IMG/VR virus record: IMGVR_UViG_3300028115_000070
Coordinates: 1 to 35,372 of that record
DNA from: a virus
DNA length: 35,372 bases
Strand: one strand, 5' to 3'
The notes under the pieces were generated by a model, which worked only from the letters and a program-made list of their open reading frames with translations, had not been told where the DNA came from and made no database searches. Positions 1 through 35,372 of the stretch are shown in pieces (position 1 is the stretch's first letter; every line of letters starts with the position of its first letter). A program made the translations under genes and the position numbers.

Positions 1-332
1 AATGCACGTAGAGCAGTTTGTAATGTTGATGTTGTCCATGCACCTGCAGGGTATACTGCAACTGAAATTTGTCCAGTTGTATCACCTTCTACTTGATACA
101 TTTCAATATTTGCTTTTGTCTGGATTGATTTAAACATTGCTTCAACTGATTCACCAGCATCTAGTTCGTTACGAATATCGTTAACATCACCTGATACGTC
201 TTGTTGAATAATTTTAAAGAAATCTAAATCTGCACCATTAAGTATGACTAATTCGTCAGCACTAATGGCTCCAGTAGTACCGCCAGAACCTTGTCCTTTA
301 ACGTTACCATTTGTACGGGTAATTTCCGCCAT
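1..332 (-). CDS. N-terminal part of a probable phage structural protein (runs off the left edge)
   Basis: The reading frame is open from an ATG at 332 to the window edge, giving the first 110 residues. It begins MAEITRTNGNVKGQGSGG, a flexible Gly-rich start, followed by an acidic helical stretch and a beta-rich part. A good ribosome-binding site (AGGAGAAAC) precedes the ATG. A T4-late-type promoter lies about 50 bases upstream, which argues for late expression and a virion role. I do not recognise the family; the structural assignment rests on the promoter and position only. Confidence 0.6.
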   Translation of the reverse strand, partial: MAEITRTNGNVKGQGSGGTTGAISADELVILNGADLDFFKIIQQDVSGDVNDIRNELDAGESVEAMFKSIQTKANIEMYQVEGDTTGQISVAVYPAGAWTTSTLQTALRA

Positions 333-379
333 TTTGTTTCTCCTAAGTTTTTAATGCAAGCTCATGTCTTGCTTGTATA

Positions 380-387
380 TATTTATA
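380..387 (-). promoter_or_regulatory. T4-type late promoter (TATAAATA)
   Basis: The minus strand reads TATAAATA in the 71-base gap between the 241-residue gene and the gene starting at 332. The predicted start of transcription, about 6 bases downstream, leaves a leader of about 40 bases that includes the AGGAG ribosome-binding site. The octamer matches the T4 late promoter core recognised through gp55, gp33 and the gp45 clamp. Confidence 0.6.
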
Positions 388-403
388 TAAAAACGGGAGA
401 TTT

Positions 404-1129
404 TTAGTCTATTAATTTGCCAATTGCAACGCCTGTTGCAAAGCCAGCAGCAGCTTTTGCCCATAACGGAAGTTTTTTATCTTGAGGAATAAGTTTTTTG
501 CTTTTGACTGTGCCCATATACTGTTTGCTTATGTCACTACGAAACTTTCCATCGACACGTTGACTGTTTACCATTCTAGCACTAAGTCCTGAACGCTCAC
601 CAGGATTACTACGTCCATAGTCTGCACTTACACGTCTTGCTTGTTTAAGAAAACTACTGTCTATTCCTAGATTCTTTTGTGACTTCATAAGGAATGTCCT
701 ATCCATGGCAATATTATCTCTACCTGATGCTATGTCTCTCAAATATCTTTTAAACCCTAATTCATCAAACCTAATACTGCCAGGACTAGTCACACCCTTA
801 TACTTTCCAGGGTTGTTAAGTATACTTGCTAGGTTATGTAAATCTGTGCCACCTGGCTTAATACCATTAAAGTTCATAAACTTTAGTGTATCTTTTGCAT
901 ATTTTTTTGCAAACGCAGGATTTTCAAAACGCATCTGTTGTAACATTAATAGTTGCTCAAAGAAACTTTCTGCTACATCAGTCATATCTCTACCTAGTGC
1001 ATCTGCACCAGTTCTAATATACCGTGCTTCGGTAATCTCGTCTCTAAGAAAACTATATTTCTTTTGTTTATCGAGAGTATGGCCGCCCGACATTGTAGCC
1101 CATTCATTTGCAGTATATTTTTCTGACAT
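404..1129 (-). CDS. Conserved-looking hypothetical protein, 241 aa, C-terminal hydrophobic segment
   Basis: I do not recognise this protein. It is basic and mostly helical, with a hydrophobic small-residue segment at the C-terminus (LWAKAAAGFATGVAIGKLID) that could insert in a membrane or pack in a virion. The ATG directly follows the TAA of the preceding gene, with an AAGGA ribosome-binding site inside that gene, so the two are translationally coupled. The gene is the third of three closely spaced genes after the small 87-residue gene and probably belongs to the same late transcript. A virion role is inference from context. Confidence 0.65.
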   Translation of the reverse strand: MSEKYTANEWATMSGGHTLDKQKKYSFLRDEITEARYIRTGADALGRDMTDVAESFFEQLLMLQQMRFENPAFAKKYAKDTLKFMNFNGIKPGGTDLHNLASILNNPGKYKGVTSPGSIRFDELGFKRYLRDIASGRDNIAMDRTFLMKSQKNLGIDSSFLKQARRVSADYGRSNPGERSGLSARMVNSQRVDGKFRSDISKQYMGTVKSKKLIPQDKKLPLWAKAAAGFATGVAIGKLID

Positions 1130-2500
1130 TTATTTTATCCTTAGCCTGTCTGCCATTCCACCTACACCAGTTTTTATTGCTTTGAAGTCTACAACATTCT
1201 TAGGTGCTACTTTACCTTTATAGATTATATCTTTATCTTTTTTAGGATCATATTTTCTATACTTTGGACCTTGTGGTGCTTGTGCAATTGGCGGAGGCGG
1301 AGGAGGCATAGTTCTTACAAAATCTACTGGCTTGGCAATATCTAATGTTCTTGCTATAGTACTACCTTGCGATACACTACCAACTTCACCTTTTGTGCCT
1401 GCTTGTGCACCTTGTTGTACGCCTGTTTCACCTTTACTTTTAGGTAAATCCCATTCTTGTCCACCTGCCCAATCACCAGGCTTAGTAGTGCCTGCAGACT
1501 TTCCTTTACTACTAGATCCACTAACGCCACCGTCCCAAGGAATATCACCTATATCAGTGCCACCTAAAGCACCACCGTCTTTACCTTTGTCTTTTCCGCC
1601 ACTTACTCCTCCTACAGTACCAACACTGCTTAATTGTCCTTGTTGTTTACGTTGTTGATCTTTTATAATTCTATCTATTTCTGCTTTATCCCATTCTGTG
1701 TCATATTCTTTACCATTTATTTTTATTGTATCTTTATCAAGTTTTTCAATATCTAAACCTTTTATTGGTGGTAAAGTTTTTATCTTACGTGTTTCTAAAT
1801 CTTTTAATGCTTTACTCTGTGAAAATGAATCAACTTTACCTAAATGATCATTTAGATTTCTATTTAGGTTTTGTAAGTTGTCACCATATTTTGCATCTAA
1901 CTGTTGTTTAGTCAGTCCATTCTTTATATCAGCTGCAATTTGTTTATTAATTTGTGAACGCTTTTTATATAATTCATCATATTGTTTTACCCAACCTGCA
2001 CCTGCATCACCAGAACTTCTAATATTATTAAGAGTACTAGATGGTAACTTATTTTGAGCCATAGTACTACCCTGAGTATATTGGTCATATGTTACTTTAG
2101 ATCCAATATCATTTTTATTTTTGTTTACTAATAACCCATCTTTTGTGTCATAATCTCCAGGTTGTGGTACATATTGTTTTTTTACATTATCTTTTTGTGT
2201 ACTGCCACCTGTTAACCAGTTCCAGGATTGTGTTATAGCATTGCCAATTGGATTAGTTATTGATTGTGGATTTTTTACATCAGGTTTGATGTCTTTAATG
2301 CCTGGACCATAATTTTGTTCAAGACTATCTGCAAACTTGTTTGCTTCACCAGGATTTGAGTTTATCCATTTTTCAATTTTTTTTGAATCAAGATTTTGTG
2401 ACATTATTGCGCCACCTGCTAAAAGAGGTACTAACCAAGCCAGTGCAAATGGAACTGCTTCATCTAGTCTTTGACGTTCTTTAAACTCTCTAAGCCTCAC
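1130..2500 (-). CDS. Hypothetical low-complexity protein, 456 aa, with possible capsid-targeting N-terminus
   Basis: The frame is open further upstream to a TTG at 2512. I prefer the GTG at 2500: it overlaps the preceding TAG stop as TAGTG, has GGAG about 7 bases upstream, and yields MRLREFKERQRLDEA, which matches the start of the next upstream protein (MRLKEFK). A hydrophobic segment follows (AVPFALAWLVPLLAGGAIM, about residues 15-33). The rest is polar and Gly/Lys/Gln-rich, with a run of six prolines near residue 400. Composition suggests an elongated or disordered virion-associated or internal protein. No enzymatic motif is visible. Function unknown. Confidence 0.6.
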   Translation of the reverse strand: MRLREFKERQRLDEAVPFALAWLVPLLAGGAIMSQNLDSKKIEKWINSNPGEANKFADSLEQNYGPGIKDIKPDVKNPQSITNPIGNAITQSWNWLTGGSTQKDNVKKQYVPQPGDYDTKDGLLVNKNKNDIGSKVTYDQYTQGSTMAQNKLPSSTLNNIRSSGDAGAGWVKQYDELYKKRSQINKQIAADIKNGLTKQQLDAKYGDNLQNLNRNLNDHLGKVDSFSQSKALKDLETRKIKTLPPIKGLDIEKLDKDTIKINGKEYDTEWDKAEIDRIIKDQQRKQQGQLSSVGTVGGVSGGKDKGKDGGALGGTDIGDIPWDGGVSGSSSKGKSAGTTKPGDWAGGQEWDLPKSKGETGVQQGAQAGTKGEVGSVSQGSTIARTLDIAKPVDFVRTMPPPPPPIAQAPQGPKYRKYDPKKDKDIIYKGKVAPKNVVDFKAIKTGVGGMADRLRIK

Positions 2501-3732
2501 TACTTGCTCCAACTCTTAATTGCATTGAAGTTGTTCTTACTAAACTCCATACGATCAACTAATTTTACTGCACCGCTTTCTGTGCCAATTGCAACAAACC
2601 CTTCTGGGTTCACTACTTTATATCCTGTATCTGTTTTTAACAATGACTTGATACTATCCACTTTGTTTAATTTATTTATAAGCATATTCTTTAGTGCAAT
2701 TATATCCTTGTAAACTGCAAGAGCACCTGCTATGCCCTCCATGTTATCATTTACAAATTTATTCTGTGCATTAATTTTATCCAAACGTTTCTTTACTGCT
2801 GGTGCTTGAGGATCTTGATTCTTAAGTTTGCTAATATCCTTCTGTACGTAATCATTGTACCATTTTGCAAAGTCCTGTGCAAAACTATTTGGATCTGCAA
2901 TCTGTTGATCACCTCTGCGTATTCTTGCATTTACATATTGCATAAACAATTGTTTGTAATCGTTATTATTCACTGCATCAAAGTTTGCAGACTTCATAGC
3001 ACTTGCAGTTGCATTAAGTCCACTTAATATTGCTTTGTTCTCTGCAGGTGTTAGACTTGCTTGTCCACTTAAATCTTTATAGGTTGCATCATCAAACCAT
3101 ACACTGCTAGGTTTATTGTAGCCACCGATGTCTACACCAAAACTTGCAGTCATATCTGATATATTATCACCTGTATATGTTGTATGAAATATTATACCCA
3201 TTTCACTTTGTGCAATTCGCTTGCCTAGTTCACTGTCCTTGGGTACTGCGTATGTAATTGTGTTAGGTTGAAATACAAAACTATCTTTGCCGTCTATTTC
3301 TGCTTCCTGTAAATCACCTTTTGTATACATCATGTCGCCTTGCACAACACCTTGTATACCTAGTTTACCAAGTTCTGCTAGTGCTATTTTCATTTTAGCA
3401 TTTAAGCCTTCTTTAGTAATGTCACTGTCTATGTCTTGATTTGATTTGTACAGTTTAGGTGAAACATTAAATGCACCTTTTTTAGCAACAAAGAACTTAC
3501 CGTCCTGTGGGTCAATGCCTGTAACAATAGCAGGTGCTCCATCCCATTTTACTGTAACACCTTTGCCAACACTACCGCCTTCTTCTAGCATATCACGTAC
3601 ACTGTTAATATATTGTAGAGCAGATTTGGCACCTGCGGCACCTTGAAGAAATATTAAATCTTCAATGTGTTCTAGATGAGTGTTCTTTCCTCCCTCATCT
3701 TCTAAAACTGTTTTAAATTCTTTTAGACGCAT
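2500..3732 (-). CDS. Nucleotidyltransferase/ligase-like protein, 410 aa
   Basis: The protein carries what look like the motifs of the DNA/RNA ligase nucleotidyltransferase superfamily: motif I KWDGAP with Lys62 as candidate adenylation site, a motif III-like GVVQGDMMY near residue 130, motif IV EGFV at residues 377-380 and motif V AVKLVD shortly after. Between them lies a long helical insertion (about residues 215-350). The N-terminus MRLKEFKTVLEDEG is shared with the next gene product and resembles T4 internal-protein capsid-targeting peptides. The family is reminiscent of uncharacterised proteins of marine T4-like phages. Whether it ligates nucleic acid, caps, or is a catalytically altered virion protein is unknown. 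It overlaps the 87-residue gene by 20 bases. Confidence 0.6.
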   Translation of the reverse strand: MRLKEFKTVLEDEGGKNTHLEHIEDLIFLQGAAGAKSALQYINSVRDMLEEGGSVGKGVTVKWDGAPAIVTGIDPQDGKFFVAKKGAFNVSPKLYKSNQDIDSDITKEGLNAKMKIALAELGKLGIQGVVQGDMMYTKGDLQEAEIDGKDSFVFQPNTITYAVPKDSELGKRIAQSEMGIIFHTTYTGDNISDMTASFGVDIGGYNKPSSVWFDDATYKDLSGQASLTPAENKAILSGLNATASAMKSANFDAVNNNDYKQLFMQYVNARIRRGDQQIADPNSFAQDFAKWYNDYVQKDISKLKNQDPQAPAVKKRLDKINAQNKFVNDNMEGIAGALAVYKDIIALKNMLINKLNKVDSIKSLLKTDTGYKVVNPEGFVAIGTESGAVKLVDRMEFSKNNFNAIKSWSK

Positions 3733-3976
3733 TGCTTTCGTTTACTTTTCTAATACCTCGTACAAACTTATTTTTATCCTGATGTTTGATACTGTTTAAT
3801 AATCTTCTTTCCAAGTCACCCGCGACTGTTTCGTCATAGTGCTTGTGCATTTCGTTAATAAGATTGATGGCGCTCTCTATCACATTAGTTGCTCGACTTT
3901 CTAAAACATGTTGCCTATCTTTTTCTACAATCATGCTGTTTAGTTCGTGTAATATACTACGAGTCTGTTTACGCAT
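3713..3976 (-). CDS. Small helical hypothetical protein, 87 aa
   Basis: An 87-residue, charged, all-helical protein (MRKQTRSILHELNSMIVEKD at its start) with heptad-like spacing of Leu and Ile. It is the first gene of a four-gene minus-strand set ending at 404. AGGATAGGAT precedes the ATG as ribosome-binding site. A late-type promoter core and two sigma70-like promoters lie just upstream. No known domain; possibly an oligomeric accessory or assembly protein, but that is a guess. Confidence 0.65.
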   Translation of the reverse strand: MRKQTRSILHELNSMIVEKDRQHVLESRATNVIESAINLINEMHKHYDETVAGDLERRLLNSIKHQDKNKFVRGIRKVNESNASKRI

Positions 3977-3998
3977 TTTTATATCCTATCCTATTATG

Positions 3999-4006
3999 TA
4001 TTTATC
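3999..4006 (-). promoter_or_regulatory. T4-type late promoter core (GATAAATA)
   Basis: The minus strand reads GATAAATA 22 bases upstream of the ATG at 3976. It differs from the T4 late consensus only at the first, least constrained base. The predicted transcript would start near 3993 and still contain the AGGATAGGAT ribosome-binding site. It would drive the 3976-404 gene set late in infection. Confidence 0.5.
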
Positions 4007-4016
4007 GTATAGTTTG

Positions 4017-4044
4017 AGTATAGCATACAAGATAAACATGTCAA
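4017..4044 (-). promoter_or_regulatory. Sigma70-like early promoter, TTGACA-N16-TATACT
   Basis: On the minus strand TTGACA (4044-4039) is followed after 16 bases by TATACT (4022-4017). It points into the 3976-404 gene set. The same exact -35 hexamer with a 16-17 base spacer occurs at the other minus-strand promoters at 25002, 30146 and 31329, which supports a real phage early promoter class read by host RNA polymerase. Confidence 0.55.
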
Positions 4045-4047
4045 CTA

Positions 4048-4075
4048 AATATATGCGAGGAGAAGAGAATGTCAA
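4048..4075 (-). promoter_or_regulatory. Possible second sigma70-like promoter overlapping the lipase start, TTGACA-N16-TATATT
   Basis: TTGACA (4075-4070) and TATATT (4053-4048) are separated by 16 bases on the minus strand, 31 bases upstream of the promoter at 4017-4044. The -35 box overlaps the start codon of the plus-strand lipase and the spacer covers its ribosome-binding site. The match could be accidental, since the hexamer is partly the lipase ATG context. Confidence 0.35.
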
Positions 4076-4800
4076 CAATAGAGAATTCTGGCTTGCACTT
4101 CGCAACCCTAGCGAAAATAGCCTACCTAACAGAAAAAGACAGCAAACCAATTGCTAAAAAACTAGGTTACACAAAAACAAAACTAATAGATCACAAAGGT
4201 GCAGAATGTCTGTTTCTTGAGAACAGTAAGACTATTGTACTTGCATTCAGAGGTACAGAGCCAAAAGAGTTCAGCGATATAAAAGCAGACTTAAAAGCAT
4301 GGAAACGTAAAAGCCAAACAGAAGGCATGGTACATGCAGGATTTTACGATTACTTGGAACGCATCTGGGAAACAGTTGAGAATCATATAAACTATGGTAC
4401 CCGTGAGAAAAAAGCACTTTATATCTGCGGACACAGTTTAGGTGGAGCAATGGCGGCACTGGCGGCTAGTAGACTTAACGATAGAGTAGTTGCTTGTTAT
4501 ACATATGGACAACCACGTGTTGGAGGCAGTGACTGGTGTGCAAAACAAACTTACGAGCATCACAGATATGTAAACAATAATGATATTGTGCCTCGTGTTC
4601 CGTTATGGATTATGGGATTCCGTCATAGAGGTGAACTACACTATATAAACTATTATGGAAATATTCGTAAGATGACACCTTGGCAAATTATCAAAGATGG
4701 CTGGCGTGGTCGTATAAAAGCATGGAGTAAACTAGAGTTTTTTGATGGTGCTAGAGACCATAGTATGGATGCTTACGAAAATAAAATAGCCAAAAATTAA
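4069..4800 (+). CDS. Class 3 lipase (alpha/beta hydrolase), 243 aa
   Basis: This is a complete Lipase_3 family serine hydrolase. The nucleophile elbow GHSLGGAMAAL places Ser123. The acid is Asp172 in NNNDIVPRVP, and His231 in DHSMDAY completes the triad. AFRGTE near residue 60 matches the usual oxyanion-hole strand. There is no signal peptide or membrane segment, so it should act in the cytoplasm or reach membranes after lysis. A strong ribosome-binding site (GAGGAGAAGAG) precedes the ATG. It stands alone on the plus strand upstream of the polymerase-like gene. Likely substrates are host membrane acyl lipids or stored lipid; the role in infection (lysis or fatty-acid release) is inference. 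Confidence 0.9.
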   Translation: MSTIENSGLHFATLAKIAYLTEKDSKPIAKKLGYTKTKLIDHKGAECLFLENSKTIVLAFRGTEPKEFSDIKADLKAWKRKSQTEGMVHAGFYDYLERIWETVENHINYGTREKKALYICGHSLGGAMAALAASRLNDRVVACYTYGQPRVGGSDWCAKQTYEHHRYVNNNDIVPRVPLWIMGFRHRGELHYINYYGNIRKMTPWQIIKDGWRGRIKAWSKLEFFDGARDHSMDAYENKIAKN

Positions 4801-4829
4801 TAAAATCATTTAGCCTCTTACTAAATAAA

Positions 4830-4850
4830 GTGTGACAGAAAATGTCACAC
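4830..4850. other. Perfect 8-bp stem-loop between lipase and polymerase-like genes
   Basis: GTGTGACA and TGTCACAC pair around the loop GAAAA in the 89-base gap. On the plus strand no T-run follows, so it is not a classical terminator for the lipase. On the minus strand TTTATTT follows, but no minus-strand gene ends here. It may be a processing or mRNA-stability hairpin or a protein-binding dyad. Confidence 0.5.
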
Positions 4851-4889
4851 TAGGCACAAAATAAGAATTTAGGCAAACTAGAGGCACAA

Positions 4890-6587
4890 ATGAAGATACC
4901 TAAAGATGCGAAGGCTCAATTAGAACGATTACTCGGCAGATTCATAAGGCATATTCCAAACAAACCCGAATATCATAACAGGCTTATCGAAGAACTAGAG
5001 ATCATACTCAAACTTCGCTTCGTCGATTACTTCCTAACAATTTGCGATGTACTGACGCTAACCCGTGACATTACACATATGACTCGTGGTTCAGCAGGGT
5101 CTAGTCTCGTCTGTTACCTACTTGGTATTACAGACGTGGATCCCATAAGATGGCAAATACCGGTAGCACGTTTCCTAAATCCTTTAAGGGATGACTTACC
5201 AGATGTGGACATAGACTTTCCACACTGGCAACAGGCGGCTGTGATGCAAAGAGTATTTGATAAATGGCCAGGAAAAAGTGCTCGTATCAGTAACTACGTA
5301 ACATACAAAGAAAAGAGTGCAAGGCGTGAAGCCGCACGACGTATGGGTGCATCTGGTAAACTCCCTCGTGGCTTTAAGTATGAAGATTTAGATATAGACA
5401 AGGAAGAAGCAATGAGAATCGAACGAAAATTATTAGGCAAGAAGAGAGCAATATCAAAGCACTGTGGAGGAGTTCTTATATTCAAACATAATATGCCAAA
5501 AAGCCTAATAAATGGAGACAATCAAATATTATTAGACAAACATGAAGTAGAGGACTTGGAACATCTCAAAATAGATATCCTTGCGAATAGAGGACTCAGT
5601 CAACTACTGGAGATAGATTCAGAGACACCATTAGAAGCATACCCAGAAGAAGATTATGAAACAAGTCAGATGCTATGCAATGGTGATGTTATAGGAGTTA
5701 CACAAGCAGAATCACCTGCTATGAGAAGATTATTTCAAGCAATACAACCAAAAAGTAAAAGTGATTGTGTGTTTGCAACTGCATTGATAAGACCAGTAGC
5801 AACTACAGGCAGACAAAAGGCGGCGTTCTTTCAAGACTGGACAGAACAAAGATTAGATGATACTATTGTGTATGAAGATGATGCAATTAAAAAGATATCC
5901 AAACTTATAGGTTGTGATATGTATGAAGCAGATATGTATCGCCGTGCATTTGCCAAACGTGATGAAGAACGTGTTATGGAGTTCATGGAACGCATGGGCG
6001 ACAGTGAGAACAAGGCGGAGATTATACAGGAACTATATGGACTAGGAAACTTTGGACTGTGTAGAGCTCATGCAGTAAACTTGGGTAGATTAATCTGGGC
6101 ACTTGCATATCAAAAGGCACATAATCCAAAACAGTTTTGGCGGGCTGCACTCAAACATTGTCAAGGCAGTTATAGACGTTGGGTACACAAAACAGAAGCC
6201 AAGAACGCAGGATGGGATTTACGTGAACTAGGACTACCAAACGGTATAACAGAGTCACCACAAACACAATATAAACGTTATGGATACTGGACACAACCAG
6301 AATTTATGCCAAATATGTTTGTACAGGAAACCTGGGGAGACCGTGTAAACTTTGCAGGACTTGTTGCAAATGGTAGAGTGTTCAAAGGAGAACAAGGAAG
6401 GTACGTTACGTTCTTAACACTAGGTATTGCTAACGGTGAATATGTTGATGTTACAGTAAAGAAGCCTTTTGGATATAGAGATCATGATGTTGTAGTAGGC
6501 AGTGGCAAAGTACGTTATAGCAATGGTGCCCGTTATATAGACTGCTATGACGCTAAAGGTCATAGGCTGGACAGGTATTTAAACTAA
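4890..6587 (+). CDS. dnaE: Compact DNA polymerase III alpha (DnaE-like) subunit without PHP domain, 565 aa
   Basis: The protein matches the bacterial C-family polymerase core in order: TRGSAGSSLVCYLLGITDVDP (residues 65-85; palm), the catalytic LPDVDIDF with Asp107 and Asp109, KHCGGVLIF (about 190), LKIDILANRGL with Lys227 and the third carboxylate Asp229, GVTQAESPAMRRLF (269-282), ALIRP, and the fingers segment FGLCRAHAVNLGRLIWALAYQKAHNP (388-413). A small OB-fold-like domain closes it (about 487-545). Bacterial DnaE is about 1,160 residues; the N-terminal PHP domain and most C-terminal modules are missing here. GAGG lies before the ATG. Its TAA overlaps the stop of the convergent gene. Whether it replicates the genome or does repair or primer extension is unknown. 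Confidence 0.85.
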   Translation: MKIPKDAKAQLERLLGRFIRHIPNKPEYHNRLIEELEIILKLRFVDYFLTICDVLTLTRDITHMTRGSAGSSLVCYLLGITDVDPIRWQIPVARFLNPLRDDLPDVDIDFPHWQQAAVMQRVFDKWPGKSARISNYVTYKEKSARREAARRMGASGKLPRGFKYEDLDIDKEEAMRIERKLLGKKRAISKHCGGVLIFKHNMPKSLINGDNQILLDKHEVEDLEHLKIDILANRGLSQLLEIDSETPLEAYPEEDYETSQMLCNGDVIGVTQAESPAMRRLFQAIQPKSKSDCVFATALIRPVATTGRQKAAFFQDWTEQRLDDTIVYEDDAIKKISKLIGCDMYEADMYRRAFAKRDEERVMEFMERMGDSENKAEIIQELYGLGNFGLCRAHAVNLGRLIWALAYQKAHNPKQFWRAALKHCQGSYRRWVHKTEAKNAGWDLRELGLPNGITESPQTQYKRYGYWTQPEFMPNMFVQETWGDRVNFAGLVANGRVFKGEQGRYVTFLTLGIANGEYVDVTVKKPFGYRDHDVVVGSGKVRYSNGARYIDCYDAKGHRLDRYLN

Positions 6588-7090
6588 GTTTTAACGCTAT
6601 CTAATTGTATAAGAGGTATTCTTATTTTTTGTTGTGATATCCATAATATAGTATTGGCAATTTGTTCAGGAGTTACTAGATTTTCTCCAACTCCGCCCAC
6701 AACTATATAAGAAACTTTTACTCCGGTAATACCGGTTTCATCACTTAATTTAACACTATAAGATTTTAATTGTCTTTTGCTATTTGCGTATACACTGTTA
6801 TCATCTGTGTTTTCAAGGGTAGTTCCAATATTAAAAATATGTCCTGGAATGTTTTCTTGCATCCACATAGAATGAACAATATCTGTTAGTTGTTTTTGAT
6901 TATCAAAGTTAATATAGGCACTGTTTACAAATACTGTATAATCTAGTATTGTTTCTCTGAGACGTTGTTGTGTGTCTAAACTAGTAAAGTCCCATCCTGT
7001 ACTAACACTAGCAGTTGTGACTGAACCTAACTGTTGTAGCCCCCAAGCAATAGTCTTTCGCTCAGGATTTCCTGTACAAAATATTTTCAT
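6584..7090 (-). CDS. Short-chain dehydrogenase-like (Rossmann) protein, 168 aa, shortened
   Basis: I chose the ATG at 7090, which overlaps the previous stop as ATGA and has GGAG 9 bases upstream; an in-frame start further upstream would overlap the radical SAM gene more. The protein looks like a reduced SDR: an N-terminal FCTGNPERKTIAWGL replaces the usual TGxxxGIG, a NIGT strand sits at the catalytic Ser/Thr position (about 87-90), then Tyr101 and Lys105 form YANSK, the YxxxK pair. The C-terminal VTPEQIANTILWIS matches the SDR tail. Normal SDRs are about 250 residues, so cofactor binding may be altered. It is coupled to the radical SAM gene and may act on its product. Confidence 0.6.
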   Translation of the reverse strand: MKIFCTGNPERKTIAWGLQQLGSVTTASVSTGWDFTSLDTQQRLRETILDYTVFVNSAYINFDNQKQLTDIVHSMWMQENIPGHIFNIGTTLENTDDNSVYANSKRQLKSYSVKLSDETGITGVKVSYIVVGGVGENLVTPEQIANTILWISQQKIRIPLIQLDSVKT

Positions 7091-8232
7091 AATAGTAAAC
7101 TCCATTCCGGACACAGTTTACAAAAATCAAGATTGCGAATACTGTCTGTACGTCTTACAATATCCCAGAACTTTGTATGAGGTTTTTCTTCTACATCTAA
7201 CATTGCAAGTAAGTTGGATATTTCAGGATATTTACTGAACTTATCCACAAGTACATTCATAGTGTTCGAACTTATCCAATCCAAACTGTATGTACCTAAA
7301 CATTTTTGAAAAATTAGTTCAACTGGGTCGCCTAATCTGTTTTCTGCAAAGTTTTCCTTATGCCAGAGGAATAGTTCATCTAGATAGAATAGGTTAAGAT
7401 ATCCCCAGGTACAATTTATTTTGAACATGTGATTTACTGGCATATTATTATAAAACCAATTAATAGTTTCTACTGTGTGTTCCCAACTTGCACCAGTACG
7501 TTGATATTCAAATCTATCGCCTATATCATCTATACTAAAATAAAGTTCTATTAGTTTGCATTCACTCCACAATTCCAATACTTCTTGTGTTACACGGTTA
7601 GTACCATTTACATTATAAAATACTCTAACATCGCTTAGTCCTTTGCTCTGTTTAATATTATACAATAGTTTAATGTGTGCATCACTGAGAAAAGGATCGC
7701 CACCGCCATGAAAGTGAACACTGTTAATATTTTTTAGATATTCTAAATCGTTAATGGTAAGGTATTGATCTTTTCTATATAAAAAATTATCCATGTTAGT
7801 ATCAGGATAAAGTTTTGCCCAATCGCTTATCCATTTACTACTATTGTTAGGTCCACAAATAGTACATTTAAGATTGCACAAGTTACCCACACTATAGTCT
7901 AATGCTTTAGGAGTATCTGTAAGATTTATGTCAGTGTCCTTATGATAGTTTTCGTACAATTCTTTACTACTCATACGTCTACTGACAAGTCCTGCTTTTT
8001 CTTCCCGATAACAGTTCTGACATCCTGGAATAAGTTTTCCTTGTGTAATACTATCAATAATGGCAAGATGTTCAGCGCCGTGCCATGCCTCATCAGGTGT
8101 AGTATCAGTAACAATATATCCTTTAAAATAACTACAAGGGTTATATCCTATTGTATTTCGTGTACTCCAAAATGCTTGATTTTTAAATATCTCATAACAG
8201 AAACCTGGCTTAGACTTTATATCGTTATTCAC
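7087..8232 (-). CDS. Radical SAM protein, 381 aa, with extra CxxC cysteines
   Basis: The CxxxCxxC cluster-binding motif is CNLKCTIC (Cys119, Cys123, Cys126), preceded by LDYSVGN as usual for the first strand. A CQNC pair at 71-74 and a C-terminal FCKLC suggest an auxiliary iron-sulfur or zinc site, as in twitch/SPASM-type enzymes. The HGGGDPF segment fits the SAM-binding GGE region. The start is GTG at 8232, overlapping the helicase stop as GTGAATAA; no ATG is available near it. Substrate unknown; the neighbouring SDR-like gene is a possible partner. Confidence 0.85.
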   Translation of the reverse strand: MNNDIKSKPGFCYEIFKNQAFWSTRNTIGYNPCSYFKGYIVTDTTPDEAWHGAEHLAIIDSITQGKLIPGCQNCYREEKAGLVSRRMSSKELYENYHKDTDINLTDTPKALDYSVGNLCNLKCTICGPNNSSKWISDWAKLYPDTNMDNFLYRKDQYLTINDLEYLKNINSVHFHGGGDPFLSDAHIKLLYNIKQSKGLSDVRVFYNVNGTNRVTQEVLELWSECKLIELYFSIDDIGDRFEYQRTGASWEHTVETINWFYNNMPVNHMFKINCTWGYLNLFYLDELFLWHKENFAENRLGDPVELIFQKCLGTYSLDWISSNTMNVLVDKFSKYPEISNLLAMLDVEEKPHTKFWDIVRRTDSIRNLDFCKLCPEWSLLL

Positions 8233-9622
8233 TCTTTAACCCTGCTAACATGTCTTTGAGTTTACTGCTTTGTACACTTGCAGTAATCTTACCAGTGTCG
8301 CCCTCAGGTGCTTCAACAACTCCTGAACTTCCTTTGTTTTTAAGTTGTTCATAGATACTACTACTTTGTTTCTTAAACTGCTGGTACTCTTGATCCTCGC
8401 CTAAGTCACGAATACGTAAACTTTCTATATCAAACTCTAAGTCAATCTTTTGCCCAACACCACTACTACTTCTAGTCTTCATAAGTTGTAGTTGATACCT
8501 GCCACGTTCTCTCATAGCACGACTTGTAAAGATACCAAACACATTGTCAGCAGTATTAATCTTACTAAGTCCACCACTTATATGACTGTGATCAAACTCT
8601 ATCTCATCTACTGCACCTCTGTTCAACTGCGAAGCAGTAACAAATACACAGTTTAATTCTTTTGCTAGGTTACGTAATTCTTCACTTACATATTTGTCTT
8701 TCACAAACAAATCACTTGGAGATACTTTTGCACTTACTGGCATAAGCAAATCTAAATAGTCAATAAGAAGGAAGTCTACATTCCAACCATTTTTTATCTG
8801 TAATTCTTTTAAGTATGCTCTTACATCATTAACATTACTCTGTGCTGGCATGTATTTTATCTGTAGTTTGCCTGCCTTTTTGCCAGCCATCTTTACTTTC
8901 ATCTCTACTGTTTCTAAATCTTTAAATACTTCCTTAGTAGATACATTTGTTAGCATACTATCTATTCTCATAGCACTAAGACCTTCACTTAGTTCTAGTG
9001 TCAAGTATACACCATTCAATCCATTTGTTATCCAGTTCACTGCTAAGTTCTGCATGAACAAACTTTTACCACTACCAGATCCTCCAGCAAATATATTCAG
9101 TTCACCTTTGTTCATACCACCAAACAACTTTTTATCCATTGCAGGCCAGCCTGTTGTAATCTGTCCATTGTTATCTTTAAGTGCCATAAGTCTTGCACGA
9201 GGATCAGCAAAGTAATCTGTGCCCATGTCCTTTGTAAGACTTATTTGTACTGCATCTTTAATAATCTTTTCTACTGGTTCATATGTGCCTTTTTCTAATA
9301 AGTCTGCACTCTTAAGTATTGCACGTTCCAGTTCCTGTCTTTTAGTAAAACCTTCAAACTCTGCTAGAAACCAATCATTATGGCTTTCACTTATATCAGG
9401 CACTGGCTTTAGCTCAACACCTGTAACTGCACGAACTTGTTCATAAGTAGGCAAAGCACCATGTTCATCACTATGTTCTTTTATAAACTTTGCAGTATCA
9501 GTTAGACTCCTGTCAAAGTTTTGCACATTATAAATGTTCTGTACACGCACAAAATTTTGTGCATCATTCATCATCATTTCTAAAAATAATTTTTGTAAAT
9601 CTGTTGTATATTCTTTAGCCAT
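8225..9622 (-). CDS. 41: Replicative DNA helicase, T4 gp41-like (DnaB family), 465 aa
   Basis: A RecA-fold hexameric helicase. An all-helical N-terminal domain (about 1-125) is followed by the motor domain with TTGWPAMDKKLFGGM (H1 lead-in), Walker A GGSGSGKS at residues 180-187, the Walker B strand VDFLLIDYLDLL and a downstream VTASQLNR (H3). It unwinds the lagging-strand template 5' to 3' and partners the primase encoded two genes upstream. The ATG at 9622 overlaps the previous TAA as TAATG and has GGGAAG before it; an upstream in-frame start would run into the radical SAM gene. A radical SAM gene separates it from the primase, which is not the plain T4 order. Confidence 0.9.
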   Translation of the reverse strand: MAKEYTTDLQKLFLEMMMNDAQNFVRVQNIYNVQNFDRSLTDTAKFIKEHSDEHGALPTYEQVRAVTGVELKPVPDISESHNDWFLAEFEGFTKRQELERAILKSADLLEKGTYEPVEKIIKDAVQISLTKDMGTDYFADPRARLMALKDNNGQITTGWPAMDKKLFGGMNKGELNIFAGGSGSGKSLFMQNLAVNWITNGLNGVYLTLELSEGLSAMRIDSMLTNVSTKEVFKDLETVEMKVKMAGKKAGKLQIKYMPAQSNVNDVRAYLKELQIKNGWNVDFLLIDYLDLLMPVSAKVSPSDLFVKDKYVSEELRNLAKELNCVFVTASQLNRGAVDEIEFDHSHISGGLSKINTADNVFGIFTSRAMRERGRYQLQLMKTRSSSGVGQKIDLEFDIESLRIRDLGEDQEYQQFKKQSSSIYEQLKNKGSSGVVEAPEGDTGKITASVQSSKLKDMLAGLKSE

Positions 9623-10503
9623 TAACACTTCCCACAGTTGAACAGACAATAGTCTGGCTTAGTATCATGTATTGTAGCATAAAAATTACTAAAACGCCTA
9701 ATACATTCGCTTAATTTATTATCTTTTATTGTCATTTTATTTTTATACCATTCACTTTTATAGTAAAAGTTATAATGTTTAGTATCACAACAAGGGGTAT
9801 ATGTACCATCTGCTGCTATATAATGTTTTGTATTATTTTTACACCTAGGATCTATTTCTAAACTTTCACTATCTATCTTAAATTGTTGCTTTGCTTTATG
9901 TTTACTACCAAAAAAATTTTTATGAGGGCGTAAATAATCACTACCATTGTTCCATCTTTCACTAGGCATCAATACAAATTCATCCATTCCTAATTTGTAT
10001 GCAAGTTCTTTTGTATACTCTATATCATTTATGTTGAATGCAAAAGGAATATATTTCCATATTATTTTGACATTGCTTTTCACACATACTTCAATCCCAT
10101 CTTTTATACTATTCCAATCACCATTTACTCTATATTTTGTAAAATTTTCTGGTGTCCCATCAATACTAAAATTGATAATATCTTTACTATCAAGTAGACT
10201 TACTAATTTTTCCCACCATTGTTTATTTTTTCTACTGCCATTTGTAGTTATTCCTACACTCTCACATTTTTGTTTGGATAATTTAATTAAACTTAAAAAA
10301 TCTCTATGATATATAGGATCACCTAAGTTGCCACAAACATTAATGTGTCTTACAGGAACATCAATAAAATTAAAAAATTTATTAATGTCTAAATCTTGTA
10401 TAGAAAAATTATTATTACCAAATTTGTTTATAAAAGTGGTTCGTTCACATCTTGGACAAGCGAGTGTGCATCTACTAGTCGGCTCAATGTGTAGATCTAC
10501 CAT
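9622..10503 (-). CDS. Radical SAM protein with SPASM-like cysteine-rich tail, 293 aa
   Basis: CTLACPRC supplies Cys12, Cys16 and Cys19 directly after the first strand (LHIEPTS). NVCGNLGDP is the SAM-binding GGE-like turn, and FSIDG fits a later strand. The tail holds many cysteines (RCKNN, YTPCCD, and a terminal YCLFNCGKC), typical of SPASM domains binding auxiliary [4Fe-4S] clusters, as in peptide-maturing enzymes. No precursor peptide gene is evident nearby. It sits between primase and helicase, overlapping the primase by 7 bases (ATGGTAG) and the helicase by one, so it is co-expressed with replication. Substrate unknown. Confidence 0.85.
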   Translation of the reverse strand: MVDLHIEPTSRCTLACPRCERTTFINKFGNNNFSIQDLDINKFFNFIDVPVRHINVCGNLGDPIYHRDFLSLIKLSKQKCESVGITTNGSRKNKQWWEKLVSLLDSKDIINFSIDGTPENFTKYRVNGDWNSIKDGIEVCVKSNVKIIWKYIPFAFNINDIEYTKELAYKLGMDEFVLMPSERWNNGSDYLRPHKNFFGSKHKAKQQFKIDSESLEIDPRCKNNTKHYIAADGTYTPCCDTKHYNFYYKSEWYKNKMTIKDNKLSECIRRFSNFYATIHDTKPDYCLFNCGKC

Positions 10504-11453
10504 CGCTTTCTCTGTAAATTTATTTTAAGACGCATAGTTTGCTTTGCATCTATAATACTTTTAAGTGTAAACAGTTTTCCATATCTTACAACTGCGTCAT
10601 TTACATCTTTAACATCACTTTCCCATTCAGGAAAACTAACACTCCAACCAAACTCCAGTGCATCATCAATTAGTTTTTGTCCTGCACGATCTTTATCTGG
10701 CACAAGTATAACTTCTCTACCTAGTGTATCTATAATCTGTGCTTGTGTTTCGCTACAACGATTACTCAATATACCTACTCCACCTATACACATTGCATCT
10801 AGCAGTCCTTCTGTTACTACTACAAACCTACTGTTAGACAACTGATTATCAATGCCATAAACGAAACCACTATCATGACTAGTAAAATATTTGGGTCTTG
10901 ATTCATCGTCGATACTCCTTGCACTAAATCCAATTGTTTTTCCTTGCCAAGTAAAAGGAACAATTAGTCTTTTCCACATGCCAGCAGCTTTGCTATTGCT
11001 ATACATAATTTTACCTAATGGCAAAGCTCTACTTTCAGCATATAATCTTATATGATCTGGTAATTGATTTGTACTATTCTCAGGTAATTCTCTAGGACTA
11101 AATTCTACTGTAAACGTTTCGTCATCTTCTAAAACTTCTTCAACTGTATCTTTTATACGTAATGCTTCTATGTTAAGCATCTGTCTGGTGTTCTCATCAA
11201 CACCTAACCAAGTAAGCAGTTTCCTTAGTTTAAAACTAATATGTCTACCGGGTTGCCAACCTGTCTTAAAATTACAATTGAAACAATGATAACTTATAGC
11301 ATCACCTGAAGCAATTACTCCGCCTCTGTTACGTTTGTCCATGCTTTCGCCATTGTGATGACAACAAACTGCATTAAAACTAATCCAGCCATTAGTAGTT
11401 CTCTTTTGTTTGCCAGGCAAACTATCTATGATCGTTTGTTGAATACTATTCAA
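10497..11453 (-). CDS. 61: DNA primase, T4 gp61-like, 318 aa
   Basis: An N-terminal zinc-binding part has CCHHNGE (Cys30/31, His32/33) and HCFNC (Cys57, Cys60). A TOPRIM core follows, with VVVTEGLLDAM (catalytic Glu) and VPDKDRAG (the DxD acids). This is the architecture of gp61/DnaG-type primases that make lagging-strand primers together with the gp41 helicase. The start appears to be TTG at 11453, overlapping the preceding TGA as TTGA; no closer ATG is present. Length is close to that of T4 gp61 (342 residues). Confidence 0.88.
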   Translation of the reverse strand: MNSIQQTIIDSLPGKQKRTTNGWISFNAVCCHHNGESMDKRNRGGVIASGDAISYHCFNCNFKTGWQPGRHISFKLRKLLTWLGVDENTRQMLNIEALRIKDTVEEVLEDDETFTVEFSPRELPENSTNQLPDHIRLYAESRALPLGKIMYSNSKAAGMWKRLIVPFTWQGKTIGFSARSIDDESRPKYFTSHDSGFVYGIDNQLSNSRFVVVTEGLLDAMCIGGVGILSNRCSETQAQIIDTLGREVILVPDKDRAGQKLIDDALEFGWSVSFPEWESDVKDVNDAVVRYGKLFTLKSIIDAKQTMRLKINLQRKRW

Positions 11454-11731
11454 AAGTCAACATCTCTGCCGTTTATATTGTAAGTACCGTGTGTAAAACC
11501 TGCGTCCATCTTTTCGACTTCAGTCATGTTGTCACTGTCAATCCTGCGATTAGGATCTCGTTTCATTTGTTGTAGGCGGTCTTCTGCACTGTCTTTGCCA
11601 CACACAGAGCAAACGCCTGTAGCACCACCGCAACTGCCGCTTACACGTCGGCCTCTTAGGAGGCCTATAGCCATGATCGCCGTAATGACTAAAAAGAATA
11701 CCAAACATAGTGCAAAAACCTCCAAACCCAT
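11450..11731 (-). CDS. NqrM-like (DUF539) membrane protein, 93 aa
   Basis: One N-terminal transmembrane segment (about residues 4-25, ending VITAIMAIGLLRGRRV) is followed by SGSCGG (Cys34) and CSVC (Cys41, Cys44). This matches the layout of NqrM, the small membrane protein needed to mature the iron centre of the Na+-translocating NADH:quinone oxidoreductase, where the GSCGG cysteine is key. The C-terminal 45 residues are polar and unlike the short NqrM tail. It overlaps its neighbours by 1 and 3-4 bases inside a replication operon. A phage version might support host NQR or deliver iron elsewhere; the assignment is by motif only. Confidence 0.55.
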   Translation of the reverse strand: MGLEVFALCLVFFLVITAIMAIGLLRGRRVSGSCGGATGVCSVCGKDSAEDRLQQMKRDPNRRIDSDNMTEVEKMDAGFTHGTYNINGRDVDF

Positions 11732-11985
11732 TACTTCATCTTTTGTATATCTTTATAAGTACACTCGTCTTCAATACTTATCTCACTATCAGTTTCTATC
11801 CATAGTTTAGCACCACAACTAAGTGGTTTATCGGGTTTGTAAACCATACGACTTGGTCCGTGTATTTCTACTGCACTACCATATCTAGCCTTGCTACCTT
11901 CCTGTACTCTGCAAACAGGAAGTTCTCTGCCATGTTTTTCGTTTTGTTGTATAATATTTCTATTAATGTGTATATACTTCTTCAT
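11731..11985 (-). CDS. Small hypothetical protein, 84 aa
   Basis: A compact, probably beta-rich basic protein with a conserved-looking core (EIHGPSRMVYKPDKPLSCG) and two cysteines. No catalytic motif is recognised. The ATG overlaps the preceding TGA as ATGA and its stop overlaps the next ATG as TAATG, so it is firmly part of the operon. It resembles small uncharacterised proteins of marine T4-like phages, but I cannot name a function. Confidence 0.7.
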   Translation of the reverse strand: MKKYIHINRNIIQQNEKHGRELPVCRVQEGSKARYGSAVEIHGPSRMVYKPDKPLSCGAKLWIETDSEISIEDECTYKDIQKMK

Positions 11986-12647
11986 TGTGTTATTATATGA
12001 CTTTTTACAAATTCAGTCAACCTTATAGTAAAATATTCATGCCCTGCTTCATTTGGGTGTCCATCCTTTGCTATTAAATCTAATCTATTGTCTTCTGCTA
12101 TTGCACGTCTTAACATACTGTCCATACTGTTTCCATCAATAAAATAATTTGAATATTGTGTTGCTTTATGATGACCCAGTGCATTAAATTGTATTACTGG
12201 AATATTCATTGATTTGCAAATACTGTTAACAATAAATTTTGCATTATCTGTGTACATATCATAGCTTTCCTTATCAGACTTTATAACCCATTCACGGGCA
12301 GACTGTGGCCATCCATGATTGTCACCAGCAAAGCCGTTATGAGTCCAAGTATTATTAGTATACCAACTCATTCTAGTTTTTTCTGTCCAACCTATACAAA
12401 TTATAATTTTATCTTGTGAATCGTATGTATTAAGGAAATATGTTGAAACTTGTTGTGCTATTGCAAAGTTACTGTTTGCTGGTTCTGCTAAATTATCAAA
12501 CTGATAACCTAAGTTATTAGCAAGTCTGCCTAGCCATACATTGTTATTTCTATAACGTGTGTTAGCATGATGATACTCATTGCCTAACTTAGGATCTACA
12601 AGTTCACTGCCATAAGTGAAACTACAACCAAAGCCTACAAGTTTCAT
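11982..12647 (-). CDS. SGNH/GDSL-like hydrolase, 221 aa (paralogue 1)
   Basis: Block I is GFGCSFTYG with Ser9 as nucleophile. EPANSN near residue 57 fits the Gly/Asn block, IGWTEKTR block III, and DGHPNEAGHEYF supplies Asp195 and His197 of block V. It looks catalytically complete. No signal peptide. SGNH enzymes remove or transfer acyl groups on sugars, peptidoglycan or lipids; the target is unknown. It is one of five SGNH-like proteins in this window. It is coupled by TAATG to the upstream structural gene, suggesting it could be made late. Confidence 0.8.
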   Translation of the reverse strand: MKLVGFGCSFTYGSELVDPKLGNEYHHANTRYRNNNVWLGRLANNLGYQFDNLAEPANSNFAIAQQVSTYFLNTYDSQDKIIICIGWTEKTRMSWYTNNTWTHNGFAGDNHGWPQSAREWVIKSDKESYDMYTDNAKFIVNSICKSMNIPVIQFNALGHHKATQYSNYFIDGNSMDSMLRRAIAEDNRLDLIAKDGHPNEAGHEYFTIRLTEFVKSHIITQ

Positions 12648-13327
12648 TATGGTCTATATAATACTTGACTCAATGTTCCTGAAGTTGTTGTACGTACAAA
12701 ACGAACTGCACTATATACACCAGTAAAGTTAATGTATGCATTGTCTGTCTGGTCAGTATAGTTTGTTGTAGATATTGTTGTAAAGTCTGCGTTTTGAATA
12801 CTATTACTTGGATTGATTGAACCTTGTATTTCCAGGCTACCTGTGAACGAACTGCTGAAATAAACTTGAGCAGTGTGTTGTGCAGTATTACGATTAATAT
12901 ATGGATCTATTGCTATTGAGCTTCCTGTATTTCCACCACCAAATGCTTCGATTGTACTTTCTTTGAAAGCAGGATACATTCCTTCAGTAACTTCTAGTGT
13001 ACCGTTGGCACTATAATTATCATCTGCGTATGCAGGACTTGTTCTACCTTCTGGATTTGTAACTTTTAAACTGTAACTGTAAAACTTTGCATCTAAATTA
13101 AGTAAGTCACCTTCTGTAATAGTTGCTTCAAATAATCCTCTACGTGGATCGATTGCAGTAAGGGCACGTTCAACATATGCTACACTATTTTCTTTATCCA
13201 TAATAATAATGTTTGCAGTATGGTCTGTCATTACGACACGTTTTTGATCACGGTTTTTAAATTCTATTCGTATGTAATTGTCTATGCCTCTATAGACTTT
13301 TATATTGGGGGTGTAAAACATGCTCAT
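12647..13327 (-). CDS. Probable virion structural protein, 226 aa
   Basis: The N-terminal part (MSMFYTPNIKVYRGIDNYIR, then about 100 residues of alternating strands with RRGLFEATITEGD) resembles the N-terminal domains of phage baseplate or tail-fibre attachment proteins. The C-terminus is Ser/Thr/Asn-rich beta structure. I placed the start at 13327 because GGAG lies 11 bases upstream and because a late promoter at 13407-13414 would start transcription inside the alternative ATG at 13402, which lacks a ribosome-binding site. If 13402 is used the protein is 251 residues. Confidence 0.65.
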   Translation of the reverse strand: MSMFYTPNIKVYRGIDNYIRIEFKNRDQKRVVMTDHTANIIIMDKENSVAYVERALTAIDPRRGLFEATITEGDLLNLDAKFYSYSLKVTNPEGRTSPAYADDNYSANGTLEVTEGMYPAFKESTIEAFGGGNTGSSIAIDPYINRNTAQHTAQVYFSSSFTGSLEIQGSINPSNSIQNADFTTISTTNYTDQTDNAYINFTGVYSAVRFVRTTTSGTLSQVLYRP

Positions 13328-13406
13328 GAGATTATTGACTCCAGTATCAGTTACAACTGCAGTGTGTAATTGTGTATATAAATATCCAGTAGTAACAGTC
13401 ATACTG

Positions 13407-13414
13407 TATTTATA
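13407..13414 (-). promoter_or_regulatory. T4-type late promoter (TATAAATA)
   Basis: An exact TATAAATA on the minus strand in the divergent gap between the structural gene and the plus-strand gene at 13424. Predicted transcription starts near 13401 and gives a leader of about 70 bases to the start chosen at 13327. Confidence 0.55.
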
Positions 13415-13423
13415 AGAGATAGA

Positions 13424-13795
13424 ATGCCACCATTAGCAGAAGAAATATTTGAACAATATCCATTTTTAAGTTTAGTTACATATGGTGGACAAGAGTACGT
13501 AGGTATAATACAAAACCAAGACGATAGTTTTCTAAGTATGTATGACTATAGTAAAATAGATTCTGATCTTAAAACATTATTTTTAGAACTAGGTGATGCT
13601 TGGTGGTGGGAATCAAATAGGACTATACCTATAAATTTATTTCTAAAAAAGGATTTTATACCATTTAGTAGATATCTTATTACATTTAATATAAAAGACA
13701 CAGAAGTTGTGCGTGGTCCTAGTGTTAGCATAGCAGAACTTGCTAAGAAAAGAAGCAAGCGACGTAATATACAATTAGTGAAAAAAGTTAAATAG
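13424..13795 (+). CDS. Conserved phage protein of unknown function, 123 aa
   Basis: An acidic N-terminal half with FLSLVTYGGQEYVGIIQNQD (a small beta-barrel-like start) and an aromatic segment DAWWWESNRTIPINLFL, followed by a very basic tail (KKRSKRRNIQLVKKVK) that could bind nucleic acid. The family looks familiar from T4-like marine phages but is unnamed. The ribosome-binding site is weak (AAGAGAT). It is followed 3 bases later by the membrane-protein gene and forms a two-gene plus-strand unit flanked by minus-strand operons. Confidence 0.7.
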   Translation: MPPLAEEIFEQYPFLSLVTYGGQEYVGIIQNQDDSFLSMYDYSKIDSDLKTLFLELGDAWWWESNRTIPINLFLKKDFIPFSRYLITFNIKDTEVVRGPSVSIAELAKKRSKRRNIQLVKKVK

Positions 13796-13798
13796 AAC

Positions 13799-14170
13799 AT
13801 GGACTTCTTACTATTGCTTCTGATTAAGCATGCCATTGTAGATCTTGGCGTCCAAAGTCAACTACAAAACATTAACAAAAGTTTTTACTTTGGAAATGGA
13901 CATATCCACTACATGCACCATGGTATAAGCACTTTAGTCATTGCAGGATTATTTTTGCCTGCCATACCTGCAATTTTATGTGCATTTATAGACTATTTTA
14001 TACATTGGCAAATAGATTATTCTAAACATAAAGCAAATAGTTTCTTGAATGTGCAATCTAGATCTACTACGTGGTGGTATACAAATGTTATAGATCAATG
14101 TTTACATTTTACTACATATTACTTTTTAGTAAAATATTCTAATGCATTGTCTTTTTTGATTTTTTGGTAA
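13799..14170 (+). CDS. DUF3307-like polytopic membrane protein, 123 aa
   Basis: Three or four hydrophobic segments with the DUF3307-type His/Asp pattern: IKHAIVDLGVQSQ, HYMHHG, HWQIDYSKHK and IDQCLHFTTYY. These conserved polar residues within membrane helices suggest a metal- or ligand-binding membrane protein. Function is unknown. The ATG lies 3 bases after the preceding stop. Its last 32 bases overlap the convergent minus-strand gene. Confidence 0.65.
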   Translation: MDFLLLLLIKHAIVDLGVQSQLQNINKSFYFGNGHIHYMHHGISTLVIAGLFLPAIPAILCAFIDYFIHWQIDYSKHKANSFLNVQSRSTTWWYTNVIDQCLHFTTYYFLVKYSNALSFLIFW

Positions 14171-14387
14171 GTTCATAGCCAGGAAAGTCTTCTTCTACAG
14201 TATCTATTACGTGACCTAACATACTTTTTATTTGATCATCTGTAAGTAATCCTTTATATAATACAAGTGCATGTTTAAGAAGCATTGTTGCCATATACAT
14301 ATGATCATCTTCATCTTTTATATTTTTATCTATATGCTTTGTAAGATTTTCTTGTATTTCTTGCATTCTTTCTAAATTATTTTTCAT
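14139..14387 (-). CDS. Small helical hypothetical protein, 82 aa
   Basis: A charged, Met-rich helical protein (MKNNLERMQEIQENLTKHID, then MYMATMLLKHALVLYKGLLTD). No domain recognised. It overlaps the DnaE-like gene upstream by 11 bases, so it is its co-translated partner, and ends inside the convergent plus-strand membrane-protein gene. It could be an accessory subunit of the small polymerase-like protein; this is only a neighbourhood inference. Confidence 0.6.
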   Translation of the reverse strand: MKNNLERMQEIQENLTKHIDKNIKDEDDHMYMATMLLKHALVLYKGLLTDDQIKSMLGHVIDTVEEDFPGYELTKKSKKTMH

Positions 14388-14949
14388 TTTGTTCCTCTAA
14401 TATATTCATATGAACTACAACTAATTGTGCATAGGCTACTGCGTGTGCTTTCTTAAAACTATAACTATCCTGTCCTGCTTTGTGCCATATAGTTTCTCCT
14501 ACTTCACGCCATGTTTTTCCTATTAGGTGTCTTTTTGCAGGACGTATAACTGCTAAGAACATTGCCATACGAGGTATACTAGTTATATCCTCAGGCATTC
14601 TAGCCATTGTCTCGAAGTGTTTACCAACGTGTATTAGTTGCTCAAAGAAATCTCTATTGTGTAAATTAGACCAATTAGGCTCTCTCATCATTTCCACTAA
14701 GTGTATTTCATTTTTTATATGTTGATAAACATTTACATTAAGTAAATCTAATTTGAAGTATCCTAAACTTTCAGCAGTTTTATGATCTACAGTTGCAATT
14801 CCATCATGTGCTTGTGGAACTTTATTAAAATAAACACCTGTATTATGCTTATTGCCATTTTCTAACCTTGCTCCTATACCCTTCACATGTTTTAGTAAAT
14901 GTGTTCTATCAGCAAAGTCTATATCTACATCTGGCATGTCGTATATCAT
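14377..14949 (-). CDS. Minimal DNA polymerase III alpha-like protein, 190 aa
   Basis: This very short protein keeps the C-family polymerase landmarks in the right order: MPDVDIDFADR (Asp9, Asp11) at the N-terminus, HNTGVYF (35-41; the HxxGV region), GYFKLDLLNVN with Lys66 and the third acid Asp68, FLAVIRPAKRHLIGK (131-145; the ALYRP region) and YSFKKAHAVAYAQLVVVHMN (163-182; fingers). The N-terminal GRGSA palm element, PHP, thumb, OB and C-terminal domains are absent. All catalytic acids remain, so selection has kept the active site. The ATG overlaps the preceding stop as ATGA. It may be a tiny polymerase, a nucleotidyl transferase, or a subunit working with the 565-residue protein. Confidence 0.75.
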   Translation of the reverse strand: MIYDMPDVDIDFADRTHLLKHVKGIGARLENGNKHNTGVYFNKVPQAHDGIATVDHKTAESLGYFKLDLLNVNVYQHIKNEIHLVEMMREPNWSNLHNRDFFEQLIHVGKHFETMARMPEDITSIPRMAMFLAVIRPAKRHLIGKTWREVGETIWHKAGQDSYSFKKAHAVAYAQLVVVHMNILEEQNEK

Positions 14950-15653
14950 TTTACAATTCCTAGTTTATTATATATTTTATTTGCAAATTCTTTATGTGCA
15001 TTTGTATTAGGATGTCCATGTCTTTCTTCACTGTCATAAGGTTTATATCCTGAATCAAAAGCATCCTTTACAAAACTATATTGTAACAAATCAAAACTAT
15101 TCTTGTCATTAAACTCGTAATAAAAATCCTTAAGAGATTCTAAATCTTTATCTATTCTACGTATATCTTGTGCCACATCTGCAGCCCAAAAAATACACAA
15201 ATCATAACCTAAACTTTTACATAAATGTAAAAGTAAACAGGCCTGGTGCAATGTATTAGTAATTGCACTAGATACATTCAATATCTTTCCCCATTCCTTA
15301 ATATAATTTTTATAAAAAATTGGAAGAGTAATATTATGGGTTGTCTCTGTAATTGCCTGGAAACTTGCAAACTCTCCATCATCATAGTCAAATTGATACC
15401 ATTTGTTAATACCATGATTTTCAATCCATATTTCTGTTCTAAACCAAAATGTTAACCCTACACAAACTAGACACTCATTTATTCCGTTGTGTTTTAATTT
15501 CAGCAAATCTCGTGTAGTAGTTCTAAATATTCTATCATTACTGCTACCTTTGATTCCTTTATGTAACAAGTCTTTACCTGTTATATCACTTAAATAATCA
15601 CCGTAATTCTTTCCATTAGATAAACTATAACTGCATCCATTTACATAGATCAT
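14946..15653 (-). CDS. SGNH-like hydrolase, 235 aa (paralogue 2, altered block V)
   Basis: MIYVNGCSYSLSNG gives a block I with Ser8. GIKGSSND fits the Gly/Asn block and VCVGLTFWFR block III. The C-terminal ERHGHPNTNAHKEFANKI keeps the HP of block V, but the acid normally two residues before the histidine is replaced, so the catalytic triad may be a Ser-His dyad or use another acid. No signal peptide. Both ends overlap neighbours as ATGA. Target unknown. Confidence 0.7.
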   Translation of the reverse strand: MIYVNGCSYSLSNGKNYGDYLSDITGKDLLHKGIKGSSNDRIFRTTTRDLLKLKHNGINECLVCVGLTFWFRTEIWIENHGINKWYQFDYDDGEFASFQAITETTHNITLPIFYKNYIKEWGKILNVSSAITNTLHQACLLLHLCKSLGYDLCIFWAADVAQDIRRIDKDLESLKDFYYEFNDKNSFDLLQYSFVKDAFDSGYKPYDSEERHGHPNTNAHKEFANKIYNKLGIVK

Positions 15654-16384
15654 AGTCCAGCCTCTTTAAGAATATGTTTAACCCATTCTGTATCTGCAAA
15701 GTAATCTACAAATTTACGTTTCCAGAAGTCAGGATCTATATAGGGAAATATCATTTCTATCTGTTCAGGGTTTAATTTATCTAATGCATCCTGTCCAGTT
15801 TTACAGTTAAATATTATCCAACTACTAATCCTGCCTGTAGTTATATCTTTTACAAGAATATTACTATTAGTATAACAGAAGTAATGATTGAATACACTTT
15901 CTTTTTCTTCAGCCCAGGCTTCCATAGTTTTTATACTACGTTCCAGTGCATCTTGTGTTGCTTCTGTACGTAAATGTTCAAACAAATATTCTTGATAAAC
16001 TATGTCCTTAGTCCAATAGTCTAGTTTTTTATTACTTTTAATTACATAGTCTATAAACTTTTGTGTATTGATAGCACGTATGTTTACCATATGTCTACCA
16101 AACTTTACAAATGCATTGTAATAAGGACTAGTACTAAAGTCTGCATATGTTTTAAACTTTGCACTGCCTTGTGTCAGCTCATAAAAACGTAAGTAAGCCG
16201 TCATGCCTAATTTGACCCCGGGCTCATTTTCTTGTTGGGCACGACGCTTAGGTTCACAAAGATGTGCCGCAAGAGTACTCTCTTTACGATATGATTTGCC
16301 ACAGTATTGGCATGTAAAATCTTTGCTTTCCATTGTACGATTTATTATAGCATCTTTTATTATTTCTGTAAACTGTTGATTCAT
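15650..16384 (-). CDS. Zinc-finger protein of marine T4-like phage type, 244 aa
   Basis: An N-terminal C2HC-type finger, CQYCGK...LAAHLC (Cys25, Cys28, His41, Cys43), precedes a 190-residue helical, aromatic-rich domain. The finger and the basic EPKRRAQQ after it suggest nucleic-acid binding. It lies directly upstream of an SGNH gene and downstream of the clamp-loader gene with ATGA overlaps. I associate it with an uncharacterised conserved family of marine T4-like phages; a role in replication or late transcription is plausible from position but unproven. Confidence 0.65.
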   Translation of the reverse strand: MNQQFTEIIKDAIINRTMESKDFTCQYCGKSYRKESTLAAHLCEPKRRAQQENEPGVKLGMTAYLRFYELTQGSAKFKTYADFSTSPYYNAFVKFGRHMVNIRAINTQKFIDYVIKSNKKLDYWTKDIVYQEYLFEHLRTEATQDALERSIKTMEAWAEEKESVFNHYFCYTNSNILVKDITTGRISSWIIFNCKTGQDALDKLNPEQIEMIFPYIDPDFWKRKFVDYFADTEWVKHILKEAGL

Positions 16385-16824
16385 GCATCACCATACAACT
16401 TTGCTATCTCTTTCAAATCCTTGTCAGTATACATTTCTGTCAGCATATCTAGTTCATCACTTTTGGCACATGGATGTAACCTTTCTACTTCTTTACGTCT
16501 TTTGCTACTGTTATTCTTATCTTTCTTTTTGTGTCCTACCCACTGATGAAATTGTGTACCCATACCAGGACTTACTGTGCATAATAACTGCCACACTAGT
16601 TTAGGATGCTTTGCTAATTCGAAGTATGTACAATTAACACGTTGGTTACCTGCCATAAGATAATATGCTTGTAATTCATTTGAGCCTTTTACAAGACTTA
16701 CATAACGATTTAGCAAGAATGGTGATAATTGTTTTTGGTGTTCTGGTGTAAGACGATCATAGAAGCCATAGTCTTTTTTATCTATTGCCGCTAGTACTGT
16801 GTTTAGTGGTACTTTGTTAGACAT
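16381..16824 (-). CDS. 62: Probable clamp-loader small subunit, T4 gp62-like, 147 aa
   Basis: Pattern and length fit gp62 of marine T4-like phages: LNTVLAAIDKKDYGFYDRL at the start, LSPFLLNRYVSLVKG, YFELAKHPKLVWQLLCTVSPG, a Lys-rich linker, and the acidic DELDMLTEMYTDKDLKEIAKLYG tail. gp62 joins the gp44 ATPase to load the gp45 clamp; gp44 and gp45 are not in this window. It overlaps the gene before it by 22 bases. The assignment is by remembered family pattern rather than a catalytic motif. Confidence 0.6.
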   Translation of the reverse strand: MSNKVPLNTVLAAIDKKDYGFYDRLTPEHQKQLSPFLLNRYVSLVKGSNELQAYYLMAGNQRVNCTYFELAKHPKLVWQLLCTVSPGMGTQFHQWVGHKKKDKNNSSKRRKEVERLHPCAKSDELDMLTEMYTDKDLKEIAKLYGDA

Positions 16825-17600
16825 AAATGTTCATCCAAAAAGGTTTGCCAATTTTCTTCTGTAATATCATCTACTGACCAATTTCTTAGCTTACCGCCAG
16901 CAAATTCCTCAAGGCTATTTTCATATTCATACATAAATATTTTTTCCATAGCTCTAAATTCCCATTTATTGAAAATACTAACGTTTTGCTCGATATAACT
17001 TTGTGCATATTTAATTTTATGATCAGGACAAACTGAGTTATGTACAGTATAGTATAATTGTATCAGAGAATACAAATTAAAAATTTCATTATAACTAATG
17101 TTTATAGCCCAAGGTTTTGGTGAGAATTCGTCCCAACGATCTGGATTATCGTTTGTTTTAAATTCATCAAAAATACTAACATAAAAACAATCCATTATCC
17201 ATTGCAGAGAATGCAATTTTAAATCCCATTGTTCACGGTTTTTGAAAGCATGATTAAATGACATTCTAAATTGTTCCTGTAAATTACTATGGGTAATACG
17301 AATTATTTGTTTTCCTGGATTTATTTTAGCACAGTGTTCTGATAAGTCGAAAGAAGTCATCCCTGATTCAAACAAAGATCTGATATTTGTATATTTGGAA
17401 ATAGGATCATACGTGATGTAATCATATGGAAGCTCTGCTTTTAATTTATCAAATGCAGAATTTAATAGAAATGTATCCTTGGGCGTTTTCCATCCATCTA
17501 CTTTTATGCCAGCTTCTGTATCCAAAAATTCAGTATGTAAAAAGTGGCCTAAAAAATGTCCACTTCCTCCTGCAGTAAAACATACAACATAATTATTCAT
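16803..17600 (-). CDS. P-loop (sulfotransferase-like) protein, 265 aa
   Basis: MNNYVVCFTAGGSGHFLGHFL places a P-loop-like AGGSGHFL at residues 10-17 after a first strand, as in the PAPS-binding loop of sulfotransferases and related kinases. IIRITHSN near residue 100 could be the second substrate strand. The rest is helical. A closely similar opening ([14 protein letters not shown]) starts the 402-residue protein at 22253-23461. It overlaps the upstream gene as ATGAATAA. Substrate unknown; the family is guessed from the loop only. Confidence 0.5.
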   Translation of the reverse strand: MNNYVVCFTAGGSGHFLGHFLHTEFLDTEAGIKVDGWKTPKDTFLLNSAFDKLKAELPYDYITYDPISKYTNIRSLFESGMTSFDLSEHCAKINPGKQIIRITHSNLQEQFRMSFNHAFKNREQWDLKLHSLQWIMDCFYVSIFDEFKTNDNPDRWDEFSPKPWAINISYNEIFNLYSLIQLYYTVHNSVCPDHKIKYAQSYIEQNVSIFNKWEFRAMEKIFMYEYENSLEEFAGGKLRNWSVDDITEENWQTFLDEHLCLTKYH

Positions 17601-17880
17601 ACTTTATTCCATTATCAATTATTGCATCACTAAATGCTAACATAAACATCCGTGCATCGTCAAGTTTTTCAAACTCTAAAACAATTGTTTTAGTTGGATC
17701 TTCTAGAGTTACACTATAATCATTTCTGTCTCTATTCTCCAAATACTTTTTAATCCTTTCCCAGATATTTTCCATACCAGCAAGTTGTTTACGAGTAGTT
17801 TGGTAGTTTACATATGCACTCCAGGTAAACTTTCTATAGTCAATTCTTGTTATCTTACCAGGCTCTATCAATGCTAACAA
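17593..17880 (-). CDS. Small hypothetical protein, 95 aa, non-ATG start
   Basis: A basic N-terminal strand region (ITRIDYRKFTWSAYVNYQTT) and a C-terminal alternating alpha/beta portion (TKTIVLEFEKLDDARMFMLAFSDAI) that looks ferredoxin-like in fold. No ATG is available near the beginning; TTG at 17880 or 17871 must be used, in overlap with the previous gene by up to 26 bases. Function unknown. Confidence 0.55.
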   Translation of the reverse strand: MLALIEPGKITRIDYRKFTWSAYVNYQTTRKQLAGMENIWERIKKYLENRDRNDYSVTLEDPTKTIVLEFEKLDDARMFMLAFSDAIIDNGIKYE

Positions 17881-18358
17881 TTTCGTTTTGTTTGTTTATA
17901 TCTTTTGCACAATACACACATTTTGGATTTTCTACTCCAGTCTCAATAGGTATTGCTAGTATCTGTCCTTGTTTTAGTTTTGGAAAAAACCATTTGACAT
18001 CACTGTAAATGTCTACAATGTTTACAGGCAAATAGTCATGTCTAAAATCTCCGATCGGATTGAATAGGAATGCATCAAATCCTCTATCATTTAAACTACT
18101 GAAGTTTAGCATTTCTAAATCGCCAATGTGTCTATCACCAATTAATATTTTCCAATCAACAGGCATACGAATTTTATGCTTGCCTATTTCTAATACAACT
18201 GCAGGGCTATTAAAACTTTCTAAAAATATAAGTGGTATAAAAAAATAATCTGGGTCTGCAGGATTACTATTATCTAATATTGCAAATCTTAAATCATCTA
18301 CCTCATCTGGTATATCATTCATTTCATATGCAGTATTCTCTAATGTTAATATTCTCAT
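17855..18358 (-). CDS. Conserved phage protein, 167 aa, function unknown
   Basis: A beta-rich soluble protein with a distinctive conserved-looking core (FFIPLIFLESFNSPAVVLEI, DWKILIGDRHIGDLEML, FLFNPI) and a CVYC pair near residue 146. Paired with the 95-residue gene that follows. GGA before the ATG acts as ribosome-binding site. It resembles uncharacterised conserved proteins of marine T4-like phages. No enzymatic motif is seen. Confidence 0.65.
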   Translation of the reverse strand: MRILTLENTAYEMNDIPDEVDDLRFAILDNSNPADPDYFFIPLIFLESFNSPAVVLEIGKHKIRMPVDWKILIGDRHIGDLEMLNFSSLNDRGFDAFLFNPIGDFRHDYLPVNIVDIYSDVKWFFPKLKQGQILAIPIETGVENPKCVYCAKDINKQNEIVSIDRAW

Positions 18359-18359
18359 A

Positions 18360-19082
18360 TTAATTCCAATCCGATAAATGTGTTAAGGCCGCTTCTGCAA
18401 CCTTTGATGTGTCTTCCCAAACAGTATGATTTATAAAATTATTAGCCTCTGCTTGCATAGCCATATCAAATAACTGTGGAGATTCATTAGGATAAACTTT
18501 TCCTTTTGCCCAAGTCCAATCCATGTTTCTTATTTCTGGCCAATTAGGAAAGAAAAAATAATCAATTCCTTTTCTTTCTAAAAGTTCTATTGCACTACTA
18601 AAGTACCAATATGTTTGCATTTCAGCAAGTTCTTCTACAAAAAAATACTTTTCATAAATCTTTTTTATATCTGGACTTAGTCCTAAATCTACTTTACTAA
18701 ACCCACCTGTGTGGCATAAACTTCCTTCTTCATTCCTATAGGAAAAACGATAAGGACTAGATGCACAAAAGAATATATAATCTGGTTTATAATCTTCTAT
18801 TGCTTGATCTATTTGTAATCTAATGCCTACATTATTGACGCCGCCATGTGCCAGATTGATATGTTGCCAATTTTTGTTACTAGCAACTATATCAACTATT
18901 GATGGACTATGCAAACTTAATTGGTATGCTTCTTGTATATCATTCTGTATCTCTGGATCTAAATTGTCTATAGCAACTGTTTTACTTACAGAAAATTCTG
19001 GCCAATCGTCTCCTTTAAGATTATCCCAAGCCTCTCGTGTTGATGTAAAGAAACTATCGCCACAAGAAACAACTGTATTCAT
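18360..19082 (-). CDS. SGNH-like protein, 240 aa (paralogue 3, degenerate C-terminus)
   Basis: Block I is VVSCGDSFFTS with Ser10. LAHGGVNN (about 81-88) fits the Gly/Asn block, and YIFFCASSPYRF resembles block III. The usual DGHPN block V near the C-terminus is missing; only FINHTVWED remains, so the histidine-acid pair is uncertain and the protein may be inactive or use other residues. The ATG lies one base after the clpP stop, with AGAGGT as ribosome-binding site. Confidence 0.65.
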   Translation of the reverse strand: MNTVVSCGDSFFTSTREAWDNLKGDDWPEFSVSKTVAIDNLDPEIQNDIQEAYQLSLHSPSIVDIVASNKNWQHINLAHGGVNNVGIRLQIDQAIEDYKPDYIFFCASSPYRFSYRNEEGSLCHTGGFSKVDLGLSPDIKKIYEKYFFVEELAEMQTYWYFSSAIELLERKGIDYFFFPNWPEIRNMDWTWAKGKVYPNESPQLFDMAMQAEANNFINHTVWEDTSKVAEAALTHLSDWN

Positions 19083-19083
19083 A

Positions 19084-19653
19084 TTAATATACCTCTTTTA
19101 TTTTATCAGCAATGCCATATTTGACTGCTTCTTTTGCACTCAGCCATACATCCTCTGCAGGTAATAATAGTTCTCTAATTTTCTTTTCAGACATTCCTGT
19201 ACATTTTTTGTAATGTTCTATCATACGTTCAGTGCTTAGTTCAAATTCACGTACTCTTGCAAATAGTTCATGTTCCTTACCACTGCTTCCCCAACTGTAT
19301 TGGTGTGAAAGGATACTTGTATTAGGAGTTATAATACGTCTACCTTTTGTGCCACTCATAAATGTTAGTACACCACAACTTGCAATTAGTCCTAATCCAA
19401 CAGTTTTAATTGGAATAGCACTGCCTTTCATAGTATCAATAAGAGCAAAAGCAGCGTGAACACTACCTCCTGGACTGTTAATAATTAGTATAAGTTCTTT
19501 GGGTCTTAGTTTTGAAGGCAATAAATTCTTTTCTATAATCCATTGTACTATTGGCTTTGTAGATTCAAATGTAAATCCATCTGCCATATAATAGATGCCG
19601 TTTTCCCACATCATACTCCCAGGATCAGGTATTCCTGCTTGGTCTTTTGCCAT
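19084..19653 (-). CDS. clpP: ClpP-like serine protease, 189 aa
   Basis: The ClpP fold is clear: IINSPGGSVHAAFALIDTM (substrate strand), GLIASCGVLTFMSG with nucleophile Ser92, ILSHQYSW with His117, and AEDVWLSAKEAVKYGIADKI with Asp168. The catalytic triad is complete and the length is normal. It would form a barrel protease. In phages such proteins may mature proheads or act in host-protein turnover with a host ClpX/ClpA. The ATG overlaps the preceding stop as TAATG. Confidence 0.88.
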   Translation of the reverse strand: MAKDQAGIPDPGSMMWENGIYYMADGFTFESTKPIVQWIIEKNLLPSKLRPKELILIINSPGGSVHAAFALIDTMKGSAIPIKTVGLGLIASCGVLTFMSGTKGRRIITPNTSILSHQYSWGSSGKEHELFARVREFELSTERMIEHYKKCTGMSEKKIRELLLPAEDVWLSAKEAVKYGIADKIKEVY

Positions 19654-19793
19654 TATCTTTTACCCTGTCCTCTATAAGCCTTGTATGATCTTCTTTTATG
19701 TTTGTTCATTTTACACAGTGAAGGTTTTCTACCAATGCTTGTTTTTGAAAATGTAGGTTCATGCGATGATACTGGTCGAAACATTTTTGCCAT
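19653..19793 (-). CDS. Small very basic protein, 46 aa
   Basis: MAKMFRPVSSHEPTFSKTSI begins a 46-residue protein with a Lys/Arg-rich tail (MNKHKRRSYKAYRGQGKR). AAGGA precedes the ATG, and its TAA overlaps the clpP ATG as TAATG, which strongly supports translation. A nucleic-acid- or ribosome-binding role is suggested by composition only. It fills the gap between uvsW and clpP. Confidence 0.7.
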   Translation of the reverse strand: MAKMFRPVSSHEPTFSKTSIGRKPSLCKMNKHKRRSYKAYRGQGKR

Positions 19794-19804
19794 ATTTTAT
19801 TCCT

Positions 19805-21265
19805 TTATATATTCCAATCGGCTTTCTCAACCGTAAATGGATAGTTTGCTTCTTTATAGAAGTTTTTACGTTTTGTTAGATGTCTTTTTGCAAACTTGCA
19901 AGTACTGGTTATATCCCAGATTTGTACGAAGTCTTTGTCTTCTGCTTTTCGGATTCCACGTCCAATACTTTGGATAACCCTAACAAAAGACTTACCAGGC
20001 TCAATAAGCACAAGATTAAAAATGCGAGGAATGTTAATCCCCACCGCCGCCACCCCGTAGGTTGCAATGATAACCTTTCCTGTAGCAGTTGATACCTCGT
20101 CATATTCTTGTTTTCGTTCTGCACCTTTTGTACTCCCTGATACAAATACACTATCTGGTATACGACTTGCTAGTTCATTACCAGCTGCAATTCTATCAAC
20201 TAGGATCAGTGTATTGCCTGTGTCTTTTATACTACTACATAAACTACTTATATAGTCTAGTCTACCTTTATCTTCTAATAAGTATTTAAGTTCACTTTGA
20301 TAGTTTGTATGTGCCGCAGTATCAATCATTTGTACTATGTTAACATGACATTCAGCAAGTACACCTTTATCCTGTAACTCTTTTGCACTTATTTGATTTA
20401 TTACAGGACCAATACTGCAAACTATTCCTACACTTTCAAACTTTTCTTTTGGAACTGTTCCTGTAAGTCCCCACCGTATAGGTATGTGTGCCATAACTCC
20501 TGTTAATAGAGTTGTTAAAGCATCAGCTTTTGCCATGTGTACTTCATCAACCATGATACATACTACATCTTCTAAAAATTCACCTATAGTAATTGGTGCT
20601 ATACTATTCTTAGTATTCTTTAATAATATATTCAAACTTTGCCAAGTACAAATAGTATGTGTCTTGCCAAACTCTTTCCTATCGCCATAAAATACACCAA
20701 CATCTAATCCCATGTTAACATAATCTTCTTCTGTTTGTGTAACTAAACTTTTATTTGGAACTATAACAATACTTCTGCCATATGGTTCTACACTTTTACT
20801 CAGTGCCGCCGTCATTAGTGTCTTGCCTGCACCTGTTGCAATTTCCTGTAAACTCTGTTGATTACTTAGGAAACCATTTATAGTTTCTACTTGGTAATCT
20901 CTAAGTTTAATTGGTGTACCTGCAACAGGATGTCCTTTGGGCCATAGTATATCCGCAAAACTATCTTCGTGTACTGGTTCTAATTGGAAATCTGTTTCAT
21001 ATTCACGTAAGTCATTTAATGTAACATCATAACCTTGACTTTCCAGTACAGGCAATACATCAGGCAGTAAATTAATATATGTACTACCACCTAATTGAAA
21101 GAATGCTTTCTTGCCGTCCCAACGTCCTAGTTTTACTGCTGGCAAATATCTTGCATAAGGAATCTCATACTTAAACATGTTACTTAACTTACGTCTTGTG
21201 TCTAAGTCTAGTCCTTCAATCTTTACATTCACTTCATCTTTTACATGTAGTATTGCCGGTTTCAT
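19805..21265 (-). CDS. uvsW: UvsW-like superfamily 2 helicase, 486 aa
   Basis: A small N-terminal UvsW-type domain (about 1-100, with ARYLPAVKLGRWDGKKAFF) precedes a two-lobed SF2 motor: LRDYQ (Q-motif-like), Walker A ATGAGKT at residues 143-149, VDEVH (motif II), GLTGT (motif III), IATYGVAAVGIN (motif V) and QSIGRGIRK (motif VI). UvsW remodels forks and recombination intermediates and removes R-loops, turning off origin replication late in T4. Length is like T4 UvsW (about 500). It overlaps the upstream gene as ATGA. Confidence 0.9.
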   Translation of the reverse strand: MKPAILHVKDEVNVKIEGLDLDTRRKLSNMFKYEIPYARYLPAVKLGRWDGKKAFFQLGGSTYINLLPDVLPVLESQGYDVTLNDLREYETDFQLEPVHEDSFADILWPKGHPVAGTPIKLRDYQVETINGFLSNQQSLQEIATGAGKTLMTAALSKSVEPYGRSIVIVPNKSLVTQTEEDYVNMGLDVGVFYGDRKEFGKTHTICTWQSLNILLKNTKNSIAPITIGEFLEDVVCIMVDEVHMAKADALTTLLTGVMAHIPIRWGLTGTVPKEKFESVGIVCSIGPVINQISAKELQDKGVLAECHVNIVQMIDTAAHTNYQSELKYLLEDKGRLDYISSLCSSIKDTGNTLILVDRIAAGNELASRIPDSVFVSGSTKGAERKQEYDEVSTATGKVIIATYGVAAVGINIPRIFNLVLIEPGKSFVRVIQSIGRGIRKAEDKDFVQIWDITSTCKFAKRHLTKRKNFYKEANYPFTVEKADWNI

Positions 21266-22275
21266 TGTAAATATTTTTTTTCTCTTTTTAAAGCATTAAT
21301 ATTATCATTATAACAAAGTTCCTCAAATTTTGCAAGCATTTTAGGAGAATTAATATTTTTAATTGCTATCTTTTGAATATCAGGGTTAAGTAATAAATTT
21401 TTATTATGTCCCAGACGTTCAAGTATTGAAGAATCTAAAATATCAAAAGCATTCTCTAATACTTGTTTGTTATTATTCAATAACTGAAATGTCCTTACAA
21501 ATGGATTCTCTGTAAATTGACTACTATAATTAACAATATCAGTAAACATATCAAACCCAATGGCTTCCAAACTTTTTGCCATACCATAACCACTTACAAT
21601 TGGAATATTATAGGATAAAAAAGACCAAAATGTCTTTTCACTTAAATGACATCCTAACTCCCAAAAACTTACATCATTTACAATATTAAATACTGCATCA
21701 CTTGAGTGAGGATAAAAATACTTTGTGAAAATATCACCACCATCATTTATAGAAGGGTCTGGTCCTATAATTTTTTCTGGCAAACCTGGATATAATTTAT
21801 CTATAAACAATAAGTGTTCAGTTATTCCGTCTTGTTCAGCATTGAATCCTGAAGTATAGAAATATTCATTAGGTTTAAAATTTTCATTTATCCAACTACT
21901 TGCTATAATCCTATGAAATCTACTTTTATTGTTAAATGTTACAAATTTATATCTTCTTTTTATTTTAGGACTATCATTATTAAAATAATTGTGAATATTT
22001 AAATCCATTATAGGCAAATAAATGTTATCAAAATTATCGTTTAAATACAAATAACTATCATATATCCAAATTTTATCCTTTGGATTAATACAATTATCAT
22101 GAAAAACGCTATGTCCTATATGTGTTTTTAAAAGTTCTTCTTTACTCTTATTATAGTCAACAGGATAATCAGGAAAATGATCCTGTAAGAATACAACATC
22201 ACTATCAATAGGTTCTTGATTGTGTATTGAATAGGCTGGGCCGTTTATAAATTTAAATGTACTTTGCAATTTCAT
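21262..22275 (-). CDS. Glycosyltransferase-like protein (GT10-like C-terminus), 337 aa (copy 1)
   Basis: I use the ATG at 22275 (AAGGATTGCAA before it), which overlaps the previous gene by 23 bases; an earlier in-frame ATG would overlap by 83. YKFVTFNNKSRFHRIIASSW fits an acceptor- or donor-site strand with the NxxxRxxR pattern, and SEKTFWSFLSYNIPIVSGYG followed by LEAIGFDMFTDI matches the nucleotide-sugar-binding end of fucosyltransferase-like (GT10) enzymes. Two other proteins at 33616 and 34527 share both patterns. Substrates unknown; cytoplasmic. Confidence 0.6.
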   Translation of the reverse strand: MKLQSTFKFINGPAYSIHNQEPIDSDVVFLQDHFPDYPVDYNKSKEELLKTHIGHSVFHDNCINPKDKIWIYDSYLYLNDNFDNIYLPIMDLNIHNYFNNDSPKIKRRYKFVTFNNKSRFHRIIASSWINENFKPNEYFYTSGFNAEQDGITEHLLFIDKLYPGLPEKIIGPDPSINDGGDIFTKYFYPHSSDAVFNIVNDVSFWELGCHLSEKTFWSFLSYNIPIVSGYGMAKSLEAIGFDMFTDIVNYSSQFTENPFVRTFQLLNNNKQVLENAFDILDSSILERLGHNKNLLLNPDIQKIAIKNINSPKMLAKFEELCYNDNINALKREKKYLQ

Positions 22276-23461
22276 TTGCAATCCTTTGGTGTCCTTCTTC
22301 AAGTGGATGTCCGCCTGGTCCTTTAGGTGATCCATAGCACCACTCTACCATACCATCATTGGGCCAGCCTATAAATTTTTTATCATCTATCAAATCATAA
22401 TAATCCTGGCATAACTTGTAAAACCTTCCAAATCTGTGCTGATTATCATGAGTACTACACATCAAATAATTTACATTATGTAATTTTAAATAACTTTGTA
22501 ATAATACAACTTGCCTTAACCAGGTTCTATATTCATGCAATGCATTATTATATTTTGTAATGTAATCTATTAATGGTAATCTAAAACCTAATTCTTTATT
22601 TTTAAACTTTCTTCTATTATGAGCAGGCCATATATCAAAAGCACCTAGTTCATCAGCAAATTCTTTTCTACCACAACTTGTCCATGCTATGATAATTAGA
22701 TCAGGATTATATTTTTCTACTGCAAACATAGTCTTTTTAATTATATATTCATTTCCAACTCCAGGTTTTGCCTCGTTTATTAATTTAAAATTTTTATATT
22801 CAGCTAATACACTAGGCCAATTATTAGATTTATTTTCTAATTCATCACCAAAAGTAAAACTATCACCTATAGTATATAATGTTTTCATATCATAATTATA
22901 AAGTTTTTTATTAACTAATCTATATTCTTCTATATGTTCTTTTGCTTCTGTTGTAGGTTGTTTACCAAAATAATTTGCTATTTGTTCATTTAAGTCAATG
23001 TTATTAAGTCCAAGTGTAGTTTTAAATTCTATAATTAAATCATGCTTCGTCCATTCTTGTTCTTGTACCCAATTATTTAAAGATAGTTTATAATTTTTAT
23101 ACCATACCTCTATAGGCATGTCTTCAAATTTATTATACTCTGTCAATACATCATAAGTTTCTTGTGCCTTTGCCCAATTTTTTTGTAACCAATCTTTTGC
23201 AAATTTATCATATTGCATTTTGCAAATTAAGTCTATATCATCTTTATCAAATCTTATAGATATAATTGTTTTGTTTGGTGGTATGTCTTTTGCAAAATGA
23301 TAATGCGGAGGCAAGTACTCGTTACTACTATGAGCATCACCTGTACTCTTGCTTATACTTGTCAATGGTATATCACTGTGGTAATAGCAAAATAATCTTT
23401 TAACAAAACTGCCACTAGATCCACCTACAAAATAAAATGCATAGTCGTACATATGCATCAT
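22253..23461 (-). CDS. Fusion of a P-loop (sulfotransferase-like) domain and an SGNH hydrolase domain, 402 aa (SGNH paralogue 4)
   Basis: Residues 1 to about 190 start [17 protein letters not shown], a P-loop-like GGSSGSF at 13-19 resembling the separate 265-residue protein at 16803-17600. Residues 192-402 are an SGNH domain: [14 protein letters not shown] with Ser201, [24 protein letters not shown], and [16 protein letters not shown] with the catalytic histidine. No ribosome-binding site precedes the internal Met192, so the two parts are made as one chain. The ATG overlaps the ferredoxin stop as ATGA. The pairing suggests two steps on one substrate, such as transfer and acyl removal; this is inference. 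Confidence 0.65.
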
Positions 23462-23811
23462 TCTTCTGGTCCTGGGTTAGGACTAAAGTCATCTGTTTTA
23501 TCTTTATCATATCCGTTAGCAGGATTTAGTTCTTCAGCATTTGGTAAAGGGACTAACTTTTTTGTTATGTTAGGCCATATCTCACTGTATTTTGTATTGA
23601 TATCTAACCAATGTTGCAGTTCAGGTGTCATGTCTGTGTCAGGCACTATGGCATCTGCAGGACATTCTGGCTCGCATACTCCACAATCAATGCACTCATC
23701 AGGATTAATTACAACAGTATTTTCTCCAACATAGAAACAATCTACAGGACAAACTTCTACACAATCAGTGAATCTGCAATTTATACATTTATCATTAACT
23801 ATATATGTCAT
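23458..23811 (-). CDS. fdxA: Seven-iron ferredoxin (FdxA family), 117 aa
   Basis: The cysteine pattern is that of Azotobacter-type 7Fe ferredoxin: Cys9, Cys17 and Cys50 for [3Fe-4S] and Cys21, Cys40, Cys43 and Cys46 for [4Fe-4S], in [15 protein letters not shown] and [18 protein letters not shown]. The tail [23 protein letters not shown] also matches the family, so it is full length. It carries low-potential electrons in the cytoplasm. AAGGTG precedes the chosen ATG at 23811; a GTG one codon earlier is possible. A terminator and hairpin lie only 15 bases upstream, so expression may be set by read-through. Possible partners are host reductases or the two phage radical SAM enzymes. Confidence 0.92.
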
Positions 23812-23825
23812 CACATCACCTTAAT

Positions 23826-23856
23826 AAAAAGGACGAGTAGATTCAACTACCCGCCC
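23826..23856 (-). terminator. Rho-independent terminator between the AAA ATPase gene and fdxA
   Basis: On the minus strand GGGCGGGTAG pairs with CTACTCGTCC (10 pairs, two of them G-U in RNA) around the loop TTGAAT, followed by TTTTTATT. It is downstream of the AAA ATPase gene and ends 15 bases before the fdxA start. Confidence 0.8.
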
Positions 23857-23867
23857 TAGTAAATGAA

Positions 23868-23906
23868 CCACGTTTGGAGGAGAGAGAGGAGAGAGAGTAA
23901 ACGTGG
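23868..23906 (-). ncRNA. Hairpin with a 23-base CU-only-like loop (anti-Shine-Dalgarno type), candidate regulatory RNA
   Basis: On the minus strand CCACGTTT and AAACGTGG form a perfect 8-bp stem. The 23-base loop is almost wholly C and U, with CUCUCUCUCC and CCUCC, complementary to GGAGAGA/GGAGG ribosome-binding sites. It lies 10 bases after the AAA ATPase stop and 11 bases before the terminator, so the 3' end of that mRNA would be a two-hairpin RNA of about 90 bases. It may be a trans-acting RNA or a leader element for fdxA. Confidence 0.5.
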
Positions 23907-23916
23907 CTCAATTCAA

Positions 23917-24963
23917 TTACATTCGTTTCATACAAGTACTTTCAGCAAGTATTTTCCAATTGTTAGGACTAATCTTTGCAAGGTCCGCAACCTTTAGTGC
24001 CATCCTTAAACTTACTTCTCTGAACTTGTTACAGTTATCAGCAATAAAGTCTATAACTTCTGCTTGTATTTCTTTGCTCAAATCATAATCTTTAAATAGA
24101 TCACCTTTGTCTGCAATCTGTTTTACTCTAAGAATCTTATCTCTCATAGTATCTAATGTAAGATCCAAGTAATGACATCTACTTTGTAGAGCTTCTAAGT
24201 GATCCTGTAACTTTTTACTTCTAACATTCTCAAATTTAATGTTAGTAATAAAACAAGCACTACCTTTAAATTCAAACTTATCAGGAATGCCTTCGCTTCT
24301 TAGTTTATTACTTTCTGCATTCCAGTAAATCATTCTCTTCTTGCCACTATCCAGTGCCGCCTTAAGAATATTAAGTGCAAGGTCATCCATAAGCACACTA
24401 TCACAATCATCAAATACTAATACATTACCTTTGTCTGAGTATTCATATAACTTTGCATAAAGTCCTAGAGCAGTCATTGCACCTTTAACAACTTCATACT
24501 TTCTTCTACTACCAGCCATATCACCAAACAAACTGCTCTTGTTAAGTTCTTCTTCAACACCATAACTCTTACCAACACCTGGAGGACCAGTAACAATCAA
24601 TGCTCTAATATCACTGTTAATAAGACTCTTAGTCATCTGATCTAATATCTCAAACCTAGTACCAATTTCTGCAATTCTTTTTGCATCTTGTTCTGCAGTA
24701 AACTTAGGCTCTGCTTTTGCAACTACATCTGCCTTAGCACCTTCCTGCACGTTAAAACTATCCTGTTCAACAAACTTAATATCTTCAGGTGTATTGACTG
24801 CAACACGAATTTTTGTAGCCTCATCACCAAATCTACAACTACCATTTACAGTAACAAAACCGCCACCATCTTTTTTACTTTGAAAATTCTTAATTAAAGG
24901 AAATACAGTATTCTGTACTGCTTGATTTCTATAACTACCGTTCTTGACTAATACATATGACAT
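23917..24963 (-). CDS. AAA+ ATPase, 348 aa
   Basis: Walker A GPPGVGKS lies at residues 126-133 and Walker B is VLVFDDCDS; a sensor-1-like FITNI and an arginine-containing EALQSRCHYLDL follow. The N-terminal 100 residues are a separate beta-rich domain (MSYVLVKNGSYRNQ onwards). Such single-AAA proteins occur in marine T4-like phages with unknown role; a remodelling or chaperone function is typical for the superfamily. GGAGAGA precedes the ATG. It is first behind the early promoter at 25002-25029 and is followed by the CU-loop hairpin and terminator. Confidence 0.85.
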   Translation of the reverse strand: MSYVLVKNGSYRNQAVQNTVFPLIKNFQSKKDGGGFVTVNGSCRFGDEATKIRVAVNTPEDIKFVEQDSFNVQEGAKADVVAKAEPKFTAEQDAKRIAEIGTRFEILDQMTKSLINSDIRALIVTGPPGVGKSYGVEEELNKSSLFGDMAGSRRKYEVVKGAMTALGLYAKLYEYSDKGNVLVFDDCDSVLMDDLALNILKAALDSGKKRMIYWNAESNKLRSEGIPDKFEFKGSACFITNIKFENVRSKKLQDHLEALQSRCHYLDLTLDTMRDKILRVKQIADKGDLFKDYDLSKEIQAEVIDFIADNCNKFREVSLRMALKVADLAKISPNNWKILAESTCMKRM

Positions 24964-25001
24964 TCATCTCTCCATTTATGTCTTTAATTAACTATACACA
25001 T

Positions 25002-25029
25002 ATAATAGCATCATAATAGATAATGTCAA
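25002..25029 (-). promoter_or_regulatory. Sigma70-like early promoter, TTGACA-N16-TATTAT
   Basis: TTGACA (25029-25024) and TATTAT (25007-25002) on the minus strand, 39 bases upstream of the AAA ATPase start, in the 67-base gap after rpiB. The -35 box is exact and the spacing is 16. Confidence 0.7.
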
Positions 25030-25030
25030 C

Positions 25031-25459
25031 CTAAATACTAAACTTTTTTATTCTTTTTTCGTGCCTGCCACCTTCGAAGTCTGTAGTGAGGAATACTTCT
25101 AACATTTCTGTAGCAACATAAGGCAATGTAATACGTCCTCCCATACATAGTATGTTACAATTTCCATGACTCCTAGCAAGCTCTGCCATATTTGCATCTG
25201 TACATAGTGCAGCTCTTATATCAGTATGTTTATTAGCACACATTGCCATACCTTGTCCTGTACCACAGATAAGGATACCATAATCATAATCATCATGTAG
25301 TAAACAATCTATAACTTTTTCTGCAAAGTCGGGATAATCTACACTATCAGTATTATTTGTTCCTAGATCAGTATAGGTATGATTACTATTATCTAGGTAA
25401 GTTTTAATCTTATTCTTTAATTCGAGACCGCCATGGTCACATGCTATTGCTAATTTCAT
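25031..25459 (-). CDS. rpiB: Ribose-5-phosphate isomerase B, 142 aa
   Basis: MKLAIACDHGGLELKNKI gives the substrate-binding Asp8-His9, ICGTGQGMAMCANK holds catalytic Cys65 and the anion loop, and ARSHGNCNILCMGGR supplies the second histidine. This is a full-length RpiB/LacA-family enzyme converting ribulose 5-phosphate and ribose 5-phosphate. The ATG at 25459 gives the standard N-terminus; an upstream in-frame extension overlaps the previous gene and is not family-like. As a phage auxiliary gene it would push pentose phosphates towards nucleotide synthesis. It ends immediately before the promoter of the AAA gene. Confidence 0.9.
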   Translation of the reverse strand: MKLAIACDHGGLELKNKIKTYLDNSNHTYTDLGTNNTDSVDYPDFAEKVIDCLLHDDYDYGILICGTGQGMAMCANKHTDIRAALCTDANMAELARSHGNCNILCMGGRITLPYVATEMLEVFLTTDFEGGRHEKRIKKFSI

Positions 25460-25467
25460 GTTTGTAT

Positions 25468-26604
25468 TTACAATTGAAAACCTTCTGGTATTAATTCTTT
25501 CTGTGTAAAAACTTCTAAAGTATCCAAATCTATAAACCAAGCAAATTTTCCAGTATTATTATAATTTGCAAACCCATCTTGATGTCCATATTCAGGGACT
25601 AGTTTACTAAAGGTATTCATCGCATTGTAATAATTCACTAAAACATCCTGTCGCGAAGACTTAATAGTATCAGTTATTCTTTGTAAAGCCTTACTGCTAT
25701 GATATTTTTGATTAGGTAAATTTTTAAACAGTTGCATTTCATAATTTTTTACATTGCTTCTACCCAAAACCTTATTTAATTTGTAATCCTGAGTAGGTTT
25801 ATGGAACTGTAAAGATTTATTGTTATTGATAAGATCATTAGTTTGCAGGTAGTCACGATATATTAAACTATCTTTTATGTAACTTTTTATATTGTCTGCA
25901 TCTAACCAAAACCATTTTACATTTTTGTTTTCATTGTCTGCCGCAATTTGAGTATCAATCAAACATGCATACCATTTTTTATTATACCTTACTAATTGTG
26001 GTTTATCAGCACCTTTTATGTAACATGCATTAGATTGATAATCTATTTCAGGATGATTATCTAATGGAGATCTAAAAGGAACTACTACACATCCATTTGT
26101 ATTAAAAAACGCCATATCATCAGAATACTTATTTTTATGGTAATCAAAATTACAAGTTAGAATTTTATAATCTATTTTACTTTTTTCAAGAAAAGGAATT
26201 GCACAGTTAACTATTTCAGTATTACAATTTAACGTTAATGAATCATAAGTCAAACAAAAAACATTGTCTATATCTATTTTATTATTCACTACAGTTTCTA
26301 GAATAGTTGTGCTATCTGCACCACCACTATAAAATAAATTCATATGCTTATATTGTTTTGATAATAGTTTTAAAAAATTTAAATTGTAATTATATTCAAT
26401 ACTAATAGTACCATGTAAATTGTTTCTTATTTGATTAATATTATTATCTACAAAAGTAACGTAACTTTTTTGCGACGTTTCATACCATAATGCTAAGTTT
26501 TTATTGTAAAACTTATAGCCATCTGCTTCATAATAATAAGGATATTGGTTTTCATCAACACATTCTGTAGATTTTGTAATTAAATTTTTAAAACTTGTGT
26601 CCAT
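25468..26604 (-). CDS. PP-loop ATP pyrophosphatase (N-type), 378 aa
   Basis: NLFYSGGADSTTIL carries the intact PP-loop SGGADS at residues 93-98, as in asparagine synthase, QueC and related AMP-forming amidating enzymes. No glutaminase domain is present. The ATG at 26604 lies within the end of the AsnB-like gene (17-base overlap); TTG and GTG codons three and one positions upstream are alternatives. It directly follows an AsnB-like protein whose own PP-loop is degenerate, so the two may form one enzyme in which this subunit makes the adenylate. Substrate unknown. Confidence 0.75.
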   Translation of the reverse strand: MDTSFKNLITKSTECVDENQYPYYYEADGYKFYNKNLALWYETSQKSYVTFVDNNINQIRNNLHGTISIEYNYNLNFLKLLSKQYKHMNLFYSGGADSTTILETVVNNKIDIDNVFCLTYDSLTLNCNTEIVNCAIPFLEKSKIDYKILTCNFDYHKNKYSDDMAFFNTNGCVVVPFRSPLDNHPEIDYQSNACYIKGADKPQLVRYNKKWYACLIDTQIAADNENKNVKWFWLDADNIKSYIKDSLIYRDYLQTNDLINNNKSLQFHKPTQDYKLNKVLGRSNVKNYEMQLFKNLPNQKYHSSKALQRITDTIKSSRQDVLVNYYNAMNTFSKLVPEYGHQDGFANYNNTGKFAWFIDLDTLEVFTQKELIPEGFQL

Positions 26605-27865
26605 CACTCGCAAACCTTGTTTTTTCTAATTGAAAAGGATATTTATTCTCTTTCATATAAGTAACTAACCAGTGCTTATGACCTGAGTTTTTAAGTTCCA
26701 CAGTAGTATTAAGAAAACTTTGAAACAATCTTTGGTCTAAAAGAGGATACCTAGCCTCTATTCCAAAATGTCCACAAATAGTATCACTTCTGTGTAGTTG
26801 ATTATTAAGCCTTGTAAATTCATAATTAAACCAAGGATAAATTAATCTTAAATCTTTTGGCCATGATCCATTTATTTTTCCTACTCTTCCAAATGTAACC
26901 TTATCCAATGAATAATCATCATACAGTTCATCTCCTCCTATTCCACTAATACAAATTTTTTGTTTGTTTGGTAAAAAATGATTAGATAGTATTGATATAA
27001 GAGCTCTCGCATGAGTACCATGTAAATTCATACAATTATACTGTTTAAATATTTCTTTCATCTTATTATTAAACATTAAATCATTGGCTTTATCAATTAA
27101 AGGCTTCTTTTGTAAATGTAACCTTAGTCCTAAGGTTCTAGCATCTTCTCTGCCTATTTTACTGACAGTAAACATATCTGAATTAAAAAATTTCCTAGCA
27201 CAACATGCATTTACACCTGCATCTACTCCTGCACTTAACATATACGTTGTAATACCTGGCTCGTGTCTATCCTTAATTGCTTGTTCAAAGTCTTCAAAGA
27301 CTTTATCATAATTATTTGTTTTTTGTTGCAAATTCCATTCAGTATTTTCTATAATAGTTAACTTAAAATTACTTTTATCTATTATATAAATTTTATTTAA
27401 TTCTGCTTTTACTGCAAAAGGACTATAAGCAAGCACAAAATCCATTGTACTTCCACAAACAAATTGTTTGCTTTCTTCATCATAATAAAAATAAAGATTC
27501 TTTGTTGCCCATTGATCTACTGCAAATACTATATGAGTGTTTGTAATATACGTTAAACTATATTCTCCTATTAATGATTTAATTACATCTATAGTTCTGT
27601 TTAAATTATTGTCTAAATTATTAATTATATATTGGGTATCATTATCCTTGCTATTGTATGTGCTACCATTATAAACAAGAATACCATGTTTATTTTGAAT
27701 AGGTTGAGGTGTAGATGCTCCTCTCGTATTGAGAAGAGCATGACCATAATATTCATTATCTACACTGATGCAATCAAAAAACTCTGGGCCTCTGTATTTG
27801 ATACTGCTTACAAAGTTATGGTTTCCATCAATAGGTATGTTATATGAGTAATAATACCCACACAT
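26588..27865 (-). CDS. asnB: Asparagine synthase-like protein (class II glutaminase plus degenerate PP-loop), 425 aa
   Basis: The ATG at 27865 puts Cys2 as the N-terminal nucleophile (MCGYYYSY), as required for class II amidotransferases; an upstream in-frame extension would bury it and is rejected. YRGPEF and LLNTRGAS fit the glutaminase domain. The synthase domain shows SGIGGDELYDDY and GIEARYPLLDQRLF, typical of AsnB, but the PP-loop is LSAGVDAG instead of LSGGxDS, losing the serine. It could have reduced synthetase activity or act with the next gene's intact PP-loop. It begins 2 bases after tctC. Confidence 0.75.
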   Translation of the reverse strand: MCGYYYSYNIPIDGNHNFVSSIKYRGPEFFDCISVDNEYYGHALLNTRGASTPQPIQNKHGILVYNGSTYNSKDNDTQYIINNLDNNLNRTIDVIKSLIGEYSLTYITNTHIVFAVDQWATKNLYFYYDEESKQFVCGSTMDFVLAYSPFAVKAELNKIYIIDKSNFKLTIIENTEWNLQQKTNNYDKVFEDFEQAIKDRHEPGITTYMLSAGVDAGVNACCARKFFNSDMFTVSKIGREDARTLGLRLHLQKKPLIDKANDLMFNNKMKEIFKQYNCMNLHGTHARALISILSNHFLPNKQKICISGIGGDELYDDYSLDKVTFGRVGKINGSWPKDLRLIYPWFNYEFTRLNNQLHRSDTICGHFGIEARYPLLDQRLFQSFLNTTVELKNSGHKHWLVTYMKENKYPFQLEKTRFASDGHKF

Positions 27866-27867
27866 AG

Positions 27868-28743
27868 TTAGTTTTTGCCTGTCAACACATCTACAATAGA
27901 CCAAAATGCTTTCTGTTGATCATCTATTTGAGTACCAGGTGTCATATATGCCTTTTCAATATAACTGGCAATTTTTTCACTTTCAATTACTCTTTTAAGA
28001 TCTTTTCTAACAGTATCTAAATTGCTATCATCAATGTTTGCTGCATGAAAATATTTTAATGTACCAGTTTCATTTAGTCTCCATTTTGGAAACAATTTAT
28101 TCATTGGTGTTCTGCCTGCAATTTCAGTATTAGAACTTGTAGTAAAACAATTAATTTGTTTATTATTAATTTCACGTTTTGTGAATCCACTGTACATTAA
28201 ATCAGTATCACCTGCTATTAATGCTTTAATAATATTCTTACTGCCATTAATATCTACTCTTACAAATTTTACACCAGTTTCTTCAGTAAGTTCATCATAT
28301 ACACCATCAAACAAACTAGCAGTATTAGCAACTGTTACACGACTTTTTCCTTTTAAAAAATCATTTATGTTAGTAAAAGGTTGATCAGCTCTTACACACA
28401 TTGTTTGATGTCTTTGGTAAAATACTGTTAAAAATGATTTATCATCTACTTTTACTTTACAATTTCTTGACTCATCTTTTACATATCTACTAGTATCACG
28501 TAAGAAAACACCAGGCCTTCCTGTATTTTTTGCCATGTATGCTTTATTATTCACACAGTTTTTTGTAACAACAACCTCACTATCATAGCCTAACTCTTTA
28601 AGAGCATCACTTATCAAATTACTTTCTGCGAAAGCATTTCCTTTTGTACCTGAAGGCACTATAACATCTAAAACTGGCTTTGCATATGCATTAGATGTAA
28701 TTGCAAAAAATATTGCAACAATTAATAATTTTATTTTTGTCAT
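27868..28743 (-). CDS. tctC: Tripartite tricarboxylate transporter substrate-binding protein (TctC-like), 291 aa
   Basis: A signal peptide (LLIVAIFFAITSNAYA, cleaved after about residue 22) precedes a periplasmic-binding-protein fold: LDVIVPSGTKGNAFAESNLI, TVANTASLFDGVYDEL, and IIKALIAGDTDLMYSG. Similarity to classical TctC (Bug) proteins is moderate; the assignment is helped by the adjacent tctA. It would capture carboxylates in the periplasm and hand them to TctA. AAGGAG precedes the ATG, 11 bases after tctA. Confidence 0.7.
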   Translation of the reverse strand: MTKIKLLIVAIFFAITSNAYAKPVLDVIVPSGTKGNAFAESNLISDALKELGYDSEVVVTKNCVNNKAYMAKNTGRPGVFLRDTSRYVKDESRNCKVKVDDKSFLTVFYQRHQTMCVRADQPFTNINDFLKGKSRVTVANTASLFDGVYDELTEETGVKFVRVDINGSKNIIKALIAGDTDLMYSGFTKREINNKQINCFTTSSNTEIAGRTPMNKLFPKWRLNETGTLKYFHAANIDDSNLDTVRKDLKRVIESEKIASYIEKAYMTPGTQIDDQQKAFWSIVDVLTGKN

Positions 28744-28754
28744 TTCAAGACTCC

Positions 28755-30137
28755 TTAATTAAAATTTACTTGATAAAATATACCTAAACTTGCAAATAGT
28801 TTGTCCTGTAGGACAAATGCAATTATCAGGCACATAGGTTCTGCTTTTCTTAACCAATATCCTAACGGTGCTAAAACAACTAATACTGTCATATAATATA
28901 ATGCTTCATGTCCTTGTGCTCCTAAGAAATATGTTAAAACAACTAAAAAAATACCTGTAGTCCATAACATATGCTTTACACTTATTTTCGTTAAAAGATT
29001 AACATATCTAACCAAAGGCCATGCAAATAAGAAACATACTGCATTTATTAATATAAACCAAACTGCAATATCCTGAAACATTCCTGCTTCAACTGTAGTT
29101 TCATAATTTATATCATAACTTTTAATATCCATAAAACTTAAAAGAACTGCTTCACTAACTGTGATAGGTATGCCTATTAACATAAGTGGAAGTAAACTTA
29201 CTAGTCCTGTACTATTATTTGCAGTTTCAGCTGATACTAGACTTTTAATATCACCTTTACTGTTGTAATTTTTATTTTTAATAGATAGTTTCTTTTCTAT
29301 TGCATAACTTAAATTACTGCTTATGTTTGCACCTATGTGAGGCACTAAACCTATAAAAGATCCAAATACACTGCCACGTAAACTACTAGGAATATGTTTT
29401 ATAAATTCTTTAATATGATCTATAAAACTATTTTTATCTTCATAGTTCCTTTTTGATGTGTAGTTGGCAAACATACTAGATGTTTGTAGTAATGTAGGAA
29501 ATACATATAAAGATACAATAACAGGAAATAGAGGAATTTGATGCATTAATAAAGGAAAAGTTTCATATGGTATAACTTCAGGTAAAAATACAAAATAAGG
29601 ACTCCAATTTGTACCAATTAATCCTAAAAATATACCAATAGAAAAAACAAAAATGTTTTGTAGTATATTTTTGCCTAGTAGAAAACAAATACTTGTACTA
29701 GCGAGGATTAGGATAATAATCTGTACATTATTGTTATAGAACTTTTTAATAAACTCTATTGCAAATGGCAAAATAAAATATACTGCAATTAATGCAATAA
29801 ATGATCCTAATACACTACCCAAGGCCGCATTACTAATAGCAAAGTTTCCTACACCACGATTAAACATTCTGTTGCCTTCAACTACTGCAGGCAAACTGGA
29901 ACTTTCTCCTGGCACTCCAAACACTGTTGCTATTATACTACCACTAAATTGACTGCTACTAATAATTGCAAGATAATAAAGTAACATCTGCAACATACTA
30001 GCATCTTTCAGTAATGGATAACTCATTACAATCATAATTGTATTGCCAACACCAGGAACAAGTCCACTAATAAATCCTAGTACTGTGCCTAATACCACAA
30101 ATACAGTATCATTTAATAATAATGAATAGTCGATCAT
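28755..30137 (-). CDS. tctA: Tripartite tricarboxylate transporter large permease (TctA), 460 aa
   Basis: About 11-12 membrane helices with TctA signatures: LGFISGLVPGVGNTI near residue 20, SGSIIATVFGVPGESSS near 65-80, GLVPHIGANISSNLSYAIEK near 270, and SAETANNSTGLVSLLPLMLI near 305. It imports tri- or dicarboxylates with an ion gradient. A TctB gene (small permease) is not found between or beside tctA and tctC. Transcription from the exact-consensus promoter at 30146-30174 would start only about two bases before this ATG, implying a leaderless message. Confidence 0.88.
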   Translation of the reverse strand: MIDYSLLLNDTVFVVLGTVLGFISGLVPGVGNTIMIVMSYPLLKDASMLQMLLYYLAIISSSQFSGSIIATVFGVPGESSSLPAVVEGNRMFNRGVGNFAISNAALGSVLGSFIALIAVYFILPFAIEFIKKFYNNNVQIIILILASTSICFLLGKNILQNIFVFSIGIFLGLIGTNWSPYFVFLPEVIPYETFPLLMHQIPLFPVIVSLYVFPTLLQTSSMFANYTSKRNYEDKNSFIDHIKEFIKHIPSSLRGSVFGSFIGLVPHIGANISSNLSYAIEKKLSIKNKNYNSKGDIKSLVSAETANNSTGLVSLLPLMLIGIPITVSEAVLLSFMDIKSYDINYETTVEAGMFQDIAVWFILINAVCFLFAWPLVRYVNLLTKISVKHMLWTTGIFLVVLTYFLGAQGHEALYYMTVLVVLAPLGYWLRKAEPMCLIIAFVLQDKLFASLGIFYQVNFN

Positions 30138-30145
30138 AATAACCT

Positions 30146-30174
30146 ATTATACATGAAAAAACATGTAGTGTCAA
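30146..30174 (-). promoter_or_regulatory. Exact-consensus sigma70 promoter TTGACA-N17-TATAAT with internal dyad
   Basis: On the minus strand TTGACA (30174-30169), a 17-base spacer and TATAAT (30151-30146) match the full consensus. The spacer contains the dyad ACATG-N6-CATGT (30151-30166), and an 8-bp inverted repeat TAGTCGAT/ATCGACTA (30127-30134 and 30193-30200) brackets the promoter. It drives tctA, tctC and the asnB-like genes. Confidence 0.8.
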
Positions 30175-30179
30175 AATAT

Positions 30180-30324
30180 TATATGTTAAGAAATCGACTA
30201 AGTTATATAGGATAGGGCGTTCTTATTAAGTAAAGAGCTAACGGAAACTCAGGCGTCCATTTAAATATCCGCGTCTTGGATAGGCGCTGTCGATAATTTT
30301 ATTTATTATAAAAATAAAGTATTT
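30180..30324. other. Non-coding stretch of higher GC with repeated GGATAGG(G)CG; possible structured RNA or site
   Basis: No open frame is visible. GGATAGGGCG (30210-30219) and GGATAGGCG (30278-30286) recur 68 bases apart on the plus strand, and TATCC/GGATA can form a short hairpin with loop GCGTCTT (30266-30282). The core is clearly richer in G and C than its surroundings. I found no tRNA T-arm signature and no T-run terminator. What it does is unknown. Confidence 0.3.
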
Positions 30325-30534
30325 CTATTTTACTGAATCTTTATCTTTAGCAAGTTTGTAACAAACTCTTTTACCTTTTACACTATCAATCGTAATTGCA
30401 GGTAATCCTTCAGTAACTATTCTACACTCAGGTAATTCAAACCATTTGTAACCTGCTTGTTTTTGTGCATCTACTGTTCTATTGAATTCTGCATTATCTA
30501 CACTAAACAATAGTGCTAATACTATTAAAGCCAT
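30325..30534 (-). CDS. Small exported protein, 69 aa
   Basis: The start at 30534 is fixed by GGAGAATAAA before the ATG and by the preceding gene ending one base upstream; a longer in-frame reading would run through that gene. It opens with a short signal peptide (MALIVLALLFSVDNA), followed by a 54-residue basic domain with Cys37 and Cys58, which could form one disulfide. A periplasmic location is likely. Function unknown. Confidence 0.65.
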   Translation of the reverse strand: MALIVLALLFSVDNAEFNRTVDAQKQAGYKWFELPECRIVTEGLPAITIDSVKGKRVCYKLAKDKDSVK

Positions 30535-30535
30535 T

Positions 30536-30715
30536 TTATTCTCCGTCTTTTTTATCAGTTGCTTTAGGTCTACCAGGACCTCGTTTCTTCCATACACTGG
30601 TTACTGCACCTTCTGTAACTGCACCAGTCTCACACTTAGTAATAGTGCCACCTTTTTCCAAATATTCAGCTATCATTCTTTCGTGTTCTTCACGTTCTTC
30701 TTTAGTCATTGCCAT
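30536..30715 (-). CDS. Small basic protein with AT-hook-like motif, 59 aa
   Basis: The protein starts MAMTKEEREEHERMIAEYLE, contains EKGGTITKC, and ends in KKRGPGRPKATDKKDGE, where RGPGRPK resembles an AT-hook minor-groove binder. GAGAG lies before the ATG; the start overlaps the previous gene by 14 bases and the stop is one base from the next ATG. It probably binds AT-rich DNA and may regulate transcription; inferred from the motif. Confidence 0.65.
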   Translation of the reverse strand: MAMTKEEREEHERMIAEYLEKGGTITKCETGAVTEGAVTSVWKKRGPGRPKATDKKDGE

Positions 30716-30920
30716 TTTGTTTCTCTCTTTCTTCTAGTTTAATTAATAAATCTTTATACTCTCTTAAGACTGATACCAACGTTGATACATCACTTCTGTA
30801 ATTAATCCAAATAGATCTTAAATTATTATTACCACTAGTATCACTTAAATTATCTGCAATAGTTAAATTATTGCAGATTTTATCTTCTAGTTCTTTTAAT
30901 TTATCTATATCGTAAAACAT
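30702..30920 (-). CDS. Small coiled-coil protein, 72 aa
   Basis: An acidic helical protein with two helices (MFYDIDKLKELEDKICNNLT and VSTLVSVLREYKDLLIKLEEREK) separated by an Asn/Ser-rich linker. The ATG follows the preceding stop by one base. Probably an oligomeric accessory protein; no family recognised. Confidence 0.6.
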   Translation of the reverse strand: MFYDIDKLKELEDKICNNLTIADNLSDTSGNNNLRSIWINYRSDVSTLVSVLREYKDLLIKLEEREKQNGND

Positions 30921-30921
30921 T

Positions 30922-31134
30922 TTATATAAACATAGGTAATTTAGGCCAGGGTGTATCTATGCCATTACGTTGATCTAAATAAGTCATTACTAATTCTAAT
31001 TCAAAGTGTTCGTTATTTGCTAGATACATTACAAGAGCATCAAAGCCTACATCGCCCTCATAAACAAAATCATCTACAGGTTGGTCCTGCATAAACATTT
31101 CTGTTGCAGTTCTGAAAGTTTCGTTGCTAAACAT
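30922..31134 (-). CDS. Small acidic protein, 70 aa
   Basis: A strongly acidic soluble protein (MFSNETFRTATEMFMQDQPV, then EGDVGFDALVMYLANNEHFELELVM). Acidic early phage proteins of this size are often inhibitors or DNA mimics, but nothing specific is seen here. It overlaps the upstream membrane microprotein gene by 8 bases (ATGTTTAG). Confidence 0.6.
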   Translation of the reverse strand: MFSNETFRTATEMFMQDQPVDDFVYEGDVGFDALVMYLANNEHFELELVMTYLDQRNGIDTPWPKLPMFI

Positions 31135-31300
31135 ATGTTACACTCCAGTCAGTTACTAATAAACTATAAATTATAAGAGCAAAAACTATTCCAATTATTA
31201 TAACACTTAATTTAAAAACTGAATTAAAAATAAATGGTGCAAGTTTAAATAGTGCATATGCAATAAAAATAAATCCTGCAATTTGTAATATAGTTTCCAT
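31127..31300 (-). CDS. Membrane microprotein, 57 aa
   Basis: Two closely spaced hydrophobic segments (ILQIAGFIFIAYALF and VIIIGIVFALIIYSLLV) around a short basic turn make a helical hairpin in the membrane. AGAG precedes the ATG. It is the first gene after the promoter at 31329-31356 and is coupled to the 70-residue gene. It could be an early host-membrane-modifying protein; function unknown. Confidence 0.6.
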   Translation of the reverse strand: METILQIAGFIFIAYALFKLAPFIFNSVFKLSVIIIGIVFALIIYSLLVTDWSVTYV

Positions 31301-31328
31301 TAAACTCTCTTTTAATTAATTATAATTA

Positions 31329-31356
31329 ATAATAACATAGTTTTATATACTGTCAA
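31329..31356 (-). promoter_or_regulatory. Sigma70-like early promoter, TTGACA-N16-TATTAT
   Basis: TTGACA (31356-31351) and TATTAT (31334-31329) on the minus strand, about 30 bases before the 57-residue gene. The -35 box lies in the last codons of the SGNH gene ending at 31343. Identical elements to the promoter at 25002-25029. Confidence 0.7.
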
Positions 31357-32233
31357 CCTTTTGTATAATTTTATCTGCATAATATTTATGAGTTAATGGT
31401 CCTGGATGGACACCATCACTACCAAAGTCTAGGAAACTACTATCCCAGTCTGAACCTTTTGCACCGTGCAAAAATAAAAAATTATTTAAATAACTAATTC
31501 TGCTACTAACATCTATTTCACAATGGCAACTGAAAATAACTAATCGTACTCCTACATGTTTACAAAAATTAGCAACACGTTCTATTCTTATAATATTTTT
31601 TTCCAATAAATTATCATCAACTAATGGCTTAATAAAATCACCAGTTGCATTCTTATTTGTCCAGTGATTTATTTGTTGATCTACAAAACTCATATACCTT
31701 GCATTATTTGTAAGTCCCCAAACTACAATATCACCAGAAGTAATATCACTTCTTAATATTTGATCACTTGCCCATTCTATACTACTTCCGCCTTTTGTTA
31801 AACTAACAAGTGGTAAATTATAATGCTCAGATAATAATTCAGCATATCTTTGCCGTTTATCAGTTAAACTACTGCCATTTGCAGTACTACAACCAGCAAC
31901 AAATAAATGCTTTTTTTCTGATTTACGTGTATCAATCAACGGATTATTATTTGTTATTGTTTTATTAAAAATATCAATATAATGTTTTGTTATCCAAGCT
32001 GCACTATATCGTGAATCTAATGTTTTTCCATCACTCCATACTTTAGGAGGACTGAATATAATATTATCAGCTTTATCCATAATATAATATAGATTTTCTA
32101 TACTGCCTATATCAGCTAGTGTAGTAAATGCATATTCGGGAAATGGTTTGTTAAGATCATCTTTTGTAATTAATACAGGACTATTAGCGAGTTGTGTATT
32201 ATCTGTATTAACATCGCCTACGTATAAAATCAT
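31343..32233 (-). CDS. SGNH-like hydrolase with N-terminal extension, 296 aa (paralogue 5)
   Basis: Residues 1 to about 105 are an extra alpha/beta domain (MILYVGDVNTDNTQLANSPV). The SGNH part starts HLFVAGCSTANGSS with the block I serine, then TKGGSSIEW, IVVWGLTNNARY (block III) and GSDGVHPGPLTHKYYADKI with the Asp and His of block V, so the triad looks complete. The ATG overlaps the preceding TGA as ATGA. Target unknown; related in fold to the four other SGNH proteins here. Confidence 0.75.
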   Translation of the reverse strand: MILYVGDVNTDNTQLANSPVLITKDDLNKPFPEYAFTTLADIGSIENLYYIMDKADNIIFSPPKVWSDGKTLDSRYSAAWITKHYIDIFNKTITNNNPLIDTRKSEKKHLFVAGCSTANGSSLTDKRQRYAELLSEHYNLPLVSLTKGGSSIEWASDQILRSDITSGDIVVWGLTNNARYMSFVDQQINHWTNKNATGDFIKPLVDDNLLEKNIIRIERVANFCKHVGVRLVIFSCHCEIDVSSRISYLNNFLFLHGAKGSDWDSSFLDFGSDGVHPGPLTHKYYADKIIQKVDSI

Positions 32234-32325
32234 TTAAAATAATAAATTATTGGTGTTACAATTGCAAAAAATAAAATTAAATGCCATAATTTAATCGTTG
32301 GATAAACTATTTTATTTTCTTCCAT
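32230..32325 (-). CDS. Single-span membrane microprotein, 31 aa
   Basis: MEENKIVYPTIKLWHLILFF begins a 31-residue protein with one transmembrane helix. An excellent AAGGAG lies 7 bases before the ATG, and its TGA overlaps the SGNH start as ATGA. Translation is therefore likely despite the size. Confidence 0.6.
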   Translation of the reverse strand: MEENKIVYPTIKLWHLILFFAIVTPIIYYFK

Positions 32326-32335
32326 ATTAATCTCC

Positions 32336-32458
32336 TTATAATTGTTGAATATAACCTATGCATGTAGATATAAATTGTTCTATTTGTGGACTACGTGCTA
32401 TAAATGGCAAACTAAATGCAGTAATAATAAAAATAATAATCCAAAAATAAACAATCAT
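32336..32458 (-). CDS. Membrane microprotein, 40 aa
   Basis: MIVYFWIIIFIITAFSLPFI forms a transmembrane helix, followed by a polar tail with one cysteine. Its ATG overlaps the preceding TGA as ATGA, and its stop lies within the ribosome-binding site of the 31-residue gene. The tight coupling supports a real gene. Confidence 0.55.
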   Translation of the reverse strand: MIVYFWIIIFIITAFSLPFIARSPQIEQFISTCIGYIQQL

Positions 32459-32592
32459 TTTCTATAGGTTCCGTCTCTATTGAAATATCGTGCATTAAAT
32501 GCACAATAATATATACTGGCAAAACGTCCATAAACTGGTGCTTGTTGCCTATACCAATATAAGAAGTCTTTAATAAAAACGTGCAGTGTCAT
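32455..32592 (-). CDS. Small aromatic basic protein, 45 aa
   Basis: MTLHVFIKDFLYWYRQQAPV begins a 45-residue protein rich in Tyr, Phe and Arg, ending RYFNRDGTYRK. It is coupled by ATGA to the next gene and overlaps the previous one by 23 bases. The ribosome-binding site is weak (GGA). Function unknown. Confidence 0.5.
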   Translation of the reverse strand: MTLHVFIKDFLYWYRQQAPVYGRFASIYYCAFNARYFNRDGTYRK

Positions 32593-32686
32593 TATTTAAA
32601 TATCCAAGCACAGCAATTAGGATACAAAAACCCCAAACAATACTATTAATTGTAATAAAATGTCTAAAATTATTTGGTAGTTTCAT
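32570..32686 (-). CDS. Membrane microprotein, 38 aa
   Basis: A basic N-terminus (MKLPNNFRHF) is followed by one hydrophobic helix (INSIVWGFCILIAVLGYL). It overlaps the upstream 42-residue gene by 17 bases; no clear ribosome-binding site of its own is visible, so it may rely on translational coupling. Confidence 0.45.
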   Translation of the reverse strand: MKLPNNFRHFITINSIVWGFCILIAVLGYLNNDTARFY

Positions 32687-32798
32687 TTTGTTTATTTTCT
32701 TTTTTATTATTAATAAAAGGCATGACTAATTGCTCTTCATTAAATCCATATTTTTCATTCATTTGTTTTGCCCATTCAAATAAATCCTGTTGTGTCAT
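32670..32798 (-). CDS. Small soluble protein, 42 aa
   Basis: MTQQDLFEWAKQMNEKYGFN leads a polar, helical protein ending in a Lys/Asn-rich tail. GGAG five bases before the ATG gives good support. It is the first gene after the terminator at 32815-32850. Function unknown. Confidence 0.55.
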   Translation of the reverse strand: MTQQDLFEWAKQMNEKYGFNEEQLVMPFINNKKENKQNETTK

Positions 32799-32814
32799 AT
32801 TTACTCCATTAAAT

Positions 32815-32850
32815 TAAAAAAGAATTAAAGGAGAGCCTTTTCAGCTCTCC
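32815..32850 (-). terminator. Rho-independent terminator downstream of the dexA operon
   Basis: On the minus strand GGAGAGC pairs with GCTCTCC (7 bp) around TGAAAAG, followed by TTTAATTCTTTTTT. It closes the transcript from the 33084-35372 genes and the 36-residue microprotein. The 120 bases between that microprotein and the terminator hold no convincing gene. Confidence 0.75.
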
Positions 32851-32971
32851 CAGGTTTGTTTATAGTACGTATTCACCTTAGTTTTTATATATCATTTCAA
32901 TCCACTACGACAAACTTCAATCATTAGGTACTATACTAACTAGTCTTAACGACTTGTTTTATTAAAATATC

Positions 32972-33082
32972 TTAATAAACCAGTCCAGGATTAGATTTTA
33001 GAAAAAACTCTAAATCCAATATTACCTGGGTAAGACACCAAAGAAATATTCCAACACCTGCTAAAAATATACCCGTATTCAT
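32972..33082 (-). CDS. Single-span membrane microprotein, 36 aa
   Basis: MNTGIFLAGVGIFLWCLTQV begins with a transmembrane helix and ends in a short polar tail. GGAG lies 7 bases before the ATG, inside the end of the dexA-like gene whose stop is one base away. Likely translated; function unknown. Confidence 0.55.
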   Translation of the reverse strand: MNTGIFLAGVGIFLWCLTQVILDLEFFLKSNPGLVY

Positions 33083-33083
33083 T

Positions 33084-33614
33084 TTAATTCTCCAATCCTA
33101 ATTGTTTAAAACACCACTGTAAACATAATGCTTGATGATGTGCATCTGCTAGTGCATTATGTGCTGCAACTTTAGGTATAGCCTGTACAGGATCTTGTGG
33201 CATTAATTTAAATACTGTACGACTATCACGTAAATTCCAGAAGTTCCAGGGCTTATTAAATCCGTTTTGTAAATATAAATTTTCTAATATAGTCATATCA
33301 AAACCATAACCCTGTCCCCAGACAGCATCACAACCAACCATAAAACGATTTAACAGTTTTATAGTATCACTAACACTGGTACGATCGTGTTCACCCAGTG
33401 CCTCGTCCTGTATTGATTGTGGTTGTGTACTCCACCACGCCACAGTACGATCATCCACTGTTCTATTTGAGTTAATTTGTTCATCAACATCCAAACGAAT
33501 ATACAATTCATCCTGGATACTATTCCCACCAGGTTTAAATTTAACTGCACCCACAGTTAATACTACTGCTTCAGGTACTGTGTCCAGTGTTTCTAAATCT
33601 ATCATACAATCCAT
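33084..33614 (-). CDS. dexA: DEDD-family 3'-5' exonuclease, T4 DexA-like, 176 aa
   Basis: MDCMIDLETLDTVPEAVVLT carries Asp6 and Glu8 (ExoI motif), GYGFDMTILENLY the second acid Asp106, and AHNALADAHHQA His152 and Asp157 (ExoIII motif of the DEDDh type). TVAWWSTQ near residue 57 is typical of the DexA/Rv2179c-like group. It degrades DNA or RNA 3' ends with two metal ions. I chose the ATG at 33614, one base after the previous TAA; an in-frame TTG further upstream would overlap the glycosyltransferase-like gene. T4 DexA is about 227 residues. Confidence 0.82.
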   Translation of the reverse strand: MDCMIDLETLDTVPEAVVLTVGAVKFKPGGNSIQDELYIRLDVDEQINSNRTVDDRTVAWWSTQPQSIQDEALGEHDRTSVSDTIKLLNRFMVGCDAVWGQGYGFDMTILENLYLQNGFNKPWNFWNLRDSRTVFKLMPQDPVQAIPKVAAHNALADAHHQALCLQWCFKQLGLEN

Positions 33615-33615
33615 G

Positions 33616-34536
33616 TTAATTTTTCCATATCTGTTCAACGTTACGGTCTATTGGTAAATTAAAAAATAAATTATGGTTATGTTTCACACAATCTTCATGT
33701 TTAAGAAAAAAGTTTTTAACATCTGTGGTAAAAAATTCCGTTAAAAAATTATAATACTCCTCTGGTTGTGTAAAAACTTTAATTGGAAACACAAATCCTA
33801 AACTTTCCATATATGATTGATAATGTTTAGTAGCAAGTACAACAGGTATTTGATATTTAATTATAGGCTCCCAAATTTTTTCTGTGGTATGTACAATATT
33901 ATGGTCATGCACATTACTTTCAACACAAATATTAAAATAACATGCCTCCCAATAGTGTGCAGGTACAGGATTGTAATTCATAAATTTATCATTTGGTAAA
34001 CGATTTGTTTTATTTGTAATTAACCCATTGCGAGTTTTCAAAATATTTTCTGCACACTGTCGTTCTGTGGTTTGCCTCCCTGCATTTAAAAACATGAAAT
34101 CATACTCACGAGTACGGTTATATTTTACACGTTTATAATTTTCTCCAAAATTATTACTTAAGAGTAAAGTGTATCTTCTACCGTTTCTAGTTATTGGAAA
34201 CCGTTCTGTGTAAAATAATTTAGTACGATTAAACATTAAATTATAGTGTATAACACGAGCATGTTTTAACTGTGGTTGTTGCATATTTGTAGTACAAAAT
34301 ATCACTTTTTTATTATCTATTTTATTTAAATCAACCCAATCGTCTATACCGAACCAATCCTCTACTATAATTGTGTCATATTCTGATAAAATCAGTTCCG
34401 ATTTACTTTTAAACTCGTCTCTAGATACTAACACAGTCCTTGCATCAGAGTTATTAATTAATTTTATATTATGCAACAACCATAAATATTCACTGGCGCT
34501 CTGTGCATATTTTCCAAATGCAATATCTATCCCCAT
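33616..34536 (-). CDS. Glycosyltransferase-like protein (GT10-like), 306 aa (copy 2)
   Basis: YDFMFLNAGRQTTERQCAEN and TTEKIWEPIIKYQIPVVLAT followed by YMESLGFVF reproduce the two patterns of the proteins at 21262 and 34527: an N-x-x-R strand and an EK-x(n)-PVV-x(n)-LGF donor-binding end. The N-terminal 120 residues form a Rossmann-like half (VIFCTTNMQQPQLKHARVIH). The ATG overlaps the preceding TAG by 10 bases. A sugar transferase acting on host surface glycans, phage protein or DNA is possible; the acceptor is unknown. Confidence 0.55.
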   Translation of the reverse strand: MGIDIAFGKYAQSASEYLWLLHNIKLINNSDARTVLVSRDEFKSKSELILSEYDTIIVEDWFGIDDWVDLNKIDNKKVIFCTTNMQQPQLKHARVIHYNLMFNRTKLFYTERFPITRNGRRYTLLLSNNFGENYKRVKYNRTREYDFMFLNAGRQTTERQCAENILKTRNGLITNKTNRLPNDKFMNYNPVPAHYWEACYFNICVESNVHDHNIVHTTEKIWEPIIKYQIPVVLATKHYQSYMESLGFVFPIKVFTQPEEYYNFLTEFFTTDVKNFFLKHEDCVKHNHNLFFNLPIDRNVEQIWKN

Positions 34537-35372
34537 AACGCCAATAAATCCATACGTAATTCACTAATTAATTGGTCACCAAACTGATTAAAAAAATAAT
34601 CCCTATTATATTCACATGCACCCGTAAAGTCTGACCATAGGTGTTGCATCTCTGCGGGTGTTAGTGGATCACAAATATAACTGTTATTACTCTCAATTAA
34701 ATCTTTTATTCTAACACGATTATCTAAACTGTCATAAGTTTCATCAAACATTCTAGGGAAACTCACAAAGCCATAATCTGTTATGTCAGCTAGAGCACCA
34801 CAATGTCCTACTACCAGGAATGGCATGCCTGCTACAATAGCATTTAGAGTTTTTTCAGTAATAATACCATACTGTTGTTCATACTGACTCTCACTAACAA
34901 TAGCAAAAAGAGCAGTATTATAATTCTGTTTCATTGCTAATAAATTAATTAAATTATTATATTGCGATTCATAATCCTCATAACTTAAACTGGGATACCG
35001 TAATTCATGACCTTTACTCTGTAAACTTATATTACCGTGTCCAGAAAAACGATTTAATACGGAATAAAGTGCAGCACGATGTGGTTTATATATACGCTGC
35101 GGGCAAACAAAATTATATTTAAAGTCTTTTTTACTAAAATCAAATGCATCACGTAATACATCTTCACTGTCTTTATAACTACACCACGTTTCATACTGAT
35201 GACTGCTAAAATTAATAATATTAATTCTCTGTTCTGGTAAACTATTCTGTATATGACGAGCCCAGACTATCACAGTAATTCTATGCAGTGGAAAACCCGT
35301 ATCCACAAAATGTTTATTTAAACGAATTAATTCATCACCAGTTAACATATCCTGTAAATTAACAAATAGGTG
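34527..35372 (-). CDS. Glycosyltransferase-like protein (GT10-like), C-terminal part, at least 281 aa (copy 3)
   Basis: The frame stays open to the window edge, and the in-frame ATG at 35348 has no properly spaced ribosome-binding site, so the true start is probably outside. FVCPQRIYKPHRAALYSVL gives the NR-x-x-R-like strand, and IITEKTLNAIVAGMPFLVVG followed by TDYGFVSFPRMFDETYD is the clearest donor-binding motif of the three copies. Neighbour of copy 2 in tandem. Function as for the group; acceptor unknown. Confidence 0.6.
   Translation of the reverse strand, partial: HLFVNLQDMLTGDELIRLNKHFVDTGFPLHRITVIVWARHIQNSLPEQRINIINFSSHQYETWCSYKDSEDVLRDAFDFSKKDFKYNFVCPQRIYKPHRAALYSVLNRFSGHGNISLQSKGHELRYPSLSYEDYESQYNNLINLLAMKQNYNTALFAIVSESQYEQQYGIITEKTLNAIVAGMPFLVVGHCGALADITDYGFVSFPRMFDETYDSLDNRVRIKDLIESNNSYICDPLTPAEMQHLWSDFTGACEYNRDYFFNQFGDQLISELRMDLLALWG

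Follow-up and report, generated by a model that had tools for sequence, protein, structure and literature searches.

Bacterial 3'UTR-derived autoregulatory small RNAs carry a regulator in the 3'UTR of an mRNA and act both on that mRNA and on others. Other described systems act on translation initiation. In the phages P1 and P7, the C4 antisense RNA uses complementary stretches, probably in loops, to block a phage ribosome-binding site, or RBS (PMC12197685). The alpha-r14 (NfeR1) RNAs of rhizobia have hairpins with variable stems and an identical anti-Shine-Dalgarno (anti-SD) loop motif, three per RNA (PMC10746234), and in about 30 mRNAs the initiation region is contested between ribosomes and the phage factor RegA of T4 (PMC3014915).

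The element analysed here lies on the minus strand, at 23910-23826, of a 35-kb virus record with phage-type replication genes (35,372 nucleotides; we call this whole stretch the window). Its expected job is similar to that of RegA, but RegA is a protein that recognises A+U-rich sites, whereas we propose an RNA that pairs with ribosome-binding sites. Like C4, it would be a phage antisense RNA acting at an RBS; however, C4 has one target, the RBS of the antirepressor ant mRNA, in temperate phages of the P1 type, whereas the element follows an AAA ATPase gene (AAA), and its predicted partners are AAA and several small early genes with a common RBS sequence, in phages that are probably lytic. In the broad functional sense it belongs with the anti-SD base-pairing small RNAs, since it has an unpaired loop complementary to target RBSs, and one clade of its relatives, marked by the motif GCCCTC, can carry up to three loops, as alpha-r14 does. 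Yet alpha-r14 is host-encoded and has three hairpins with a fixed CCUCCUCCC, whereas the element is phage-encoded, attached to AAA and furnished with a loop that changes with the extended RBS of the phage; the window has one loop hairpin with CTCTCTCCTCTCTCTCCTCC, and its loop lacks CCTCCTCCC. From the bacterial 3'UTR-derived RNAs the element differs in being phage-encoded.

No match in the window reaches the gathering score of a family in Rfam 15 (the best at the site, SdsR_RyeB, scores 19.7 bits where the gathering score is 38), and in 16 related loci only tRNAs were found, so that a known Rfam family was dropped as the identity of the element. We found no description of this RNA in the open-access literature. 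We propose a new family, the AAA-3'UTR antisense-RBS RNA, whose members follow a PHROG-1250 AAA gene, end at a terminator and are antisense to the RBS of that gene; all of this is seen in the window, where the match is 7 nt long. In our reading, the element is probably an antisense RNA from the AAA 3'UTR, preventing the translation of AAA and, in several lineages, that of an early regulon as well.

Structure and conservation of the element

The preliminary description had proposed a hairpin with a CU loop followed by a terminator, and both are real. The hairpin begins six bases past the AAA stop codon. Its arms, TGAGCCACGTTT (23899-23910) and AAACGTGGTTCA (23864-23875), form 12 pairs, one of them G-U, so that the stem itself stands while the earlier count of 8 perfect pairs was too low. 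They enclose an unpaired, pyrimidine-rich loop of 23 nt, ACTCTCTCTCCTCTCTCTCCTCC (23876-23898), which is antisense to RBSs of the types GGAGAGA and AGGAGAGA and contains CTCTCTCC twice. With up to two mismatches allowed, a 13-mer from the loop occurs twice in the window, both times within this loop, where 0.18 occurrences are expected. The terminator hairpin and the five T that follow it occupy 23826-23857, and relatives have two-sided changes at 10 of its 12 pairs.

Statistical support for the window element is comparative, resting on a covariance-model match and on two-sided compensatory changes. The model scores the window at 55 bits (E 7.5e-9), the window itself being among the 24 training rows. 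In about 24 distinct IMG/VR loci, a hairpin of different stem with a CU loop, followed by a terminator hairpin, stands directly after AAA, and the loop remains an unpaired CU tract while the stem pairs change. The preliminary description had staked its reading on the conservation of stem and loop in relatives, and this is borne out: the alignment of 24 distinct sequences (A1) has a two-sided compensatory change at 20 of 22 base pairs, including every pair of the main helix of the loop hairpin. Paired cells make up 98.3% of this alignment, compared with 73% in shuffles and 33-43% when the structure is slid along it, and the covariation score is 0.80, compared with 0.31 and 0.07-0.15, respectively. 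The model was run against 19 records and matched in 13, most of these matches being sequences used to build it; the 13 include G019, a close relative of the window with a length of 131.6 kb. Among the same 19 records, G012-G017 gave no match. Despite a variable stem, the loop of the terminator hairpin, GTTTAGAAATAGAC, hardly differs among many loci of A1 and may have a function of its own.

Attachment to the AAA gene

The AAA gene (PHROG 1250, T4 nrdC.10-like) occupies 23917-24963 on the minus strand and is a likely target of the element in its 3'UTR. Its promoter, TTGACA-N13-TGCTATTAT (25002-25029, minus strand), is of the early type common to predicted target genes. Its RBS, GGAGAGA (24967-24973, minus strand), is perfectly complementary to the loop (UCUCUCC) over 7 nt, though matches of this length also occur in some flanking windows. 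Further along, open reading frames at 25031-27904 resemble, by eye, ribose-5-phosphate isomerase B and asparagine synthase, and at 27868-30137 (minus strand) a TctA permease (PF01970) adjoins a TctC-like receptor with an NMT1 domain, a set of phage-borne tricarboxylate uptake genes. As for the host, assignment through AAA led to no more than three contigs in binned MAGs, of mixed taxonomy.

The element belongs to AAA and not to fdxA, the next gene in the window. Scans with the fdxA and AAA proteins reveal that it accompanies AAA in different settings, with an SGNH hydrolase-like gene, fdxA or others downstream, and that most fdxA homologues lack it. An origin in the 3'UTR, as first suggested, thus agrees with its recurrence directly 3' of AAA, while the other early suggestion, an attenuator controlling fdxA, is unsupported for the reasons just given and was dropped. 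Could the element nevertheless be nothing more than an intrinsic terminator, or an attenuator, placed between AAA and whatever gene comes next, with a CU loop that is incidental? A terminator hairpin with a T run does come after the loop hairpin, and several relatives carry just a plain terminator there. However, termination needs no separate upstream hairpin with a covarying stem and a conserved loop, the next gene differs between loci and is often preceded, past the terminator, by a TATAAT-like promoter of its own, and loop and RBS co-vary, as described below; we regard this explanation as very improbable.

Co-variation of loop and ribosome-binding site

Across 19 protein clusters (75% identity), the leader of AAA fits its own 3'UTR better than swapped ones (0 of 5000 permutations did as well), with match lengths of 7.6 for own and 5.8 for swapped pairs and matches of at least 9 nt in 37% and 1.2%, respectively, part of every match being the SD core. 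The same holds for 82 clusters at 90% identity (0 of 5000), and the effect is weaker for 7 clusters at 65% (47 of 5000 for match length, 438 of 5000 for duplex energy). A gene's own 3'UTR also beats flanking windows of the same locus (Wilcoxon p 2e-8), with 12 of 50 clusters in the top 5%.

The co-variation can be read directly from the lineages. Loops with CUCUCUCC go with GGAGAGAG sites and loops with UUGCUCCUCC go with GGAGGAGCAA sites: in the UUGCUCCUCC-loop phages AAA has GGAGGAGCAA and a gene of about 120 aa has GAGGAGCAAG, where the first clade has GGAGAGAG and GAGGAGAGAG instead. In phages with a UUGCUCC loop, AAA and the gene of about 120 aa, both of them predicted targets in the first clade, have switched to GAGGAGCAA(G). 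RBSs of the type AGGAGTAACTAT pair with AAA 3'UTRs beginning ATAGTTACTCC(T), over 11-12 nt, and outside the CU-loop phages an GGAGTAACTAT RBS is accompanied by an AAA 3'UTR that opens with ATAGTTACTCC. Likewise, GGAGCTA is found with TAGCTCC in 12 of 23 loci compared with 3 of 104, and TAGGAGAA with TTCTCCTA or CTCCTAG in 2 of 7 compared with 1 of 120. Since clades share ancestry, these cases represent few independent switches of loop and RBS, perhaps six to ten as judged by eye.

For concreteness, consider G014, whose early genes use GAGGGCA. Its hairpin was foretold from promoter-defined leaders, then looked for and found: the AAA 3'UTR forms a perfect 10-bp hairpin with UGCCCUC in the loop. 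Throughout this clade, GCCCUC is present in 32 of 32 loci of the GAGGGC type and in 11 of 95 others. The hexamer occurs 2.5 times per 220-nt 3'UTR, compared with 0.017 times in flanks (a ratio of about 150), and it is unpaired in predicted folds in 67 of 94 cases, compared with 356 of 2264 for other GC-rich hexamers, with 54 distinct hairpins.

These results broaden the first reading of the loop as CU-rich and anti-SD: its antisense relation to RBSs holds, and the restriction to CU-rich sequence was too narrow, as the loop tracks whichever extended RBS the phage uses. They also bear on two other explanations. One is that the RNA acts in trans mainly against host mRNAs, shutting off host translation in the manner of alphaproteobacterial anti-SD small RNAs. 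With their CCUCC, CU-rich loops would find pairing partners in many host SD sequences, and the hairpin loops of alpha-r14 offer a precedent (PMC10746234). However, the loop changes in concert with those parts of the phage's extended RBS that lie outside the SD core, which targeting the host does not require, and such an RNA would strike the phage's own genes too, so we consider a mainly host-directed role improbable. The other is that a protein, of the phage or of the host, recognises and binds the CU loop; sites of this kind, too, typically keep their unpaired loop while the stem varies. Here the loops of other lineages, being completely different (UGCCCUC, GUUACUCC, UAGCUCC) and in step with the RBS, speak against a protein site, and we give it hardly any weight, less than any other alternative.

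Antisense stretches are not universal. We found no antisense hairpin for the second early RBS class, AAGGACCAA(GC), of the early leaders of G002-G004 (L251, L253, L297, L304), nor for G017 (AAGGAGTTG), and some AAA lineages (L104-L116, T4-like isolates) have no antisense stretch. Among cultured relatives, Vibrio phages, Acj9 and Erwinia FBB1 have no obvious antisense 3'UTR; Pseudomonas PA5oct has an 8-nt match, with 39 AGGAGTAGCA-like sites compared with 17 control sites, only about twice as frequent.

Predicted targets and proposed mechanism

Which genes, then, might the loop address? In G019, about ten small genes use AGGAGAGA, the exact antisense of the loop UCUCUCCU; most of them lie together at 82-96 kb, upstream of the element, and most of this cluster maps to a region past the window's end. 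More generally, GGAG is extended to GGAGAGA in 35 of 170 SD genes of CUCUCUCC-loop phages, compared with 2 of 87 in the other loop clade and 2 of 137 in phages without a model match (Fisher p 3e-10), counts that include homologous genes of related phages and are not fully independent. Many matching sites lie behind the strong promoter that AAA also has, TTGACA-N13-TG(C/T)TATnnT (promoter enrichment p 5e-4). Gene starts were called by simple rules, and "early" denotes promoter type and clustering of small genes rather than expression timing. Within the window, the strongest loop duplex (-17.7 kcal/mol) is with the RBS GAGGAGAAGAG of a class 3 lipase gene (4057-4800, plus strand), a predicted target whose homologues in G009 and G001 match their own loops too, over 11 and 9 nt. 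A 57-aa gene with the same early promoter (31127-31300, minus strand) has AGAGAGT in its leader AAAAGAGAGTTTA, 7 nt complementary to the loop, and is a weak candidate. The suggestion that phage mRNAs, AAA among them, are likely targets thus gains from the complementarity at the AAA RBS and from matching early-promoter genes in relatives, insofar as targets can be predicted from sequence.

In G019, G007, G008, G005 and G014, early-promoter genes other than AAA are better matched to the AAA 3'UTR of their phage than the remaining SD genes are, and in G014 the match is at least 7 nt in 8 of 9 such genes. The same comparison gave no significant or clear excess in G001, G002, G003, G004, G006 and G009, and because of this the claim of a regulon is weaker than that of AAA autoregulation. 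Might the element then act only in cis, its 3'UTR pairing with the RBS of its own AAA mRNA, with no trans-acting small RNA at all? The AAA leader is the most consistent partner across all classes, the element begins a few bases past the stop codon, and in the 120 kb of G012 that were examined AAA is the only gene with a matching RBS. On the other hand, the 8-nt AGGAGAGA at about ten other genes of G019 fits the loop better than the 7 nt of AAA itself, two genes switched together to GAGGAGCAA(G), the other early genes of G014 match as described, and some lineages have several loops. We therefore regard regulation purely in cis as unlikely, though less so than the other alternatives.

How could an antisense RNA of this kind work? 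We envisage that AAA would be transcribed from its strong sigma70-type early promoter and that its mRNA would end at the terminator, so that the 3'UTR hairpin would display an unpaired stretch antisense to the AAA RBS and, in several lineages, to the RBSs of small genes sharing the early promoter and leader. With the build-up of AAA mRNA, or of a 3' fragment processed from it, the loop would pair with these RBSs, 30S binding would be blocked, and the genes would be shut off; negative autoregulation of AAA would in this way have been extended into an off switch for early genes. A bolder statement, which seems to us evenly balanced between right and wrong, is that the element is the RNA equivalent of T4 RegA and is widespread among uncultured phages, where one 3'UTR-derived RNA silences an early-gene regulon through an extended-RBS address, and where address and antisense loop have been switched together several times in evolution. 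If so, phages without a RegA-like protein would have an RNA answer, readable from sequence, to the switching off of early translation. The RBS similarity among one phage's early genes outside the SD core would then have an explanation, and nature would supply sets of orthogonal RBS/antisense pairs. Co-evolution of an RNA with its targets across a whole regulon has rarely been visible before.

Some loci have additional features near the element. Repeated TTTGACGG motifs stand immediately before the hairpin (L082, 4195-4265; L083, 2310-2320; upstream of the element in L084 and L085). A second type of hairpin, with the loop CCCTCTCTCTTCTTC, occurs in tandem (L082, 4050-4110; L083, 2180-2235; L179, 3779; L187, 685), and in G001 a loop of the CCCTCTCTCTTCTTC type has a 14-nt antisense match (GGAAGAAGAGAGAG) with the RBS of a gene of 674 aa.
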